Source: Candidatus Metalachnospira gallinarum (GTDB lineage: Bacteria > Bacillota > Clostridia > Lachnospirales > Anaerotignaceae). Taken from it: DNA of 64,000 nucleotides. The translations under genes and the position numbers were made by a program. The notes under the pieces were generated by a model, which saw nothing but the letters and a program-made list of their open reading frames with translations, made no database searches and was not told the DNA's origin. This document shows positions 1 to 64,000 of the stretch, one piece after another; the first letter of the stretch is position 1; every line of letters begins with the position of its first letter. The stretch lies in contig CAJFHC010000005.1 in the NCBI GenBank assembly GCA_904378045.1, positions 1 through 64,000 on the forward strand, given 5' to 3'.

Positions 1-107
1 GACGCCGAAGGCGGCTTTGGCCAAAGGCCAAAGTACTGAATAGTACCGGAAAGACATCCGGACGCCGAAGGCGGCTTTGGCCAAAGGCCAAAGTACTGAC
101 CAGTACC
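1..107. repeat. Two-copy direct repeat, 60-bp period
   Basis: Bases 1-39 and 61-99 are identical and the match runs on, with two mismatches, to 47 and 107. Each unit contains the 12-base palindrome CTTTGGCCAAAG and a GTACTG-A-N-AGTAC inverted repeat, so each could fold as a small hairpin. The first unit begins at the first base of the window, so the array may extend to the left. No coding potential is apparent. With only two copies it is not a CRISPR array. Function unknown. Confidence 0.85.
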
Positions 108-122
108 CTCCCGCTCACAATG

Positions 123-144
123 GATTAGTTTTTTGACAGTCTGA
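123..144. repeat. Dispersed repeat module, copy 1
   Basis: GATTAG, a run of six T, then GACAGTCTGA. The same module with seven T occurs at 50864-50886. In both places a CCCTCCCG string lies just upstream and the start of a plus-strand gene lies downstream (274 and 50968). The repetition is visible directly. That it is the end of a dispersed intergenic repeat family is inference. Confidence 0.7.
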
Positions 145-201
145 TATTTTTATTTTCTCAATAAATTTTAACGGTATTATGCCCGTCGGCGTATATTTTT
201 G

Positions 202-230
202 TTGAATATTCGTGGATAATACTGTAAAAT
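202..230 (+). promoter_or_regulatory. Putative sigma-A promoter of the Ldh2-type gene
   Basis: TTGAAT at 202-207 and TAAAAT at 225-230 are separated by exactly 17 bases. A transcript starting near 237 would have a leader of about 37 nt carrying the GGGAGG ribosome-binding site of the gene at 274. Confidence 0.5.
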
Positions 231-273
231 GATTTTAATGTAAATTACAGTCATATTAACGGGAGGTAATATA

Positions 274-1368
274 ATGGCTTACGCAATTTTAAAATATGAA
301 GCTCTTAAAAACTTTTCACTTGCCGTCTTTGAAAAAATGGGTTATACGCCCGATGAGGCCGGAATAATTACGGACGTCCTGCTCACCAGCGACCTTTACG
401 GAATAGAGTCCCACGGAATGCAGAGGATGGTGCGATACTATAAAAGCATAAAAAACGGCCGTCTTATACTCGGCGCGCAGAAGGAAATAGTGCATGAAAC
501 CCCCATAAGCGCCGTAATCGACGGACACAACGGAACAGGACAGCTTCTCGGACACTACGCTATGTCGCTCGCCATTGAAAAAGCCAAAAAAAGCGGCATC
601 GGCATCGTAACCGTAAGAAACTCAAATCACTACGGAATAGCCGGATATTATGCCAAAATGGCCTGCAAAGAAGGGCTTATGGGCTTTTCCTGCACCAACA
701 GCGAAGCGATAATGGTGCCCACCTACAGCCGTATGGCTATGATAGGCTCAAACCCCATAGCCGTAGCTTTTCCCGCTGAGCCCTATGATTTCCTCTTTGA
801 CGCTTCAACTACCGTCGTAACAAGAGGAAAGGTCGAAGTTTACAACAAAAAAGGCGCTCCCCTGCCCGAAGGCTGGACCGTTGACGCGAACGGAAACGTG
901 GGAACCGACGCCGCCGATATACTTGCCAATATTGAGCAGAAAAAAGGCGGCGGCATACTGCCCCTTGGAGGCTCTACGGAACTTCTCGGCGGACATAAGG
1001 GCTACGGCTACGGAATGCTCGCTGAAATTTTTTCATCGATCCTCTCCCTCGGCCTTACATCAAACCATACCAATATCGGTTCTGTCGGCGGAACGTGCCA
1101 CGGATTCGCCGCCATCGACCCTTCTATTTTCGGTGATCCCGAGGAAATAAAGAAACATTTTTCGGCTTTCCTTCAGGAACTCAGGGAAGCTCCAAAAGCC
1201 GAAGGCCAGACAAGGATATATACCCACGGCGAAAAGGAAGCCGAGGCCGTTGACAGAATAATGAGAGACGGTATTCCCGTAAACGAGAATACCATAAAGG
1301 AAATGGCTCTTATCTGCGATGAATACGGCGTGGATATGGAAAAATATCTTGGAAAAATAACATATTGA
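274..1368 (+). CDS. Ldh2/malate-type NAD(P)-dependent oxidoreductase
   Basis: A 364-residue protein of the Ldh2/YlbC/malate dehydrogenase-2 family, which are homodimeric cytosolic dehydrogenases with a non-Rossmann NAD(P) fold that interconvert 2-hydroxy acids and 2-keto acids. Family marks seen are the N-terminal helical segment ending in SDLYGIESHGMQR (about 39-51), the conserved VRNSNHYGIAGYY (about 114-126, with the catalytic-type His), NPIAVAFPA (about 157-165) and GHKGYGYGMLAEI near 243-255. Length is normal. The start follows GGGAGGTAATATA. It stands alone between its own promoter and a strong terminator. Substrate cannot be read from sequence: malate, lactate, ureidoglycolate and sulfolactate enzymes share this family. 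Confidence 0.85.
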   Translation: MAYAILKYEALKNFSLAVFEKMGYTPDEAGIITDVLLTSDLYGIESHGMQRMVRYYKSIKNGRLILGAQKEIVHETPISAVIDGHNGTGQLLGHYAMSLAIEKAKKSGIGIVTVRNSNHYGIAGYYAKMACKEGLMGFSCTNSEAIMVPTYSRMAMIGSNPIAVAFPAEPYDFLFDASTTVVTRGKVEVYNKKGAPLPEGWTVDANGNVGTDAADILANIEQKKGGGILPLGGSTELLGGHKGYGYGMLAEIFSSILSLGLTSNHTNIGSVGGTCHGFAAIDPSIFGDPEEIKKHFSAFLQELREAPKAEGQTRIYTHGEKEAEAVDRIMRDGIPVNENTIKEMALICDEYGVDMEKYLGKITY

Positions 1369-1387
1369 AAATCATAAATCATTTTTA

Positions 1388-1427
1388 CCCCGTGCCGAAC
1401 GACGAGCGGCACGGGGATCTTTTTTTG
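1388..1427 (+). terminator. Intrinsic terminator after the Ldh2-type gene
   Basis: CCCCGTGCCG (1388-1397) pairs perfectly with CGGCACGGGG (1407-1416), leaving a 9-base loop, followed by ATC and eight T. It ends the single-gene plus-strand unit 20 bases after its stop. Confidence 0.9.
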
Positions 1428-1437
1428 CGTCAAAGGC

Positions 1438-2163
1438 CTACATATCCCGCTTTTTTATTATTAGTGAGCTTGCCGCCGTGAAAACGGCTGTATATATAAC
1501 GCATATGATTACAAAGGCTGCATATCCGCTTTCCATAAGCTCCTGCGGGGCGTTGGAATTCATGCCGTAAGCCATAAGGGAATACGGCCATATATGGCCG
1601 AGGTCTTTCGCGAGAAACACAAGACCGGACAGTCCTCCCGCAAGGGATATGCCTACGGGCAGGGCGAAGCTTTTTATATACAGGGATATAAAAAGCTGGA
1701 CGGCGCACATAACCGTTCCTCCGAGCGTGCCAAAGACGCACCACAATATTATTTTATCCATAGGAGGATTGCCGGAAATACCGGACATCCTGCCGCTTAT
1801 CACAAAAAGCGCTCCTATCCAAATCTCGCTTAGAAGCACCATAAGCGACGATATTATCAGTTTTGACAGGAACACGTCCATCCTTTTCTGCGGCAGAGCA
1901 AGGGTCTTGTTCCAATTTCTGTTGACTTCTTCCTCATGCATAATATAAGAACAGTATACGCCTATCATTATCGGAAGAAAAAAGTAGCATGTGAACAGCG
2001 TATGCTGTGTCCAGAGGGAATACCATCCGCTTGTAAGCAGCTCCAGATTTCCCAGGTAATTTATTGTTCCCAGCGCCGCCGGCACTATCGGCATTATCAG
2101 AAACGCCAGCCATACAGGCGATCTTTTTAGTTTCATTCTTTCGGCTTTAAGAGTCCTTATCAT
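1438..2163 (-). CDS. ABC-2-type permease, lantibiotic-immunity family (LanG-like)
   Basis: A 241-residue integral membrane protein with about six hydrophobic segments (starting near residues 18, 52, 100, 134, 167 and 212). It begins with IRTLKAERMKLKRSP, the opening typical of MutG/SpaG/NisG permeases of lantibiotic-protection transporters. It is the last gene of a three-gene unit (ATPase, permease, permease), three bases after its partner permease. The start follows AGGAGGTCTGAAAT. LanFEG exporters move lantibiotics off the membrane. That this one does so here is inferred from family and gene order. No lantibiotic precursor or modification gene is nearby. Confidence 0.75.
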   Translation of the reverse strand: MIRTLKAERMKLKRSPVWLAFLIMPIVPAALGTINYLGNLELLTSGWYSLWTQHTLFTCYFFLPIMIGVYCSYIMHEEEVNRNWNKTLALPQKRMDVFLSKLIISSLMVLLSEIWIGALFVISGRMSGISGNPPMDKIILWCVFGTLGGTVMCAVQLFISLYIKSFALPVGISLAGGLSGLVFLAKDLGHIWPYSLMAYGMNSNAPQELMESGYAAFVIICVIYTAVFTAASSLIIKKRDM

Positions 2164-2166
2164 ATT

Positions 2167-2940
2167 TCAGACCTCCTTTTTTACAAAAACGTATTTACCA
2201 ACGGCATATATCGCCGCTCCGCTAAAAAACACAGCCGCTAAAAACAGGCCGTCTATGGGCATGGTCTCAAAATAGGCGTATTGGAAACGGGTTTCCTTGT
2301 TCCATCCGTACAGTCCCACGAGCTGCAAAGCCCCGTACCATCCCCATATCAGCATTTTCCGCAAAATCGGAATATTCGGAAGAAACAGCGAAAAAATGCC
2401 GGCGAACTCGCCTATCACCCCGGAAAAAAACGCGGCCGCCTGATTCCTGAACACAAGGGAAAGGGTGTGCTGAAAAATATATATGACCGCCGTTGGCACA
2501 AGTGTAAAAATAATTGTCAGAGCGTACAGCTTCGCCGGAAACGGCCCTTTGTATCCGATAATGAATCCGTAGGCGATTATCACCGCCCATATAATAATAT
2601 CGCACAGTATTACGACCGCCAGTCCATAAACCAGCTTCGCGTCGTATACGGCGGCTTTTTTCTCCATGGCGCAAAGAGCCTTCAGCATATGTCCCCGGTG
2701 CTCCGCTCCGCAAAGTCTTGAAGCCACTACCATTGACATCAACGGAAGGAATATGGCGTTTACAAGCGGAAGCTGATAAAGGTTCATATACCATCCGAGA
2801 CGTATCGTGTCCTCCGTAACCTGCCCGGTAAACAAAAACCAGCATAAAAAAATACCACTCAATACAAGAGCCGATGTAAATATCCAAAGGCCCCTTGCCT
2901 TCATACGCTCGCATTTAAGCAGCTTGATAAACCGTCTCAC
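2167..2940 (-). CDS. ABC-2-type permease, lantibiotic-immunity family (LanE-like)
   Basis: A 257-residue membrane protein with about six hydrophobic helices and the MutE/EpiE-type beginning RRFIKLLKCERMKARG. It starts with GTG after a GGGGGAGGGAAG ribosome-binding site, and its GTGA overlaps the stop of the ATPase gene by 4 bases, a sign of translational coupling. With the neighbouring permease it would form the membrane pore of a LanFEG-type exporter. It has no signal peptide and no nucleotide-binding domain. Specific substrate unknown. Confidence 0.75.
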   Translation of the reverse strand: MRRFIKLLKCERMKARGLWIFTSALVLSGIFLCWFLFTGQVTEDTIRLGWYMNLYQLPLVNAIFLPLMSMVVASRLCGAEHRGHMLKALCAMEKKAAVYDAKLVYGLAVVILCDIIIWAVIIAYGFIIGYKGPFPAKLYALTIIFTLVPTAVIYIFQHTLSLVFRNQAAAFFSGVIGEFAGIFSLFLPNIPILRKMLIWGWYGALQLVGLYGWNKETRFQYAYFETMPIDGLFLAAVFFSGAAIYAVGKYVFVKKEV

Positions 2941-3734
2941 AGGCTTCCCTCCCCCGCTGTCAAACTGAGGAATATTTCCTCCAATGTTTTGCTTTCATCC
3001 ATTTTGTGCAGATCTGAAAGCGTCCCCTCATACATCAGCCTTCCTCCGGCTATTATTCCCACATTGTCGGCAAGCTGGTCTATCTCCGAGAGAAGATGAC
3101 TCGAAATTATGACAGTCATCCCGTATTCTTCCGGCAGAGAACGAATAAGCTCCCTCATCTCGTGGATTCCCGCCGGATCAAGGCCGTTGGTCGGCTCGTC
3201 AAGTATGAGCAGTTCAGGGAAGGAAAGCAGGGCCGACGCCAGGCCGAGCCTTTGCTTCATACCGAGAGAAAAGGCTGACACCCGCTTGCCCTTCTGCTTA
3301 TCCAGCCTGACTATCTTTAATACTTTGTCTATGTTTTCCTTCGGCACCTCAAGTATCGTCCGGCATATTTCCAAGTTTTCCTCCGCGGTCAGATGGCCGT
3401 AATATGAAGGCGATTCTATAAGGGAACCTATATCCCTTAATATTTCCGTTCGGTTTTTGTCCGTCACTTCCCTTCCAAATATCTCTGCCCTGCCCTCCGT
3501 CGGTCTGACAAGTCCCAAAAGCATTTTTAGAGTAGTTGATTTGCCCGCTCCGTTGGGGCCAAGAAAACCGTAAATGCTTTTTTCTTTTACGTTCATATTC
3601 AGCCCTTCCACAGCTGTAAAATTTTTGTATCGTTTTGTCAGTCCGACGGTTTTTACTATAGTTGACCCGCTTCGGCTTTTTCCTCCCGTTTTAAGAGAAT
3701 TAATTTGTTTTATCGCTTTGCCTGACCTGTCCAT
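2937..3734 (-). CDS. ABC transporter ATP-binding protein, bacitracin/lantibiotic type (LanF-like)
   Basis: ATPase of the three-gene exporter. Seen in order: Walker A GPNGAGKST, the signature motif SAFSLGMKQRLGLASAL, Walker B LLILDEPTNGLD and the H-loop IISSHLLSE, all typical of the BcrA/MutF group. I place the start at the ATG at 3734 because AGAGGT lies six bases before it; the longest frame adds six residues from 3752 without a ribosome-binding site. The first ~25 residues are basic and precede the usual TVGLTKRY start of the fold. Divergent from the response regulator gene, with a direct-repeat array between them. Confidence 0.85.
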   Translation of the reverse strand: MDRSGKAIKQINSLKTGGKSRSGSTIVKTVGLTKRYKNFTAVEGLNMNVKEKSIYGFLGPNGAGKSTTLKMLLGLVRPTEGRAEIFGREVTDKNRTEILRDIGSLIESPSYYGHLTAEENLEICRTILEVPKENIDKVLKIVRLDKQKGKRVSAFSLGMKQRLGLASALLSFPELLILDEPTNGLDPAGIHEMRELIRSLPEEYGMTVIISSHLLSEIDQLADNVGIIAGGRLMYEGTLSDLHKMDESKTLEEIFLSLTAGEGSL

Positions 3735-3806
3735 TTTCATACCTCTTTTCATTTTATTTTTATATTTTAATGACTCTTACAATATAGCAGGCCGTCATTT
3801 CATAAA

Positions 3807-3834
3807 GCTTAACGGCGCCTTAAGCGAACCTTAA
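3807..3834 (-). promoter_or_regulatory. Three TTAAGS direct repeats at 11-bp period (candidate response-regulator site)
   Basis: Read on the minus strand, TTAAGG, TTAAGG and TTAAGC occur at 3834-3829, 3823-3818 and 3812-3807, each exactly 11 bases apart. A TATATT -10-like box lies 20 bases beyond the last repeat, with no good -35 box. OmpR-family regulators, including those of lantibiotic and bacitracin systems, bind helical-phase direct repeats near position -35. Inference: the adjacent response regulator activates the ABC operon from here. Confidence 0.6.
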
Positions 3835-3882
3835 ATTAGTATTTTGCCACCGTTGTTTTGATATTTGTTGTTCGGGATATGA

Positions 3883-3888
3883 TATAAT
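3883..3888 (+). promoter_or_regulatory. Putative -10 box of the two-component operon
   Basis: A perfect TATAAT. The only -35-like match, TTGATA at 3858-3863, is 19 bases away, so the promoter is either weak or activator-dependent. A start near 3895 would exclude the GTG at 3896 as the response regulator start and supports the ATG at 3929. Confidence 0.4.
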
Positions 3889-3928
3889 CAAATCGGTGAT
3901 AAAAATGGATATGAAAAAGGATATACGA

Positions 3929-4633
3929 ATGGATGAAATGAAAAACAAGCGAATACTTATCGTTGACGATGAATACGAACTGCTGAATATGATAAAAGAA
4001 ATGCTTTTAAACGAAGGTTTTTTCAACATTCTCGGGGCGCTGAACTGCAAGGAGGCGCTGAAAGCGGCTCAAAATCAGAATATAGCTCTGTGCGTTTTGG
4101 ACGTGAACCTTCCCGACGGAGACGGATTTTCCCTTTATGAAAGGCTGAGAGAGTTTACAAAGGCTCCGGTAATCTTTTTAAGCGCCCGCTCAGAGGCGGA
4201 TGACAGACTGCGGGGTCTTGGACTTGGGGCGGACGATTATATTGTAAAGCCGTTTCTCGCCCGGGAACTCATACTTAGAATAGAGGCAGTCCTGCGAAGA
4301 ACATATATGAAGGCTGAGACGATTTCGGTCTTTACCCTCTCAGGCGTAAAGGCCGACCTTGAAAATGCTCAGGTTATCAAAGACGGGAAAGTTTCTCCTC
4401 TTACGCCAAAGGAATTTATAATATTAAAAAAGCTCTATGAAAACAGGAACCGCATCGTTACCTTCGACTCTCTTTGTATGGCGGCCTGGGGCGAAGGATA
4501 TTATGGATGCGAAAACACTCTGATGGTGCATATCAGGCGGATAAGGGAAAAAATAGAGCTTGACCCTTCAAAACCAAAGCATTTGCTGACGGTAAAAGGG
4601 CTGGGCTACAGGCTGGTGACGGATGATGAATAA
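3929..4633 (+). CDS. OmpR/PhoB-family response regulator
   Basis: Two-domain transcription regulator. The receiver domain (RILIVDDE at the start, phospho-acceptor Asp in LCVLDVNLPDGDG, Lys in DDYIVKPF) is followed by a winged-helix DNA-binding domain ending in LLTVKGLGYRLV. The ATG at 3929 is chosen because AAAAGG sits eight bases before it; in-frame GTG/ATG codons at 3896, 3905 and 3911 lack a ribosome-binding site. Its stop overlaps the kinase start (4623), so the pair is co-translated. It probably controls the divergent exporter genes through the 11-bp repeats at 3807-3834. The trigger is not known. Confidence 0.9.
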   Translation: MDEMKNKRILIVDDEYELLNMIKEMLLNEGFFNILGALNCKEALKAAQNQNIALCVLDVNLPDGDGFSLYERLREFTKAPVIFLSARSEADDRLRGLGLGADDYIVKPFLARELILRIEAVLRRTYMKAETISVFTLSGVKADLENAQVIKDGKVSPLTPKEFIILKKLYENRNRIVTFDSLCMAAWGEGYYGCENTLMVHIRRIREKIELDPSKPKHLLTVKGLGYRLVTDDE

Positions 4634-5972
4634 AACAGCGCTTAAAATATTTTTAAGTTTCATTTTTCTCGCGGCGGCTACAGCCATCATAATGCTTTTA
4701 ATAAACTGCGTTGGATTAGCCCTTTTATTAAGCGACAAAAACGATATATATTCTAACAGCCAAAGATATATATTAGACCAGATAAGCGAAAATATGACCG
4801 TGTCCGAGGACGGTCTTATGCTTTCCGACAGAAGCGTGCTTCCGGAGGAAAATTGGGCCATGGTTATCGATGCCGAAGGGGATGTCATTTGGGAGCTTAA
4901 CAGGCCGGATGACGTGCCGGTCAGCTATTCCATAAACGACATCGCGAGAATGACCAGATGGTTCCTGAACGACTATCCTGTATTCGTCCGTACCGAGGAT
5001 TACGGGCTGCTTGTTCTTGGAGCTCCGAAGGACTCCATGGGCAAGTTCCAGATCAGGTACTCGATGGAATGGTTTGAGTCCTTTCCGGAGAGAGCCCTGT
5101 CGGTGGTGGCGGTCAACCTGATCCTTTCGACCGTCCTTGCCGTCATACTCGGATGGTCGTTATATAAAAGGCTTAAGGATATTACGGCCGGACTTGCCTG
5201 TCTGAGAATGGAAAAACGAGTAAATCTGGCCGAAAAAGGATTGTCCCGTGACATATCAATGAGCATAAATGAAATCTCCCGTGGAATAGAGAGAAAAAAT
5301 GAGGCTCTGCTTGAGCGGGACAGCGCGAGGGCCAACTGGATTGCGGGAATATCCCACGACATAAGGACTCCCCTTTCGGTGGTAATGGGATATTCCGAGG
5401 AAATCGCCTCATCCAATGAAGTCCCGGAAAAATACAGAAAAAAAGCCGCGCTCATTACCGAGCGAAGCGTAAAGATTAAAAAGCTGATAGAGGATCTGAA
5501 TCTCATATCATCGCTTGAGTATGATATGCAGCCGGCTAAAAAACGGCCTGTCAGGCTTTGCCCTCTGCTCAGGCTTGTTGTGAGCGAAATTCTGGACAAC
5601 GGCCCCGGCGCCGGCTTTACTGTCAATTTAAACCTGACCTGCGAGAGAGCCGTTGTCTCAGGGGATGAGGCGCTTTTGGAAAGAGCCTTCTTCAATATAA
5701 TAAACAACGCCATTGTTCACAATCCGGACGGCTGTGACATAACCATAGACGAATACGCCCAAAACGGCCGCATATACGTCCGTGTGAAAGACAACGGAAA
5801 GGGTCTTGACGGCGATATTATAAAAAACATCGGCGAAATGCCGAGATCCTCCCACGGCCTTGGCCTTCCCATGGCGTTCCGCATAATAAAAGTCCACGGA
5901 GGTAAAATGGAGCTGAAAAACGACAGCGGCCTTACTGTTTTGATCGAGCTCACCGGCTCAGGATTTTCATAA
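4623..5972 (+). CDS. Membrane sensor histidine kinase
   Basis: A 449-residue kinase. Transmembrane helices lie near 8-36 and 158-180, with about 120 residues outside the membrane between them, then a HAMP-like linker, a dimerisation domain with phospho-acceptor His245 in WIAGISHDIRTPL, and an ATPase domain with an N-box (FFNIINNAIVHNPD), a DNGKGL motif and a final G-box (SSHGLGLPMAF). This extracellular loop is longer than in the BceS intramembrane-sensing kinases and is closer to the NisK/SpaK layout. Its 3-prime end overlaps the convergent Cys-rich gene by 23 bases. Role with the LanFEG-like exporter is inferred from context. Confidence 0.9.
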   Translation: MMNKTALKIFLSFIFLAAATAIIMLLINCVGLALLLSDKNDIYSNSQRYILDQISENMTVSEDGLMLSDRSVLPEENWAMVIDAEGDVIWELNRPDDVPVSYSINDIARMTRWFLNDYPVFVRTEDYGLLVLGAPKDSMGKFQIRYSMEWFESFPERALSVVAVNLILSTVLAVILGWSLYKRLKDITAGLACLRMEKRVNLAEKGLSRDISMSINEISRGIERKNEALLERDSARANWIAGISHDIRTPLSVVMGYSEEIASSNEVPEKYRKKAALITERSVKIKKLIEDLNLISSLEYDMQPAKKRPVRLCPLLRLVVSEILDNGPGAGFTVNLNLTCERAVVSGDEALLERAFFNIINNAIVHNPDGCDITIDEYAQNGRIYVRVKDNGKGLDGDIIKNIGEMPRSSHGLGLPMAFRIIKVHGGKMELKNDSGLTVLIELTGSGFS

Positions 5973-6192
5973 TAAGTTCATAGTTTTCCGGCCTGTGGGG
6001 AAAAACGCAGTCGGAGCACACTTTTACGTTTTTTCCGTTTATCTCCTTGTACCAAGGGTTCCCCGGGCAGTTTTCCATTTGGTAAAGCGGACAGAAACAA
6101 AAAAGACAGTTGATCTCCTCGATTCCCCTGTGGCATGGATAATACTCGCAGGAGCGGTTCTCGAAAAATCGGTATGAATCCGGCGTAGACAT
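5950..6192 (-). CDS. Cysteine-rich small-domain protein, cobalamin-locus associated
   Basis: An 80-residue protein with nine cysteines. The clusters CEYYPCH, CLFCFCPLY, CPGNP and CSDCVFPH fit the Cys-rich small domain family that recurs at the end of anaerobic cobalamin operons; the spacing suggests a bound metal or Fe-S cluster. No enzymatic role is established that I know of. The start follows a strong GGAGGACTGTTC. It is the last gene of the cobalamin operon, separated from cbiA by 74 bases with a hairpin between, and its 3-prime end overlaps the convergent kinase gene. A role in cobalt handling is speculative. Confidence 0.75.
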   Translation of the reverse strand: MSTPDSYRFFENRSCEYYPCHRGIEEINCLFCFCPLYQMENCPGNPWYKEINGKNVKVCSDCVFPHRPENYELIMKILSR

Positions 6193-6220
6193 GAACAGTC
6201 CTCCTTTAAAATCTTTTAAT

Positions 6221-6265
6221 GCCGGAGCGAGGCTGTGATGTTTTAATCATCCTTTCCGCTCCGGC
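6221..6265 (-). terminator. Hairpin between cbiA and the Cys-rich gene, weak terminator or processing site
   Basis: GCCGGAGCG and CGCTCCGGC form a perfect 9-bp stem around a 27-base loop. On the minus strand it is followed by ATTAAAAGATTTT, a poor U-tract. It may partly terminate or protect the long cobalamin transcript; read-through to the last gene is likely because that gene has no obvious promoter of its own. Confidence 0.4.
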
Positions 6266-6266
6266 T

Positions 6267-7613
6267 TTATTTTAAACTTCTTACAAAATTTTCGGCGAAT
6301 GCCGGATTAGACGGATAGTATAGATGCGGAAACCCAAGCCAGCGTCCGTTTCCCGAGTTTACGCAGGGGTACGTTCTGCCGCTTGCCGGTTTAACGGCGA
6401 TACAGTCGCCGCCGTTAAAATCGCTGTCAAAATAGTGAAATTCATGTCCCTTTATCCTTCCTCCGGGAGGCAGAAATCGGCTGATTTTTTCTTTAAGCTC
6501 CACATATCCAAACCGCACGAGCCTGCCTGTATAACGGCAGGTGCCGGGCAGGACGCCGGCCATCGGAAAGATTTTCCCTTCGTATTCCAGCGACGAGTGA
6601 AGGTACATAAATCCTCCGCATTCGGCCGCCATGGGAAGATACTCTGCCGCCGCTTTTCTAACGCTGTCGGCGGTCTTTTTATTCCTTCCGAGCTCCTCGG
6701 CATAGATCTCTGGATAGCCGCCGCCAAGGAGCAGTCCGCGGCATCCCTTTGGCAGAGGCTCGTTTGCGAGAGGGGAAAAATATTCTATCCTCGCTCCGAA
6801 GTCCTCCAAAATCCTCAGATTATCCTCGTAATAGAAACAGAACGCCTCGTCTCTCGCCACGGCCAGGATCGGGCGGCTGTCCGTGACCGGCTCGATGGTT
6901 TTCCGGTAAAAAGACTTTCCAATGGGCTGAGCTTCCATAGCCGCGCGCTTTATGGCATCAATGTCCACGGTACGTTTTATAATATCCGCCATAGCTTTTA
7001 TTTTTCGCCTTATATCTTCGGTCTCAGCCGGTAAAACAAGACCCAAATGCCGGCTTTCAAGATTAAAAACCGGATCTTCGGGTATATAGCCCATGGCCTT
7101 TACGCCAAGTTCTTCCTCTATGACGGGCTTTAAAACGCCGTACATTCCCGATGTCGTTCTGTTAAGCACAACGCCCTTTATAAGCCTGTCCGTGTCATAT
7201 TTGAGGAATCCGGCCAGCAGAGCCGCAACGGAACGGGCGGCTCCCTTCGCGTCCGCCACAAGTATCACCGGCGTTTTTGTCACCTTAGCCAGATGATAGG
7301 AGGATCCTTCTTCCCTCGTTCCTCCGAGGCCGTCATAAAGCCCCATTACCCCCTCCATTACGCTCAGCTTTCCCTGTCCGTCCCTGAGAAACAGCTCTAA
7401 AGTCGTATCTTCGTCCGTAAAAAAAGTGTCCAGATTTTTTGACGGCACGCCGATAACATTCCTGTGGAACATGGGATCAATGTAGTCCGGGCCGCATTTA
7501 AAGGCTGTCGGACGTTCTCCCGAATCCTTAAGCACAGACAAAACGGAGCAGGTAAATATGGTTTTGCCGCTGCCGCTTTTGGGGGCGGCTATCATAACTC
7601 GGTCAGCTCTCAT
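6267..7613 (-). CDS. cbiA: Cobyrinate a,c-diamide synthase (CbiA/CobB)
   Basis: ATP- and glutamine-dependent amidation of cobyrinate at side chains a and c. Seen: an N-terminal dethiobiotin-synthetase-like domain with P-loop APKSGSGKT, EGVMGLYDG, and a C-terminal glutamine amidotransferase domain with GLLLGGGYPEIYAEEL, the nucleophile in AAECGGFMYL and a final FPHLYYPSN. I start at the ATG at 7613 (MRADRVMIAAP), nine bases after GGAAGG; the longer frame from 7730 would add 39 residues lying inside the upstream gene. It overlaps the end of cbiJET by 11 bases. Length (448 residues) is typical. Confidence 0.93.
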   Translation of the reverse strand: MRADRVMIAAPKSGSGKTIFTCSVLSVLKDSGERPTAFKCGPDYIDPMFHRNVIGVPSKNLDTFFTDEDTTLELFLRDGQGKLSVMEGVMGLYDGLGGTREEGSSYHLAKVTKTPVILVADAKGAARSVAALLAGFLKYDTDRLIKGVVLNRTTSGMYGVLKPVIEEELGVKAMGYIPEDPVFNLESRHLGLVLPAETEDIRRKIKAMADIIKRTVDIDAIKRAAMEAQPIGKSFYRKTIEPVTDSRPILAVARDEAFCFYYEDNLRILEDFGARIEYFSPLANEPLPKGCRGLLLGGGYPEIYAEELGRNKKTADSVRKAAAEYLPMAAECGGFMYLHSSLEYEGKIFPMAGVLPGTCRYTGRLVRFGYVELKEKISRFLPPGGRIKGHEFHYFDSDFNGGDCIAVKPASGRTYPCVNSGNGRWLGFPHLYYPSNPAFAENFVRSLK

Positions 7614-9642
7614 CGCTTCCATCCTTCCCGTCAAACTCGAACGAGCATATCCAAACCGGATTTTGCGCCCGCATAATATTATGGTTTCCAACCGGCTCAG
7701 CCCTTGAAATCTGGATTTGGACTGTCTCAAAATTTTTCACCGGAAAAAGCGACGGTATTTTGTTTATCCCGCATACCGTCTCCAATGTTACGGCGTTTAT
7801 GACTACGCGCGCTTTGGGATTAAGCCGGTAAAGCGCTGAAAGTATGTCCTTCATGCGTCCGCCGCTTCCACCTATGAACGCGTGTGTCGGATACGGAAGG
7901 CCTCGGAGAGCCTCCGGAGCCTCTCCCGTGATTATCTCGATATTATCGAGTCCGTGCTTCCGTGCATTTTGTTTTATCAGTTCAGCGGCGTTTGGTTTCT
8001 TCTCCACCGTGTATACCTGTATACTATCCGAAAGCATGGCCGCTTCCACCGACACCGAGCCGCTGCCGCCGCCGATGTCAAAAAGAGTTGAGCGGCACTT
8101 TAATCTCAGCTTTGAGATACTTATCTCCCTTATTTCTTCCTTTGTCATCGGCACGTCGGAGCGTATAAACGAACCGTCGGGCAGGCCGTGGGCGGCGGCA
8201 AAATTTCCGGCGTTCGGGTTCAAAACGGCGCAGACGCAAAGCCCCTCGGCTGAGAAACCGGCGCAGTCCCCCGGCGAAAGCTCAAACACTCGCTCCGTCG
8301 GGAGGGACAGGTCGAAGCCGGCATATACGGCGCAGTCCTCAAGTCCGGCTTTAATAAGTGTTTCTCCTATTTTTTCTATGTCTCCGGAGCTTGAGGTCAG
8401 CAGGAAAGTCTTTTCACCGCTCGAAATGATCCTGCCGAGATTTTTTACGTTTTTTCCATGCAGGCTTAAAATTTTCGCGTCCTCAAGGCTTACTCCAATA
8501 CGCGCGGCCAAGACGGACACCGAGGATATTCCCGCAAAAAGGCTCAGCTTCGCCTTTAACCTTCCTTCGGAAACGGCCTTTGACAGTTCCTTATAAACCG
8601 ACTGGCAGCCGCTGTAGAGCGAAATGTCTCCAGAAAAAAGTATGGCGACACGTCTCAGGCCGTTTTCCCAAACCTCGTTTTGCATGGCCGCAAGGTATGG
8701 AATTATTTTTTCAGCCGTATAATAATCCCTTTTCTCAATGCGGGGAATATATTTTTCAATTAGTCTCGCCGAGCCTAAAATTATGTCGGCGTTTTCTATT
8801 TTCCGCCTTGCCTCATTCGTCAGGCAGCTTTCCGAACCGGGTCCCGCTCCCAAAAGACTTATGTCATACCGGTTTTCCAATGAGATTTCCCGTCCGCATA
8901 AGGCGCTCAGGCCGCCGCATACCTCGCCAAAAGAGATTCCATCGTCATCCGGCCGTCCTATTATCCACAAAGACGCTCCCGTTTTTGCCGCCGCCTCCGC
9001 TTTTTTATCAAAGCCGCCGGCTTTTCCGCTGTCCTTGCTTACGACTACCGCCACGGAAAACTGACGAATAACGGCTTCGTTCATTTCCGCCGTGAACGGC
9101 CCCTGCATCGCTATTATATGCTTTGGCTCAATGCCGAGTCTCAGGCATTTGTCGATGCTGTCAGCGTCCGGCAGCACACGGACGATCAGCCTGCTTTTTA
9201 CGTCATCGTTTATGCAATATTCATCAAGTTCCTTGCTTCCGACTGTCAGAAGTATATTCCCTTCCGTTTCCGCGAGGGCTTCCGCGCATTCCCTGCCGCT
9301 GTCAAAAAACCTGATATTCCCGTTTACGCTTATATTTTCCCTTTTAATCCGAAAATAAGGCATTTCAACCCCATTGACCGCGCATATTATATTTTTAGTA
9401 ATTTCCGCGGCATATGGATGGGTGGCGTCAACGACGGCGGAAAATCCACCGTTTTTGATCAAATCACGAATACCGTCCCTGTCTATTCTTCCCGTAAGCA
9501 CAGTCGTAAACGGATTTTCATCAAGCACTCTTTCGCCGTAATCCGTAGCGACGCAGAGCGTATTTTTTATTTTTGAGGCAGACAGTGTCTCCGACAGTCT
9601 TCTGCCTTCGGTCGTACCGCCGAAAATCAATATCTCACTCAA
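7603..9642 (-). CDS. cbiJET: Trifunctional CbiJ-CbiE-CbiT fusion
   Basis: A 679-residue fusion of three anaerobic corrin-ring enzymes. Residues about 1-251 are a CbiJ precorrin-6A reductase (ILIFGGTTEGRRL, VVDATHPYA, IIAMQGPF). About 259-475 are a CbiE methyltransferase for C5 (LLGAGPGSESCLT, VAILFSGDISLYSG). About 483-679 are CbiT, which methylates C15 and decarboxylates (SDVPMTKEEIR, FDIGGGSGSVSVEAA). CbiE-CbiT fusions (CobL) are common; the three-part form is rarer. The start is the TTG at 9642, six bases after GCGGGGGT. The frame continues to a TTG at 9663 without a good ribosome-binding site. Both ends overlap neighbouring genes, so expression is coupled. Confidence 0.9.
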   Translation of the reverse strand: MSEILIFGGTTEGRRLSETLSASKIKNTLCVATDYGERVLDENPFTTVLTGRIDRDGIRDLIKNGGFSAVVDATHPYAAEITKNIICAVNGVEMPYFRIKRENISVNGNIRFFDSGRECAEALAETEGNILLTVGSKELDEYCINDDVKSRLIVRVLPDADSIDKCLRLGIEPKHIIAMQGPFTAEMNEAVIRQFSVAVVVSKDSGKAGGFDKKAEAAAKTGASLWIIGRPDDDGISFGEVCGGLSALCGREISLENRYDISLLGAGPGSESCLTNEARRKIENADIILGSARLIEKYIPRIEKRDYYTAEKIIPYLAAMQNEVWENGLRRVAILFSGDISLYSGCQSVYKELSKAVSEGRLKAKLSLFAGISSVSVLAARIGVSLEDAKILSLHGKNVKNLGRIISSGEKTFLLTSSSGDIEKIGETLIKAGLEDCAVYAGFDLSLPTERVFELSPGDCAGFSAEGLCVCAVLNPNAGNFAAAHGLPDGSFIRSDVPMTKEEIREISISKLRLKCRSTLFDIGGGSGSVSVEAAMLSDSIQVYTVEKKPNAAELIKQNARKHGLDNIEIITGEAPEALRGLPYPTHAFIGGSGGRMKDILSALYRLNPKARVVINAVTLETVCGINKIPSLFPVKNFETVQIQISRAEPVGNHNIMRAQNPVWICSFEFDGKDGSDES

Positions 9643-10366
9643 TTTTATACCCCCGCTTCGCAACCAGTCTGCCGTTGATTATAACTGTATCGGAGTTTCC
9701 GATAAATATGGTAGTGAACATATCCGCCGCCGTATTTCTAAGCTCGCCGAGGGTGCAGACCTTAATACTCTCACCTTCCCTGCCGATGTTTTCGGCGTAT
9801 CCGCACGGCCTGCTTTCCTCAATATGCTTCAGGAGAATGGCGCAGGCTTTGGCAAGATGTCCACTCCTTTTACGGCTGGACGGGTTATATATCACGATGG
9901 AAAAATCACCGGCGGCAGCAGCTTCAAGCCTTTTTTCTATTTTGTCCCAGGGCGTAAGCAGATCGCTCAGGCTTATAACGCAAAAATCATTATTTATCGG
10001 AGCGCCAAGCAGAGCCGCTCCGGCATTTGCCGCGGTAATTCCCGGAATAACCTCAAGCTCCACGTCTGGAAAATCCTTTGAAAGCTCGTACATCAGCGAC
10101 GCGAGGCCATATATCCCCGCGTCTCCCCCGCATACAAGGGCGACTTTCCTGCCCATGCGCGCCTCCCTGAAACATATGAGACAGCGTTCCTTTTCCTCTC
10201 TCATGGGCGTGGACGCTGTTTCTTTTTTCCCGAATTTTTCTCCCAGCAGATTTATATAGACCGTGTAGCCGACTATAAGATCGGCGTCGGCCAATGCCCT
10301 TTCCGCCCTTGGGGTCAAGTCATTTCCGCCTCCGGGGCCTATGCCGACAATAAAAATTTTATTCAT
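9635..10366 (-). CDS. cbiH: Cobalt-precorrin-3B C17-methyltransferase (CbiH/CobJ)
   Basis: A 243-residue SAM-dependent methyltransferase that methylates C17 and contracts the macrocycle. It opens with the family motif FIVGIGPGGGNDLTPRAERAL and contains LVCGGDAGIYGLA, EVIPGITAANAGAALLGAP, HDFCVISLSD-like INNDFCVISLSDLLTPW and IVIYNPSSRKR, all characteristic of CbiH/CobJ. It overlaps cbiFG upstream and cbiJET downstream by 8 bases each. The start is an ATG preceded by GAGTGGACTTCT. Confidence 0.93.
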   Translation of the reverse strand: MNKIFIVGIGPGGGNDLTPRAERALADADLIVGYTVYINLLGEKFGKKETASTPMREEKERCLICFREARMGRKVALVCGGDAGIYGLASLMYELSKDFPDVELEVIPGITAANAGAALLGAPINNDFCVISLSDLLTPWDKIEKRLEAAAAGDFSIVIYNPSSRKRSGHLAKACAILLKHIEESRPCGYAENIGREGESIKVCTLGELRNTAADMFTTIFIGNSDTVIINGRLVAKRGYKIE

Positions 10367-12170
10367 AGAAGTCCACTCTCCACTCTTTTTTCGCCACGGA
10401 AACTGTCATACCGTCACGGGCGCATTTTTTTACGGCCAGCTCCCCTTTATGCCCGCAAGCCAGCAGCGCCGCCCGTTCGCAAATATTGTCAACGCCGACC
10501 GTTTTTCTTACAAACTCCGAGGAGCTGAAATCCCCGCTTATTCCGGACAGTTCCACGGCGCTGAAAGTCAGCAGAGGTATCCTGAATTTTGAGCTTAATT
10601 TTTTCAGTCCTTCCTCATCCTTTTTTATATCTATGGTGGCAAAGGCAGAGACACGGTGTATATCCATTTTTCTGCCGTTCAATGTCTCGATTATAAAGTT
10701 TTCAAGTTCTTCCTGCGTTTTGCCCTTTTTGCATCCAATCCCGACAATAAGATTTTTCGGTCTCAGCCGCAAAACCGTTTCTTCCTTCGGTCCTTCTCCG
10801 ACATAGATCTCTGCGTTTTCGTCAAGCTCTATATTTTTTGGAAGCATTATGTTTTTGTCCGAATGTCCGGGCTCGATATACATTTTAACGGTCTGTCCGC
10901 TTAAAATTTTGGATGTCACTTTGGCTATTCCGTCTTTATTTTCTATGTAAAGCCCGTTTGATTCGGCGAACATATCCACGGCAAAAGCGCCGTTTATATC
11001 GGTCGCCGTCGTTATCACAGGCTGGGCTCCAAGGGAATCGGCCAATTTTTTAGCCAGGGCGTTGGCTCCGCCGATATGCCCCGAAAGAAGGGGAACGGCG
11101 AATTTTCCGCTATCGTCAATGACAACTGCCGGGCTGTCGGTCAGTTTGCTTTCAATAAATGGCGATATTGCCCTTACAGCTATGCCGCAGGCTCCTATAA
11201 AAACGAGCGCCTCTCCCCTTTTCATCCTTTCTTCCGTCCATTCGGAAAGGCTTTCCTCGACATACTCAACTTCTTTATCTTGTTTAATCGCTGAGCATTT
11301 TGTATAAAGCGAGACGCTTTCCCCGAATATTTCCTTTATTTTTTTTGACAGCTCCGCCCCTCTTTTTGTAAAGCTGATGACATTTATTTCGGGGCTTTTC
11401 CTGTCGTCTCCTCCGTTCTTCGCTTTCCTGTAACCGGTCTCAAAATCCGGAGAATAAAGTTTTGATTTCCTGTAATTTCCGTGCTCAACCGCATCGCCGA
11501 CAAGTATGACCGCAGTTTTGTCTATACCGTAACGCTTTGCCGTCTCCTCCAGTGTGCCGACCGTGCATATCTGCGAGTTTTCATCCTCCCATGTCGCCTT
11601 ATAGACAATGGCCGCCGGAGTATCGGCTCCATATCCTCCGGATATAAGCCTTTCAGCCAGCTTCCCGGTCATCCCAGCGCTCAGATATATCGCCATTGAC
11701 GCGTGATGGGCGGCGAAGCTCTCAATGCTCTCGGACTCCGGCACATCAGTCCTTCCTTCCATCCTTGTTATTATGAGCGACTGAGATACTCCCGGAAGCG
11801 TATATTCCATATTAAGAGAAGCCGCCGCTCCGAAGCAGGCCGTAACTCCGGGACAGCTTTCATATTTTACGCCAAGCCTGTCCAGCTCGTCCATTTGTTC
11901 CTTGACGGCTCCGAAAACGCTCGGTTCGCCGGTGTGCAGCCTTACGGTGTTTTTTCCTTTCCTCTCGGCTCCAATCATCACCTCAACGATCTCGTCCAGA
12001 GTCATTTTCGCGCTGTTATATATTTCACAGTTTTCCCCGGCATAGTCCAATATTTTTGGATTCACAAGGGAGCCCGCGTATATTATTACATCGGCTTTCC
12101 TAAGAAGCCTCATTCCCCTTACGGTTATAAGATCCTCCGCTCCGGGCCCCGCGCCTACGAAATAAACCAT
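10359..12170 (-). CDS. cbiFG: CbiF-CbiG fusion: C11-methyltransferase and cobalt-precorrin-5A hydrolase
   Basis: A 603-residue two-enzyme fusion. Residues 1-~250 are CbiF/CobM (VYFVGAGPGAEDLITVRG, YAGSLV, LHTGEPSVFGAV, CPGVTACFGAAASL, IYLSAGM), which methylates C11 of cobalt-precorrin-4. Residues ~260-603 are CbiG (INVISFTKRGAELSKKI, FIGACGIAVRAI, PVVIDD-like PAVVIDDSGKFAVPLLSGHIGGAN, GIGCKKGKT), which opens the ring lactone and releases acetaldehyde. The two steps are consecutive, so the fusion joins producer and consumer. The GGGAGGCGGAAAA start site lies inside the end of cbiD, with a 16-base overlap. Confidence 0.92.
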   Translation of the reverse strand: MVYFVGAGPGAEDLITVRGMRLLRKADVIIYAGSLVNPKILDYAGENCEIYNSAKMTLDEIVEVMIGAERKGKNTVRLHTGEPSVFGAVKEQMDELDRLGVKYESCPGVTACFGAAASLNMEYTLPGVSQSLIITRMEGRTDVPESESIESFAAHHASMAIYLSAGMTGKLAERLISGGYGADTPAAIVYKATWEDENSQICTVGTLEETAKRYGIDKTAVILVGDAVEHGNYRKSKLYSPDFETGYRKAKNGGDDRKSPEINVISFTKRGAELSKKIKEIFGESVSLYTKCSAIKQDKEVEYVEESLSEWTEERMKRGEALVFIGACGIAVRAISPFIESKLTDSPAVVIDDSGKFAVPLLSGHIGGANALAKKLADSLGAQPVITTATDINGAFAVDMFAESNGLYIENKDGIAKVTSKILSGQTVKMYIEPGHSDKNIMLPKNIELDENAEIYVGEGPKEETVLRLRPKNLIVGIGCKKGKTQEELENFIIETLNGRKMDIHRVSAFATIDIKKDEEGLKKLSSKFRIPLLTFSAVELSGISGDFSSSEFVRKTVGVDNICERAALLACGHKGELAVKKCARDGMTVSVAKKEWRVDFYE

Positions 12171-13234
12171 TTTTCCGCCTCCCTGCTTTTTCCAAGCTCT
12201 CCGAATTTATTAGAAAATATCATACATTCGATTTTCATTTTTTCCGTCCGTCTCTCAAGATTCCCGCATATTCTTTCAACGGCCATATCCATCACGGCCT
12301 GTTTGATACCGGCCTCATCCAGTATTTCAACAGCCTCGTCCGTAAGGGCGCAGCGGAGTATGCTCCTTGCCGTACCGCCGTCCGCTCCGCAAAGCAAGGC
12401 AAGGGAGGCGAGTATCTCCATCCTGCAGTCCGCCTCACGGGAATGGGTATTCATAATTCCGCCGGCGACTTTTATAAGTTTTCCTATATGCCCGACAAGC
12501 AGAAGCTCGCCGAATCCTTCTTCCTTAGCCATATCAACTGTCAGGCCAATGAAATTTCCGCATTTTACGCTTCTGTCAAGGTCAAATCCATAGCTTTTTT
12601 TCATAAACTCCCGACCATAATTTCCGGGCGAGATCACCGCGCGCCTTTCTCCTTCGGCTCTTTTCTGCTTGAGCTCAAGCCTGATCGTTTCAATAAACGC
12701 TCTTTCGCTCATGGGCTCGACAATGCCGCTCGTACCGAGTATGGATATGCCGCCGGCAATTCCAAGTTTGGGATTGAATGTCTTTTCGGCCAGCCTTTCG
12801 CCCTCCGGCACGGAAATTATTATTTTTAATCCGCCGGAATATCCGGTAAATGAGCATACTTCACTGACTTTCTTTTCTATCATCTCCCTGGGGACACGGT
12901 TTATGGCCGCCGCCCCCACCGGCTGGTCAAGCCCCGGCCTTGTCACCCGGCCGACGCCCTTCCCTCCGTCTATGGAAAATCCCGATTCGCGAATAGATAC
13001 CTCGGAATATATAAGCGCTCCGTCGGTAATATCCGGATCGTCTCCCGCCGTCTTTCTTACGGCGCAGCTTACGGAGTTTTCGCTTCTTTTTATATCCAGT
13101 ATGGCGGCCTTGAATATCCTTCCGGACGGCGTTTCCACGGTTATGTCTGTTTTTGTTTTTCCGGTAAGGAGCATATATGCCGCCGCCCCGGACGCCGCCG
13201 CGGCGCAGCTTCCGGTGGTAAATCCGTATTTCAT
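12155..13234 (-). CDS. cbiD: Cobalt-precorrin-5B C1-methyltransferase (CbiD)
   Basis: A 359-residue SAM-dependent enzyme of the anaerobic pathway, with no counterpart in the aerobic route. The family-defining beginning MKYGFTTGSCAAAASGAAAYMLLTG is seen, followed by the GGKGVGRVTRPGLDQPVGAAAINRVPR segment, SEPGN-like AVISPGNYGREF and HIGKLIKVAGGIMNTHSREADCR. The true start is the ATG at 13234, which overlaps the cbiC stop as ATGA. The open frame runs 60 residues further upstream inside cbiC in the wrong reading context, without family similarity. Confidence 0.93.
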   Translation of the reverse strand: MKYGFTTGSCAAAASGAAAYMLLTGKTKTDITVETPSGRIFKAAILDIKRSENSVSCAVRKTAGDDPDITDGALIYSEVSIRESGFSIDGGKGVGRVTRPGLDQPVGAAAINRVPREMIEKKVSEVCSFTGYSGGLKIIISVPEGERLAEKTFNPKLGIAGGISILGTSGIVEPMSERAFIETIRLELKQKRAEGERRAVISPGNYGREFMKKSYGFDLDRSVKCGNFIGLTVDMAKEEGFGELLLVGHIGKLIKVAGGIMNTHSREADCRMEILASLALLCGADGGTARSILRCALTDEAVEILDEAGIKQAVMDMAVERICGNLERRTEKMKIECMIFSNKFGELGKSREAEKWFIS

Positions 13235-13887
13235 CTTCCCGTCATCCTTTCGGCTCCGTATATCAAAGCGTTGACTATGGCCGCGGCCACATTGCTTCCT
13301 CCCTTTCTGCCGCGGTTGACGATGAAGGGGATATCCGTCTCCATTATAAGCTCCTTGGACGCCTCGACATTTACAAAGCCCACGGGAACGCCTATTATAA
13401 ACGCCGGACTCCATATTTTTTCTTTTGACAGCTCATAAAGACGTATAAGCGCCGTGGGAGCGTTGCCGACAACATAGATCAACGGTTTTTTTATTCTGCT
13501 CGCAATATCCACGCTTGCCGCCGCCCTCGTGACGTTTTCTTTCTCCGCCAGCCTTGCCGTTTCCTCCTCGGCCATAAAACAATGCGCCTTCCCGCCGAAA
13601 TCAGCAAGTTTTTTTCTGTTAATCCCGGCTAAGGCCATATTTGTATCGGTAACTATATCGGCTCCCGAAACAATCAATTCCCGGGCGATGGATACGGCTC
13701 CGTTTGAGAATCGCATAGTATCCGTATATCCGAAATCCGCCGTTGTATGTATGACTCTTTTTATTATGTCAGCCTCGCAGCGGGGCAGAGAAACGCCCAT
13801 TTTCCCGAGTTCTTCGGATATTATCTCAAAGCTTCTTCTCTCAATGTCCTTTGGAAGCGTATATTCTGTATTTGTCAACGATCTCAC
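13231..13887 (-). CDS. cbiC: Cobalt-precorrin-8 methylmutase (CbiC/CobH)
   Basis: A 218-residue enzyme that moves the methyl group from C11 to C12 to give cobyrinate. Marks seen: IERRSFEIISEEL near the start, catalytic-type His47 in IKRVIHTTADFGY, DTNMALAGINRKKL, a VVGNAPTALIRL stretch and GVPVGFVNVEASKE-L, ending in a NRGRKGGSNVAAA segment. It begins with GTG (13887) six bases after GAGGA, or TTG at 13878 after AGGTGA; both are plausible. It starts within the last 47 bases of cobD and ends ATGA-coupled to cbiD. Confidence 0.92.
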   Translation of the reverse strand: MRSLTNTEYTLPKDIERRSFEIISEELGKMGVSLPRCEADIIKRVIHTTADFGYTDTMRFSNGAVSIARELIVSGADIVTDTNMALAGINRKKLADFGGKAHCFMAEEETARLAEKENVTRAAASVDIASRIKKPLIYVVGNAPTALIRLYELSKEKIWSPAFIIGVPVGFVNVEASKELIMETDIPFIVNRGRKGGSNVAAAIVNALIYGAERMTGR

Positions 13888-14899
13888 CTACTTTCCTCAG
13901 CAATTCCTTATTATCTGTCTCATTTTTTACGGCTATCCTGTAATATCCTTTTTTCAGTCCCCGAAAATTTTTACAGTCCCTTATCAGTATGCCGCGCTTT
14001 AGAAGCTCGTCATAAAGCGGTATTTCCGTATATATGAGCAAAAAGTCCGCATCCGACAGGAATACTTTGATTCCAAGACCCTTCAGCCCGTCCGAAAGCC
14101 TTATTCTTTCCCTTCCGACATATTCGGCTGTTTTTCTTATGAAACCGCCTTCTTTGGCGCAGGCCTCTCCGGCTTTTTGCGCAAAGACGGATATGTTCCA
14201 CTCCGGAAGCTGAGAGGATATTTTTTCGATCATTTTTTTGTCGGAACATATCATGTACCCGAGCCTTACTCCGGGGATGGAAAATATTTTCGTAAAGGCT
14301 CTGACAATCATAAGATTCGGATAATTTCCATATTCTCCGAGCATGGAGTTTTCCTCTCCGCAAAAGGGCATAAAACATTCGTCAAGCACAACATGGACTC
14401 CCTTTTTTAGACAGACGTCAAGAAGCCTTCTTATGTACTTTCTGTCCGTCAGCCGTCCCGTAGGATTGTTTGGGTTCGTGAAAAAAAGCATATCCGCTCC
14501 GTCCAAAGTTCCAAGCAGCCCTTCGTCCGCCGAAAATCCGTTTCCCGCGTCAAGCCTGTAAAATAAAATTTCGCTCTCCACGGCTTTTGAAACGTGCTCG
14601 TAACCGTAAAATGACGGAACAGGAATAACCATTCGTTTTGGCCTGAGGGCGTGGACTATGGCCATAAATATCTCCGACGCCCCGTTTCCGAAAAGCAGTT
14701 CGTCATCAGGCGCGTTAATGGCTTTTCCTACCGCCTTTTTCAGACCCGAGGACAGTATATCCGGATATTTTTCGCAGTCATCCACCGCCGTCCTCAGGCT
14801 TTCCTTTACGCTCCCCGGTACGCCCAAAGGGTTGACGTTCACCGAAAAATCAAGTCTTATCCTGTTTCTGTAAATATCGCCGCCGTGTATTATTTCCAT
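13841..14899 (-). CDS. cobD: Threonine-phosphate decarboxylase / aminotransferase-fold CobD
   Basis: A PLP enzyme of the HisC-like class I/II family that makes (R)-1-amino-2-propanol phosphate, the linker of the nucleotide loop. Seen: IIHGGDIYR at the start, LDFSVNVNPLGVP, LFGNGASEIFMAI, FFTNPNNPTGRL, VVLDECFMPF and the PLP-lysine region RAFTKIFSIPGVRLGY. The start is the ATG at 14899, six bases after GGAGG and two bases after the cbiB stop; the frame extends 21 residues further inside cbiB. It lacks the C-terminal Cys-rich zinc domain found in some CobD homologues. Its end overlaps cbiC by 47 bases. Histidinol-phosphate aminotransferase is the alternative reading, but the context favours CobD. 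Confidence 0.9.
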   Translation of the reverse strand: MEIIHGGDIYRNRIRLDFSVNVNPLGVPGSVKESLRTAVDDCEKYPDILSSGLKKAVGKAINAPDDELLFGNGASEIFMAIVHALRPKRMVIPVPSFYGYEHVSKAVESEILFYRLDAGNGFSADEGLLGTLDGADMLFFTNPNNPTGRLTDRKYIRRLLDVCLKKGVHVVLDECFMPFCGEENSMLGEYGNYPNLMIVRAFTKIFSIPGVRLGYMICSDKKMIEKISSQLPEWNISVFAQKAGEACAKEGGFIRKTAEYVGRERIRLSDGLKGLGIKVFLSDADFLLIYTEIPLYDELLKRGILIRDCKNFRGLKKGYYRIAVKNETDNKELLRKVGEIVDKYRIYASKGH

Positions 14900-14901
14900 G
14901 C

Positions 14902-15873
14902 TTATCCTCCAATCAGCCAAGTTGCCAGCATTACTAAAATACAAACTGTCTCCGCTGTCCATGCCGTAAAATACATAAGTCTGTTCGCTCTCCTAATGTC
15001 CTCGGGTTCGATTTTGCGCAGGGCTTCTCCGATAAACGGCTTTTTTACGGTCTTTCCGAAATAAACGGCGTCTCCAGCCAAACGCACGCCCAGCGCCCCG
15101 GCGCAGACCGCCTCGGTGTGGGCGGAATTTGGGCTTGAGTGTTTCAGCCTGTCACGCTTATAGATTCTGAGGGCGTTTTTAAAGTCGAATCCGCCTATAA
15201 AAGCCGAAAACAGCATAAAAACCGCGCTTATCCTCGCCGGAAGAAAATTCGCGGCGTCGTCCAGCTTTGCCGCGGCCCTGCCAAAATATAAATATTTGTC
15301 ATTTTTATATCCGATCATAGAGTCCATCGTGTTGACGGCTTTATACATAAGTCCTAAAACAGGCCCTCCAACGGCGCAGTAAAGCATAGGAGCCACTACC
15401 CCGTCCGACGTGTTTTCAGCCACCGTCTCTACCGCGGCCTTTGTAACTCCTTCGGCGTCAAGATTATCCGTGTCCCTGCCGACTATCATCGAAACCTCTT
15501 TTCTCGCCCCGGAAAGATTGTCACGCTCAAGTCTGTCAAAGACCTTCATGCTTTCGCTTTTCAAACCTTTGGCGGCCAATATCTGATATGTCATAAACGC
15601 CTCGGCGCAGGCTCCAAAAATCGGATGAGCAAAATATGCCGCGATAAATACGACGGACGAAACAGCAGACACCGACAAAAGCACAGCGGCGGCAAGTAAT
15701 TTCCCGTTTTTAAGCTCCCTGTCCGGATTTCTGTTTTCCATATCAAGCAGTCTTTTCTCAAGCTCCGATATGAGTCCTCCCATAAGGCGCACAGGATGCG
15801 GAAAGCCATGCGGATCGCCGAATATCATATCAAGGATGAACCCAAAGAAAAAAGCGGATATATGGTATATCAT
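14902..15873 (-). CDS. cbiB: Adenosylcobinamide-phosphate synthase (CbiB)
   Basis: A 323-residue inner-membrane enzyme joining the aminopropanol phosphate arm to adenosylcobyrate. Family marks seen: LDMIFGDPHGFPHPVRLMG near the start, MSGRDT-like IVGRDTDNLDAEGVTKAAVETVAENTSDGVVAP, FGMY-like GLMYKAVNTMDSMIGYKN, and the C-terminal SPNSAHTEAVCAGALGVRL. Several hydrophobic segments are present, including the last 20 residues. It lies two bases before cobD, which makes the substrate, so the two are translationally coupled. Confidence 0.93.
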   Translation of the reverse strand: MIYHISAFFFGFILDMIFGDPHGFPHPVRLMGGLISELEKRLLDMENRNPDRELKNGKLLAAAVLLSVSAVSSVVFIAAYFAHPIFGACAEAFMTYQILAAKGLKSESMKVFDRLERDNLSGARKEVSMIVGRDTDNLDAEGVTKAAVETVAENTSDGVVAPMLYCAVGGPVLGLMYKAVNTMDSMIGYKNDKYLYFGRAAAKLDDAANFLPARISAVFMLFSAFIGGFDFKNALRIYKRDRLKHSSPNSAHTEAVCAGALGVRLAGDAVYFGKTVKKPFIGEALRKIEPEDIRRANRLMYFTAWTAETVCILVMLATWLIGG

Positions 15874-15877
15874 ATTT

Positions 15878-16486
15878 TCAATCCTTCCCTTCCCGCCCTA
15901 ACCGGCCTATGATCTCAAGCTCTAAACGTTTTTTGTCCGTATACAGCAGACATTCATAGCCTTCTCCGTTTTTCACCTGATAGTCAAAATAGTCTCCTCC
16001 GCAGAGGGAGCTTAATACGGACATTATCGTTCCTCCATGGACTATGGCCATTGTCCTTCCTTTGGCAAGGCAAGCCGCCCTGTAAAATCCATCAAGGCTC
16101 CTTTTTATAAATTCCTCACGGCTTTCTCCCGACGGAAAGGGCGTTCTTCCTCCGCTTTCAAGCCAGCATTTATATCTTAGGTCATTTTTAAGTTCGTCAA
16201 ATGTTTTGCCCTCAAAGTCTCCGAAATCGATTTCTTTCCACTCGTCTATGATTATGGGGCTGCTTTCCGGGCAGATTATTTCCGCCGTTTGCAGGCATCG
16301 CTTCATCGGGCTTGAAAAAACCGTATCCGCTTTTGGATACAGGCGTCTTTTGCTCATAAGCTCAATAACTCCTCCGCCGCAGAGCGGCTCGTCGTTCCTG
16401 CCGGTATATCTGCGCTCGAAATTTGACTTTGTCTTTCCATGGCGCACGAAAACGATTTCTATTTTATTGTCCGTCCAATGCCGCAA
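15878..16486 (-). CDS. cobC: Alpha-ribazole phosphatase-type histidine phosphatase
   Basis: A 202-residue phosphoglycerate-mutase-superfamily protein. The catalytic VFVRHGKTKSN is near residue 12, with DFGDFEGKTFDEL-like IDFGDFEGKTF in the middle and the second histidine in MAIVHGGTIMSVLSSL. In cobalamin operons such proteins remove the 5-prime phosphate from alpha-ribazole or adenosylcobalamin phosphate (CobC). The assignment rests on context, because the superfamily is broad. The start is a TTG at 16486 with a poor ribosome-binding site, overlapping the end of the short cobU-like gene by 28 bases; translational coupling is likely and the exact start is uncertain. Confidence 0.8.
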   Translation of the reverse strand: MRHWTDNKIEIVFVRHGKTKSNFERRYTGRNDEPLCGGGVIELMSKRRLYPKADTVFSSPMKRCLQTAEIICPESSPIIIDEWKEIDFGDFEGKTFDELKNDLRYKCWLESGGRTPFPSGESREEFIKRSLDGFYRAACLAKGRTMAIVHGGTIMSVLSSLCGGDYFDYQVKNGEGYECLLYTDKKRLELEIIGRLGREGKD

Positions 16487-16839
16487 GTCACTCGCACCAC
16501 CCTGTTAGCCCTTTTGGCAAGCCATATAAGTATTCTTCCGTACCTTTCCCGGTACTCCCTTTCAAACCTGTCCTCCGGCACGATACCGTTTCCTATTTCA
16601 TCGCCTATGATAACGCATCTGTCCGTTCCGGAAAGAAGGCCGTTGATTTTTTTCTCCGGATCGCCGTTTTCCTCAAGCTCTTTACGCACAAAATTATGAA
16701 GATTATTAATAATTATTGTTTTGCCGTTTTCAGCGGCCTCCGGTACCGTCCCGTCAAAAACGCGCGTTTCTTCGTCTTTTCTTTCCTCAAGAACAAGCTC
16801 CAGCTTTCCCTGAGCGCGTCCGCCTATAAAAAGTTCCAT
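16459..16839 (-). CDS. Short CobU-like protein lacking a standard Walker A
   Basis: A 126-residue relative of adenosylcobinamide kinase/guanylyltransferase CobU. Its C-terminal half matches CobU well (VIIGDEIGNGIVPEDRFEREYRERYG, then LAKRANRVVRVTCGI). The N-terminal loop GGRAQGKLEL lacks the Ser/Thr expected after GK, and the central region with the guanylylated His is missing. CobU is usually ~180 residues. A second, longer CobU lies two genes upstream. The ATG at 16839 is chosen because AGGAG lies seven bases before it. It may have a non-catalytic or specialised role; this is inference. Confidence 0.7.
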   Translation of the reverse strand: MELFIGGRAQGKLELVLEERKDEETRVFDGTVPEAAENGKTIIINNLHNFVRKELEENGDPEKKINGLLSGTDRCVIIGDEIGNGIVPEDRFEREYRERYGRILIWLAKRANRVVRVTCGIGRTIK

Positions 16840-16849
16840 TTTCATTCTC

Positions 16850-17608
16850 CTACATTAAAATATTTACGGCCGCCAGCGAGACCATTACAACTCCCTCGCA
16901 TATAAGAACAAAATATCCCGCCGTGTCTCCGGTTGTTCCTCCAAACTGCCTTCGGCACATCGCTTTATAATACAAAAATGAGACGACGGCCGCCGTCAAA
17001 GCGGCAAGACAGCCTGAAAGAGACATATACGCCATAAGCGCGGCGCAGGCAGCCCCCTGAACAAACAGCCACACTATTACCGTTTTCTTCTCCGCCGAAT
17101 CGGAGAAAAAGCTGAGCATTCCCTCCGTCTTGGCCTTCGGGAGACACAATGCTGAAATTCCGGCCAACACCCTTGAAATAAAGAATCCGCAGCAGGCCGC
17201 TCCAAACAGCCCTTTATCCTCTATTTCCGAAAACGCCGCCGCGTATATGAGATAATAAACGGACAGCCTTATGACCGCAAACGCGCCTATATGCGGATCC
17301 TTAAGTATTTCCAGCTTCTTTTCCCTTGAGCCGTATGAGCAGAGCGAGTCTGAAACGTCCAGAAAGCCGTCGGCGTGGAATCCTCCCGTTATAATCAGCG
17401 GTATGGCCGTTCCTGTCAAAACAAAGCATATTTCTCCCATGCCGAGCTTTTCACACGCCATCCTCCATAAAAAAACGCAGACCCCTATTACCGCTCCTAC
17501 CCAGGGAAAAAAACAGAGCATATATCTCAGGTCACTTTCCTCAGCCTTGATTTTTGGCACCGGTATTCTTGAATACACTCCAAAAGCCGATATAATGTCT
17601 TTCAGCAT
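16850..17608 (-). CDS. cobS: Adenosylcobinamide-GDP ribazoletransferase (cobalamin synthase)
   Basis: A 252-residue polytopic membrane enzyme that joins adenosylcobinamide-GDP to alpha-ribazole (phosphate), the last assembly step of the nucleotide loop. Seen: AFGVYSRIPVP near residue 8, MLCFFPWVGAVIG, the conserved GGFHADGFLDVSDSLCSYGSREKKLEILKDPHIGAFAVI block (metal-binding acidic residues) and FGGTTGDTAGY near 212. About six hydrophobic segments. The start follows GGGGGAAAGGTT and overlaps the cobU end by 7 bases. Confidence 0.94.
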   Translation of the reverse strand: MLKDIISAFGVYSRIPVPKIKAEESDLRYMLCFFPWVGAVIGVCVFLWRMACEKLGMGEICFVLTGTAIPLIITGGFHADGFLDVSDSLCSYGSREKKLEILKDPHIGAFAVIRLSVYYLIYAAAFSEIEDKGLFGAACCGFFISRVLAGISALCLPKAKTEGMLSFFSDSAEKKTVIVWLFVQGAACAALMAYMSLSGCLAALTAAVVSFLYYKAMCRRQFGGTTGDTAGYFVLICEGVVMVSLAAVNILM

Positions 17609-18147
17609 AACCTTTCCCCCTTCAAGGCAAGCGGTATGCCGGCCACTACCTCCGTCACGGAGTCCGAAAATTCCGCCAGTCCCTTGTTTATCATTCCAAG
17701 CGCCCTTATGTATTCCATGGTCGTTTTGTCATAGTCTATCCCGTCCTCAAATACATTGTTTGTAACTATGACAAGATTTTTAAACGCTACGGCGAGCTCC
17801 TTTATATCCGCCAAAACCTTTTCGGCCGTATATTCGCATGTTTTTATTCCATCCGCCGTGAACATCTCATTGGCAGTCAGATTGGACACGCATTCCAAAA
17901 GCGCTGTGTCCTCGGCATGCGCGGCCGTTCCAACCGCCGCCGAAACATTTCTTGGCGTCTCCAAAGTGCGGAAACCTCCGTCCGCCCTTGCCATTCTGTG
18001 TCGCTCCGCCTTTTTTTCGCTCTCCTCGTCAAATATCTCCATGGTGGCTATGTAATACTTTTCATATCCGTCCGAGATACGCGCGGCAAGTTTTTCCGCG
18101 AATTCGGACTTACCGCTTCCGCTTCCTCCTATTATAAGAGCTACCAT
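17602..18147 (-). CDS. cobU: Adenosylcobinamide kinase/guanylyltransferase (CobU), divergent C-terminus
   Basis: A 181-residue P-loop enzyme. It has an intact Walker A (IIGGSGSGKSEFAE) and the region of the guanylylated histidine (KKAERHRMARADGGFRTLETP), then LLECVSNLTANEMF. The stretch that is normally EVGxGIVP reads NNVFEDGIDYDKTTMEYIRALG, so the C-terminal half is unusual, whereas the short paralogue at 16459-16839 keeps that half. The start is the ATG at 18147, after AGGTGA and four bases past the cobT stop; the frame extends 16 residues further without support. It should activate cobinamide by phosphorylation and GMP transfer. Confidence 0.85.
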   Translation of the reverse strand: MVALIIGGSGSGKSEFAEKLAARISDGYEKYYIATMEIFDEESEKKAERHRMARADGGFRTLETPRNVSAAVGTAAHAEDTALLECVSNLTANEMFTADGIKTCEYTAEKVLADIKELAVAFKNLVIVTNNVFEDGIDYDKTTMEYIRALGMINKGLAEFSDSVTEVVAGIPLALKGERLC

Positions 18148-18151
18148 ATTA

Positions 18152-19246
18152 TCACCTGCCGAATCTTTTATATTCTTCCATTCCAATTTCATCAAAAGTC
18201 AGCCCGTTATTATAAAGGCTTAAAGCCGTATCTATCAGCGGAAAAAGCATAAGCGCCCCTGTACCTTCGCCCAAAGCCATATCAGCGTCGATCACCGGCT
18301 CAAGCCCAAGGGCTTTGGCCAAAAGCCCGGCCGAGGCTTCCCTGCTTTTATGCGAGGCGATAAGATACTGCCTTACGCCGGGAACAAGCCTTTCGGCCAT
18401 AAGAGCCGCGGCAAGGCTTATGGCTCCGTCAAGCACGACCGGAATGGAATTTACGGCGCATCCTATGCATGCTCCCGCCATTCCGGCAATATCAAGCCCT
18501 CCCACAGAGGAGAGAACCGTCAGAGCGTCGGCGTCATAAAGGCCGTATTTTTCAATGGCCGATGATATAATTTTCTTTTTCTTTCTGAGTCCTTCATCGC
18601 ATAGACCCGCTCCGCGTCCCGCAGCGGCTTCGGCGTCTGTTTTAAGCAGAGCCGCCGTCACCGCCGAAGCTGTCGTTGTATTTCCAATTCCCATTTCTCC
18701 TATGGCAATCATCTTATAGCCTTTCATAACCAGCTTATCCGCCGTTTCCATTCCCACGGCTATGGCTTTCAGTGTTTCCGCCTCGCTCATCGCCTTTTTT
18801 AGGGCAAAATTTTCCGTTCCCCGGCGTATTTTTTTATCTATTACTCCAAAGAAGCGTCCGCCGTTTACGCCTATGTCCACTGGAAAAACATCGGCTCCGA
18901 CAGCCTTCGCCAAAACGCAGGACGATGAAGCTCCTCTGCCAAGCATTTCCGCCACTGTTGACGTGACATTCTGTCCCGACTGGGTCACTCCCTCGGCTAC
19001 AATCCCGTTGTCAGCGCAGAAAACTATAAGCGCCCGGCGTCCTATGCTGATTTTATCCGTTCCGAGTATCGCTCCTATTTGCGCCGTTATTTTTTCAAAC
19101 CGCCCCATAGAGTCCAGCGGTTTGGCGATTCGGTCCCAGTTTTCAAGGATCTTTTTTCTTATGTCCACGTCAATGGATTTAACCGAAATTTTTTTAAGTT
19201 CTTCCGCATTTAATTCTCTATATACGGGCTTGCTCCAACATTCCAT
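18152..19246 (-). CDS. cobT: Nicotinate-nucleotide:dimethylbenzimidazole phosphoribosyltransferase (CobT)
   Basis: A 364-residue enzyme that makes alpha-ribazole phosphate from the lower-ligand base and NaMN. Seen: [68 protein letters not shown], and the catalytic Glu region [18 protein letters not shown] near the C-terminus. The start is the ATG at 19246, six bases after GGAGG; a TTG at 19264 is less well placed. It overlaps cobQ by 29 bases. No bza or bluB gene for making dimethylbenzimidazole is present in this window, so the lower-ligand base cannot be inferred. Confidence 0.94.
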
Positions 19247-20684
19247 AAACAGCCTCCATATCAATGTGCTTTCTTAAAGTACCGGCTAAAATATCATACT
19301 GTTTCTCTTTGAAATCCGCATAGTCCTCCGCATCGATTTTCACATCGGCGCCTTTTTTCTCCGCGAGAGCCGATATAAGCGCTTTTGCGGTCTCTCCCCT
19401 GTCGAACAGCCCATGTATATAGGAGCCGTAGACCGTTTTCCCATCGGATAATACCGTTTTAGGCTCGGTCTCGCCTGAATATTCCGTTACTCCGTTATGT
19501 ATTTCATATCCGCTGAAAGGGCATCCGGATATTTTTTTCAGCACGCCGCTCACATCTTCTATATTCCCCTCGGTAAGGCTTCTTCTTTTCTCCCTTTGAA
19601 GTACGGTTGAAACCGGCAAAAGCTCCATTCCTCTTATTTTCCCGCCCTCCTCAACGCAGTATGGGTCGGAAATTTCCTGACCAAGCATCTGGAAGCCTCC
19701 GCATATACCGAACACGGGTATTTTTCCCGCCAGCCTTTTAATGGCCGTCTCAAGGCCGTTCTGCCTCATCCATTTCAGATCCCCGATCGTGTTTTTGCTT
19801 CCCGGCAGAAATATTATATCCGGATCTTTAAGCTCGTCCGCCGATGAAACATATCTTAGCCCCACATCTTCAATTTGCTCAAATGTATTAAAGTCTGTAA
19901 AATTTGAAATTCTCGGAAACTTTATTACCGCCGCGTCAATAAGCCCCGGCGTCTTTCTTATGAACCGTTCTGTCAAACTGTCCTCATCGTCAAGGGCGAC
20001 GTCCATATAAGGGACAACTCCGACCACGGGAACTCCCGTAAGCTCTTCTATTTTTCTTATGCCGGGCTCAAGTATGGACAGGTCGCCCCGGAATTTATTT
20101 ATTATTATGCCCTTGACCAGTTTTCTTTCCTCATCGTCAAGGAGCGTCAGCGTGCCGTAAATCTGGGCGAATACTCCTCCGCGGTCAATATCGCCGACGA
20201 GCACCACCGCAGCCCCGGTCATTTTAGCCAGACCCATATTGACAATGTCGTTTTCCTTTAGATTTATTTCCGCCGGACTGCCCGCGCCCTCGATAACGAT
20301 AATATCCGCAATGCTTTCAAGTCTTTTAAAAGCCTTTTTTATATCCGGGACAAGCTGTTTTTTATAGGAAAAATAATCGCCGGCATCCATATTGCCGATG
20401 GATTTTCCGTTGACTATTACCTGTGAGGCTCTGTCGCCCGTCGGTTTTAGCAATATCGGATTCATACAGGCGAGCGGCTTTATTCCTGCCGCCTCGGCCT
20501 GCATAGCCTGCGCCCGCCCTATTTCAAGCCCTTCAGGCGTTATATACGAGTTAAGCGCCATATTCTGTGATTTAAAAGGCGCCGGATTATGCCCGTCCTG
20601 TCTGAATATCCTGCAAAGTCCCGCCGTTACGAGGCTTTTTCCAACGCTCGACATAGTTCCCTGAACCATTATTACTCCTGACAT
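19218..20684 (-). CDS. cobQ: Cobyric acid synthase (CobQ/CbiP)
   Basis: A 488-residue glutamine-dependent amidotransferase that amidates side chains b, d, e and g. Seen: [15 protein letters not shown] (P-loop type), [71 protein letters not shown], and the C-terminal GATase domain with [11 protein letters not shown], the nucleophile in [11 protein letters not shown], and YEIHNG plus GSYIHGLFD. Length is standard. It starts with ATG after GGGAGGCGGAAAG and overlaps cbiK by 13 bases. Confidence 0.95.
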
Positions 20685-21886
20685 CTTTCCGCCTCCCCGC
20701 CGGTTCCTGAAATTCTCCTCGCTGTGGATGAAATAAATTTTACTTTACGCCCGTACCATTCTTTTTTTCTCACGCTCAAAGCAGCTATATCTATCTCCTT
20801 GTCCAGAGCGCTGACCGGAAGAGTGTATGCATAGTCTCCGTTTTCATCGGCTGTAAACGGCGCTGTGATCGAAATATCCGATTTTCCGGCCTCCTCCGCC
20901 GTTCCCGCAAACAGCCTTTCGTATCCTTTTCCGCCAAGGGTCAGAACAGCGTTCATTTTCCCGCCGTTCACCTTCAGGACCGCTTTTTTTATCCTGAACA
21001 TAGGCGAATCCGATTCGGCCGAAATCAAATACTTTCCGTCGGCCGGAGCCGTAGTTTTTACCGCGTTTTCCGTATTTACGGCCTTGAACGCTTCGTCATT
21101 TTCAACGGCGGCCGACAAATGATCTATATAAATATCTCTTACGGCGCCAATTTGCCCAAGCCCCTCAATGATACACACGGTTTTAAAGCCTTCCCGCTCA
21201 AACGCGGTCTTCCATGACTTTTCACCGCCGCCGGCCATATCGTTATTGGCATGGTCTCCGGCAACGACCATAAGCGGCTCAAGCACGGCTCTCTTATACG
21301 TTTTTTTCGCTTTTATCGTTCTTATTACGTCATTTACGGACGGTTCGGCCTCAACGGTTCCTATAAAATAATTTTCATAGCCGTCCGCCCACAGCCTGTC
21401 CTGCAAAACCGCGTACACCTTGTTCGCTTCCGTCTCGGTGCCGTGCCCCATAAAGCAGACAGCCGTTTCTCCGTCGTCATATTCAGCCGTTTTGCCGGTT
21501 ATCGCCGATATGACCCTTTCCAAATCATCCTCATTTGAAAACAGCGGCTCGGAAAGTATTATTTTATCAAACTTATCCGCGAAATTTTTTATCACGTCCA
21601 CAAGGCCGCCGTATTCTATCCCCTTCATAAGGTGGGTCGGCTGGACATAAACCCGCTTGACGCCGTCGTTTATCATCTTTTCAAGCGCCTCCGAGACGCC
21701 GTCTGTCTCAATGCCGTAACTTTCCTTCAATATCCCCCTCACTACGGAGCTTGTGAACGCCCGGCGCACCTCAATTCCCGGGAACGCCGCCGCTATATCC
21801 TTTTCAATGGCTCCGATGGTAAGCTCAAGACTGTCCGCAAAGCTGGTTCCGAAGCTCGCGGCAAGAATAGCCGTTTTTTTACTCAT
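20672..21886 (-). CDS. cbiK: Anaerobic sirohydrochlorin cobaltochelatase (CbiK) with extra C-terminal domain
   Basis: First gene of the operon. Residues 1-~265 are a CbiK chelatase that inserts cobalt into sirohydrochlorin: [44 protein letters not shown] and [13 protein letters not shown] carry the metal-binding and catalytic histidines. Residues ~280-404 are an added, beta-rich domain ([45 protein letters not shown]-like) of a kind that I recall from surface or metal-uptake proteins of Clostridia. There is no signal peptide, so the chelatase appears cytosolic. The start follows GGGAGAAAATCT. It lies directly behind the B12 riboswitch and terminator. Confidence 0.9.
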
Positions 21887-21929
21887 AGATTTTCTCCCTT
21901 GTCATTATTTTCTCAACGGAAAGATGACA

Positions 21930-21962
21930 AAATAAAAACCCCTTGCCATACGGGGCAAAGGG
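21930..21962 (-). terminator. Intrinsic terminator between B12 riboswitch and cbiK
   Basis: On the minus strand CCCTTTGCC pairs with GGCAAGGGG (one G-U pair, 6-base loop), followed by TTTTTATTTT. It lies 80 bases 3-prime of the riboswitch core and 44 bases before the cbiK start, the expected place for a ligand-dependent transcription stop. Confidence 0.85.
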
Positions 21963-22043
21963 CGCGCGAAATCAGACGGACATATCCGTCTGTGTCAGCG
22001 TACAGCCAATTACTCGTGGCCTGAAACTGTCGTTTCCGTACAT

Positions 22044-22213
22044 CCGTCAGGCAGGTCTCCCGGCTTAAAGATCAACGCTTGGGCCATCTTCCCGGTTTCC
22101 CAGTGATATATCGGCCTTCGCTCCCTTATTACGGTGACGAGTTCGCGCGGGATTCTCACCCGCTTCCCTTTTCACCGGAGCAGGACTCGCAGTCCCCTCC
22201 GGCACCTTGACGG
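22044..22213 (-). promoter_or_regulatory. Cobalamin (B12) riboswitch
   Basis: Read on the minus strand, the core features are AAGGTGCCG at the 5-prime end, GGTGAAAAGGGAA, GGGTGAGAATCCCGC, the conserved TCACTGG, and the B12 box AAGCCGGGAGACCTGCC. CCGTCA (22213-22208) pairs with TGACGG (22049-22044), forming the closing P1 stem. Known class: adenosylcobalamin or related corrinoid binding represses downstream synthesis genes. It heads the cbiK-to-Cys-rich operon and is followed by a terminator. Which corrinoid form is sensed cannot be read by eye. Confidence 0.96.
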
Positions 22214-22230
22214 TATATTCATTTTTTATA

Positions 22231-22259
22231 AATATAGCATATTTATGGTTTTTGCACAA
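22231..22259 (-). promoter_or_regulatory. Putative promoter of the cobalamin operon
   Basis: On the minus strand TTGTGC and TATATT are 17 bases apart. The predicted start falls about 10 bases before the riboswitch P1 stem. The -35 box is weak. Confidence 0.45.
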
Positions 22260-22261
22260 GG

Positions 22262-22546
22262 TCACTTTGATAATCCAAACCAGACGATAAGCGCCGTTCC
22301 AACAGCCATAAAAGCTGCTCCGACCTGGCGGAAGGCCTTCTCGCCGTACTGCTTGAATTTATAAAATAAAGCGAAGGCCACGGCGAAAAAGCTGACCGAA
22401 AGACCTCCCTTCCACGCCGGATTTTTCTTTACGGCGCACATTATCGTAAAAATCTGAGTTATGGTAATTATCCATTCAAGGGCGTAGCTTTTTGACATCA
22501 CGTCTATCTGTTCGTCTCTCTCATCCATACTGTATTTAATACTCAT
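22262..22546 (-). CDS. Small membrane protein, unrecognised
   Basis: A 94-residue protein starting MSIKYSMDERDEQIDVMSKSYALEW. The DERDE motif before a membrane segment is shared with several small Firmicutes membrane families of unknown function (DUF6442-like is my best guess). Two to three hydrophobic helices follow (about 25-42, 48-62, 72-90), separated by short basic stretches. The start is preceded by GGAGGAATATGA. It ends the XRE-led operon; its stop is almost adjacent to the promoter of the cobalamin operon. Function not known. Confidence 0.65.
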   Translation of the reverse strand: MSIKYSMDERDEQIDVMSKSYALEWIITITQIFTIMCAVKKNPAWKGGLSVSFFAVAFALFYKFKQYGEKAFRQVGAAFMAVGTALIVWFGLSK

Positions 22547-22570
22547 TCATATTCCTCCAATATGAAATTG

Positions 22571-23089
22571 TTACTGCTTTTTCTCATCCTGTTTACTTTC
22601 CGCCCGCAACTGCCTTTCCATTTCCTCCTGTTTGGCGAGAATGGCATTCACCTTGTCGTACAGATCCTCTATCATAATTTCGGTTTTCAGATTGACCTTA
22701 TAATCGTTTTCGGCTCTGCGGCGATCCTTTTCTTCCTGCCGATTCTGACTCATCATAATAAGAGGCGCCTGAATTGCCGCCACGCATGACAGCACCAGAT
22801 TCAGCAAAATAAAAGGATAGGGGTCAAACGCTTTGGCTGCCAGAATGACATTGACGACCATCCAAAGGACAAGCACGCCGGTAAAGGAGAAGATGAATGC
22901 CCAACTGCCGGCAAATTTTGCGATGGTATCGGCGGCGCGCTGTCCTAATGTGTACTTTTCCTTTCCGCTTTCCGGCTTGGCCGAAATTTTGCTGTCCGCC
23001 AGCAGATTCAGCACTTCCTCATCGGTCATATCATGGCGGATATCGTTTAATACTTCTTTTAACAGTTTTCTGTTTTCTTTCATAATCAT
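22571..23089 (-). CDS. DUF1003 family membrane protein
   Basis: A 172-residue protein. The cytosolic N-terminus (DIRHDMTDEEVLNLL) is followed by the DUF1003 core: GQRAADTIAKFAGSWAFIFSFTGVLVLWMVVNVI, then FDPYPFILLNLVLSCVAAIQAPLIMMSQNRQEEKDRRRAENDYKVNLKTE. Two transmembrane helices and a long, charged, probably coiled-coil C-terminal tail. The family is widespread; no biochemical role is firmly known to me. The start ATG follows AGAGGAACA, with a second ATG two codons on. It sits between a 31-residue gene and a small membrane gene in one minus-strand unit. Confidence 0.85.
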   Translation of the reverse strand: MIMKENRKLLKEVLNDIRHDMTDEEVLNLLADSKISAKPESGKEKYTLGQRAADTIAKFAGSWAFIFSFTGVLVLWMVVNVILAAKAFDPYPFILLNLVLSCVAAIQAPLIMMSQNRQEEKDRRRAENDYKVNLKTEIMIEDLYDKVNAILAKQEEMERQLRAESKQDEKKQ

Positions 23090-23120
23090 TGTTCCTCTCT
23101 ATCGGTTTTGTTTATAGTAT

Positions 23121-23216
23121 TCAGAAAAAATCCGATCCTTTCTCCTTAAAGAGCGGCAGATAGTCGTGTACTTCAGATTCGCCCTTAACCGGTCTTTTTC
23201 TTGGTGGCTCTTTCAT
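23121..23216 (-). CDS. Small 31-residue protein, new
   Basis: ATG at 23216 is preceded by GGAGGAAGCTT, a perfect ribosome-binding site at good spacing, and the frame is open for 31 codons to TGA at 23121. The peptide begins MKEPPRKRPVKGESEVHDYL and ends in KEKGSDFF: very basic and proline-rich at the start, no membrane segment. It sits 10 bases after the DUF2178-like gene and 31 bases before the DUF1003 gene in the same direction. I recognise no family. Confidence 0.6.
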   Translation of the reverse strand: MKEPPRKRPVKGESEVHDYLPLFKEKGSDFF

Positions 23217-23226
23217 AAGCTTCCTC

Positions 23227-23658
23227 CTAAACATGTTTTTCATAATAAATATTTACAACTATCTCAATAATAAGGAACAGCCCAAGTAAAAATCCTGGAA
23301 TAAGAAAAATCATTCCCCAAGCGATATTCGCCGTAAGTTTATATCCTATCAGACCGCATATCATAAACACAAATAAAAATCCATAGGCTATATCCAACAT
23401 TCTCGACTTGCTTTTGTACCTTATCAGTATGTTCCTTTCGTCCTGTTTATTTATAATGTCCTCTTTCGTAGCTCTTTTTGAGAACGCTCTCACAAATGAG
23501 GTTATTCCCAGCAAAAGAAGGAATACGGATAAAATGGTATCTCTTACTCTTACTAAGCCGTTTGGGTCAGGAGAGTTAAAATCCAGAAATACGCTCCATA
23601 CCGCCAATATTATCCAAAAAATGCCGGCAACAAATCCTTTTTTATTATAAATCTTCAT
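23227..23658 (-). CDS. DUF2178-like membrane protein
   Basis: A 143-residue protein with four predicted helices (about 8-26, 38-57, 88-106, 112-134) and the cytosolic motif KQDERNILIRYKSKSRMLD in the loop between helices 2 and 3. A DER(N/D)xxI motif of this kind is common in small membrane proteins encoded beside XRE regulators in Firmicutes. The start ATG follows GGAGGACAATAAGT and overlaps the regulator gene by 14 bases, so the two are co-expressed. Function unknown. Confidence 0.75.
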   Translation of the reverse strand: MKIYNKKGFVAGIFWIILAVWSVFLDFNSPDPNGLVRVRDTILSVFLLLLGITSFVRAFSKRATKEDIINKQDERNILIRYKSKSRMLDIAYGFLFVFMICGLIGYKLTANIAWGMIFLIPGFLLGLFLIIEIVVNIYYEKHV

Positions 23659-23875
23659 ACTTATTGTCCTCCAGTTCCATATTTTCCTCTAAACAGCACA
23701 GTTCCTCCACCGTAACGCCAAAAACCTTAGCCATCCTGTACGCCAGCATAAGAGATGGATTATACTGCTCTTTTTCAATGGAGATGATCGTCCTTGAGGA
23801 AACCTTAACCATATCGGCAAGCTGCTGCTGTGTCAGTTTAGCCTTTATTCTAAGCTCCTTTACCCTTGTTTTCAT
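23645..23875 (-). CDS. XRE-family HTH transcription regulator (YozG/cro-like)
   Basis: A 76-residue stand-alone helix-turn-helix protein: KELRIKAKLTQQQLADMVKVSSRTIISIEKEQYNPSLMLAYRMAKVFGVTVEELC. The recognition helix lies about 27-38. Regulators of this size are usually dimeric autorepressors paired with a membrane protein, as here. The start ATG follows GAAGGAGGATA. Two tandem 12-bp palindromes cover the start of its own transcript, so autoregulation of the whole small operon is likely. Confidence 0.9.
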   Translation of the reverse strand: MKTRVKELRIKAKLTQQQLADMVKVSSRTIISIEKEQYNPSLMLAYRMAKVFGVTVEELCCLEENMELEDNKYEDL

Positions 23876-23895
23876 TATCCTCCTTCTTCCGATGT

Positions 23896-23952
23896 GAAGT
23901 TTACTTCTTATGAAGTTAGCTTCATATTATCATATATCTCCCCGCCCGTCAA
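23896..23952 (-). promoter_or_regulatory. XRE operon promoter with two tandem palindromic operators
   Basis: On the minus strand TTGACG (23952-23947) and TAATAT (23929-23924) are 17 bases apart. Immediately downstream lie GAAGCTAACTTC (23923-23912) and GAAGTAAACTTC (23907-23896), two copies of a 12-bp palindrome at a 16-bp period. They cover the expected transcription start, the classic position for a repressor. Confidence 0.75.
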
Positions 23953-24006
23953 TCGTCTCCGGCCTTTTTTAATAATCATCCATCGAAAGGGAGCCGGTTT
24001 TCCGGA

Positions 24007-24035
24007 ACAAAAAAGCCCGTGGAATTACCACAGGC
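24007..24035 (-). terminator. Intrinsic terminator after the MGMT-family gene
   Basis: On the minus strand GCCTGTGG pairs with CCACGGGC around a TAAT-type loop, followed by six T. It lies 22 bases past the stop of the gene at 24057-24368. Confidence 0.85.
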
Positions 24036-24056
24036 AAATTTCAAATCATTGCTGTC

Positions 24057-24368
24057 CTACCGGCCGTCCCACCGGTATTTTTTCATATCCACCCTGTCAT
24101 TATCCGTAAATCCCACGCCCTCGGCCGTAAGGAGAGCCTTCTGCTCCGTCCAGCCGGGAACAAGCCTTCCCGAATGATTTACGACCCTATGGCAGGGATA
24201 TTTTCCGTAAAAGCCGGACATGGCGCATACCTTTCCAACCAGTCTGGCGTTCTTTTCCCTTCCTATGAGGGCGGCTATCTGTCCGTAGGTGGCGACCTTT
24301 CCCTCCGGTATCTCACCGATAACGGACAATATTTCATATATCAGGCCGTCGTCCAAAACCCGCTTCAT
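24057..24368 (-). CDS. MGMT/alkyltransferase-domain DNA repair protein
   Basis: A 103-residue protein consisting only of the DNA-binding, active-site domain of O6-alkylguanine-DNA alkyltransferases: VIGEIPEGKVATYGQIAALIG, the Arg-finger region NARLVGKVCAM, and the active-site motif YPCHRVVNHSGRL. The acceptor Cys (about residue 59) is present, unlike in alkyltransferase-like (ATL) proteins, where it is replaced. The size, however, is that of ATL proteins. The start at 24368 is chosen because AGGAG lies eight bases before it. It is a single-gene unit between two terminators. Repair of alkylated bases, or damage flagging, is inferred. Confidence 0.85.
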   Translation of the reverse strand: MKRVLDDGLIYEILSVIGEIPEGKVATYGQIAALIGREKNARLVGKVCAMSGFYGKYPCHRVVNHSGRLVPGWTEQKALLTAEGVGFTDNDRVDMKKYRWDGR

Positions 24369-24398
24369 CCCGCTCACTCCTCTCGCCGACTATATTAA

Positions 24399-24430
24399 CA
24401 TAAAAATAACGGGCAGCCAAGCCACCCGCT
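24399..24430 (-). terminator. Intrinsic terminator of the amidohydrolase operon
   Basis: On the minus strand CGGGTGGC pairs with GCTGCCCG through two G-U pairs around a TTG loop, followed by TTATTTTTAT. It lies 52 bases past the stop at 24482. Confidence 0.75.
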
Positions 24431-24481
24431 ATTTAAAAATGTTATTATACGTTTTATTAACTGACTGCCACGGTTAAACTA

Positions 24482-25852
24482 TCAGCATTTGACAACGGGG
24501 AATCTGTCAGGAAGAACGATTCCGGCGCGTTTTCTGATAGCCTCGGCGTGCTCCTTAGCGGCCTCAAGTATGGCTTTTTCGTCAAGTGTAAGAATTACTC
24601 TGTCCTTCATTATCCATTCGCCGTTGCACATAACGGACTCAATGTTTGACTCGTGCATAGCCGTAACGATGTTTGCCACGGGATCGTGGATAGGAAGCAT
24701 CTGAGCGCTGTCAGGGTTTATTATTATGAGGTCTGCCTTCATTCCGGGCTTAAGGGCACCGATCTCGTCGTCCCAGAGAAGAGCCTTAGCGCCGTTTACA
24801 GTCGCCATTGTAATGATCTCCTCAGCCTTGACTACCGTAGGATCAAGTCTCCATCCTTTGTGGATAAGAGCCGTAACATACATTTCGTCGATCATTGTCA
24901 TTCTGTTGTTAGCGGAAGCTCCGTCGGTTCCGATGGACACGCAGATGCCTTTTTTAAGCATTTTAGGTATCTTTGCGAAACCAAGAACCCTCATTGCGGA
25001 AGCCGGGTTATGGGAAACCTTTACGTCATACTGCTTGAACATATCGACTTCCTCATCGGTGAGCCAAACAGTATGAACGGCAAGAAGATTTTTGTCAAGG
25101 ACGCCGAGATCCCTAAGATGGGTTACCGTAGGAACGCCCTTTGTCTCCTTCACATATTCTACCTCGGCCTTTGCCTCGGCAACGTGCATATGAACGCCGA
25201 CGTTATATTTGTCCGCCAGCTCCTTAGTTCTCACCACAAGCTCGTCGGTGTCGTTGAAAAGCGTTCTTAATCCGAACCAAACTTTAACACGGCCGTCATA
25301 TGTGTTGTTCCAGTCCTTGAGATCCTGTTCCTGAACGTCAAGCTCCTCCTGTGTCGTGCGTCTCCATATGGGAGGGAGGTTATCGCCGTAATCCATAGAT
25401 GATTTGGCAAGTATTCCCCTTATTCCAGACTGAGCCACAGCCTTGCACATGCTGGGAACAAACTGTCCGCCGGGCTCGGCGATTGTCGTAACGCCGGAAC
25501 GGATCTGCTCCACAAGGCAAAGAAGCGTTGAAACATAGGAATCCTCGGGAGTCATACTTGACTCGTAGGGGAATGTTCTCTCCGTAAGCCATGTAAGGAG
25601 GTCAACATCGTCTCCCATTCCTCTCTCGAGCTGCTGGGATGTATGAACATGGGTATTGATAAGGCCGGGCATAACGATCTTTCCCTTAGCGTCTATCACT
25701 TTTGTGTCGGGAAAAATTTCGTTTGGGTCTATTTTTCCCACAGCCTTTATTTTATCGTCAACTATAAGCACTCCGCCGTTTTCAAACACCTGTCTTTCGT
25801 CATTCATTGAAATGACATAGGCGTTTTTGATATATGTTCTTTTTTCTCTCAT
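24482..25852 (-). CDS. MTA/SAH-deaminase-family amidohydrolase
   Basis: A 456-residue metal-dependent hydrolase of the TRZ/ATZ (MtaD-like) group, cytosolic. Seen: the metal site GLINTHVHTSQQLERGMGDDVDLLTWL near residue 65, MHVAEAKAEVE (third His), HTVWLTDEEVDMF (fourth His) and the metal Asp in SIGTDGASANNRMTM. The C-terminal strand PGMKADLIIINPDS is typical. Possible substrates are 5-methylthioadenosine, S-adenosylhomocysteine, guanine or related aminopurines. It is 18 bases after adenine deaminase in one operon, so a purine-derived substrate is likely. The start follows GGGGGGATATAGAA. Confidence 0.85.
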   Translation of the reverse strand: MREKRTYIKNAYVISMNDERQVFENGGVLIVDDKIKAVGKIDPNEIFPDTKVIDAKGKIVMPGLINTHVHTSQQLERGMGDDVDLLTWLTERTFPYESSMTPEDSYVSTLLCLVEQIRSGVTTIAEPGGQFVPSMCKAVAQSGIRGILAKSSMDYGDNLPPIWRRTTQEELDVQEQDLKDWNNTYDGRVKVWFGLRTLFNDTDELVVRTKELADKYNVGVHMHVAEAKAEVEYVKETKGVPTVTHLRDLGVLDKNLLAVHTVWLTDEEVDMFKQYDVKVSHNPASAMRVLGFAKIPKMLKKGICVSIGTDGASANNRMTMIDEMYVTALIHKGWRLDPTVVKAEEIITMATVNGAKALLWDDEIGALKPGMKADLIIINPDSAQMLPIHDPVANIVTAMHESNIESVMCNGEWIMKDRVILTLDEKAILEAAKEHAEAIRKRAGIVLPDRFPVVKC

Positions 25853-25870
25853 TTCTATATCCCCCCGGTT

Positions 25871-27637
25871 TTAGCATTCAACGGAAATAATAGGATCTAT
25901 GACCTTGCCGTTTATAACATCCACAAGTCCCTTGTCGGTGATTCCGTAGAAAGGAATGAAGATAAGCGTTATGAACGCGAGCGTCATATAGGGAGAATCC
26001 ATCTCGCATCCCTTAGCTCTGAGATCTTCCTGCATCTTTTTAAGTATGAGCGCGCTTTCCTCTCCGCTGAGGTCGGTAAGCAGTCCGCATATGGGAAGCG
26101 GAAGCTCATATTTTACTTTTCCGTCCTCGGCGATAATAAGTCCGCCGTTAAGCTCCTGTATTCTGTTTACGGCAACGGCCATATCGTTGGCGTCCGAACC
26201 GACTACGGTTATGTTGTGGTGGTCGTGTCCCATTGATGTGGCGATGGCGCCCTTTGAGATCTTGAAGCCCTTGATAAATGATTTTCCAATGCTTCCGCCT
26301 TTGCCGTAACGCTCAACCGTAGCTATTCTGAGCACGTCGTTAGCGACATCGGGCTGAATAACGCCGTCAACAACATCAAGGTCAGCCTCAAGAGCGTCCG
26401 TAAGAAGCGATGTAGGCTGTGCTCCGATGACTCTAACCTTTGCCTTTTTAGCGTTTTTATCCGTCGTAAGAACGAGGTCGTCTCCCGTTATTACCTTGCT
26501 GAGTTTAACCGTATTAAGCATTACCGACGTATACTCAGGTTTCTTGAACTCATAAACCGTCTCGCCGTTTTCAACGACTACCTCGCCGTTTGATATAACG
26601 CTGTCAACCGTGCAGTTCTCAAGATCTGAAAGGAATACGATGTCCGCGCATTTTCCGGGAGCTATGCTGCCGTATTTGCTGTCGATCTTAAGGCTCTCTG
26701 CGGGGTTAAGAGTAACCATCTGGATAGCGTTTACAGGGTCGACTCCGTCCTTGATAGCCCTTCTTACTTTATAGTCGAGGTGTCCCTTCTCGTAGATATG
26801 GAGCATATCGATGTCATCGCTGACAAGAGCGCAGTGTCTTGTATCAACGTGATTTTCAGTAATGATCTTAATAACGGCGTCAAGATCCTGAGCGGCGCTT
26901 CCCTCGCGGATGAGCACGCGAAGTCCGGCTCTGAGCTTTCCAAGAGCCTCCTCCTTATTTGTGCTCTCATGGTCTGAGCGGATTCCTGCCGACGCATAAG
27001 CGTTGAGCTGAGCTCCGTAAAGCTCGGGAGCATGTCCCTCGGCTGTTTTTCCGTATTTTTCGGCAAGCTCCAGCATCCAGGCCGAAAGCGGGCTCTTATT
27101 TATGATAGGAGGATAAAGAACTTCGGCAAGGCCAACGGCATGGGGTCCCTTGATGAGTTTTTCTATCATTTCAGGATAAAGAGCCGCTCCGATAGTCTGA
27201 AGCTCGCCCTCCTCGCTCATAAAGGCGGGAATGGGCTGAAGAAGTTTTACGGGAAGTCCCTCTGATTCCCTGAGCACGTTGTTTATTCCTTCTTCTCCGG
27301 CTACGATGGCGATTTCCATAAGGTCAGTGGCTACCGCCGTTGTTCCGTGCTTAACAAGCATACGGCTGAATTCCGTGAAAGAAAGCATACTGCTTTCAAA
27401 ATGGATATGAGCGTCTATAAATCCGGGAGCCATTATTTTTCCCTGGGCGTCAATGACCTTTGTGTTTTCTCCAATGGTATTTTCGCTGAGAGAGCCAACG
27501 GCCGCAATCACCTTATCGGCGATGGCGATTTCCGTCTCATAGATTTCACCGGTGTGGACATTAAGAAGCCTTCCGTTTTTAATTACCATATCGGCAGGGG
27601 CATTTCCAAGAGCTACATCGATTACATGATTGTTCAT
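25871..27637 (-). CDS. ade: Adenine deaminase (Ade)
   Basis: A 588-residue enzyme converting adenine to hypoxanthine and ammonia. Seen: the metal-binding APGFIDAHIHFESSMLSFTEFSRM, the TTAVATDLMEIAIVAG block, EGHAPELYGAQLNAYASAGIRSDHE, LVSDDIDM, and the C-terminal adenine-deaminase domain with IGKSFIKGFKISKGAIATSMGHDHHNITVVGSDANDMAVAVNRI. Length and both domains are complete. It starts with ATG after GGAGGTAATGAA. The neighbours are other amidohydrolases; the hypoxanthine produced could feed purine salvage. Confidence 0.95.
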   Translation of the reverse strand: MNNHVIDVALGNAPADMVIKNGRLLNVHTGEIYETEIAIADKVIAAVGSLSENTIGENTKVIDAQGKIMAPGFIDAHIHFESSMLSFTEFSRMLVKHGTTAVATDLMEIAIVAGEEGINNVLRESEGLPVKLLQPIPAFMSEEGELQTIGAALYPEMIEKLIKGPHAVGLAEVLYPPIINKSPLSAWMLELAEKYGKTAEGHAPELYGAQLNAYASAGIRSDHESTNKEEALGKLRAGLRVLIREGSAAQDLDAVIKIITENHVDTRHCALVSDDIDMLHIYEKGHLDYKVRRAIKDGVDPVNAIQMVTLNPAESLKIDSKYGSIAPGKCADIVFLSDLENCTVDSVISNGEVVVENGETVYEFKKPEYTSVMLNTVKLSKVITGDDLVLTTDKNAKKAKVRVIGAQPTSLLTDALEADLDVVDGVIQPDVANDVLRIATVERYGKGGSIGKSFIKGFKISKGAIATSMGHDHHNITVVGSDANDMAVAVNRIQELNGGLIIAEDGKVKYELPLPICGLLTDLSGEESALILKKMQEDLRAKGCEMDSPYMTLAFITLIFIPFYGITDKGLVDVINGKVIDPIISVEC

Positions 27638-27666
27638 TTCATTACCTCCTTAGTTTTAGAATCTCT

Positions 27667-29250
27667 TTATAATATTTTACCGGGGTATTCTCCGGTCGTT
27701 TTCTTATCGTGATAAACTATTTTGCCGCCAACGATAACGTACTCTATTCCGTCGCACATCTGCACGGGATCGGAATATGTGGGCGTATCGTTAAGTTTCT
27801 CATAGTCAAAGAGCACAAGGTCTGCGTCATAGCCGTCTTTAATAACTCCTTTGCCACTAAGACCGGCTCTCTCGGCCACAAATCCGGTGATTTTGTGTAT
27901 TATTTCAGGAAGCGTGAAAAGCTGTTTTTCCTTATGATAATACCTTATTGCCTTGGGGAATGTGGCGAATGTCCTTGGATGGGTTTTTTCGTCAAGGGTC
28001 CTGCACGTTCCGTCGGTTCCTACACATACATTGGGATTGGTGATAATTTTTATCATATCTTCCTCGCCCATTGTGAAGTAAATGCCGTTAGCCTTTCCTC
28101 CGTTGGCGATGAGCAGGTCGAAATAAGCGTCAAACGGATCCTTGCCAACCTCTTTTGCGTATTCGCTTACGAATTTTCCGTCAGCCTCCTTTACTTCGGG
28201 GCATCCGGCAATAAAAATATGGTCGAATCCGCCGGCGTTAAGATAGAAGTTGTCATATCCGCAGTTAACGTCCTGCATCTCTTCTCTTATTTTAGCTCTT
28301 GTGGCAGGATCTTTCAACGCCTCAACCATTCCGTCCACGCCGTTTTTAACGAAATATTTGGGCGGTATACATATATTGAGGTCGGTCATATTGGCGTCAT
28401 AGGGGTACTGATCCGCTGTGACCTTCATTCCGGAGGCGTTGGCCTCGTCAATAAGACGGATAGTTTCCTTAGCCGCCCCCCAATAGGGTCTGCCGGCGAC
28501 CTTATGATGGGATATCCAGACAGGCACTCCCGCCCTTCTTCCTATCTCTATGGCTTCCTTTACGGCTTCCACAACATGAGCCGACTCGCTTCTCATATGT
28601 GTGGCGTAGAATCCGCCGTATTCCTTCACAACGGACGCCAGCTCGGCAAGCTCGTCTATATCGGCGTAGCAGCCGGGGGCGTAAATAAGTCCGGAGCTTA
28701 AGCCCGCGGCGCCGCATTCCATAGCTATCCTTACCTGTCTTTTCATCTCTGCCATTTCGGATTCCGTGGGCTTTCTGTCGGCGTATCCCATAACAGCCGC
28801 CCTAAGGGTGCTATGGCCGATGAGGATTTTCATATTTCCCATCAACGGTGTCCTTTTGGCGTAATCAAAAAATTCTTTGGCCGTCTTCCACTCTATCATC
28901 TCGTCCGGAAAAGTAAGCGTTCCGATGGCAAGCAGTCCCTTTTCAAGGTCGATATGCTCGGGAGTAACGGGGTACATGGAGCCTCCGCACTGTCCCGCTA
29001 TTTCTGTCGTGATACCCTGATTTATCTTGGCCAGCATTCCGGGGTACTGTCCAAGCACCTGATCGCCGTGGGAATGGGCGTCAATGAATCCGGGAGTAAG
29101 ATAAAGTCCATCGGCGTCGATGACCTGCTTAGCATCCTCGTCTCCGTTTACGAATTTCAGCTTTCCGTCAAGCACGCCGACAGCTCCCCTAAACTCATCT
29201 GCTCCGGTCCCGTCGATTATTTTCGCGTTTTTTATAATAAGCTCATACAT
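27667..29250 (-). CDS. N-acyl-D-amino-acid deacylase / D-aminoacylase family
   Basis: A 527-residue amidohydrolase. Seen: LTPGFIDAHSHGDQVLGQYPGMLAKINQGITTEIAGQCG (metal His pair and Cys), the GAAGLSSGLIYAPGCYADIDELAELA segment, YATHMRSESAHVVEAVKEAI, WISHHKVAG, VTADQYPYDA, CVGTDG with a metal Asp, and a C-terminal ADLVLFDYEKL. These fit D-aminoacylases, which release D-amino acids from N-acyl forms. The gene directly upstream encodes a D-threonine-aldolase-type enzyme, which supports D-amino-acid metabolism. The start follows GAGGAGGCTGTAAA. Confidence 0.88.
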   Translation of the reverse strand: MYELIIKNAKIIDGTGADEFRGAVGVLDGKLKFVNGDEDAKQVIDADGLYLTPGFIDAHSHGDQVLGQYPGMLAKINQGITTEIAGQCGGSMYPVTPEHIDLEKGLLAIGTLTFPDEMIEWKTAKEFFDYAKRTPLMGNMKILIGHSTLRAAVMGYADRKPTESEMAEMKRQVRIAMECGAAGLSSGLIYAPGCYADIDELAELASVVKEYGGFYATHMRSESAHVVEAVKEAIEIGRRAGVPVWISHHKVAGRPYWGAAKETIRLIDEANASGMKVTADQYPYDANMTDLNICIPPKYFVKNGVDGMVEALKDPATRAKIREEMQDVNCGYDNFYLNAGGFDHIFIAGCPEVKEADGKFVSEYAKEVGKDPFDAYFDLLIANGGKANGIYFTMGEEDMIKIITNPNVCVGTDGTCRTLDEKTHPRTFATFPKAIRYYHKEKQLFTLPEIIHKITGFVAERAGLSGKGVIKDGYDADLVLFDYEKLNDTPTYSDPVQMCDGIEYVIVGGKIVYHDKKTTGEYPGKIL

Positions 29251-29288
29251 TTTACAGCCTCCTCACCGCTCATTTGATATATGTATTT

Positions 29289-30350
29289 TTACTGTGCCTT
29301 TCCTCTGCTCGTTATGTCCCATTTAGCGACAACCTCTTCGCCGTCCACGACATATATCTCATTAAACATATTCACCGTTGTGCAGCAATGGCCGGGGATA
29401 TAACGCAGTTTGTCATTTATTTTAAAATTATGTTCGCAGTAAGCCGCTCCATGTTCCTCGCTCATAGAGATTTCGCTTCCCTCCGGAATACCGAGGAACA
29501 CAGGATCGCCCTGATCCATTCCCAGCGACTTAACTCCCGTATCCGTTACTACTCTGTCTTTTTTCGTGCTGATAACAGTAGTAAGGACAAAAAGCGAGTT
29601 TTTAAATCCAAGTTTGAGCTGGTCATAGGCGTTATCCATAAAAATATAGCTTCCGGCCTGGATGTCCGTATACACCGTATCCTTTGGCTTCTGTTCTATG
29701 GTGCCGGTGCTTCCGCCTCCGACTTCCTTTACCTCAAGACCGTTGTCCTCAAGAAATTTTTTAAGTTTCCTGACGTCCTTTTCGATACGCTCGGTCTCGG
29801 CGATACGTTTTTCCAGAGAACGCTCATGCGCCATATGTCCCGCATAGGCCTGTATTCCCTCAAATACAAGTCCCTCGGAGGCGTCGATAAGCTTGGCGAG
29901 CTCAAGAAATTCCTCATAGGTGTCCACACCGCATCTTTTCATTCCGACCTCATATTCCACAAGGCAGTGTATGGTGGAACCGGCGTTAACGGCTGCCTCG
30001 GACAGAGCCCTGACGTTGTCGGCGTTATCAACGCATATTATCAGATAGCATTTTTTCGCCAGCTCTCCTACCCTTTTTACCTTTGAGGGCTGCACGACCT
30101 GATTTCCGATGAGTATGTTGCTTATGCCCGCTTCCGCCAGATCCTCTGCCTCGCCAAGTTTCGCGCAGGTTATGCCGGAGGCGCCGTTTTTAATTTGGAT
30201 CTTTGCTATTTCCGGGCATTTATTGGATTTATAGTGAGGTCTGAGTTTCATATTCGACCCCTTCAGAAGCTCGGCCATTCTGGCCATATTCGACTCAAAT
30301 ATGTTTTTGTCCAATATAAGAGCCGGTGTTTCCAGTTCGTTGATATTCAT
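29289..30350 (-). CDS. DSD1-family PLP enzyme (D-threonine aldolase/D-serine dehydratase type)
   Basis: A 353-residue enzyme with an alanine-racemase-like barrel and a C-terminal metal-binding domain. Seen: ETPALILDKNIFESN, the PLP lysine in LRPHYKSNKCPEIAK (about 41), TCAKLGEAEDLAEAG, the phosphate-binding VGGGSTGT, and a C-terminal SEEHG ... PGHCCTTVNMFNEIYV metal site. Members split D-threonine/D-3-hydroxy amino acids or dehydrate D-serine. The start is the ATG at 30350, eight bases after GGGAG; the GTG at 30359 is too close to that site. First gene of the four-gene operon, so D-amino acids freed by the downstream deacylase could be its substrates. Confidence 0.87.
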   Translation of the reverse strand: MNINELETPALILDKNIFESNMARMAELLKGSNMKLRPHYKSNKCPEIAKIQIKNGASGITCAKLGEAEDLAEAGISNILIGNQVVQPSKVKRVGELAKKCYLIICVDNADNVRALSEAAVNAGSTIHCLVEYEVGMKRCGVDTYEEFLELAKLIDASEGLVFEGIQAYAGHMAHERSLEKRIAETERIEKDVRKLKKFLEDNGLEVKEVGGGSTGTIEQKPKDTVYTDIQAGSYIFMDNAYDQLKLGFKNSLFVLTTVISTKKDRVVTDTGVKSLGMDQGDPVFLGIPEGSEISMSEEHGAAYCEHNFKINDKLRYIPGHCCTTVNMFNEIYVVDGEEVVAKWDITSRGKAQ

Positions 30351-30376
30351 ATATTCCACTCCCTGTATAATTAATG

Positions 30377-30405
30377 TTGTATATATTTTATCCGTATTTT
30401 ATAAT
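30377..30405 (+). promoter_or_regulatory. Putative promoter of the MBL-fold gene
   Basis: TTGTAT and TATAAT separated by exactly 17 bases, 33 bases before the gene start at 30438. Confidence 0.5.
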
Positions 30406-30437
30406 AGATACATTACAAAGTCACGGAGGTGTTTTCA

Positions 30438-31277
30438 ATGTCAGTTAAAATCACGGCTCTGTCCGAAAATATTTCGGATAATCCTGAGCTTTTGCCCGAT
30501 TTTGGGCTTTCCCTTTATATAGAAATAAACGATAAAACCATACTGCTTGATACCGGCAGTACGGGAAAATGTCTGAACAACGCGAAAAAACTCGGCTTCG
30601 ACCTGTCAAAGCTGGACGCCGTCGTTCTTTCGCATGGTCATTTTGACCACACCGACGGTCTGGTAAATCTTATTGAAAACGGCATCAAAACCGTTCCGGT
30701 TTATTTCAACCGTTATATGTTCTGCGAGCGTTACTGGCGCAGAACCGATGACGGAGATTACTATTTCCCGACAATGTCAGGCCTATCTCCCTCGTATCTT
30801 CAAAGAAATAAAATCACGTTCAAAGGTCTGTGCGGAGATGTATACAAGCTCTTCGCCGATGAGGACGCATATATTCTTTCAAATATCGAAAGAGTATGCG
30901 ATTTTGAAGAAATATGCCCCGATGATTACATAAAGTCCGGCGGCGGATTCATCGTTGACGACTACAAAGACGAATGCATACTTGTCATAGACCTCGGAAG
31001 CTCCCTTGCCGTTCTCACGGGCTGCGGCCATCACGGAGTAATAAATATATGCCGCTATGCCTCAAAGGTGTTCGGTAAGCCTGTAAGCGCCTTTATAGGC
31101 GGCACGCATCTCGCAGCCTTTGGCTCCGAGCGAATCAAAAAAACCGTTTCCGCGCTTAAAGATCTGGATCTTAAAATTCTTGCCGCAGGTCATTGTACCG
31201 GTCCGGAGGCTATGTTGGCATTTAAAGCCCTTCCGTTTTTTATTCCCCTTCACACAGGAACCAAAATAAATCTTTAA
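30438..31277 (+). CDS. MBL-fold metallohydrolase, DHP-synthase-like family
   Basis: A 279-residue metallo-beta-lactamase-fold protein. Seen: the strand-turn NDKTILLDTGSTGKCLNNAKKLG, the metal motif VVLSHGHFDHTDGL (HxHxDH), a long variable middle, LTGCGHHGVIN and the final AAGHCTGPEAML. The GCGH and GHCTG histidines match the family often annotated as dihydropterin-ribofuranosylaminobenzene-phosphate synthase, but most members have unknown substrates. The start is the ATG at 30438, eight bases after GGAGG; a GTG at 30429 is too close to that site. A single-gene unit divergent from the amidohydrolase operon. Confidence 0.85.
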   Translation: MSVKITALSENISDNPELLPDFGLSLYIEINDKTILLDTGSTGKCLNNAKKLGFDLSKLDAVVLSHGHFDHTDGLVNLIENGIKTVPVYFNRYMFCERYWRRTDDGDYYFPTMSGLSPSYLQRNKITFKGLCGDVYKLFADEDAYILSNIERVCDFEEICPDDYIKSGGGFIVDDYKDECILVIDLGSSLAVLTGCGHHGVINICRYASKVFGKPVSAFIGGTHLAAFGSERIKKTVSALKDLDLKILAAGHCTGPEAMLAFKALPFFIPLHTGTKINL

Positions 31278-31303
31278 ACCCTGATTTTGTAAATTCTAAA
31301 AGA

Positions 31304-31332
31304 AAGGCTGCCGCATAATCTGCGGCAGCCTT
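31304..31332. terminator. Bidirectional terminator between the MBL gene and potD
   Basis: AAGGCTGCCGCA and TGCGGCAGCCTT form a perfect 12-bp stem with a 5-base loop. The minus-strand tail is TTCTTTTAG and the plus-strand tail GTTGTCATTCTT, so it is stronger for the polyamine operon. Confidence 0.85.
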
Positions 31333-31351
31333 GTTGTCATTCTTCTAATGC

Positions 31352-32464
31352 TTATGCAACGATTTTCTGCCACTCTTCAATTAAAGTAGGCTTAATCTCA
31401 TTGAGGAAATCGTAATCGAAGAAGTTACAGTTGTCAAACTCTTCCTGGCCATAAGCAAGGAATGCGTCCTTCTCCTCGGACATAACTGCTGTCTTATTTG
31501 TGGGAGCCTCGTTGTTGAGCTCGATGAATTTCTCCTGTGTTTCTTTATCAAGTAAGTATTTTACAAGAAGCTGTCCAAGTTCTTTGTTGGGAGCGTCTTT
31601 AACAACGTTGATATATACGTCGTCAACAAAGTTTCCTTCCTCAGCGTCTACCCAAACCATGTTAAGGCCTGAATCTCTAAGTACGGGAAGCATAAGGTCC
31701 ATATAAACTGTGATAGCTACTTCTTTGTTTGAAAGAGCGGGAACGATATCTGATGTATACCACATACCGATATTGTCTTTCTTCTCTGCATATAAGTCAA
31801 GAGCTGCCTGGTAATCTGTAAGGTCTCCGCCAAGATCCTCAGCGATCTTCGCGAAAACGTAAGGGCCAGCTGTAGCAGTCATTGAAGGAAGAGCAACAAG
31901 TCCTGCGTATTTGTCATCAAAAAGATCCATGTAAGATGTAGGAGGCTCGAGGCCAAGCTCGTCAACAAGGTAATCCTCGTTATACATAATACCGAAACGT
32001 CCTACACATACCATAGGGCCATAACCTGTGTCGTTCTGAGCGAAATCATAAAGCTCATCAAGGTTTGTTACAACATTTGTGTCGATCTTCTCAAAAAGGC
32101 CAAGTGCCTCGCCCTGTTTAGCGTAAGCTCCTGAAAGATAAACAACATCGTCTTCAATGTTTCCAGACTCTATCTGTGACTGGATCTTAGCGATTCTGTC
32201 TGAGTTCTGGTTTACCTCGTCAAGAACGATAGTACATCCGTACTGTTCCTCGAAGTCTTTAACAAGCTCCTGAGTAGCGGCTCCTGTGGATCCTCCCCAT
32301 GTACATAATGTAAGAGTAACTCCTGAGTAGTCTGCTTCTCCTGTTGTCTCTTCTGTCTGCTCTGTTCCCTCTGTTGTCGTCTCTTCTTCAGCAGATGAGC
32401 TGCATCCTGCGAACACAGCCGTTGTCATAGCCGCGATCATAAGGACTGACAAAAATTTTTTCAT
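31352..32464 (-). CDS. potD: Polyamine-type ABC transporter substrate-binding lipoprotein
   Basis: A 370-residue lipoprotein with a signal sequence MKKFLSVLMIAAMTTAVFAG before the lipobox Cys21, an acidic Ser/Thr/Glu-rich linker (about 22-45), then a family-1 solute-binding fold (VTLTLCTWGGSTGAATQELVKDFEEQYGC). It is the last gene of a potB-potC-potA-potD order. Related proteins bind spermidine, putrescine or other small cations, but ABC permeases of this type also serve other compounds, so the ligand is not certain. Its codon use is richer in A/T-ending codons than its neighbours, as expected for an abundant protein. Confidence 0.85.
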   Translation of the reverse strand: MKKFLSVLMIAAMTTAVFAGCSSSAEEETTTEGTEQTEETTGEADYSGVTLTLCTWGGSTGAATQELVKDFEEQYGCTIVLDEVNQNSDRIAKIQSQIESGNIEDDVVYLSGAYAKQGEALGLFEKIDTNVVTNLDELYDFAQNDTGYGPMVCVGRFGIMYNEDYLVDELGLEPPTSYMDLFDDKYAGLVALPSMTATAGPYVFAKIAEDLGGDLTDYQAALDLYAEKKDNIGMWYTSDIVPALSNKEVAITVYMDLMLPVLRDSGLNMVWVDAEEGNFVDDVYINVVKDAPNKELGQLLVKYLLDKETQEKFIELNNEAPTNKTAVMSEEKDAFLAYGQEEFDNCNFFDYDFLNEIKPTLIEEWQKIVA

Positions 32465-32501
32465 AAAACTTCTCCTTTCATTTCACCTATGCACTTTTGC
32501 A

Positions 32502-33566
32502 TTACTTTTTATATATGATGACCTTGGATTCGGGAAGTGAGAAATAAATTTCCTCTCCGGCTCCAGGTCCACCATAGTCATAACTGCTGATATGTATTCC
32601 GTTATCAAATACATTGCCCACGTCTACCCTTGTCTGGTTTCCCTTATAGGTAGTAGTAACGACTCTGCCCTTTACGCATCCGGGTTCCATGCTCTCGTGC
32701 ACAACGATGTTCTCGGGCCTGATTGTGAATACCGCCTCGTCGCCAACCGAAAGCTCGTCATTTTCCTCATCGGACGACGTCACGTTTATTCCGTCCGAGG
32801 TAGTAAGCGTTACTCTGTTTCCGTCAACGGCCGTTACCTTGCCGTCAATAAAGTTTGCAAATCCCATAAAGTCGGCTACAAAAGTATTGGCCGGATGATT
32901 GAATACATATTTGGGCGTGCCGGTCTGGAGAATATGTCCGGCGTTCATAATAATGATCCTGTCGGCCAGCGATACGGCCTCCTCGTGGTCATGGGTAACG
33001 ATAATAGTCGTAATTCCCAGATGTCTCTGGATACGCTTTATCTCCACCTGCATCTCCACACGGAGCTTAGCGTCAAGGTTACTCAAAGGCTCGTCCAGAA
33101 GGAGGATATTGGGCTCCATAACAAGGGCTCTCGCGAGCGCGACCCTCTGCTGCTGTCCTCCAGAAAGCTCTCTGGGGTATCTTTCCGAAAGTCCTTTGAG
33201 CTTAACAAGCTCAAGTATATCTTCTACTTTTTTCTTTATTTCATCCTTTGGCATCTTTTTGAGCTTAAGGCTGAATGCTACGTTGTCGAAAACGCTCATA
33301 TGGGGAAAGAGAGCGTAGTTCTGGAAAAATATTCCCACGTTTCTTTTGTAAGCGGGAATGGAGTTTATCACGTTTCCGTCAATTTCAATGGTACCCTCGT
33401 TAGGAGTTATGAATCCGGCTATCATTCTGAGGATAGTTGTCTTTCCGCAGCCGCTTCCTCCAAGAAGAGCGACCATTTCGCCCTTTTCAAGGTCAAAGTT
33501 TATGCCATGAACAGCAGTAAAATCTCCGTATTTTTTTGTAAGATTTTTTATCGTCAAATAACCCAC
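32502..33566 (-). CDS. potA: Polyamine-type ABC transporter ATPase
   Basis: A 354-residue ATPase. Seen: Walker A LLGGSGCGKTTILRMIAGF, Q-loop FQNYALFPHMSVFDNVAFSL, signature ELSGGQQQRVALARAL, Walker B ILLLDEPLSNLDAKL and the H-loop IIVTHDHEEA. A C-terminal TOBE-type regulatory domain (about 240-354) includes VFTIRPENI. It starts with GTG, nine bases after GGAGG. It energises the PotB/PotC permeases; assignment follows gene order and the PotA-type TOBE domain. Confidence 0.9.
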   Translation of the reverse strand: MGYLTIKNLTKKYGDFTAVHGINFDLEKGEMVALLGGSGCGKTTILRMIAGFITPNEGTIEIDGNVINSIPAYKRNVGIFFQNYALFPHMSVFDNVAFSLKLKKMPKDEIKKKVEDILELVKLKGLSERYPRELSGGQQQRVALARALVMEPNILLLDEPLSNLDAKLRVEMQVEIKRIQRHLGITTIIVTHDHEEAVSLADRIIIMNAGHILQTGTPKYVFNHPANTFVADFMGFANFIDGKVTAVDGNRVTLTTSDGINVTSSDEENDELSVGDEAVFTIRPENIVVHESMEPGCVKGRVVTTTYKGNQTRVDVGNVFDNGIHISSYDYGGPGAGEEIYFSLPESKVIIYKK

Positions 33567-33580
33567 TTGTCATTTCCTCC

Positions 33581-34384
33581 TTAATTTATCATAGAATCCA
33601 GTCCGACAAACTTATTGATAAGGAGCATTATTATAAGCGACGCTCCCATAAGTATGGTGGATATGGCCGCTACTGTCGGGTCAAACTGGAACTCCATATA
33701 GTTTATAATCTGGATAGGCAAAGTCATAAACTTGGCCGATGTAAGGAAGCTGCTTATTACCGCCTCGTCAAAGGAGTAAAGGAAAGCGAGCATACCTCCG
33801 GAGATGATGCCGGGCTTGATGAGCGGAAGCGTTATTTTGAAAAACACCTGCGCGGGATTTGCTCCCAGGCTTGCCGCCGCATCCTCAACGGACCAGTTGA
33901 AGTTTACAAGTATGCTTACCGTGTTTCGTATTATGTACGGCAAAATGATGACGATATGTCCGATAAGTATTTTGATAAAGGGAGTGAACATTCTTATCGA
34001 CGCCGTTGTTCTCATAAGCACGAAGGCGAAAGAGATAGACGGGATGAACATAGGGCTTGTGAAGAAAGCTATGAGAAGTCCTCTTCCCTTGAAATCATAT
34101 TTTGTTACGCAAAGCGAAGCGAATACTCCGATGAAAATATCAAAGGCAGTGGCGACCACAGCGACTTTTATACTGTTTACAAAGCCTGTGGGGAAGTCCG
34201 TATGACCCGTAAAAATGTTTTCATACCATCTTAAGGACACGCCTTCGGGCGGGAACGATATCGCTCCGCCGGAGTTGAATGAACCGACCGCGATGATTAC
34301 CATTGGTGCAAGAATGAATATGAATGTGATTACGGTCGCTATCTTGCACAGCAGATTTACTTTATCCTCACGCATTTTTTCCAC
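33581..34384 (-). CDS. potC: Polyamine-type ABC transporter permease, PotC-like
   Basis: A 267-residue inner-membrane permease with six helices and the binding-protein-dependent transport motif EDAAASLGANPAQVFFKITLPLIKPGIISG (the EAA loop that contacts the ATPase). The start is GTG at 34384 or the ATG three codons later (34375); no strong ribosome-binding site decides between them. It overlaps potB by 17 bases, indicating coupled translation. Confidence 0.9.
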   Translation of the reverse strand: MEKMREDKVNLLCKIATVITFIFILAPMVIIAVGSFNSGGAISFPPEGVSLRWYENIFTGHTDFPTGFVNSIKVAVVATAFDIFIGVFASLCVTKYDFKGRGLLIAFFTSPMFIPSISFAFVLMRTTASIRMFTPFIKILIGHIVIILPYIIRNTVSILVNFNWSVEDAAASLGANPAQVFFKITLPLIKPGIISGGMLAFLYSFDEAVISSFLTSAKFMTLPIQIINYMEFQFDPTVAAISTILMGASLIIMLLINKFVGLDSMIN

Positions 34385-35204
34385 TTCCCAATCTTCTATT
34401 TACGCTGTTGCTGAAACTGTTGGATACTACCTGGAACACAAGGATCGCGAACACAAGTATGTAGCAGATGGCGTTGGCGAACTCAAGGTTGTAGGTCGTC
34501 TTTATCTGGTTGTAAATGAGCGTTGTCATCGTTAGATACTGCGCTCCTCCCAAGAGCTGGGGAGTAATGTATGAAGTCATTCCCATGGTGAATACGAGTA
34601 TGCATCCGGATATAACGCCGGGGGCGCTTAAGGGAAGCGTCACCTTGAAGAATGTCTGAACGGGGTTCGCGCCAAGGCTTCTTGCGGCGTTCTCCACGTT
34701 TTTGTCAATGGACTGTATAACGCTTGTTATCGCGAGTATCATATAAGGAAGAAGGAGCTGGATCATACCTATCATAACCGAGGTCTCGGTATACATAAGA
34801 TCAAGCGGTTCCTCGATGATACCAAGGTTCATAAAAAACTGGTTAAGGAGTCCCGAATTTCCGAGAATAACCATCCATCCGTAAGCCCTTATGACGGCGC
34901 TTACAAGGAAGGGGAAGATGGTGGCGACAATAAGCACGCCTTTGATCTTCGACTTTGTCCTGGCAATGAAATATGCCGTCGGATATCCGAGAAGAAGTGT
35001 TACGAGAGTGGTTTTTACAGAAAGAACTATCGTTCTGCCGAAAATCTCCATATAGAAGGGATCCGTAAAGAACTTGGTGTAATATGTAAGATTGTCAGTC
35101 ATCAAAGCCTTTATAAACGTATACACCATCGGTATTATGAAGGCGATCAGCAATGTGGCTGCGCATGGCAGTGCCAAAAGAATGATATTTCGTTTTTCTT
35201 TCAT
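34368..35204 (-). CDS. potB: Polyamine-type ABC transporter permease, PotB-like
   Basis: A 278-residue permease, first gene of the operon. Six predicted helices, and the EAA loop ENAARSLGANPVQTFFKVTLPLSAPGVISG. The N-terminal helix region ALPCAATLLIAFIIPMVYTF and a periplasmic loop precede the transporter core. The ATG follows AGGAGATGCGAATTGT, a ribosome-binding site that lies in a 14-bp tandem duplication. It forms a heteromeric channel with PotC. Confidence 0.9.
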   Translation of the reverse strand: MKEKRNIILLALPCAATLLIAFIIPMVYTFIKALMTDNLTYYTKFFTDPFYMEIFGRTIVLSVKTTLVTLLLGYPTAYFIARTKSKIKGVLIVATIFPFLVSAVIRAYGWMVILGNSGLLNQFFMNLGIIEEPLDLMYTETSVMIGMIQLLLPYMILAITSVIQSIDKNVENAARSLGANPVQTFFKVTLPLSAPGVISGCILVFTMGMTSYITPQLLGGAQYLTMTTLIYNQIKTTYNLEFANAICYILVFAILVFQVVSNSFSNSVNRRLGSGKNA

Positions 35205-35206
35205 AC

Positions 35207-35234
35207 AATTCGCATCTCCTAATTCGCATCTCCT
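35207..35234 (-). repeat. 14-bp tandem duplication containing the potB ribosome-binding site
   Basis: AGGAGATGCGAATT occurs twice without a gap on the minus strand (35234-35221 and 35220-35207). Each copy contains AGGAG. Only the downstream copy is at usable spacing for the ATG at 35204. Confidence 0.9.
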
Positions 35235-35238
35235 ATTT

Positions 35239-35293
35239 AAAAATAGGACGGGATATGGGGCAAAATTATGTCAAGGCCCCATCACCTGTCCTA
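35239..35293 (-). terminator. Leader hairpin with U-tract at the start of the pot transcript
   Basis: On the minus strand TAGGAC pairs with GTCCTA and, inside, ATGGGGC pairs with GCCCCAT, with a 14-base loop, followed by TTTTT. From the promoter at 35304-35332 it would begin within about 5 nt of the transcript start. It may be an attenuator or a 5-prime stabilising stem; sequence alone does not decide. Confidence 0.6.
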
Positions 35294-35303
35294 AACCTCG
35301 TTC

Positions 35304-35332
35304 ATTATATCGAATTTAATTCGATTTGTCAA
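35304..35332 (-). promoter_or_regulatory. Perfect promoter of the pot operon with palindromic spacer
   Basis: TTGACA (35332-35327) and TATAAT (35309-35304) on the minus strand, 17 bases apart: a full consensus. The spacer contains the 17-base palindrome ATCGAATTAAATTCGAT (35325-35309), ideally placed for a dimeric repressor. The regulator is unknown; the XRE-cupin protein at 37147 is a candidate. Confidence 0.8.
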
Positions 35333-35407
35333 TTATTTTGGAAGAAAAACCGACAAAAAGTATTAAATTTCGGTAAAACAAACAGCTTGTTTTTCTCGCC
35401 GTTTTCT

Positions 35408-35839
35408 TTACGGCTCAGCCTTGAAATTTACAGGCGTCGGGTACATTATGTTGTCGGTCACCGGACAGCGTTTCGACACGTTTTCCAGCCATATTTTTCT
35501 CTGCTCGTCCGTTATGTCAGCCTTAAGGTAAATATTCACGTTTATGCTTGAAAAGCCCGCCCTTTTTGACATATCCCCGGTAAAAAACGCGGTCGCGTCA
35601 ACATCGCCGTCCACCTGTATGTCCAGCTTTTCTATGGTAAATCCCATTTCCTTTGCCGTCCATTGTCCGATGGCGTTTATACAGCCCGCCACCGACGCGA
35701 GAAGCATGGCCACCGGGCTTGGAGCCGTGTCCTCTCCTCCGAACGCGGGCGGCTCGTCTATGATGACCCTGTGTCCTCCGGCGTCTATATATGTGACGGT
35801 TGAGTTTTCGGCCTCCGCCTTAACGCTAATAACTGCCAT
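35408..35839 (-). CDS. OsmC-family protein
   Basis: A 143-residue protein of the OsmC/Ohr fold, which reduces organic hydroperoxides using two cysteines. Cys53 in SVAGCINAIG and the Cys in VSKRCPVTDNIM near the C-terminus fit the catalytic pair; the usual ILPAALAACF-type context and the IDEPPAFGGEDTAPSPVAMLLASVAGC segment are recognisable. Length fits. The start follows GGAGGACAGACTT. Just after the M20 gene in the same direction, 16 bases apart. Confidence 0.85.
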   Translation of the reverse strand: MAVISVKAEAENSTVTYIDAGGHRVIIDEPPAFGGEDTAPSPVAMLLASVAGCINAIGQWTAKEMGFTIEKLDIQVDGDVDATAFFTGDMSKRAGFSSINVNIYLKADITDEQRKIWLENVSKRCPVTDNIMYPTPVNFKAEP

Positions 35840-35855
35840 AAGTCTGTCCTCCGTT

Positions 35856-37034
35856 TTATTTCATAAGCCTGTCCTCAAGAACGGCCGCGAGATATCCTGT
35901 TCCATAGTAAAGTCCGTCCTCATCCATAAGATATTTGGGATTGTGATGAGGCATATCCGTACCCTTATCATGGTTTCTTGTGCCTATCTCAACAAAACAT
36001 CCGGGGCATCCTGTGGCTTCCGTAAAGGCGGAGAAATCCTCTCCGGGCATAACGGGCTGTATCTCCATTATGGAATCGTTTCCGAACCATTCCGCCACAA
36101 CCTTTCTCGCGTTGTCCGTAAGTTTATCGTCGTTTACTACGGAGCTGTAGCCCCTTTCGTATACGACCTCGGCCGACGCTCCCATGCTTGAGGCTATTCC
36201 TCCGGCTATCTGTTCCATCATTTTGGGCATATCGTCTCTGAGTTCCTTTGAGAACGTCCTTACGGAGCCTTCTATCTCAACGGTCTCAGGTATGATGTTG
36301 TAGGCGTCTCCTCCATGTATCTTGCATACGGAAAGAACGGCCGTTTCATACGCGTTTATTCTTCTGGACTTTATGTTCTGAAGTCCCATAACTATCTGAG
36401 CGGCGCAGACAATGGGGTCAACACACTGCTCCGGCATGGACGAGTGTCCGCCCTTGCCCCTGACAATTATTTTAAACGCGTCTGTGGCGGATGTGAGCGG
36501 TCCGTTCACGAAGCCGAATTTTCCGGTGGGATAATTGCTTGAAAGATGAAGGCCGTATATCTCGTCAACGCCTTCCATAACTCCCGCCTTTACAAGCTCA
36601 ATGGCTCCTCCGGGAGGGAGCTCCTCCGCATGCTGGAATATGCATATAAGATTTCCGTTCATTTTTTCCTTTCTTTCGGAGAACATTTTAGCTATGCCAA
36701 GGAGCATCGCCGCATGTCCGTCATGCCCGCAGGAATGCATAGCCTGCTTGTTCACGGAAACAAAGGGAATGTCATTTACCTCCGTCATGGGAAGCGCGTC
36801 GATGTCTGCTCTCACGGCTACGGTAGGTCCCTTGCCTTTGCCATATATTTTTCCGATAACGCCGGTCTTTGTCGGCCTCTCTATCTCTATCCCTCCAAAG
36901 GATCTCAGCTTCTCCTCTATGAAATCCGACGTCTTATATTCCTCAAAAGACAACTCGGCGTTCTGATGAAAATGCCTTCTCCACTCGACTATCTGGGAGC
37001 GCATCTGCTCTACTTCTTTTAATAACTCGTTCAT
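35856..37034 (-). CDS. M20-family amidohydrolase (N-acyl-amino acid / IAA-amino acid hydrolase type)
   Basis: A 392-residue cytosolic metallohydrolase. Seen: WRRHFHQNAELSFEEYKTSDFIEE at the start, AVRADIDALPMTE, the Cys/His metal site MHSCGHDGHAAMLLG, FQHAEELPPGGA with the catalytic-type Glu pair, a dimerisation domain with GKGGHSSMPEQCVDPI, and the final GEDFSAFTEATGCPGCFVEIG. Members hydrolyse N-acetyl- or hippurate-type amides. The start follows GGAGGATTTGAA. Divergent from the XRE-cupin regulator, which may control it. Confidence 0.9.
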   Translation of the reverse strand: MNELLKEVEQMRSQIVEWRRHFHQNAELSFEEYKTSDFIEEKLRSFGGIEIERPTKTGVIGKIYGKGKGPTVAVRADIDALPMTEVNDIPFVSVNKQAMHSCGHDGHAAMLLGIAKMFSERKEKMNGNLICIFQHAEELPPGGAIELVKAGVMEGVDEIYGLHLSSNYPTGKFGFVNGPLTSATDAFKIIVRGKGGHSSMPEQCVDPIVCAAQIVMGLQNIKSRRINAYETAVLSVCKIHGGDAYNIIPETVEIEGSVRTFSKELRDDMPKMMEQIAGGIASSMGASAEVVYERGYSSVVNDDKLTDNARKVVAEWFGNDSIMEIQPVMPGEDFSAFTEATGCPGCFVEIGTRNHDKGTDMPHHNPKYLMDEDGLYYGTGYLAAVLEDRLMK

Positions 37035-37085
37035 TTCAAATCCTCCTTATGAATAAAAACTGAATAACAAAATTATCCTTAATAT

Positions 37086-37114
37086 TTGACTAAGCCCGTT
37101 TTATCTGATATAAT
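37086..37114 (+). promoter_or_regulatory. Promoter of the XRE-cupin regulator gene
   Basis: TTGACT and TATAAT are 17 bases apart, ending 32 bases before the ATG at 37147. Confidence 0.65.
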
Positions 37115-37146
37115 TACTCAATTCCAAATTTTAGGACGGTGTATTT

Positions 37147-37707
37147 ATGGATCTTGAATTTATAGGCGCTTTGCTCAAACAGCACCGCATAGATAAAAAT
37201 ATGTCGATAAGGGATCTTTCCAACATATCTAACGTAGCCTCCAGCACCATAAGCCAGATAGAGACCGGGAAAAACGCTCCCAATCTTCTTACGCTCAAGG
37301 CTATATGCGACGCTCTTGACGTCCCTGTGTTTTCGCTTTTTATTGAGGAAGATCACTCAAAAATAAAATATATGAAAAGGGAAGATCACGAACCCTTTGT
37401 CCGCAATACAAGCAACGGCTCCTTTGTGAAGGAAGCTTTCCTTGTACAGGGCAAAAACGAGATGTACGCCGCCCTTGTTGAGACTCCTCCGCACAGCGAC
37501 TCAGGCAGCTACAGCCATCACGGCGGAGAGGAGCTCGTGTTCATCCTTGAGGGACATCTAACTTTTTATCTTGAGGGACATAAGCCCTATGAGCTTGGCC
37601 CCTTTGATACTCTTTACTATCCGAATTACATAGGACACAGGTGGAGCAACGACTCCGACGAAATGGTCCGTATGCTTATGGTATCCACATCACCCTATAA
37701 TTTTTGA
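37147..37707 (+). CDS. XRE-family regulator with cupin sensor domain (PuuR-like)
   Basis: A 186-residue regulator. The helix-turn-helix domain (about 5-60) reads LLKQHRIDKNMSIRDLSNISNVASSTISQIETGKNAPNLLTLKAICDAL. A C-terminal cupin (about 110-180) contains SGSYSHHGGEELVFILEGHLTFYLEGHKPYELGPFDTLYYP and GHRW, metal- or ligand-binding type. Such proteins often sense small amines or amino acids (PuuR senses putrescine). Neighbours are a polyamine importer, a PuuD-like amidotransferase and an M20 hydrolase, so an amine or acyl-amine inducer is plausible. The start follows AGGACGGTGTATTT. Confidence 0.88.
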   Translation: MDLEFIGALLKQHRIDKNMSIRDLSNISNVASSTISQIETGKNAPNLLTLKAICDALDVPVFSLFIEEDHSKIKYMKREDHEPFVRNTSNGSFVKEAFLVQGKNEMYAALVETPPHSDSGSYSHHGGEELVFILEGHLTFYLEGHKPYELGPFDTLYYPNYIGHRWSNDSDEMVRMLMVSTSPYNF

Positions 37708-37715
37708 AATCACGG

Positions 37716-37750
37716 CAGGAACATCAGCTTGTTCCTGTCTTTTTTATTTT
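37716..37750 (+). terminator. Intrinsic terminator after the XRE-cupin gene
   Basis: CAGGAACA pairs with TGTTCCTG around TCAGCT, followed by TCTTTTTTATTTT. It overlaps the last codons of the convergent gene at 37744 by 7 bases. Confidence 0.85.
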
Positions 37751-38469
37751 CTTTTTTCGGCTTCGTATTCTGCGGCGGCGTCCACAAAAGCCCTGAATAG
37801 CTTTATTGAGCATTCGTCTTTCTTATATAAAAATTCCGGATGCCACTGGACCGCCATAAGAAACCTTCTTGATCTGTCCTCGGCCGCCTCTATAAGTCCA
37901 TCGTCGGAAACGGCCATGGCGCTGAGCCCCGGGGCGAGATCCTTTATCGCCTGATGATGGTAACTGTTTACCGGAAGTTCTTCACGGCCGCATATTCCGT
38001 AAAGAGACGAGTTCTTTATGACCCTCACCTCATGCGCTTTCCTGTCATAGGGCGGTTTCATATGATGTTCCGTCATACTTGGCCTTTCCGACGGCAGATC
38101 CTGATAAAGGCTTCCGCCCATAAGGGCGTTTATCATCTGGAGCCCGCGGCATATTCCAAGCACGGGCTTGTCCTCTTTTCTCGCCATTTCAAAAAACAGC
38201 TTCTCCATTTTGTCCCTATCGCTGTTTGTCATGCCGCATTCCAAGAGCTTTTCCTCGCCGTAAATGCCCGGGTCTATATCGTGTCCGCCCGTAAAAACAT
38301 AGCCGTCGCAAAGCTCATCCAGCTTCGCCGCGTCTCCTCCGCCGAACCTGAGCGGAAGCATTATCGGTATGCCTCCGGCCTCAGTTACCGCGTCCATATA
38401 TCCGGGCAGCATCCATATACTTTCTTTTTCATCGTCATAAAGCGGCATAACGCCTATCACTGGAGCCAT
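37744..38469 (-). CDS. Class-I glutamine-amidotransferase-like hydrolase (peptidase C26, PuuD-like)
   Basis: A 241-residue protein with the gamma-glutamyl-GABA hydrolase signature: YVFTGGHDIDPGIYGE, the nucleophile Cys107 in VLGICRGLQMINALMGGSLYQDL, and the His/Glu of the triad in MAVQWHPEFLY. PuuD removes the gamma-glutamyl group in the putrescine-utilisation pathway; other members hydrolyse gamma-glutamyl peptides or folates. The rest of the Puu pathway is not in the window. The start follows AGAGGTAAAAGA and overlaps the patatin gene by 13 bases. Confidence 0.87.
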   Translation of the reverse strand: MAPVIGVMPLYDDEKESIWMLPGYMDAVTEAGGIPIMLPLRFGGGDAAKLDELCDGYVFTGGHDIDPGIYGEEKLLECGMTNSDRDKMEKLFFEMARKEDKPVLGICRGLQMINALMGGSLYQDLPSERPSMTEHHMKPPYDRKAHEVRVIKNSSLYGICGREELPVNSYHHQAIKDLAPGLSAMAVSDDGLIEAAEDRSRRFLMAVQWHPEFLYKKDECSIKLFRAFVDAAAEYEAEKRK

Positions 38470-39296
38470 TCTTTTACCTCTTCTATTCTTTTTTTCGCGT
38501 CTTCCCTGCCCTGGTCATACATTTCCCATATACGGGCAAGGTTTTTTTCCATTCGCGAGATGTCGACCTTCCTTGACGGCCTTATGACAAGTATCTTGCC
38601 GCTGTCATCCATGTCGTTCACATATTTGAGATTTTCGATATAACGAAGATGCCTTGTGATAAGGGCGTCCACAAATCTCGGATAGTCCTTGTAGATTTTC
38701 TTTGACAGGAACGGATTGTTGGGTTTTGGCACATATCCTCTCGGCTTTGTTAGCACGACCACAAGCCTGTCATATCCCATATCCATAAACTTTTTGACCG
38801 GCACGCTGTCGCATATTCCTCCGTCCAGCAGCTTGAATCCTTCTGTCTCTACTATCTGGGAAACAAATGGCATGGACGACGAAGCTCTTATAACGTCTAT
38901 CTGTTTTATAAGGTCCTCGCATTTTATGTATTCCGCCAGACCGGTCTCAACATTGCTGCAAACGGCATAGAAATCCGTGCCGGAGTTCATAAAAGCCTCG
39001 TTGTCGAACGGATCCAGCTTTTCGGGTATCTCGTGATAGCAGAATTCCGTCTCGACCATGTTTCCCGTTTTAAGCAGGGAATGGACACTCATAAATCTTT
39101 TGTCCTTTCGGTACTTAAGCGTGTATCTTATGCTTCTTCCCCTCTGGCCGGAGACAAAATTCACGCCATGTATCGTTCCGGCCGATACTCCGATAACTCC
39201 ATCGACCTTAATGCCGTTGTCGTTAAATATATCGAGAACGCCGGCTGTGAACATACCTCTCATGGCTCCGCCCTCAAGAACAAGACCTGTTTTCAT
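38457..39296 (-). CDS. Patatin-like phospholipase
   Basis: A 279-residue patatin with an oxyanion-hole motif LVLEGGAMRGMFTAGVLD (about 5-22), the nucleophile Ser38 in GVIGVSAGTIHGVNF, and the catalytic Asp in GFKLLDGGICDSVPV. The C-terminal part (about 200-279) is the variable helical region of the RssA/YlbK group and contains a charged tail. Membrane-lipid hydrolysis is the usual activity; the real substrate is unknown. The start is the ATG at 39296, six bases after AGAGGG; the frame extends to a GTG at 39314. Co-transcribed with the downstream PuuD-like gene (13-base overlap). Confidence 0.88.
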   Translation of the reverse strand: MKTGLVLEGGAMRGMFTAGVLDIFNDNGIKVDGVIGVSAGTIHGVNFVSGQRGRSIRYTLKYRKDKRFMSVHSLLKTGNMVETEFCYHEIPEKLDPFDNEAFMNSGTDFYAVCSNVETGLAEYIKCEDLIKQIDVIRASSSMPFVSQIVETEGFKLLDGGICDSVPVKKFMDMGYDRLVVVLTKPRGYVPKPNNPFLSKKIYKDYPRFVDALITRHLRYIENLKYVNDMDDSGKILVIRPSRKVDISRMEKNLARIWEMYDQGREDAKKRIEEVKEWLQ

Positions 39297-39423
39297 ACAT
39301 ATCCCTCTTTTCACTCATGAAACGTTTTAATTTGATAATTCAAAGATAATATGTTATCGTAATAAATAAAAGAGTAGCATAAAAATCATACTTTTTCAAT
39401 AGATGGGTTTAAAGGAGGAGCAC

Positions 39424-40272
39424 ATGAGTTCAAAAAAGAAATACCGGGAAAATTTTAAAAAGGCGGTAAAAATGGAAATTCGGGAGCATAAAAGCTCCTT
39501 TGCCGTTTATATGATAATCAGGTCAATAGTTTTTCTTGTAATGATAAGACAGGCCTTTAACGGCAATTATGAAAATGTTTTTATGTGTATTCTGACTCTG
39601 CTGCTGCTCACGGTGCCGAGCTTTATACAGGTCAGGTTCAGAATAGAGCTTCCTAAGACTTTGGAGATAATAATACTTCTGTTCATATTTTCAGCGGAAA
39701 TACTCGGCGAGGTAAACGAGTTCTATCTTAAGATACCGTACTGGGACACAATCCTGCATACATTGAACGGTTTTCTGGCGGCGGCCATCGGCTTTTCGCT
39801 TGTCGATCTTTTAAACAGCGACGACAGGCTCGTGTTCAATCTTTCGCCGTTTTTTGTCGCTGTCGTAGCTTTCTGTTTCTCGATGACCATAGGCGTGCTT
39901 TGGGAGTTCTTTGAATTTTTCGCCGACTATTTTTTAAAGCTGGATATGCAGAAGGACACGGTCATACATTCCATAAACTCCGTTCTTCTCAATCCCGACG
40001 GTATAAACGTCCCCTATCACATTAAGGGCATAACTTCCACAGTCGTAAACGGAGTTGACCTCGGCATCAACGGATATCTTGACATCGGCCTGATCGACAC
40101 GATCAAAGATCTTCTTGTCAACTTCATCGGCGCCGTCGTGTTTTCCGTTATCGGATATTTTTACACAAAGAAAAAAGGAAAAGGATATATCGCCCCCAAC
40201 TTTATCCCCAGACCAAAGGACGATGGGGCTGATTTCCTGAAAATGCTTGAGGATGAAGAAAGCGGCCGCTGA
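39424..40272 (+). CDS. Multi-pass membrane protein, function unknown
   Basis: A 282-residue protein: basic N-terminus, about seven hydrophobic segments (first near 33-48), and a loop with IPYWDTILHTLNGFLAAAIGFSLVDLL. A WEFFEFFADY motif near the middle follows a transmembrane helix. It resembles the YjdF/DUF2238 family of inner-membrane proteins, in which WDTILHTL is conserved; I am not certain of that family. The start is the ATG at 39424, after GGAGGAGCAC; the frame reaches 39403 without support. The C-terminal ~30 residues are charged and cytosolic. Confidence 0.7.
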   Translation: MSSKKKYRENFKKAVKMEIREHKSSFAVYMIIRSIVFLVMIRQAFNGNYENVFMCILTLLLLTVPSFIQVRFRIELPKTLEIIILLFIFSAEILGEVNEFYLKIPYWDTILHTLNGFLAAAIGFSLVDLLNSDDRLVFNLSPFFVAVVAFCFSMTIGVLWEFFEFFADYFLKLDMQKDTVIHSINSVLLNPDGINVPYHIKGITSTVVNGVDLGINGYLDIGLIDTIKDLLVNFIGAVVFSVIGYFYTKKKGKGYIAPNFIPRPKDDGADFLKMLEDEESGR

Positions 40273-40300
40273 TTTTCAAATAAATTTTTAGGCTTTGGCA

Positions 40301-40355
40301 TTGACATATAACAACGGGTAAATTATAATATAACAGTGTTATATAGCACTGTTAT
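40301..40355 (+). promoter_or_regulatory. Consensus promoter and palindromic operator of the TetR-ABC operon
   Basis: TTGACA (40301-40306) and TATAAT (40324-40329) are exactly 17 bases apart. Beginning at the next base, ATAACAGTG (40330-40338) and CACTGTTAT (40347-40355) form a perfect inverted repeat of 9-base arms with an 8-base spacer, covering the transcription start. This is the typical layout of TetR autorepression. Confidence 0.85.
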
Positions 40356-40368
40356 AAAAGGAGTGCTT

Positions 40369-40986
40369 ATGATTACTAAGGATTATACAACGCTTGAGCG
40401 CATCCATCGGGCGGCGTTTGAGGAATTTCTTGAAAAAGGCTTCAAATCGGCATCTTTGAGGAACATTGTCAAAAAAGTAAATATGACCACCGGCGCCTTT
40501 TATGGATATTACAACAGCAAAGAGGAGCTTTTTGAGGCGCTTGTCGATGAGCATTACCAGTATCTTATAAACTGTTTTAAAAAAGCTCAGCGGGATTTTG
40601 CCGGCATCCCCTACGAGCTCCAGCCGAATAATCTCGGAAAGGTCTCCGGACAGTGCATGTTTGATATGCTCCATTATGCCTATGAGCATCTTGATGGCTG
40701 CAAACTGCTTCTATGCTGTTCTGAGGGAACAAAGTACGCCGGTCTCATCGATGAGATGGTAGAAATAGAAGTGGACAGCACGCATGCCTATCAGGATGTG
40801 CTGAGAAAGCTTGGCCGTCACTCTCCGGACATTGACCCGAGACTTGAGCATATTCTTATAACCGGTATGTTCCACACGTTTTTTGAGCTTATAATTCATG
40901 AGATGCCTTTGTCCGACGCGGAAAATTATCTGCGGGAAATGAGAGCTTTTTACACGGCCGGATGGATGGAAATTATGGGGCAGTAA
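40369..40986 (+). CDS. TetR-family transcriptional regulator
   Basis: A 205-residue repressor. The N-terminal DNA-binding domain (about 10-56) contains RIHRAAFEEFLEKGFKSASLRNIVKKVNMTTGAFYGYYNSKEELFEALV. The C-terminal ligand-binding domain is divergent. The start is the ATG at 40369, five bases after AGGAG; the frame extends 11 residues further without a ribosome-binding site. A palindrome lies on the transcription start of this gene. Next in order come two ABC half-transporters, which it probably regulates, by derepression when an exported compound is present. Confidence 0.88.
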   Translation: MITKDYTTLERIHRAAFEEFLEKGFKSASLRNIVKKVNMTTGAFYGYYNSKEELFEALVDEHYQYLINCFKKAQRDFAGIPYELQPNNLGKVSGQCMFDMLHYAYEHLDGCKLLLCCSEGTKYAGLIDEMVEIEVDSTHAYQDVLRKLGRHSPDIDPRLEHILITGMFHTFFELIIHEMPLSDAENYLREMRAFYTAGWMEIMGQ

Positions 40987-41009
40987 AGCCCTGTAATTTT
41001 TTAAATGAT

Positions 41010-41027
41010 TGTTAGCATATACTAACA
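41010..41027 (+). promoter_or_regulatory. Second inverted repeat between tetR and the ABC exporter genes
   Basis: TGTTAG and CTAACA form 6-base arms around CATATA. It is unlike the tetR operator at 40330-40355 and may be bound by another regulator. No standard promoter is evident beside it. Confidence 0.4.
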
Positions 41028-41072
41028 TTTATTCCTTAGATAAGCAAAAAAATATAAAAGGAGGAGTTAATC

Positions 41073-42842
41073 TTGAAAAAGCAGTCCAATCTGTCAAGGC
41101 TTCTCGGCTATGCCGGAAACCATAAATATCTTATCTACGCTTCTTGGATATTGTCGGCCATAAGCGCTTTGGTATCGCTTGTTCCATACTTGTATATATG
41201 GCTGGTTATGAGGGAAGTGCTTGAAACGGCTCCGCATTTTGAAAACGCCGTGGGGCTCACCCATAACGGATGGATGGCCGTTGGCTTCGCCGTTGCCGCC
41301 GTGCTTATCTATATCGCCGGACTTATGTGCTCCCATATGGGCGCCTTCAGGATAGCCACAAATATGCGTATAACCACTATGGAGCATATATTAAAGCTTC
41401 CCCTCGGAGTATCCGAGAGCTTCGGAAGCGGAAAACTCAGAAAAATCGTAAATGAGTCCAGCGCGGCCACTGAGACGTATCTCGCCCATCAGCTTCCGGA
41501 CCGCTCCGGAGCCATAGCAACTCCCTGCGGCCTGCTTATTCTCCTTTTTGTTTTTGACTGGAGGCTTGGAGTGCTCAGCCTTCTGCCCGTTGTCCTCGGG
41601 TTCGCGATAATGATGAGTATGACCGGACCACGAATGCAGAAAAAAATGCTTGAGTATCAAAACGCCCTTGACGATATGTCCAATGAGGCCGTGGAGTATA
41701 TCAGGGGAATACCAGTAGTAAAGACATTCGGACAAACCATATTTTCATTTAAAAAATTCAAGGGTTCCATTGAAAGATACAAAAAATGGGTAATTGCCTA
41801 TACTAAAGAGCTCAGGACTCCAATGATGTTCTATACTACGGCCATCAACGGAGTGTTCGCATTTCTAATTGCCGGGGCGCTGTTTTTTACCAGCGACGGG
41901 GTAACATCGGAATTTATACTGAATCTTATTTTCTATATAATAATTACCCCGATCATATCCATAACGCTTACAAGGATAATGTTTCAGAGCGAAAACGCAA
42001 TGATAGTTGACGACGCTCTCGGCAGGATAGACAGCATACTCAATCTCGCTCCCCTCAGCGAACCTTCAAAGCCGGAAATACCGGCAGACGCCTCCGTCGA
42101 GGTCAAAAACGTTTATTTCAGCTACGACGGAAAAAACGATGTTCTGAAAAATATTTCTTTTTATATACCGGCCGGTCAGAAGATCGCCCTGGTCGGCCCT
42201 TCGGGAGGGGGAAAGACCACCCTTGCCAATATAATAGCCCGATTCTTTGATCCTGACAGGGGATGCGTAAAAATCGGAGGAATAGACGTAAAAAATATAA
42301 AAAAAGAGGAGCTTATGGATACGGTATCCTTTGTTTTCCAAAACAGCAGACTTATAAAGGGAACTATTTTTGACAATGTGCGTCTTGGAAAGCCTGACGC
42401 CACCCGCGAGGAGGTAATGAACGCCATTGTGAACGCCCAGTGCAAAGACATTATAGATAAACTGCCAAACGGCATAGATACGGTCATCGGCAGCAAAGGA
42501 ACCTATCTTTCGGGCGGAGAACAGCAGAGAATAGCCATAGCGCGTGTTATGCTCAAGGACTCTCCCATAATCATAATGGATGAGGCCACAGCCTTCGCCG
42601 ACCCGGATAATGAGTACAGAATACAGAAAGCGTTAACGAATATGTCAAAGGGAAAGACCGTCATTATGATTGCCCACAGGCTGTCAACTGTTGTCAACGC
42701 TGACAGGATATACGTCATTAAAGACGGAGAGATATCAGAAAGCGGCACCAGTGAGGAACTTATGGCTCAAAACGGCCTTTTCAGCAAAATGTGGAACAAC
42801 TATCAGGCCTCCGTACAGTGGAAGGTCTCAAAGGAGGCGTAA
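41073..42842 (+). CDS. ABC exporter half-transporter (MdlB-like), subunit 1
   Basis: A 589-residue protein fused from a six-helix permease (about 1-315) and an ATPase (about 335-589). Seen: Walker A GPSGGGKTTLANIIARFF, signature YLSGGEQQRIAIARVML, Walker B IIIMDEATAFADP, H-loop IMIAHRLSTV. The permease has the MdlB/YbtP pattern of conserved charged loops. It starts with TTG after GGAGGAGTTAATC. Three bases lie between it and the second half-transporter; the two should form a heterodimer. Substrate unknown; such pairs handle drugs, lipids or siderophores. Confidence 0.88.
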   Translation: MKKQSNLSRLLGYAGNHKYLIYASWILSAISALVSLVPYLYIWLVMREVLETAPHFENAVGLTHNGWMAVGFAVAAVLIYIAGLMCSHMGAFRIATNMRITTMEHILKLPLGVSESFGSGKLRKIVNESSAATETYLAHQLPDRSGAIATPCGLLILLFVFDWRLGVLSLLPVVLGFAIMMSMTGPRMQKKMLEYQNALDDMSNEAVEYIRGIPVVKTFGQTIFSFKKFKGSIERYKKWVIAYTKELRTPMMFYTTAINGVFAFLIAGALFFTSDGVTSEFILNLIFYIIITPIISITLTRIMFQSENAMIVDDALGRIDSILNLAPLSEPSKPEIPADASVEVKNVYFSYDGKNDVLKNISFYIPAGQKIALVGPSGGGKTTLANIIARFFDPDRGCVKIGGIDVKNIKKEELMDTVSFVFQNSRLIKGTIFDNVRLGKPDATREEVMNAIVNAQCKDIIDKLPNGIDTVIGSKGTYLSGGEQQRIAIARVMLKDSPIIIMDEATAFADPDNEYRIQKALTNMSKGKTVIMIAHRLSTVVNADRIYVIKDGEISESGTSEELMAQNGLFSKMWNNYQASVQWKVSKEA

Positions 42843-42845
42843 GTT

Positions 42846-44576
42846 ATGATAAAATGGCTTCAGAAAAAATACGCACTTTCCGAACAGGGCGCTAAGGATC
42901 TTATAAAAGGCTGCTTTGCCTGCGTGCTTCAGAATATTTCTTTTATGCTGCCCGTTGGATTGCTCTACATGTTCGTAAGGGATATGCTAAGCGGCGCTCC
43001 CATCGGCGAAAACGCGGTATTTTATATGGCCGGATGCGTTTTATGTTTGTTATTTATATTTTTCTCGACCTTCGTACAGTATAACGCAACCTATTTCGCG
43101 ACATACAAAGAGAGCGGCATAAGACGCATAAGTCTGGCCGAAAGGCTCCGCCAGATACCTCTTTCATTTTTTGGGAAAAAAGATCTGGCTGATCTCACAA
43201 GCACTATAATGGCGGACTGCACATTCCTTGAGCAGAGCTTTTCCCATTTTATTCCCGAGCTTGCTGGCTCGATAATATTTACGGTGATAGTATCCGTCAA
43301 CCTGTTTATATTCGACTGGAGAATGGCCGTCGCCGCTCTTTGGGTGCTTCCCGTATCCTTTGCCATCGTAGGATTTTCCGCCAAAGTTCAGGAAAGCCTC
43401 AATCAGAAATCTATGGACGCGAAGATGGCCTGCGCCGATGGAATTCAGGAATGTATAGAAGCCGTTCAGGATTTGAAGGCGAATAACGCCGAAAAAAACT
43501 ACATGAAAGGGCTGGAAGGAAAAATAAGGGCGGTCGAACACAGATCAATAATAAACGAGTTCGGACTCGCGGCCTTTGTTGTGACCGCTTCCCTGATACT
43601 TAAGCTTGGAATCGCGACCACGGCTCTCGCCGGTTCCATATTCCTTATGAACGGAACTTTGGACATACTCACGTTTTTTATGTATATACTTCTTGTTTCA
43701 AGGCTCTATGACCCACTCCAGGGCGCTCTGCAAAATCTTGCCGCCGTGATAAGCACAAGGACGAACATTGCCAGGATGAACGAGATACTTTATCATTCCA
43801 TTCAGCAGGGAGAAAAACAGCTTGATAACAACGGCTGCGACATTGTGTTTGACCATGTCGGTTTCTCCTATAACACCGGCGAGACGGTTTTGAAAGATGT
43901 ATCATTTACGGCGAAGCAGGGAGAGGTAACAGCTCTTGTGGGCCCGTCAGGCGGAGGAAAAACCACGGTTTCACGTCTTGCGGCAAGATTTTGGGACGCG
44001 GACAAGGGCAAAATAACCGTCGGAGGTATGGATATTTCAAAAATCGACCCGGAAACGCTGCTTTCCCTCTATTCCATAGTATTCCAGGATGTTACCCTGT
44101 TCAACAATACGATTATGGAAAATATCCGTATAGGAAATAAAAATGCCACCGACGAGGAAGTTCTCGCCGCCGCCCGCCTTGCTAACTGCGATGAGTTTGC
44201 CGAAAGGCTCCCTGACAAGTGGCAGAGCACCATAGGCGAAAACGGCTGCGAGCTTTCCGGAGGCGAACGGCAGAGAATATCTATAGCCAGGGCTTTCCTC
44301 AAAAACGCTCCAATTATACTTTTGGATGAAGCCACGGCTTCCCTTGACGTTGAAAACGAGACGCTTATACAAACAGCTCTCTCAAGGCTTATAAAGGATA
44401 AAACGGTGCTTGTAATCGCCCACAGGATGCGAACCGTCGCCGGGGCGGACAAAATAGTCGTCCTTGAAGGCGGAACGGTGGCCGAGGAAGGAAGTCCCGA
44501 TGAGCTTATAAATAAAAACGGCATATTTGCCCGTATGGTACAGCTCCAGCGTGAAAGCAGCAGCTGGAAGATGTAG
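42846..44576 (+). CDS. ABC exporter half-transporter (MdlB-like), subunit 2
   Basis: A 576-residue partner of the previous gene. The permease domain (about 1-310) and ATPase show Walker A GPSGGGKTTVSRLAARFW, signature ELSGGERQRISIARAFL, Walker B IILLDEATASLD and H-loop LVIAHRMRTV. The ATPase lacks none of the catalytic motifs; by comparison the first subunit has AD-P in place of SLD after its Walker B, so one of the two sites may be degenerate in the heterodimer. The start ATG follows GGAGGCGTAAGTT. Operon tetR-ABC1-ABC2 ends at a strong terminator. Confidence 0.88.
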   Translation: MIKWLQKKYALSEQGAKDLIKGCFACVLQNISFMLPVGLLYMFVRDMLSGAPIGENAVFYMAGCVLCLLFIFFSTFVQYNATYFATYKESGIRRISLAERLRQIPLSFFGKKDLADLTSTIMADCTFLEQSFSHFIPELAGSIIFTVIVSVNLFIFDWRMAVAALWVLPVSFAIVGFSAKVQESLNQKSMDAKMACADGIQECIEAVQDLKANNAEKNYMKGLEGKIRAVEHRSIINEFGLAAFVVTASLILKLGIATTALAGSIFLMNGTLDILTFFMYILLVSRLYDPLQGALQNLAAVISTRTNIARMNEILYHSIQQGEKQLDNNGCDIVFDHVGFSYNTGETVLKDVSFTAKQGEVTALVGPSGGGKTTVSRLAARFWDADKGKITVGGMDISKIDPETLLSLYSIVFQDVTLFNNTIMENIRIGNKNATDEEVLAAARLANCDEFAERLPDKWQSTIGENGCELSGGERQRISIARAFLKNAPIILLDEATASLDVENETLIQTALSRLIKDKTVLVIAHRMRTVAGADKIVVLEGGTVAEEGSPDELINKNGIFARMVQLQRESSSWKM

Positions 44577-44626
44577 TATGAAAGCGAAAAAATCAAAAAA
44601 TAGATCGCAGATATAAATCTAAAGCA

Positions 44627-44680
44627 AAAACGAGGCCTCGCTCTCTGTCTTTAAAACAGGCCGGCCTCGTTTTATTCTTT
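44627..44680. terminator. Bidirectional terminator, ABC exporter operon and nucleoside hydrolase unit
   Basis: AAAACGAGGCC (44627-44637) pairs with GGCCTCGTTTT (44663-44673). Both sides carry A/T-rich tails, and the element lies between two convergent transcription units. Confidence 0.85.
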
Positions 44681-45643
44681 TTATTTTCCAAGATATTTCA
44701 GCAGCATGTCCATATATTTGTCATGACTTGCCTTTGTCGCGAAAACGCAGTTGCTTTCGCTCGGGACGTCTCTTCTGTCTATTATTGTTCTTCCGTCGGC
44801 TATTCCGGAGAGCGCCACGCGCACATGGCATCTTTCCGACTCCGTTATGACGCTTCTGTCAATGGCCGCGCAGACGGCGAGCGAATCATGCACGGGTGTC
44901 CTGTCCAGCTCTTTCCCGCAGAAAGCGCTGTCAAACTCCGTCCTCTGCTCTATTATCCTTGCCGTAAATTTTCCGGAGAATGTGCCAAGCTCCCTGAGCT
45001 TTTTCGCGTCCTCAAGCGTAAGAGAAGCGGAATGGGTGGCGTCAAGGCTCACGAATGTGACCGGCACTCCGGAATTAAGGGCGATCTGAGCCGCTTCCGG
45101 ATCGTGCCATATATTCGCCTCGGCGCACTCGCTGACATTTCCGAGCCTGTCCGTTCCGCCCATAATTATAAGTTCCTCAATATTTTCGGCGATGGATGGC
45201 ACGGCTGAAAGAGCAAGTCCCAGATTTGTCATAGGTCCTACGGTTATGACCGTTATCTTATCTTTTGTGTTTTTCAGGCAGTCTATATAAAACGATACGG
45301 CATCCTTTTCCTCCGCCCTTTTATCCGTCTCCGCCTCAAGCCCCTCAAGCCTTTTATAGTGTATGCGTATTTCCTTTCCGTCCTTTACGACGGGTTTAAG
45401 ATCTTCCTTTACGGCCCTTTCGAGATATTTCGCTATAGCTGTCGGAGCGCCCTTATATACGGGCGTGTCCTTTTCAAGCGCAGACACAAGGCGAAGGGTA
45501 TTTTCCGTAGTGTCCTCAACGTCAAGATTTCCCCATACACAGCATATACCAACTACATCAAGCTCCTCACATCCCAAAGCAGTCATTATTGCCACGGCGT
45601 CATCGGAGCCGGTATCAACGTCGAGTATTATTTTCTTTGGCAT
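44681..45643 (-). CDS. Inosine/uridine-preferring nucleoside hydrolase
   Basis: A 320-residue Ca-dependent enzyme that splits ribonucleosides into base and ribose. Seen: ILDVDTGSDDAVAIM (the metal-binding DxDxGxDDA cluster, about 7-20), KGAPT, TVGPMTNLGLAL, IIMGGTDRLGNVSECAEANIWHDPEAAQIAL, and VHDSLAVCAAI near residue 243. The CBHD-type His is present. Base specificity cannot be assigned. The start follows GGGGGAATAAAT. Last gene of a minus-strand group that also contains a purine permease and an EndoQ-helicase fusion. Confidence 0.9.
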   Translation of the reverse strand: MPKKIILDVDTGSDDAVAIMTALGCEELDVVGICCVWGNLDVEDTTENTLRLVSALEKDTPVYKGAPTAIAKYLERAVKEDLKPVVKDGKEIRIHYKRLEGLEAETDKRAEEKDAVSFYIDCLKNTKDKITVITVGPMTNLGLALSAVPSIAENIEELIIMGGTDRLGNVSECAEANIWHDPEAAQIALNSGVPVTFVSLDATHSASLTLEDAKKLRELGTFSGKFTARIIEQRTEFDSAFCGKELDRTPVHDSLAVCAAIDRSVITESERCHVRVALSGIADGRTIIDRRDVPSESNCVFATKASHDKYMDMLLKYLGK

Positions 45644-45655
45644 ATTTATTCCCCC

Positions 45656-46189
45656 TTATTCAATGACTTTATCAAAACAGATAAGTCTTTCCATTATGAC
45701 ATTCTGGAAATTGAAATCCTCGCTGCCGACAAAGGTAAATCCCATTTTTGTATAAAGGGAAGCGGCGGGAGCGTTGCCTTCATAGGTATCAAGGCGCACG
45801 GCTCTGCAGCCCTGTTCTTTGGCCAGCTTTTCGGAAAATTCCACAAACTGTCTGCCAAAGCCCTTTCCGGCGCACTCCGGCGGTATGCAGAGAGTATGTA
45901 TGACGAGCACCTCGTTTCCTTCGGCGTCGTTTGACCACCTGATTTTTGAGTATTCGGGCGGCTGGATATGGTTGAGATTTACGCAGGCCAAAACCTTTCC
46001 CTCTGCCTCTCCCACATAGAGCGTTCCAGCGTCAAGGGCGGCCAAAGCGTCATTTTTTGTGGGATAGAGTCCTTTTTTCCAGTTTGTATAGACCTTTCCC
46101 GTTCTTTCCTCGTTGTCAAGTATCCTGTCATATATCTCGGCCACCATATCAATATCTTTTGCTATGGCCTTTCTTATATTCAGCTCCAC
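45656..46189 (-). CDS. GNAT-family N-acetyltransferase
   Basis: A 177-residue acetyl-CoA-dependent transferase. Seen: NIRKAIAKDIDMVAEIYDRIL at the start, the acetyl-CoA-binding strand EVLVIHTLCIPPECAGKGFGRQFVEFSEKLAKEQGCRAVRLDTYEGNAPAASLYTKMGFTFVG, with the Q/RxxGxG/A loop in CAGKGFG. Start: GTG at 46189, ten bases after GGAGG. Substrate unknown. 12 bases lie between it and the downstream nucleoside hydrolase gene. Confidence 0.87.
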   Translation of the reverse strand: MELNIRKAIAKDIDMVAEIYDRILDNEERTGKVYTNWKKGLYPTKNDALAALDAGTLYVGEAEGKVLACVNLNHIQPPEYSKIRWSNDAEGNEVLVIHTLCIPPECAGKGFGRQFVEFSEKLAKEQGCRAVRLDTYEGNAPAASLYTKMGFTFVGSEDFNFQNVIMERLICFDKVIE

Positions 46190-46254
46190 CGCTGTTCATC
46201 CTCCTTTGTTCGCTCATAATGTATTCATATTTTGATGTCATATCCTAATCCGTT

Positions 46255-49197
46255 TCAGAACAGGCTTAACTGCTTGGCTGTTCTTTTCAGCTCCGACGCT
46301 TTTTCATCTTTTATTATTTCCGCCGGCACGCCTTCCAGAAATCTGCTTCTTTTTTCTTCGGAGACGATTATAAGCTCGTCCTCGGCTCTTGTTGCCGCGA
46401 CGTAAAAAAGCCTTCTCTCCTCATCAAGCCCACCTTCCCTTTCTGCAAGGGCAAGAGGCGACGTTCCCTCGGACGCTCCCGCAATAAAAACGACAGGAAA
46501 TTCAAGTCCTTTTGACGCATGAAATGTCAGCAGGCTTACACAGTCCGGCTGCATCTCCCTGCCGCCGCTTCTTATGACGTCTCCCTCGGTTCCGGTAAGC
46601 ACGGCGTTTATAAATTCAGAAATATTCTTATACATGACCGCCGTTGAGTAAAGCCTTGCCATCGGCTGGCTGTTTTCAAGCCTGTTTTCCGATATATATT
46701 CCGCCACGGCCGTGGAAGGTTTCCGGCTTTGCGGAAGCGTTTTCATATATTTTACGGCTTTAATTATGTCGCTGTCTCTCAGAAATTTGTCCCTGCCGTA
46801 GACCTTATATGGTATGCCTTCCTTTTTCAGGCATTCCTCTATGATCTCCGCCTGACGGTTTGTCCTGTACAGAACCGCCATATCGGAAAATCCTCTTATT
46901 CCAGTTTCTCTGCGTCCCTTCAATCCGCCGTTGGTATATGTCATATCTATTCCGCCGGCCATTCTGTTGATCTCCTTCGCGATAAAAACGCCTTCCGCGA
47001 AGGCCGTTTCAGCCCTTACTTCCCTTATTTTTTCCCCGTCTTTTCTGTCCGAGGCCGGTTTGATCCCGTTTCCGATGATATGGGAAGAAAATTCGACTAT
47101 CTGCGGCGTAGAACGGTAGTTTTTATCAAGCCTTATGATCTTTACCGGAGCGAAGTCCTCGGCAAAACGCTCAAAACATCCGCTGTCCGCTCCTCTGAAA
47201 CCGTATATGCTCTGGTCAGGGTCGCCTATAATAAATACGCTTTTCGCGTTTTCCGCCCATTTCTTTATAAGACCATACTGCAAAGCATTTATGTCCTGAA
47301 ACTCATCGACAAGCAGATACGGTATTTTTATGTCCTTTTCCGCGGCCTTTATAAGTATGTCGTCAAAGTCAAGCAGGCCGTTTTTTTCAAGGGCGGAATT
47401 ATACAAATCAAACATTTCGTTTGTAACCGAGTCCGTATTAAGGCCGTTTTTTATCATAGAGACGGCGTTTAAAAACGCAGCCGGCGAAATTGACGCTCCC
47501 AAAGAGTTTATTATATTCCCGGCAGTCTCAAGCGCCTCGGCCTCTCCTATTATGCCGGCGTTTCTCAGATGCTTGAGGCATACGGAGTGGAATGTTCCCA
47601 CGTTTACTTTTCTGCCCGGTTTTCCTATTGCCGTCTCAAGCCTTTCCTTTATCTCCTTTGCCGCCCTGTTTGTAAACGTAACGGCCGTAATATCCGAAGG
47701 CTCAACTTCTTTTTCGTTTATGAGAGTCTCTATCCTTTTTATAAGCGTCCTCGTTTTTCCGCTTCCCGGCCCGGCGATTACGGCTATAGCTCTTTCATCG
47801 GAGCCGGCGGCCTCTTTCTGTGGCTCGCTTAGTTCCATGATCTTTTTGTTTTCCGCTTTGTCCACCGAGAGCTTCTCTTCGGTCTTTTCGTCTTTTTTAG
47901 GTCTTTTCTTTTTTTCCGTGACGCCGCCCAGTCCGTCTATTGTTAACTGACCTTCTATTCTGTCCCTCTCCTCGGCGCTCAGTACGGTGATCTTTCCGTA
48001 TTCCCCGTCAAAGCCGGCAGCCGCCTCTACCTTTCCCTCTCTTAGATTTTTTATGCCGGCAGCTATAAGCTCGCCTGCCCTTTTCTCTATCTCATCGATA
48101 GGAGCCTCCCTTATTATATAAAGCTCTGAGCCAAGCTCGGAAAGGAGCTCCTCATATTTTCTTTTTACTTTCACGCTTCCGGACGACATCCCAACCGACG
48201 AGGCTATGACCTCCGTCAGCGGAACTATCCTTTCAAACGGTCTGTCTCCCTCAAGCTTAGGCTCCTTCCTGTCGGCCAGTTCCTCAACCCGGTGGAGAAC
48301 CCCAACGGTAATCCTTCCTCCGCATACGGGGCAAACGCCGCCAAGTTTTACCGTTTCCGACGGAGCAAGGCATATTCCGCACTTTCTGTGGCCGTCAAAG
48401 TGGTACTTGCCTTCCTCGGGATAAAACTCAAGCGTTCCGTAAAATTTGTCCCTGTCTCCGTTAATGGCTTCGTAAACGTCATCGTAATTCAGGCCGCAGT
48501 TAAATACGTTCGCCTCCCTTGCCAGATTGGCCGGGGAATGGGCGTCGGAATTTGAGACAAGAAGATATTTGTCGAGAGCCGATACCATTCTGTTCATCGG
48601 CGGGTCCGAGGAAAGCCCCGTCTCAAGCGCATGGATGTGCGGCGTAAGATCCTCAAAACATTCCTCTATGGAGTCAAATCCGGAATATTTGCCAAAAAGC
48701 GAAAAATGCGGAGTCCATATATGGGCGGGAATAAATATCATCCTGTCATCGGCCTCAAGAGCCATCTCCAGAAGATCTCTGCTGTCTATACCGACTATGG
48801 GCCTGCCGTCGGAGCGTATGTTGGCGCCAAGGCTCTCCAGCTTCGCCGCGAACGCGTCTGCCGTGTCAAAGCCGGAAAAAATTATGACGTTATGTATTTT
48901 TCTTACTTTGCCATTCTTTTTATAAATTGAGCTTATTTCGCCCGTAAGTATGAATTTTGTTTCATGCTCCGCTATGGGGCTTTCCAGCTTATATTCTTTC
49001 TTTAGTTTATAAAGTCCTCCCTCGGTGGGCTCAAGCTTCTCTTTAAGCTCGCCGCGCCATAGCGGATGGGTAATGTCTCCCGTGCCAAGCAGGTCTATTC
49101 CCTTTTTTCCGGCCCAAAGATCAAGATATTCAGGCACGCACTCTCCGCTTGTCGCTCTGGCGAACTTTGAATGTATATGAAGATCGGCAATAAACAT
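46255..49197 (-). CDS. EndoQ-like PHP nuclease fused to UvrD-type helicase
   Basis: A 980-residue fusion. Residues about 1-265 are a PHP-fold nuclease of the EndoQ group (FIADLHIHSKFARATSG, LLGTGDITHP, PAHIWTPHFSLFGKYSGF, VSNSDAHSPANLARE). About 270-295 hold a four-Cys metal knot (CGICL ... CPVCGG), a mark of EndoQ. A charged, Lys-rich linker follows (about 420-455). The rest is a superfamily-1 helicase: IAGPGSGKTRTLIKRI, LVDEFQDINALQYGLI, YGFRGAD, LTFHASKGLEFPVVFI and FYVAATRAEDELIIV. EndoQ cuts DNA 5-prime to hypoxanthine, xanthine or uracil. The start ATG (49197) follows AGAGGTGCGGAAA; the frame extends 39 residues further inside the upstream gene. Repair of deaminated bases with strand opening is the likely role. 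Confidence 0.88.
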   Translation of the reverse strand: MFIADLHIHSKFARATSGECVPEYLDLWAGKKGIDLLGTGDITHPLWRGELKEKLEPTEGGLYKLKKEYKLESPIAEHETKFILTGEISSIYKKNGKVRKIHNVIIFSGFDTADAFAAKLESLGANIRSDGRPIVGIDSRDLLEMALEADDRMIFIPAHIWTPHFSLFGKYSGFDSIEECFEDLTPHIHALETGLSSDPPMNRMVSALDKYLLVSNSDAHSPANLAREANVFNCGLNYDDVYEAINGDRDKFYGTLEFYPEEGKYHFDGHRKCGICLAPSETVKLGGVCPVCGGRITVGVLHRVEELADRKEPKLEGDRPFERIVPLTEVIASSVGMSSGSVKVKRKYEELLSELGSELYIIREAPIDEIEKRAGELIAAGIKNLREGKVEAAAGFDGEYGKITVLSAEERDRIEGQLTIDGLGGVTEKKKRPKKDEKTEEKLSVDKAENKKIMELSEPQKEAAGSDERAIAVIAGPGSGKTRTLIKRIETLINEKEVEPSDITAVTFTNRAAKEIKERLETAIGKPGRKVNVGTFHSVCLKHLRNAGIIGEAEALETAGNIINSLGASISPAAFLNAVSMIKNGLNTDSVTNEMFDLYNSALEKNGLLDFDDILIKAAEKDIKIPYLLVDEFQDINALQYGLIKKWAENAKSVFIIGDPDQSIYGFRGADSGCFERFAEDFAPVKIIRLDKNYRSTPQIVEFSSHIIGNGIKPASDRKDGEKIREVRAETAFAEGVFIAKEINRMAGGIDMTYTNGGLKGRRETGIRGFSDMAVLYRTNRQAEIIEECLKKEGIPYKVYGRDKFLRDSDIIKAVKYMKTLPQSRKPSTAVAEYISENRLENSQPMARLYSTAVMYKNISEFINAVLTGTEGDVIRSGGREMQPDCVSLLTFHASKGLEFPVVFIAGASEGTSPLALAEREGGLDEERRLFYVAATRAEDELIIVSEEKRSRFLEGVPAEIIKDEKASELKRTAKQLSLF

Positions 49198-49223
49198 TTT
49201 CCGCACCTCTTTTTTACGCAATA

Positions 49224-50579
49224 TCAGATAACCGCCAGAAGTATGAAATTCATGGCGAAAAGCGCCGTTACCGTCCAGAGTATGGGATGGACGGTCTTTG
49301 CCTCTTTTTTGCATATCTTGACTATGCAGTAGGCAAAAAATCCGAAGGCGATTCCGTATGAAATGCTGTAGCAGAGCGCCATAAACATTCCGGCGAAAAA
49401 TGCCGGCGCCGCCTCCTCAAAGTCCTCCCAGTTTATATCCTTAAAAGACGACATCATCATAATACCAACCGCGACAAGGGCCGGAGACGTGGCCGCATAG
49501 GGAATCGCACTGACAAATGACGCCAAAAACGCGCTGACCGCAAAGCAGACCGCGACAACGACGCTCGTAAGTCCCGTTCTTCCTCCCACTCCGATTCCGG
49601 CGGCGCTTTCCACGAACGTGGTAGTATTGGTCGTACCTATTACTGCTCCGATGGACGTGGCGATGGCGTCGGCAAAAAGCGCCTTGTCCATCTTTGATTT
49701 ATATCCGGAGCCTGATTCCATCGCCTTCTCGTCTTCCTCGCTGAATATGCCTGTGCGGCGTCCCGTTCCGATAAATGTTCCAAGGGTGTCAAAGGTGTCT
49801 GAGACGCTGAATGAAAATATAGTTATAAGCACCAAAGGAAGTTTGGACATATCATTGAATAGCGAGGGAAGGCCTTCGGAGGTAAAAATGACTCCGAATG
49901 TGGTTGGCAGAGCGGCGCAGGCCTCGGCAAAGCTGATGGATTCCGCCATTTTTGTTACTCCCATGGGTATTCCAAGAATAGCCGTGGCTACTATTCCGAT
50001 GAGTACCGCTCCCCTGACATTGAGTATGAGAAGCACAAGGATAAGCACCAGACCTATGAGGAAAAGCCACAGCACCGGATTGTTGAACGTGGCGATGGAC
50101 GGTATGCCGGCGTCGAAGCCGATGATGTTTACATTGAGAAGTCCGTTATATGCAACGAACACTCCGATTCCTCCGCCTATGGCGTTCTGAAGGCTGATCG
50201 GTATGGACTTTATAATGATCTTGCGCACCTTTGTAACGGTAATGAGTATATTCACAAGCCCGCATATAAACACCATGGACAGCGCCTGCTGCCATGTAAA
50301 TCCAAGGGCGAAGCATACGGTGTAAACGAAAAATGAGTTAAGCCCCATTCCGGGAGCCTGAGCGTAGGGCACATTTGCGAAAAGCCCCATAACAAGGGTA
50401 CCAATGATGGCGGCTATGATGGTCGCAAGGAACACGGCTCCCCACTCCATTCCCGACTGGCTGAGCAGGCTTGGATTGATGACTATGATATAAGCCATGG
50501 TAAAAAACGTCGTTATTCCGGCGACAATCTCGGTTGATACCGTTGTTCCGTTTTCTTTTAATTTAAAAAACCTTTCCAT
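49224..50579 (-). CDS. NCS2-family purine permease (AzgA/PbuG-like)
   Basis: A 451-residue membrane transporter with about 12-13 helices. Seen: FFKLKENGTTVSTEIVAGITTFFTMAYIIVINPSLLS at the start, PYAQAPGMGLNSFFVYTV (substrate-binding motif), GIGVFVAYNGLLNVNIIGF, FSFSVSDTFDTLGTFIGTGRR, and GTTNTTTFVESAAGIGVGGRTGLTSVVVA. The last two are hallmarks of hypoxanthine/guanine/adenine uptake. No purine riboswitch was found upstream. It precedes the EndoQ-helicase gene by 26 bases on the same strand. The start follows AGGAACGGTGCTAT. Confidence 0.9.
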   Translation of the reverse strand: MERFFKLKENGTTVSTEIVAGITTFFTMAYIIVINPSLLSQSGMEWGAVFLATIIAAIIGTLVMGLFANVPYAQAPGMGLNSFFVYTVCFALGFTWQQALSMVFICGLVNILITVTKVRKIIIKSIPISLQNAIGGGIGVFVAYNGLLNVNIIGFDAGIPSIATFNNPVLWLFLIGLVLILVLLILNVRGAVLIGIVATAILGIPMGVTKMAESISFAEACAALPTTFGVIFTSEGLPSLFNDMSKLPLVLITIFSFSVSDTFDTLGTFIGTGRRTGIFSEEDEKAMESGSGYKSKMDKALFADAIATSIGAVIGTTNTTTFVESAAGIGVGGRTGLTSVVVAVCFAVSAFLASFVSAIPYAATSPALVAVGIMMMSSFKDINWEDFEEAAPAFFAGMFMALCYSISYGIAFGFFAYCIVKICKKEAKTVHPILWTVTALFAMNFILLAVI

Positions 50580-50701
50580 ATAGCACCGTTCCTTTCCTTA
50601 AAGGCATTGTTTACAGATATAATACCATAAATTTGGCTGATTTGCGAAATATTTTGTTTCCCTCCATCTTTAAATGTTACAGGTCATAATATTTATCATC
50701 G

Positions 50702-50731
50702 TGTCGAAAAAGTCCTTCGGGACTTTTTCGA
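50702..50731. repeat. Hairpin with TTCG tetraloop in an intergenic repeat element
   Basis: TCGAAAAAGTCC and GGACTTTTTCGA form a perfect 12-bp stem around TTCG. The flanking sequence to 50886 has more fold-back pieces (GGCGGAA...TTCCGCC; GGAGGG TCTT GCCCTCC) and ends in the module shared with position 123. An open frame of 64 codons across it (50739-50933, minus) has no ribosome-binding site and is not a gene. Confidence 0.75.
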
Positions 50732-50863
50732 GTTTAAATTAAGGCAATAAATCCCTATTTCTGCTGAAAGCCCTGAACTTTGTCAGGGCGCAGAAATACG
50801 GGATTTTCCTCGGCGGAAATGAATTCCGCCTGCGGAATAAACTCAGGAGGGTCTTGCCCTCCC

Positions 50864-50886
50864 GATTAGTTTTTTTGACAGTCTGA
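50864..50886. repeat. Dispersed repeat module, copy 2
   Basis: GATTAG, seven T, GACAGTCTGA; matches 123-144 with one extra T. It closes the intergenic element that starts with the TTCG hairpin. The segment GGAGGG-TCTT-GCCCTCC followed by GATTAG and seven T could also act as a plus-strand terminator. Confidence 0.7.
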
Positions 50887-50967
50887 ATATTTATAATTGA
50901 ATTGTAATAAAATCTTAAAACAACAATGTTCAAATTATGGTAAAATTCTTAAAAAGGAGATGATAGC

Positions 50968-52548
50968 TTGAAAAATATGATAAATATAAAAAAATTAACC
51001 TCAATTATAATAGCCGCGTCCCTGATTTGCGCCTGCCCGGCCTACGCCGCTTCTGACAGTCAGATACAGGCCGCGGTGTCACTCTACTCCATGGGGCTTT
51101 TCTCAGGCACAGGCACTAATTCCGACGGAACGCCGGTATTTGATCTTGACGCCCCGCTTACAAGGGCTCAGGGCACAGTTATTTTGGTAAATCTTCTTGG
51201 CTGCGCGTCAAAGGCCGAAAACGGCAGCTGGAGCATACCCTTTGACGATGTTCCAGAATGGGCTCAAAAATATGTCGGATACGCCTATAATTCAGGATAT
51301 GTCAGCGGAAGGAGCGCCGACAGCTTTGACCCGGACAGCTATATAGACGCCAACCAGTTCTGCGCCTTTATACTCAGGGCTCTGGGATTCAGCGAGGCAA
51401 ACGGTGACTTTAAATATGAAAACGCGCTTGATACGGCTGTCAATCTCGGCATAGCTGAGGAAAGCTATGAAGGCTTTACAAGGGGCGACGCCGTGCTTAT
51501 CGCCTTCAACGCCCTTGCCGCCAACATAAACCATTCTTCCCTGACGCTTTATGACACGCTTTTAAACTCAGGCGCCATTTCCGACGCCGAAAATACGGTA
51601 AGAGTGGAAACTCTTAAGGAAAACTCCGAGGAAAGCGATGAGCTGACCGCCGAGGAGATATACGAAAAATGCTCGCCGGCGGTATTCTATATCGAGGTCT
51701 ACGACGCTAACGGCAGAGCTTTGCAGCTCGGAAGCGGATTTTTCATTTCATCCGACGGTACTGCCGTTACAAACTACCATGTCATCGACGGAGGCAGCTC
51801 CGCTAAAATAACTCTCTCCGATACCGGCGAAGTATACGACGTTCAGGGAGTATACGACTATGACAAGGAAAGGGATATCGCTCTTATAAAAATAAACGGC
51901 AGCGGTTTTTCCTATCTTGAGACAGCCGACTCCGACAATATAAAAGGCGGAGCAACGGTCTACGCCATAGGAAGTCCTCTCGGGCTCTCAAATTCCATAT
52001 CCCAGGGACTTATATCCAACACTGACCGTGAGATCGGCGGAATGAAATATATACAGACGTCCGCGGCCATCTCCAACGGCAGCAGCGGCGGAGCTCTCAT
52101 AAATACCAAAGGCCAGGTCATAGGCATAACGAGCGGCGAGGCGGCTCAGACAACGTCCAGCGGCACTCTTACCGGACAGAATCTTAATCTCGCCATTCCC
52201 ATAAACGCGATAAAGGCTTTGTCAACGGATTCTCTCTCGTCTCTTTCCGAAATATACAAGGCTGAAGCCGCCGCTTCCACGGCTATAAACGTCTCCGCTG
52301 ACGATATTACCCTCAGCAGAGGAGAAACGGCCGTTGTTTATGTTACATGCGAGTCATCCGTAACGGCAGGCCTTAAAGGAAGCATTACAAGCTCCGAAAT
52401 CATATCGGCCCACTTTATGCGGACGATGAACGGAGCGACCCTTGTAATTACCGGACTTAGCTCCGGAACGGCGGATGTGAATCTTAAAATGGTCTCCCTT
52501 GACGGAACGGTGCTGAACGAAAAGACCATAAACGTCACCGTCAGATAA
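50968..52548 (+). CDS. Secreted SLH-domain trypsin-like (HtrA-type) serine protease
   Basis: A 526-residue exported protein. Signal peptide 1-27 (hydrophobic core TSIIIAASLICACPAYA). Residues ~30-205 are three S-layer-homology repeats, which anchor proteins to cell-wall polymers. A trypsin-fold protease follows (about 225-425) with catalytic His271 (VTNYHVID), Asp303 (ERDIALIKI) and Ser373 (SNGSSGGALI). The C-terminal 90 residues are an Ig-like beta domain. There is no PDZ domain, unlike typical HtrA. It starts with TTG after AGGAGATGATAGC, with an ATG at 50977 as alternative. Likely surface-bound quality control or processing; the target is unknown. Confidence 0.87.
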   Translation: MKNMINIKKLTSIIIAASLICACPAYAASDSQIQAAVSLYSMGLFSGTGTNSDGTPVFDLDAPLTRAQGTVILVNLLGCASKAENGSWSIPFDDVPEWAQKYVGYAYNSGYVSGRSADSFDPDSYIDANQFCAFILRALGFSEANGDFKYENALDTAVNLGIAEESYEGFTRGDAVLIAFNALAANINHSSLTLYDTLLNSGAISDAENTVRVETLKENSEESDELTAEEIYEKCSPAVFYIEVYDANGRALQLGSGFFISSDGTAVTNYHVIDGGSSAKITLSDTGEVYDVQGVYDYDKERDIALIKINGSGFSYLETADSDNIKGGATVYAIGSPLGLSNSISQGLISNTDREIGGMKYIQTSAAISNGSSGGALINTKGQVIGITSGEAAQTTSSGTLTGQNLNLAIPINAIKALSTDSLSSLSEIYKAEAAASTAINVSADDITLSRGETAVVYVTCESSVTAGLKGSITSSEIISAHFMRTMNGATLVITGLSSGTADVNLKMVSLDGTVLNEKTINVTVR

Positions 52549-52554
52549 TCCAAT

Positions 52555-52607
52555 AAAATAAAAGGGCATCCCTGTTTTTTTGATTCAGGAGATGTCCTTT
52601 ATTATTT
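52555..52607. terminator. Bidirectional terminator after the SLH protease and the ornithine cyclodeaminase-type gene
   Basis: AAAGGGCATCCCTG (52561-52574) pairs with CAGGAGATGTCCTTT (52586-52600), a near-perfect stem with an 11-base loop rich in T, and A/T tails on both sides. Confidence 0.8.
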
Positions 52608-52656
52608 TGATATTCTATGTAATTTACGCGAATACGATTATGCGTCCGTTATTCGG

Positions 52657-53745
52657 TCACTTCGCAAGCTCCTTGCTCAGATTGACGATGAAGTCCTGAA
52701 CATTGGTAACTATTCCCCTCGCGCTGAGGCTGCCCCTGTCGCTGAGCTTGTTCACGGCAAACTCGGCTATATCCACGCAATAGAAATATACCTGTCTTAC
52801 CGTTCCGTCAGCCATTACTCTATATGAGGGCGTCATATTTCCGGTCGCTATGGTGTGGAGCGTCGTTGCCATGCATATTACCGTAGTGGCGTTTCTTATC
52901 TGGTCTCTCATGGCGTCCTGAGCCTCGTATACGTTGGCATGGACGCAGGGAAGAGGGCCGTCGTCCCTGATGGAGCCGGCAAGAACATAGGGAACATTAT
53001 ATTTTTCACAGTTATAAATAATACCGTTGTCAATGTTTTCTCCCTTGATGAAGTTGCTTACAGAGCCATAGTATCTTACCCTGTTTATCGTGTCAAGGTG
53101 ATTGTAATGTCCAAGGGGCTGGCTCTCCTGGGTATATATATTCTGTCCAAGAGCCGTATTAAGGTAAGCCGCCTCAAGGTCATGGGTGGCAAGGGCGTTT
53201 CCAGCCATAACGGCATGAACGTATCCGCTCTGTATGAGTTTTGAGAAAGCGTCCCTCGCGTCAAAGTCGAAGGTGAACGCCGGACCCATTACCCATACGA
53301 TCTTTCCGTGATCCCTGTCGTGTCTGAGAAGCTCATAAAGCTCGTCATAGTCTTTTGAGAAAGCCGTTTCTCTGGAACGTCCCTGTCTGAAAGCGAAAAT
53401 ATCGTTTTCATTTTTGCTTTCTCCGAATCCGTTGGGATGGACATATATTCCCTCTTCGCCCTTCTCCGTTCTGCCGATAACGATAAGGTCGCCCTTTTTG
53501 ATATTTCTGAACTCCTTTACGGCTATTATCCCGTTTTCATAAACGGCAACGCAGTCCATCCTGCTCTCCTCCGCGAGGAGCCATTTGCCGTTGACTTTGA
53601 AATACTCAGGAAAAATGCTCATGGCATGGTAGCGCTCGGGAACCGTGCCGTCCTTTTCGGCGGGCATAAGCACCGCGTCGGGAGCGTTTTTGAATCTTTC
53701 CTCGTTGAAATCAGGCGGGATATACTCTCTTAATTTAAAACCCAT
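52657..53745 (-). CDS. LOR/SDH-domain ornithine cyclodeaminase-type protein (AgrE C-terminal/TIGR00300-like)
   Basis: A 362-residue protein homologous to the archaeal ornithine cyclodeaminase and to the C-terminal domain of the arginine dihydrolase/ornithine cyclodeaminase AgrE. Seen: a beta-rich N-terminal half (FKLREYIPPDFNEERFKNAPDAVLMPAEKDGTVPERYHAMSIFPEYFKVNGKW), then a Rossmann-like half with KIVWVMGPAFTFDFDARDAFSKLI, GNALATHDLEAAYLNTALGQN, VPYVLAGSIRDDGPLP and MATTLHTIATGNMTPS. It would convert ornithine to proline and ammonia. The start is the ATG at 53745 after GGAGGTAATATT; the frame extends 20 residues further across a leader hairpin. Confidence 0.8.
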   Translation of the reverse strand: MGFKLREYIPPDFNEERFKNAPDAVLMPAEKDGTVPERYHAMSIFPEYFKVNGKWLLAEESRMDCVAVYENGIIAVKEFRNIKKGDLIVIGRTEKGEEGIYVHPNGFGESKNENDIFAFRQGRSRETAFSKDYDELYELLRHDRDHGKIVWVMGPAFTFDFDARDAFSKLIQSGYVHAVMAGNALATHDLEAAYLNTALGQNIYTQESQPLGHYNHLDTINRVRYYGSVSNFIKGENIDNGIIYNCEKYNVPYVLAGSIRDDGPLPCVHANVYEAQDAMRDQIRNATTVICMATTLHTIATGNMTPSYRVMADGTVRQVYFYCVDIAEFAVNKLSDRGSLSARGIVTNVQDFIVNLSKELAK

Positions 53746-53768
53746 AATATTACCTCCGGTCGTTACAT

Positions 53769-53814
53769 TAAAAAATGTTCCGCCCACGCCTCCGTATGGA
53801 AGCATGGGCTGAAC
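53769..53814 (-). terminator. Leader terminator-like hairpin before the ornithine cyclodeaminase-type gene
   Basis: On the minus strand GTTC-A-GCCCA-T-GC ... GC-G-TGGGC-G-GAAC forms a strong imperfect stem, followed by ATTTTTTAATG. It lies between promoter 53846-53874 and the ribosome-binding site, so it may attenuate the gene. Only about 25 nt of transcript precede it, too short for a large aptamer. Confidence 0.65.
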
Positions 53815-53845
53815 AGGCGTCTTTGATGACTTTTAGCTTATTAAA

Positions 53846-53874
53846 ATTATACCATTAAACTACGTCTCTATCAA
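53846..53874 (-). promoter_or_regulatory. Promoter of the ornithine cyclodeaminase-type gene
   Basis: TTGATA (53874-53869) and TATAAT (53851-53846) on the minus strand, 17 bases apart, with the expected start about 90 bases before the ATG at 53745. Confidence 0.7.
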
Positions 53875-53880
53875 GTATGG

Positions 53881-53961
53881 TTATTTATGAGCATGTCCGG
53901 TATAAATAGTCATAATAAGACATATACAAAGCGCCGCCGACCAAAACTTATGCTGTTTCAT
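53881..53961 (-). CDS. 26-residue predicted membrane peptide
   Basis: ATG at 53961 follows GGAGGGATATT, and the frame gives 26 residues, MKQHKFWSAALCICLIMTIYTGHAHK, to the TAA at 53881. It is one hydrophobic helix between a basic start and a short polar tail. I recall similar MKxHKxW...YTGxxxK peptides from Lachnospiraceae-like genomes, not named. It has its own promoter (53988-54016). Confidence 0.6.
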   Translation of the reverse strand: MKQHKFWSAALCICLIMTIYTGHAHK

Positions 53962-53987
53962 AATATCCCTCCATTCGATATATTTTT

Positions 53988-54016
53988 ATATTAGTTGTTC
54001 CTAACAAAAAAGTCAA
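53988..54016 (-). promoter_or_regulatory. Promoter of the 26-residue peptide gene
   Basis: TTGACT (54016-54011) and TAATAT (53993-53988), 17 bases apart on the minus strand, 27 bases before the ATG at 53961. Confidence 0.65.
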
Positions 54017-54061
54017 TAAAAAATTTTGTTAATATTTAGTAAACATTTATGTTAAAAAAAC
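53994..54061. other. Short A/T-rich spacer between divergent promoters
   Basis: Between the minus promoter of the 26-residue gene and the plus promoter of the yhdT leader. A/T-rich; no further feature was seen. Confidence 0.5.
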
Positions 54062-54090
54062 TTTACTATTTTTCATCACTGTGCTATATT
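54062..54090 (+). promoter_or_regulatory. Promoter of the yhdT-symporter leader
   Basis: TTTACT (54062-54067) and TATATT (54085-54090), 17 bases apart. The transcript start would be near 54097, giving a leader of about 250 nt before the yhdT start. Confidence 0.6.
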
Positions 54091-54096
54091 GAATCA

Positions 54097-54311
54097 ATGG
54101 ACAGTATTCCAACGGAAACTATACCATGCTTATTTTAAGAGCGTATATCCAAGCACAGCGCAGCCATATCATAGGCGGACTGTATCCCTTTTTGGGAGCG
54201 GGACTTATCCTTCAGGCGGTAATATGGCACAGGTGTGTCTTTCTGGAATTCTATCCATCCGCGGTTTTTACATTTTTTGTAAAACACAACGGATGTTTTT
54301 TTATGCATCCG
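54097..54311 (+). promoter_or_regulatory. Structured attenuating leader, candidate unrecognised riboswitch
   Basis: Between a promoter and yhdT. GCCATAT (54163-54169) can pair with ATATGGC (54222-54228), enclosing about 50 bases that include TCCC-TTTTT-GGGA and two AGGCGG(A/T) pieces. GCGG and ATGG (54216-54227, four bases between them) could instead pair with CCATCCGC (54255-54262). That sequence is the 5-prime arm of a terminator: CATCCG with CGGATG (54290-54295), an inner GTTTTTACA/TGTAAAAC stem, then seven T. The outcomes are mutually exclusive, as in a riboswitch. I could not match it to a class. The 54126-54320 open frame across it lacks a ribosome-binding site. Confidence 0.5.
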
Positions 54312-54345
54312 GTACCATGATTTTATTCAATTAAGGAGGAAAAAC

Positions 54346-54621
54346 ATGAAACCACTCACGAGAGAAGAAAAAAACCGGCAGATTAAAAAAGAAGCCACCG
54401 CCACTTTCATTCTTTTCATCATCTGCTTTGTATGGCACGTCGGATTTGGCTACGGCCTTTCCGGAAAGGATCTTTATCTTTTCGGAATGCCCCTTTGGTG
54501 GGTATTGAGCACTCCCGGCGTTTTTGTAGTTGCCGTAGCGGGAGTTGCCATCCTGCTCAAAAAAGTATTTGTCAACTTTGATCTTAACACAGAGGAAGGG
54601 GATGATGTAAATGACAAGTAA
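54346..54621 (+). CDS. YhdT-family small membrane protein
   Basis: A 91-residue protein of the YhdT/DUF997 family, with two helices (about 18-38 and 48-70) and a cytosolic acidic tail. It is nearly always encoded directly before a sodium:solute symporter of the PanF kind, as here (11-base overlap). The role is thought to be as an accessory subunit; this is not proven for this protein. The ATG follows GGAGGAAAAAC. It is the first gene behind the leader terminator. Confidence 0.85.
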   Translation: MKPLTREEKNRQIKKEATATFILFIICFVWHVGFGYGLSGKDLYLFGMPLWWVLSTPGVFVVAVAGVAILLKKVFVNFDLNTEEGDDVNDK

Positions 54622-56113
54622 GCAGATAATCGTCCTCGCCGTGCTCATCATCTACATGATCGTAAATATGGTTGTTGGACTTAAGGTGAGCCATATCGAA
54701 AAAGGTCAGAAAACCGGCAGCTTCCTTCAGAATTATTTTATCGGCGGACGTTCCATGGGCGGACTTGTCCTCGCCATGACCCTTGTCGCTACATATACCA
54801 GCGCGAGCTCTTTCCTTGGAGGCCCCGGACTTGCGGCCGACTGGGGACTTACGCAGTCATGGGTTGCGGCCATACAGATAGGAACGGCCTTCCTTACGCT
54901 TGGCGTTTTAGGCAAAAAAATGGCTATTATCTCAAGAAGAATAAACGCCGTAAGCATTACGGACTATTTCAAGGCAAGATATAATTCCCCCGCTGTCGTT
55001 ATACTTTGCGGACTCTGCCTTGTCGTATTTTTCATAACACAGATGGTTGCTCAGTTCATCGGCGGAGCGACGCTTGTGGAAACGGTTACAGGCCTTCCCT
55101 ACTGGGCCGGTCTGGCGCTTTTTGGAGTTATCGTTATTTTATATACATCAATCGGAGGCTTTAAAGCCGTAGTTATGACCGATACCCTTCAGGGAATAAT
55201 CATGACCATCGGAACATTCCTCCTGCTGTTCTTTGTAATAAAGGCCGGCGGCGGAATGGGCGAGATCACATCTCAGCTCAACGCAACAAATCCCGGATGG
55301 GATCTCCTTGGAAAGGGTCCCTTCAGCGAAGGTCTTTCAACTCTCTCCCCCGGATATATGATATCCTTCTGGGTGCTTGTCGGTGTCGGAGTCCTCGGCC
55401 TTCCTCAGACGGCGGTCAGAGGTATGGGCTTTAAGGACACTCAGTCCATGCATAGGGCTATGATGTACGGAACAGTCGTTGTCGGAATACTTATGATAGG
55501 TATGCACTTTGCCGGAGCGCTCACCCTTCCCCTTCTTCCCGAGGAAGGCATATCCAGCACCGACGCAGTCATTCCCTATGTTGTTATGGAATATATGCCG
55601 TCCGTTGCGGCCGGTTTCTTCCTTGCCGCTCCTTTGGCTGCCGTAATGTCAACGGTATCGTCGCTGCTTATTCTCGCCTCGGCTACGATCATAAAGGATC
55701 TCTACCTTACATACATCGTTAAAGCCGATGAGAATGATGAAAAAGTTAATAAAAAGGTTCCCGTATACAGCACGCTGATCACCATAGTCATCGGTGTGAT
55801 CGTATTCATATTCGCCCTTTCTCCCCCCGACATCATTGTTTGGATCAACCTTTTCGCCATGGGCGGACTTGAAGCTACATTCTTCTGGCCCCTCATCGGA
55901 GGTCTTTACTGGAAGAAAGGAAACAGTACCTGCTGTATATGGTCAATAATAGTTGGCGTTGCTACGTTCATATTCTTTAATCAGGTCAAGATAGCTCCCT
56001 ATCACATCCATGAGATCGTATTTGCCCTCATCGCCGGAGGAATAGCGTATTTTGTAGCCGGTCTTGTGTCAAAGAAAGAGCCTGACAAGGAAATGATCAA
56101 AAAATGTTTCTAA
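54611..56113 (+). CDS. Sodium:solute symporter (SSS family, PanF-like)
   Basis: A 500-residue transporter with 12-13 helices. Seen: NYFIGGRSMGGLVLAMTLVATYTSASSFLGGPGLAADWGL (sodium-site region), INAVSITDYFKARYN, GGFKAVVMTDTLQGIIM, and GFFLAAPLAAVMSTVSSLLILASATIIKDLY. These fit the pantothenate permease branch, but substrates in the SSS family vary. The Arg/Lys-rich C-terminus is cytosolic. The start ATG follows AGGGGATGATGTAA. The gene after it encodes an esterase, so an ester or organic acid substrate is possible. Confidence 0.9.
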   Translation: MTSKQIIVLAVLIIYMIVNMVVGLKVSHIEKGQKTGSFLQNYFIGGRSMGGLVLAMTLVATYTSASSFLGGPGLAADWGLTQSWVAAIQIGTAFLTLGVLGKKMAIISRRINAVSITDYFKARYNSPAVVILCGLCLVVFFITQMVAQFIGGATLVETVTGLPYWAGLALFGVIVILYTSIGGFKAVVMTDTLQGIIMTIGTFLLLFFVIKAGGGMGEITSQLNATNPGWDLLGKGPFSEGLSTLSPGYMISFWVLVGVGVLGLPQTAVRGMGFKDTQSMHRAMMYGTVVVGILMIGMHFAGALTLPLLPEEGISSTDAVIPYVVMEYMPSVAAGFFLAAPLAAVMSTVSSLLILASATIIKDLYLTYIVKADENDEKVNKKVPVYSTLITIVIGVIVFIFALSPPDIIVWINLFAMGGLEATFFWPLIGGLYWKKGNSTCCIWSIIVGVATFIFFNQVKIAPYHIHEIVFALIAGGIAYFVAGLVSKKEPDKEMIKKCF

Positions 56114-56126
56114 CGAGGTGATCATT

Positions 56127-57035
56127 ATGCCGCTTGATCCGCAGGTATTAGAAATATATAAAAGCAAACCGGCTCCTCCGGAAAAATATGTTCTTGAAGA
56201 AATGCGAGCGGGCGCCGACGCCACCTTCAATGACAAAACTGAGGTCATAGGAATATACGGATACGAGGATAGGACTATTCTCGGATACCTGCCCATAAGG
56301 ATATTTTACCCCGGAGACAAAGGCCCCTACCCCGTTTTGATCTATTTTCACGGCGGCGGCTTTGTAATGCACAACATCGCAAGCCATGATTCGCTGTGCA
56401 GAAAGCTGTCAACGGAGCTGAACAGGATAGTTGTTTCTGTCGGCTACAGGCTTGCCCCGGAATTTCCGTACCCGGCCTGTATGGAGGACGGAAGGGCCGC
56501 CTTCAAATGGGTGTATGAAAACGCTCCGTCCTTCGGCGGCATACCGGAAAAGATCGTACTTTCGGGCGACAGCGCAGGCGCTACCATAAGCGCCTCCGTC
56601 TGCCTGTGGAACATAAAACACGGTCTTCCCCTTCCGGAGGGTCTTGTGCTTTTCTATGGAATGTACGGAGCCGTAAGCGAAGATGAGAGCGAATCGTTCA
56701 GGATGTTCGGAAACGGCGAATATGTCCTTCCAAGAAAGATGTCGGACTGGTGTATGGGGCTTTATATTCCCAAAGACGCGGATCTCTCCGACCCCTATCT
56801 TTATCCCGGCAAGGCATTGAGCCTGTCCGGCTTTCCAAAAACGGTTGTCGTTTCAGCGGAATACGATCCTCTGAGAGACGACGGGGAAAAATTTTATTCC
56901 CGCCTCAAGGAAGACGGCTGCGACGCCAAACTTATAAGGGTTGAGGGCGTTATGCACGGTTTTATGCTCTATTGGAACAGAATAGATAAGGCAAAAGAGC
57001 TTGTCTCTGAAATAAACGAGATACTCAAAGGCTGA
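56127..57035 (+). CDS. Alpha/beta hydrolase, HSL-type acetyl esterase
   Basis: A 302-residue cytosolic hydrolase of the hormone-sensitive-lipase family. Seen: the oxyanion-hole motif LIYFHGGGFVMHNIASHD, the nucleophile Ser in VLSGDSAGATISASV, the catalytic Asp in SAEYDPLRDDGE and His in EGVMHGFMLYW. The start is the ATG at 56127, eight bases after GAGG; a GTG at 56118 is less likely. It follows the symporter gene, 13 bases away, and ends at a terminator. Substrates are probably short-chain esters. Confidence 0.88.
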   Translation: MPLDPQVLEIYKSKPAPPEKYVLEEMRAGADATFNDKTEVIGIYGYEDRTILGYLPIRIFYPGDKGPYPVLIYFHGGGFVMHNIASHDSLCRKLSTELNRIVVSVGYRLAPEFPYPACMEDGRAAFKWVYENAPSFGGIPEKIVLSGDSAGATISASVCLWNIKHGLPLPEGLVLFYGMYGAVSEDESESFRMFGNGEYVLPRKMSDWCMGLYIPKDADLSDPYLYPGKALSLSGFPKTVVVSAEYDPLRDDGEKFYSRLKEDGCDAKLIRVEGVMHGFMLYWNRIDKAKELVSEINEILKG

Positions 57036-57038
57036 ATT

Positions 57039-57078
57039 AAAGGCTGTACCGGTCAGTTCCGGCACAGCCTTTATTAAT
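57039..57078. terminator. Bidirectional terminator after the esterase
   Basis: AAAGGCTGTACCGG (57039-57052) pairs with CCGGCACAGCCTTT (57059-57072), one internal mismatch, then ATTAATTATT on the plus side. It also serves the convergent beta-CASP gene. Confidence 0.85.
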
Positions 57079-57102
57079 TATTGATAGTTTATAGTTTTTA
57101 TA

Positions 57103-58722
57103 TCATCTGTCCCACTCATCGCAAAGATCGTTGATCTTATTGAGCAGCTTCTCAAGGTCGGCATTGGCTCCGCCCCTGTTGTGCATAATGACCGTCTTAA
57201 GCCTTGCTGCGGCCTTTTCAAGATCTTTGTAAAGCGCCTCTCCTCTGGCGGCTCCCTTGGACTTATATCCCTCAAACTCAACATGCTCGACGAGCTTTCT
57301 TACGCCTTCGCTTATGATGGAATTTGTCGCAAGGTCAAATTCCGCTCCGCTGTAAGGGGCGAAAGTCTCATATCCAAACTCGTCCCTGAGATATCCGGCA
57401 TACTCGTCGGTTACGGTGTCCTCGCCATGGACTATAAATACTCTCTTGGGCTTTTCCTTAAATCCCCTCAGCCAATCCGTAAGGCCGTTTTTATCGGCAT
57501 GTCCGCTGACTCCCTCAAGCTGGAGTATTCTTGCCCTTACTCCTATTTTCTCTCCGAAGAGCTTGACCGAATCCACGCCATCGATGAGTTGGCGCCCAAG
57601 AGTTCCTTCGGCCTGATATCCAACGAAAAGTATTGTAGATTCCGGTCTCCATAGATTATGCTTTAAGTGGTGCCTTATTCTTCCCGCTTCGCACATTCCC
57701 GAAGCTGAAATTATCACCTTGGGCTCCCTGTTGAAGTTTATCGCTCTGGAATCGTCGCTTGTTACCGAAGTTTCAAGCCCTTCAAATGAGATCGGGTTTA
57801 TACCTCTTCTGATAAGGTCAAGCGCTTCCTCGTCATAAAACGCGAGCGTATTTTTGTTGAACACTCTCGTGGCCTCCACCGCCAAAGGGCTGTCCACATA
57901 GACTTTGAAGCCGTCATGGCCTTTTATCATATTGTCCTCTTTGATCTTTCTTATGAAATAGAGCATTTCCTGAGTCCTGCCAACGGCAAAGGCAGGAATA
58001 ACAAGATTTCCTCCGGCGTCAAGCGTTTCCTGTATTATCCTTGCCAGATCGTTATAGTAATCGGGCTTAGGGCCATGCAGGCGGTCGCCGTAGGTGGATT
58101 CCATAATAACATAATCCGCCTCGTCCGTATATTTAGGATCCTCTATGAGAGGCTGATCGGTGTTTCCTATGTCTCCGGAGAACACAAGCGTCCTTGTTAC
58201 CCCGTTTTCCGTAAGCCATAGCTTTATGCTTGCCGAGCCCAGAAGATGCCCTATATCCGTGAACTGTATGTCCACCCCTTCGCAAACAGGAATAATATCC
58301 TCATAATTGCAGGGAACAAGCAGTCCGACCGCGCCCTCCGCATCCTCTGTAGTATAGAGAGGCTCATATGTACCTTCCAGCGAACGCTTTGCCTTCCTGT
58401 TTCTCCATTCGGCCTCAAACTCCTGTATATGCGCGCTGTCACGGAGCATTATATCGCACAGGTCGGCCGTTGCCGTCGTTGTGAATATCTTTCCTCTGAA
58501 TCCGTTTTTGTAAATAAGCGGAAGATAACCCGAATGATCAATATGCGCATGGGAAAGAAATACATAATCTACTTCGGAAGGAAGAACCGGTATGTCCTGA
58601 TTCTCATAAATATCCCTTCCCTGCTCCATACCGCAGTCCAGAAGTATATTTTTGCCGCATACGTTCAAATAATGGCAGCTTCCCGTGACCTCATGGGCAG
58701 CTCCGGAAAAAACAAGCTTCAT
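57103..58722 (-). CDS. Beta-CASP metallo-beta-lactamase-fold nuclease/hydrolase
   Basis: A 539-residue protein. Seen: VTGSCHYLNVCGKNILLDCGMEQG, the metal motif VFLSHAHIDHSGYLPLI, the metal Asp in VFSGDIGNTDQPLIEDP, a TYGDRLHG motif, then the beta-CASP cap with VIPAFAVGRTQEMLYFI and the C-terminal SASGMCEAGRIRHHLKHNLW and VEGVSGHADKNGL-type LEGVSGHADKNGLTDWL with the final metal His. It belongs to the CPSF73-like/YsH1 group, probably an RNA nuclease, and is distinct from RNase J. About 100 extra C-terminal residues are helical. The ATG follows GGAGGTGTTTCT. Confidence 0.85.
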   Translation of the reverse strand: MKLVFSGAAHEVTGSCHYLNVCGKNILLDCGMEQGRDIYENQDIPVLPSEVDYVFLSHAHIDHSGYLPLIYKNGFRGKIFTTTATADLCDIMLRDSAHIQEFEAEWRNRKAKRSLEGTYEPLYTTEDAEGAVGLLVPCNYEDIIPVCEGVDIQFTDIGHLLGSASIKLWLTENGVTRTLVFSGDIGNTDQPLIEDPKYTDEADYVIMESTYGDRLHGPKPDYYNDLARIIQETLDAGGNLVIPAFAVGRTQEMLYFIRKIKEDNMIKGHDGFKVYVDSPLAVEATRVFNKNTLAFYDEEALDLIRRGINPISFEGLETSVTSDDSRAINFNREPKVIISASGMCEAGRIRHHLKHNLWRPESTILFVGYQAEGTLGRQLIDGVDSVKLFGEKIGVRARILQLEGVSGHADKNGLTDWLRGFKEKPKRVFIVHGEDTVTDEYAGYLRDEFGYETFAPYSGAEFDLATNSIISEGVRKLVEHVEFEGYKSKGAARGEALYKDLEKAAARLKTVIMHNRGGANADLEKLLNKINDLCDEWDR

Positions 58723-58772
58723 AGAAACACCTCCAAACTATAATGTCAACTATATTATATCACAGTATGGAG

Positions 58773-60014
58773 TTAAATCAAATAAGGCGTTTCGGCGGAA
58801 GCGTCCCCTCCGGCAGATGACGCGCCCAATTCCGACAGATCGCTGTTTAAGAGCATTATCCCCCTTTTTACACTGCCGTTTCCGTACTTTTTCCTTATGC
58901 CGTCTAAGGCTTCCTCCAGCTTAAGCTGTTTCATGGAGCGGGCAAAGTCCGCTTCAAGAGAAAGCTGAACCATATCGGAGCTTTCCAGACTTTCGGCCCG
59001 TATTCCCAAAGCCCTTACCGGCCTTCTTCTTTTGGTCTTTATAAGTTCCACAGCGGCGTTATATATATCCCCGGCAACACAGGTCGGGTAGGACAGCTTT
59101 TTTCTGACTGTCGCCGTTGTCAGTTCCCTGCCTTTTATATCTATCTGAACCGAGGAACACATCAGCCTTTTTTCCCTCAGTCTTGAAGCCACCTTTTCGG
59201 CAAGAGCCATCAGAACGACGGAAATATCCTCATCGGAAGTTATGTCATAGGGCAGAGTAACGCTGTTTCCTATGCTTTTCGCCGTCGGCCTGTCCATATA
59301 GTCGCGCACAGGATCATTGTCCGCTCCGTTAGCCCAAAGTCTCAGCCTTTCGCCATTTTTCCCGAGCCTGTTTTTTATCGTTCCTTCATCGGCCGCGGCA
59401 AGATCGCCTATGGTATGTATGCCAAGGGACGAGAGTGTCTTTTCAGTCGCTTTTCCGACATAAATAAGATTTGAGACGCCGAGCGGCCAGACGATTTTCT
59501 TATAATTGTCCGGCGTGATCACCGTTATGGCGTCCGGTTTTTTATAGTCGCTTCCCAGCTTCGCAAAGCTCTTTGTAAATGACACGCCTATGGATACCGT
59601 AAGTCCCAGCTCGTTTTTTATTCTACCGCTTATTTCTTCAGCCGTTTTAAAGGCGTATTCGTAGTCCCCGTCCCTCCTTGAAATGTCAAGCCATGCCTCG
59701 TCCAGTCCGTAGGGCTCCACAAGATTCGTATACCCGTAATATATCCTTCTTGCCATTTCGGAATAATATTTGTATTTTTCAAACCTCGCTGGGAAAAGCG
59801 CAAGATCCGGACATTTTTTCTTCGCCTGCCAAACCGTATCGCCGGTATTGACGCCGAAGGCTTTGGCAATATAGTTTTTTGCCACAACAATCCCGTGCCT
59901 TTTTTCCGGATCGCCGCAGACAGCCACGGGTCTGTCTCTATAGGATGGGTTAAGCAGACATTCCACGGAGGCATAAAAACAGTTAAGATCCGAATGAAGT
60001 ATGAGTCTTTCCAT
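58773..60014 (-). CDS. dinB: DNA polymerase IV (DinB, Y-family)
   Basis: A 413-residue translesion polymerase. Seen: ILHSDLNCFYASVECLLNP (catalytic Asp), VAVCGDPEKRHGIVVAKNYIAKAFGV, YYGYTNLVEPYGLDEAWLDISRRDGD (catalytic Asp-Glu), GVSFTKSFAKLGSDYKKP, and a little-finger domain. A LYVGKATEKTLSSLG-type helix-hairpin-helix follows the palm. The start is the ATG at 60014, preceded by GAAGG at eight bases; a GTG at 60035 is upstream. An SOS-like box lies 28 bases further upstream. No clear beta-clamp motif was confirmed. Confidence 0.92.
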   Translation of the reverse strand: MERLILHSDLNCFYASVECLLNPSYRDRPVAVCGDPEKRHGIVVAKNYIAKAFGVNTGDTVWQAKKKCPDLALFPARFEKYKYYSEMARRIYYGYTNLVEPYGLDEAWLDISRRDGDYEYAFKTAEEISGRIKNELGLTVSIGVSFTKSFAKLGSDYKKPDAITVITPDNYKKIVWPLGVSNLIYVGKATEKTLSSLGIHTIGDLAAADEGTIKNRLGKNGERLRLWANGADNDPVRDYMDRPTAKSIGNSVTLPYDITSDEDISVVLMALAEKVASRLREKRLMCSSVQIDIKGRELTTATVRKKLSYPTCVAGDIYNAAVELIKTKRRRPVRALGIRAESLESSDMVQLSLEADFARSMKQLKLEEALDGIRKKYGNGSVKRGIMLLNSDLSELGASSAGGDASAETPYLI

Positions 60015-60041
60015 AATAAGAACCTTCTTTCGCACATATAA

Positions 60042-60055
60042 CGAACATATATTCT
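60042..60055 (-). promoter_or_regulatory. SOS (LexA/DinR) box upstream of dinB
   Basis: CGAACATATATTCT matches the Bacillus/Clostridia SOS operator CGAACATATGTTCG at 12 of 14 positions, 28 bases upstream of the dinB start. It is a direct match by eye; binding is inference. Confidence 0.65.
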
Positions 60056-60163
60056 TATTTTAAATTACGCTTCATTAAAAGTAAATATTAAAAATATACA
60101 AAATTCAGTTCTTCACAACATTTTTACCGCCGGCGATACTAAATTTAACAAACGATTTTTTTG
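60056..60163. other. A/T-rich intergenic stretch upstream of dinB
   Basis: Apart from the SOS-like box on one side and the possible small RNA promoter on the other, no gene, repeat or hairpin is apparent. Confidence 0.5.
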
Positions 60164-60192
60164 TTTACAAATTATTCACAACTTATATATAC

Positions 60193-60304
60193 CCAGTTCA
60201 CAACGCTCCTTTACAATATAACCATCAGCAGAATAGCTGATAAAAATTTCTTCATAAATCCTTCCATCTTCGTATCCTGCCCGGCCAAGGCAGGATATTT
60301 TATT
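60193..60304 (+). ncRNA. Possible small RNA upstream of dinB
   Basis: A -35-like TTTACA (60164-60169) and a -10-like TATATA (60186-60191) are 16 bases apart. About 80 bases on there is a hairpin TATCCTGCC/GGCAGGATA (60273-60281, 60289-60297) followed by TTTTATTTC. No reading frame with a ribosome-binding site is in between, and no plus-strand gene is nearby. The transcript would be about 110 nt. Low-confidence candidate. Confidence 0.3.
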
Positions 60305-60329
60305 TCAAAAAATTTTTTAATTTCAAAAA

Positions 60330-60378
60330 GGGCGTTCCCCAAACCGTTTTGCCGATCTGCGGAACGCCCATTTTTATA
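60330..60378 (-). terminator. Intrinsic terminator after the M16C peptidase
   Basis: On the minus strand GGGCGTTCC pairs with GGAACGCCC around a 22-base loop, followed by TTTTTGAAATT. It lies 25 bases past the stop of the peptidase. Confidence 0.85.
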
Positions 60379-60402
60379 TCATTTGTACTGTAATTTGTAT
60401 TT

Positions 60403-63276
60403 TTATTTCAGAGGGAACACGTTTTCAAATTTATCCTTTTCCTTCATTATGTTGTCCTCACTGCCGACAACGCATATATCTCCGCTTTGGCTGAACGCGC
60501 CGAGCATATCCGCGAAGTTCCTTATGTCCTCTGCCGTGACAGAGAGAACCCCGTCCCTTTCTTTTTGTAAAAATTCCCTTCCTATGCCGTTTATATGCCT
60601 TGCCAATGCTGTCCTAAGCCTCTGCTCCTTGCTGAGCGGCCTGTCGAGGCTGTTTATGGCTCCGATTATATATCCGGTCATAGCTTTTTCATCAGCGTCA
60701 AAGTTTTTAAGGAACTCGGACGTTTTATCATAAATTTCAATGGTCGACGACAGGTTTGGATCCCTGTAGGAATACATATACATGCTTCCGCTTCTCAAAA
60801 AGCTGCATCCGCAGCCATAGGCTCCTCCCTGCACCCTGACCATATTCCAGAGATACTCCAGGTCAATTATATTTTTAAGCACGAGCAGCTTTCCGCCGTA
60901 CTCATATCCGGCCTTTCCGTAATCAGCGGCCTTTGCCACATACTGCACCTTGCCGGGAGTTATGACTCCTTCCGAAAGGAATGTTTTTCTTTCAGCCGTA
61001 TCAGGCGTGTATTTTCCCGATTTTTCGGGGAATATTCCAGCTATTGCCGAAGCCATGTCAATGTCCTTTTCCTCGCAGCTGATTCCTGCGGTAAGTTTCT
61101 CGCTGGCAAATACAGAGCCGGCGATCTCCTTAAGCTTATTTACTACACCGTCGCTGAAATTCGCGTCAATGCCGAGCAGGAATCTGAAATATCCTATTCC
61201 GCCGGAGGCGTCCTTGAAAGCGTACGCGCTGTTAATATGGCTCAGAGCCCTTGTTGAGGCGGCGCTATGCCCGTTCTGGGTAAGCTGGTTCTCAAGTTTT
61301 GATATTCTGTCTTTGATTATGAGCCTTATGCTTTCCGTCTTGTCAAAAAGCATTTTGGTAACGGTTTGATCGATAATTTCAAGCAGCTCGTTTATATTTC
61401 CGGAAAGAGCCTTAGTCTCGACGGCTAAATATCTTCTTGTTACTCCGTCGTTTCCAACATAGGCCTGGCAGGATGACGTTATTCCTCCTGTATACATATC
61501 TATCTGTGTCGGAAGATCGGTATATCCCAGCTTCTGTGTATCCAGCTTTCCGATGAGGTCGCTCAGAAGTCCCAAATATCCGTAATCGTTTTCCGAAATA
61601 TGATCTGCGCTGAAAAGAAGCTGAGCGTATACTATGCCGTTTGTCTCCCCCGGAACATAGTACACTCCGTTTTTCTCCTCTCCGTCGATCTCTCCGGCCT
61701 TTTTTTCAATATCGTCCAGAACAAGGCCGGGAATTACGGAAAGGTCGTCCGGGCCGGCCTGATATTCAAGCAGATCTTTCGTTTCCTTCACGATATTTTC
61801 TTTTTCCTCTTCCGAAAGCCCATTTTTGTATTTCTCAAGCCTCTCCTTCTCCTCTGCGTCGGATTCGGCCTGCATACCTTCTTTGGGCTGGAGGCTCACG
61901 AAAACCTTTGTCGGGTTATTGAGCATTTTTTCTTCTATCAGCTTTTCAAAAAGCCCGTTTTCGGCCTTTTCCCTTATTATCGATATATATTTCTTAAATT
62001 TGAAGCTCTCGAACGGTTCATCTTTGTGGAGCCAAATATTCATGGCTTTAAGTCCGTAATAAAGTCCTCTGGGCTTGTAGCCAAAGTCCTCCTCGCTCAG
62101 CATAAAGTCAAAGGCATTTACCGCCGAGCGCACAAGATCCTTGTCAAGACCGTTTTTGACACAGTCGCTCAGGCCCTTTGTCACTATGCTCTCAAATTCA
62201 TCTCCCGCGTTTTCCTTCGCGCTTTTCGCCGCTATTGTAAATACGGTATCAAGCATGGACGGATCATACCATCCCTCCGCATAGTCGCAGAAGCCTCCCT
62301 CGGTAAGGGCTTTTCTTATGGGAGACGCGTTGGTGTCCATAAGTATATATGAAAGTACAGAGCAGGCAAGGGAGTTTTCCTCATCACAGGAATCGCCCGT
62401 AATAAATCCTGCTGCGTACATTCCGTCTCTGCCAGTACCGGTCACTACGGGGTAATACTCGTTCTTCCTTATTACGGCGTTTTGGTCTTTCTGATGTTTA
62501 ATATCATTATTAAAGACCTGTTTGTCATATCCGGATAAATATTCCCTGTCAAGATATTCCATTCTTTCGTCAATATCCATCTTTCCGTAAAGATAGATAT
62601 AGCTGTTGGAGGGATGATAATATTTTTTGTAAAAGTCTATAAACGCCTCGTATGTCAGCTCCGGTATTTTATCCGGATCTCCGCCGCTTTCAAACCTGTA
62701 GGGCGAATCGGTGAACAGCGCCGTATTTACGGCCGAGTCAAGATACCTGTCCGGATCGGAATAGGCGCCCTTCATCTCGTTGTAAACTACGCCCTTTATT
62801 TCAAGCGGGTCGTTTATGTCCTCCATATGCAGGTGGTGTCCCTCCTGCATAAACAGCTTTTTATTTTTTAAAATAAGCGGTCTGAACACTGCGTCCATAT
62901 ACACGTCCATAAGGTTGCGGAAATCTTTATCATTTCTGCTCGCCACGGGGTAGACCGTCTTATCGCTGTATGTCAGGGCGTTAAGATAAGTATTCAGAGA
63001 GCCCTTCGCCATCTCATTGAAGGGATCCTTTACAGGGTATTTGTCCGAGCCGCACAGAACCGAATGTTCTATAATATGCGGAGTTCCAAAATCCCCGTCC
63101 GGCGGAGTTTTAAAGGCGATAAAGAATACCTTGTTGTCATCGTCGTTTTCTATATACATAAGTCTCGCGCCGCTTTTTTCATGTCTGAAAATGTATCCCT
63201 CTGATTTTATATCATCTATTTTTTCACTGTTTTCAAGAATAAATCCGTGGAGTTCTTCTCCTGTTTTTATATTCAT
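60403..63276 (-). CDS. M16C metallopeptidase, presequence protease (PreP/Cym1-like)
   Basis: A 957-residue clam-shell zinc peptidase. Seen: DDNKVFFIAFKTPPDGDFGTPHIIEHSVLCGSDKYPVKDPFNEMAKGSLNTYLNALTYSDKTVYPVASRN, with the inverted zinc motif HIIEH and the downstream Glu in a helix (about 150-170). The middle holds the M16C-associated domain with charged helices, and the C-terminal half repeats the fold without the zinc motif. It degrades short peptides in the cytosol. The start is the ATG at 63276 after GGAGGTATGCAT; the ATG at 63282 is too close to the ribosome-binding site. Confidence 0.92.
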   Translation of the reverse strand: MNIKTGEELHGFILENSEKIDDIKSEGYIFRHEKSGARLMYIENDDDNKVFFIAFKTPPDGDFGTPHIIEHSVLCGSDKYPVKDPFNEMAKGSLNTYLNALTYSDKTVYPVASRNDKDFRNLMDVYMDAVFRPLILKNKKLFMQEGHHLHMEDINDPLEIKGVVYNEMKGAYSDPDRYLDSAVNTALFTDSPYRFESGGDPDKIPELTYEAFIDFYKKYYHPSNSYIYLYGKMDIDERMEYLDREYLSGYDKQVFNNDIKHQKDQNAVIRKNEYYPVVTGTGRDGMYAAGFITGDSCDEENSLACSVLSYILMDTNASPIRKALTEGGFCDYAEGWYDPSMLDTVFTIAAKSAKENAGDEFESIVTKGLSDCVKNGLDKDLVRSAVNAFDFMLSEEDFGYKPRGLYYGLKAMNIWLHKDEPFESFKFKKYISIIREKAENGLFEKLIEEKMLNNPTKVFVSLQPKEGMQAESDAEEKERLEKYKNGLSEEEKENIVKETKDLLEYQAGPDDLSVIPGLVLDDIEKKAGEIDGEEKNGVYYVPGETNGIVYAQLLFSADHISENDYGYLGLLSDLIGKLDTQKLGYTDLPTQIDMYTGGITSSCQAYVGNDGVTRRYLAVETKALSGNINELLEIIDQTVTKMLFDKTESIRLIIKDRISKLENQLTQNGHSAASTRALSHINSAYAFKDASGGIGYFRFLLGIDANFSDGVVNKLKEIAGSVFASEKLTAGISCEEKDIDMASAIAGIFPEKSGKYTPDTAERKTFLSEGVITPGKVQYVAKAADYGKAGYEYGGKLLVLKNIIDLEYLWNMVRVQGGAYGCGCSFLRSGSMYMYSYRDPNLSSTIEIYDKTSEFLKNFDADEKAMTGYIIGAINSLDRPLSKEQRLRTALARHINGIGREFLQKERDGVLSVTAEDIRNFADMLGAFSQSGDICVVGSEDNIMKEKDKFENVFPLK

Positions 63277-63352
63277 ATGCATACCTCCGATCTTTTTTAT
63301 TATAGTTTATCCATAGCGGAATATCAAATTTAAAAAAAATTAAATTTATATA

Positions 63353-63389
63353 TTGACAAATAGCACTTTCTAATTTATAATCATTATCA
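63353..63389 (+). promoter_or_regulatory. Consensus promoter overlapped by a PerR-type box
   Basis: TTGACA (63353-63358) and TATAAT (63376-63381) are 17 bases apart. TTATAATCATTATCA (63375-63389) matches the Bacillus Per box TTATAATNATTATAA at all but one of its defined positions, and covers the -10 box, so peroxide-responsive derepression of the downstream rubrerythrin is likely. Confidence 0.8.
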
Positions 63390-63446
63390 GATAAAACAAA
63401 TTATCAAAAATAAACTAATGATCAGACAATAAGGAGGAAAAATAAA

Positions 63447-63989
63447 ATGAAAAAATTTGTATGTTCAGTTTGCGGTTATGTTCACGAAGGTAACGAGGCT
63501 CCCGATTTCTGTCCAGTATGCAAGGCTCCTAAAGATAAATTTAAAGAAGTTACAGGCGAAAGAGAATGGGCTGCAGAGCACGTTGTAGGCGTTGCTCAGG
63601 GTGCCAGCGAAGATATAATGAAAGACTTAAGAGCTAACTTTGAAGGCGAGTGTACAGAGGTTGGTATGTACCTTGCAATGGCAAGAGTAGCTCACAGAGA
63701 GGGATATCCTGAGATCGGCCTCTACTGGGAGAAGGCAGCTTATGAGGAAGCTGAGCATGCCGCTAAATTCGCTGAGCTTCTTGGCGAGGTTATAACAGAC
63801 TCAACAAAGAAGAACCTTGAGATGCGTATCGACGCTGAGAACGGCGCAACAGCAGGCAAATTCGATCTCGCAAAACGCGCTAAAGCAGCTAACCTTGACG
63901 CTATCCACGACACAGTTCACGAGATGGCTCGCGACGAGGCTCGTCACGGAAAAGCATTCGAGGGTCTTTACAACAGATACTTCAAATAA
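63447..63989 (+). CDS. Reverse rubrerythrin (rubredoxin domain first)
   Basis: A 180-residue non-heme iron peroxidase. An N-terminal rubredoxin domain with [20 protein letters not shown] (Cys6, 9, 22, 25) precedes a four-helix diiron domain with [35 protein letters not shown] and [13 protein letters not shown] (the Glu/His iron ligands). The reversed order is the type found in Clostridia (revRbr), which reduces hydrogen peroxide and oxygen using NADH-derived electrons. The start follows AGGAGGAAAAATAAA. Codons are strongly biased, as for a highly expressed gene. A PerR-like box lies on its promoter. Confidence 0.95.
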
Positions 63990-64000
63990 TTTGATCGTTT

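Follow-up and report, generated by a model that had tools for sequence, protein, structure and literature searches.

The untranslated leader of the yhdT-panF operon, at positions 54091-54345 of the window (the whole stretch of 64,000 nucleotides analyzed here), is, as judged by sequence comparison, a diverged tandem pan RNA (RF01749) of a subtype below the Rfam threshold. We estimate at roughly three in four the probability that this RNA controls the pantothenate uptake operon by transcription attenuation, through a switch between a long-range helix and the terminator that would be set by the folding of pan. The comparative data thus describe a real conserved regulatory RNA, namely a diverged member of an orphan motif with a new gene context and a re-wired expression platform.

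The leader is about 250 nt long and runs from an extended -10 promoter to the yhdT start at 54346, all on the forward strand. The sigma-A type promoter (54062-54090; TTTACT-17-TATATT, with TG before the -10) would set the RNA 5' end at the foot of the first pan hairpin. A promoter pattern search gave 6 matches against 5.6 expected, so this single match is no better than chance, but the extended -10 element lies 7-9 nt 5' of hairpin 1 in all homologous leaders, and the promoter placed here by an earlier analysis of the DNA letters alone (the sequence-only reading) was retained. The Shine-Dalgarno AAGGAGG (54333-54339) was read from the sequence, and yhdT (54346-54621) was assigned by a match to the DUF997 domain (PF06196). 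The following gene, panF (54611-56113), encodes a sodium/pantothenate symporter of the SSF family and reaches 559.8 bits with the equivalog model TIGR02119 (cut-off of 328), which bears out the yhdT-symporter operon proposed earlier. The divergent neighbor (52657-53805, reverse strand) encodes a putative nickel-pincer-nucleotide dependent ornithine cyclodeaminase variant (NF052526, 628 bits). Elsewhere in the window, a Cobalamin riboswitch on the reverse strand (22032-22225; RF00174, 103 bits) is the sole Rfam family above its cut-off.

Identity and conservation of the leader RNA

When the leader was compared with all Rfam models, no family exceeded its own cut-off and no other riboswitch class matched. 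The top match among 4227 Rfam families in a permissive scan was pan (RF01749; 54098-54186, 20.1 bits, E = 0.64), a motif first described in 2010 by Weinberg et al. (PMC2864571), with panB, panC and aspartate decarboxylase genes as published contexts. Taken alone, such a match would carry no weight; it gained interest because pan belongs to pantothenate operons and the gene downstream encodes the pantothenate symporter. The score falls below the RF01749 gathering cut-off of 36.2 bits, which is a curator's threshold and no biological feature; the homologous panF leaders scored 26-35 bits (best 35.3), all those tested being under this cut-off. Because RF01749 at genome-scale filters gave no match in the host genome itself, we built a custom covariance model, R1, from seven other leaders (six panF, one KPR-panB), leaving the window out. 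R1 found the window leader with 46 bits (E = 5.7e-8) as the sole match within the 64 kb, and again with E = 1.8e-6 in a search of the whole genome, where no other match was significant. It also recovered four loci that the Rfam model, too, scores as pan (L062, L065, L072, L058), and it returned nothing significant on PanF loci without pan. The sequence-only reading had taken the leader for an unrecognised class; being a below-threshold relative of a motif published in 2010, it is not one, and the all-Rfam search proposed to settle the matter led to a known motif while leaving every family under its cut-off.

The first hairpin spans 54098-54126 (UGGACAGUAUUCC-AAC-GGAAACUAUACCA), with bulged A's at 54106 and 54123, and the second 54177-54205 (GGACUGUAUCCC-UUUUU-GGGAGCGGGACU), with bulged A's at 54184 and 54203 and one A x G mismatch. 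The mismatches in hairpin 2 count against the pan assignment. The two hairpins reproduce the tandem arrangement that is a hallmark of pan, and the leader resembles RF01749 in its stems, each about 10 pairs long and carrying two conserved bulged A's, in its position 5' of a pantothenate gene and in its occurrence in Clostridia. It differs in scoring under the Rfam cut-off, in preceding yhdT-panF rather than panB, panC or panD, and in an expression platform that draws on hairpin 1, with its 5' arm, rather than on the 3' arm of hairpin 2.

A DNA-level search with the whole leader gave essentially chance matches beyond the window's own locus. Since the leader sequence diverges fast, homologous leaders were located in public genomes through PanF protein homology, among relatives carrying yhdT-panF. 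Tandem pan was found in the leaders of PanF relatives with at least 67% identity, except for two, and yhdT-panF lies behind a tandem pan leader at 15 loci. In the first exception (L088, genome G645), a single pan hairpin was recognised directly before the yhdT Shine-Dalgarno, without a terminator, which suggests, from the arrangement of the sequence, a translational version of pan control. In the second (L037, PanF 71% identical), no pan was present in the upstream sequence examined; hence, pan goes with one PanF clade in most cases, though not in every one. A check of more distant PanF homologues, with less than about 60% identity (L044-L055, L089-L094), found no pan.

Covariation supports the pan stems. 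Of the cells in an alignment of 38 leaders to the model, 96% were paired, and 16 of the 20 pairs showed double (compensatory) changes, a level reached by none of 500 shuffles, while slid-partner controls were 37-45% paired. This alignment was fitted to the structure, and an independent MAFFT alignment of seven leaders agrees with it. All four bulged positions were A in 38 of 38 leaders. The fold of the window leader was also more stable than its shuffles (z = -3.0). The broader proposal of the sequence-only reading, an attenuator-type leader before a vitamin transporter, held: the leader is structured and conserved, and it is linked to the metabolism of what the transporter carries.

Its specific switch fared less well. 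The closing stem GCCATAT/ATATGGC is present in the window and in the minimum free energy (MFE) fold, and the antiterminator pairing of GCGG..ATGG with CCATCCGC can form there, but the equivalents of both in the 15 homologous leaders were mostly no better than shuffles. A covariation search among yhdT-panF homologues, proposed in support of these pairings, thus returned a conserved leader in which the covarying stems are those of pan and not the closing stem or antiterminator. A new, unrelated riboswitch class built on these two elements would accord with their formation in the window and with the finding that no Rfam family reaches its cut-off on the leader, but the conserved core is pan, and we regard such a class as highly improbable, largely refuted already by R1, the covariation and the pairing tests. 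Least credible of all is leader-peptide attenuation, or no regulation at all: an ORF of 64 amino acids with an ATG does exist at 54126-54320, but the strong RNA covariation already refutes chance structure. Leader-peptide attenuation was dropped because the ORF is not conserved in the homologues, its ATG being lost in four of them (L032, L033, L034 and L036, of which L034 comes from a cultivable relative, Bacilliculturomica massiliensis).

Long-range pairing and the terminator

The intrinsic terminator at 54256-54302 consists of CATCCG (54256-54261) pairing with CGGATG (54290-54295), an upper stem and a tract of seven U's (54296-54302). It was missed by a simple terminator pattern because of an internal loop; as anticipated by the sequence-only reading, it is present in the folds and its CATCCG...CGGATG-Tn core is conserved in the homologous leaders. 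Hairpin 1 is absent from the predicted MFE fold of the free RNA. Instead, positions 54097-54111, the 5' arm of that hairpin, pair with 54244-54258 (UGGAAUUCUAUCCAU), a candidate antiterminator strand that runs into the 5' arm of the terminator. Forcing hairpin 1 cost 0.5-7.3 kcal/mol relative to the long-range-helix state in ten leaders. The conserved pairing is this one, and not the switch proposed earlier.

When the region from hairpin 2 to the U-tract was searched for the best partner of the hairpin 1 5' arm, the site overlapped a conserved UCCAU at the terminator foot (UCCAC in L087 and UUCCGU in L043) in 15 of 15 yhdT-panF leaders. Against shuffled regions, this partner had p values of 0.002-0.15 per leader in the 15 leaders, uncorrected for shared ancestry. 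In a swap test on the same 15 leaders, swapped pairs matched as well as own pairs in 19 of 50000 permutations, again with shared ancestry uncorrected, and on ten leaders alone in 648 of 20,000. Compensations within the helix include UUCUAA/UUAGAA (L035), GGUAUUC/GAAUACC (L128, L129), ACGGA/UCCGU (L043) and GUGGA/UCCAC (L087).

The helix captures CAU at 54256-54258, the terminator bases that pair beside the U-tract. As the two structures share only 2-3 nt, the energy model yields a partial exclusion, and the window terminator, modeled thermodynamically with the helix formed, retains 5 of its 6 lower pairs. Modeling thus points to an exclusion that would be partial or kinetic, with a direction that we infer. 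This coexistence is also what one would see if the helix were no antiterminator, stacking on the terminator, or if pan acted on translation or RNA stability. The single hairpin before the L088 Shine-Dalgarno, together with some panB leaders that continue directly into the ribosome site (L062, L067, L068, L077), fits such an explanation, which we consider unlikely: the helix of the panF leaders lies directly against the terminator foot, or overlaps it, and captures the bases paired beside the U-tract, and panB, panC and panD leaders tend to pair the 3' arm of hairpin 2 into the 5' arm of the terminator. The latter pairing was seen in many, though not all, cases, and the logic would therefore be the same as in the panF leaders, with different wiring.

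In the attenuation mechanism that we favor, hairpin 1 would open when the supply of coenzyme A (CoA) or pantothenate is low, and its freed 5' arm would pair with 54244-54258. The terminator would then lose the base pairs beside its U-tract and yhdT-panF would be transcribed. At high supply, the pan hairpins would be held either by a ligand, CoA or one of its precursors, or by a protein that responds to CoA; with pan kept folded, 54244-54258 would be released, the terminator would be completed and uptake would be switched off.

Gene contexts of pan and the signal it may report

RF01749 is present in 61 of 391 genomes of the host's class. The next genes in 30 pan loci that we read were mostly panB, panC, panD and the DUF2520 (KPR) gene. 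Other contexts extend this list. Tandem pan lies directly before coaBC at three loci (L058, L113 in G001 and L115 in G003). At L072 (1501-1597, reverse strand), an Rfam-positive pan is followed by an ECF S component (PF12822) and then by a Fumble-type pantothenate kinase (PanK), likely marking a pantothenate ECF transporter. Within one genus, three loci (L131, L133 and L149, at about 1500-1750 in gene direction) carry tandem pan, a terminator and an OPT-family transporter (PF03169), an arrangement from which import of pantothenate, or of a pantothenate/CoA-related compound, is predicted for this OPT member. B. subtilis, too, has a pan RNA of its own.

The distribution within the window's own genus follows the same lines. 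Genome G002 has pan before KPR-panB-panC-coaBC and no PanF match, while G001 and G003 have pan before panF and before coaBC and are without panB and panC. Pan thus stands 5' of pantothenate pathway genes both here, at panF, and in G002. We did not find panC in five genomes with pan-panF, namely the host genome (G000), G001, G003, G307 and G529; several pan-panF genomes therefore must import pantothenate. Completeness is 100% for G307, 99% for G529 and about 95% for the host assembly, whose lack of panC is weak evidence because the essential coaBC is missing from it as well. The host genome does contain a lone panB-like gene above the TIGR00222 cut-off (L101 1644-2585, G000:C42), with no pan upstream and no panC; possibly, it is a re-purposed PanB paralogue. 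Beside it lies a small membrane-protein ORF that, by its look, resembles an ECF S component.

If pan reports pantothenate/CoA status and remains with the operon that provides the supply, whichever that is, a gene distribution of this kind would be expected. On these sequence contexts, the association with genes of both uptake and coenzyme A suggests that pan senses the supply of vitamin B5/coenzyme A. The control of PanK and CoaBC, steps after pantothenate, would favor a later pathway signal such as CoA. Indeed, an end-product signal is favored over pantothenate itself because the regulon spans uptake (PanF, the ECF S component and the OPT transporter), panBCD, PanK and CoaBC. Whether RNA or protein would read this signal is a separate matter. 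That pan acts as a true riboswitch, with coenzyme A or a late precursor as its ligand, is in our view less likely than not. We give about even odds to the same RNA serving a protein sensor, in which a dimeric RNA-binding protein reporting the CoA level would grip both hairpins of an attenuator that is no riboswitch. Small tandem hairpins with bulged A's point to a dimeric protein site, and Weinberg et al. (2010) considered that pan might bind a protein dimer (PMC2864571). The bulged A's are invariant while the stem letters vary freely, a pattern typical of protein sites, and in some leaders only one hairpin can be recognised (L088, L026). Against this, direct binding of a ligand by a docked pair of hairpins would be equally possible.

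Relation to known regulators and significance

Riboswitches for TPP, FMN and cobalamin that precede vitamin transporters offer a parallel, in that a leader attenuator couples uptake to cofactor status through terminator/antiterminator logic. They bear no sequence or fold relation to the pan leader, and pan is only a candidate riboswitch. Protein-dependent attenuators with tandem hairpin sites are alike in their small repeated hairpins, invariant bulges and nearby terminator, and differ in that pan has no known cognate protein. In the literature searched, which included few subscription papers, pan appeared only with biosynthesis genes and no signal was reported, though an experimental study could exist; beyond the 2010 description, we found pan in one genome annotation.

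The yhdT-panF and other transporter contexts extend the published list of pan genes. Pan before panF in genomes without panC, together with coaBC, PanK, the ECF S component and OPT transporters, narrows the signal to the pantothenate-to-CoA axis. Being compact and having a defined terminator, the panF leaders could serve as a reporter with which to test directly whether a ligand or a protein is involved. Reviews name coenzyme A as a cofactor for which no riboswitch is known and call this a notable blind spot (PMC9971707, PMC10043782), and a CoA-sensing pan, if true, would fill this gap.
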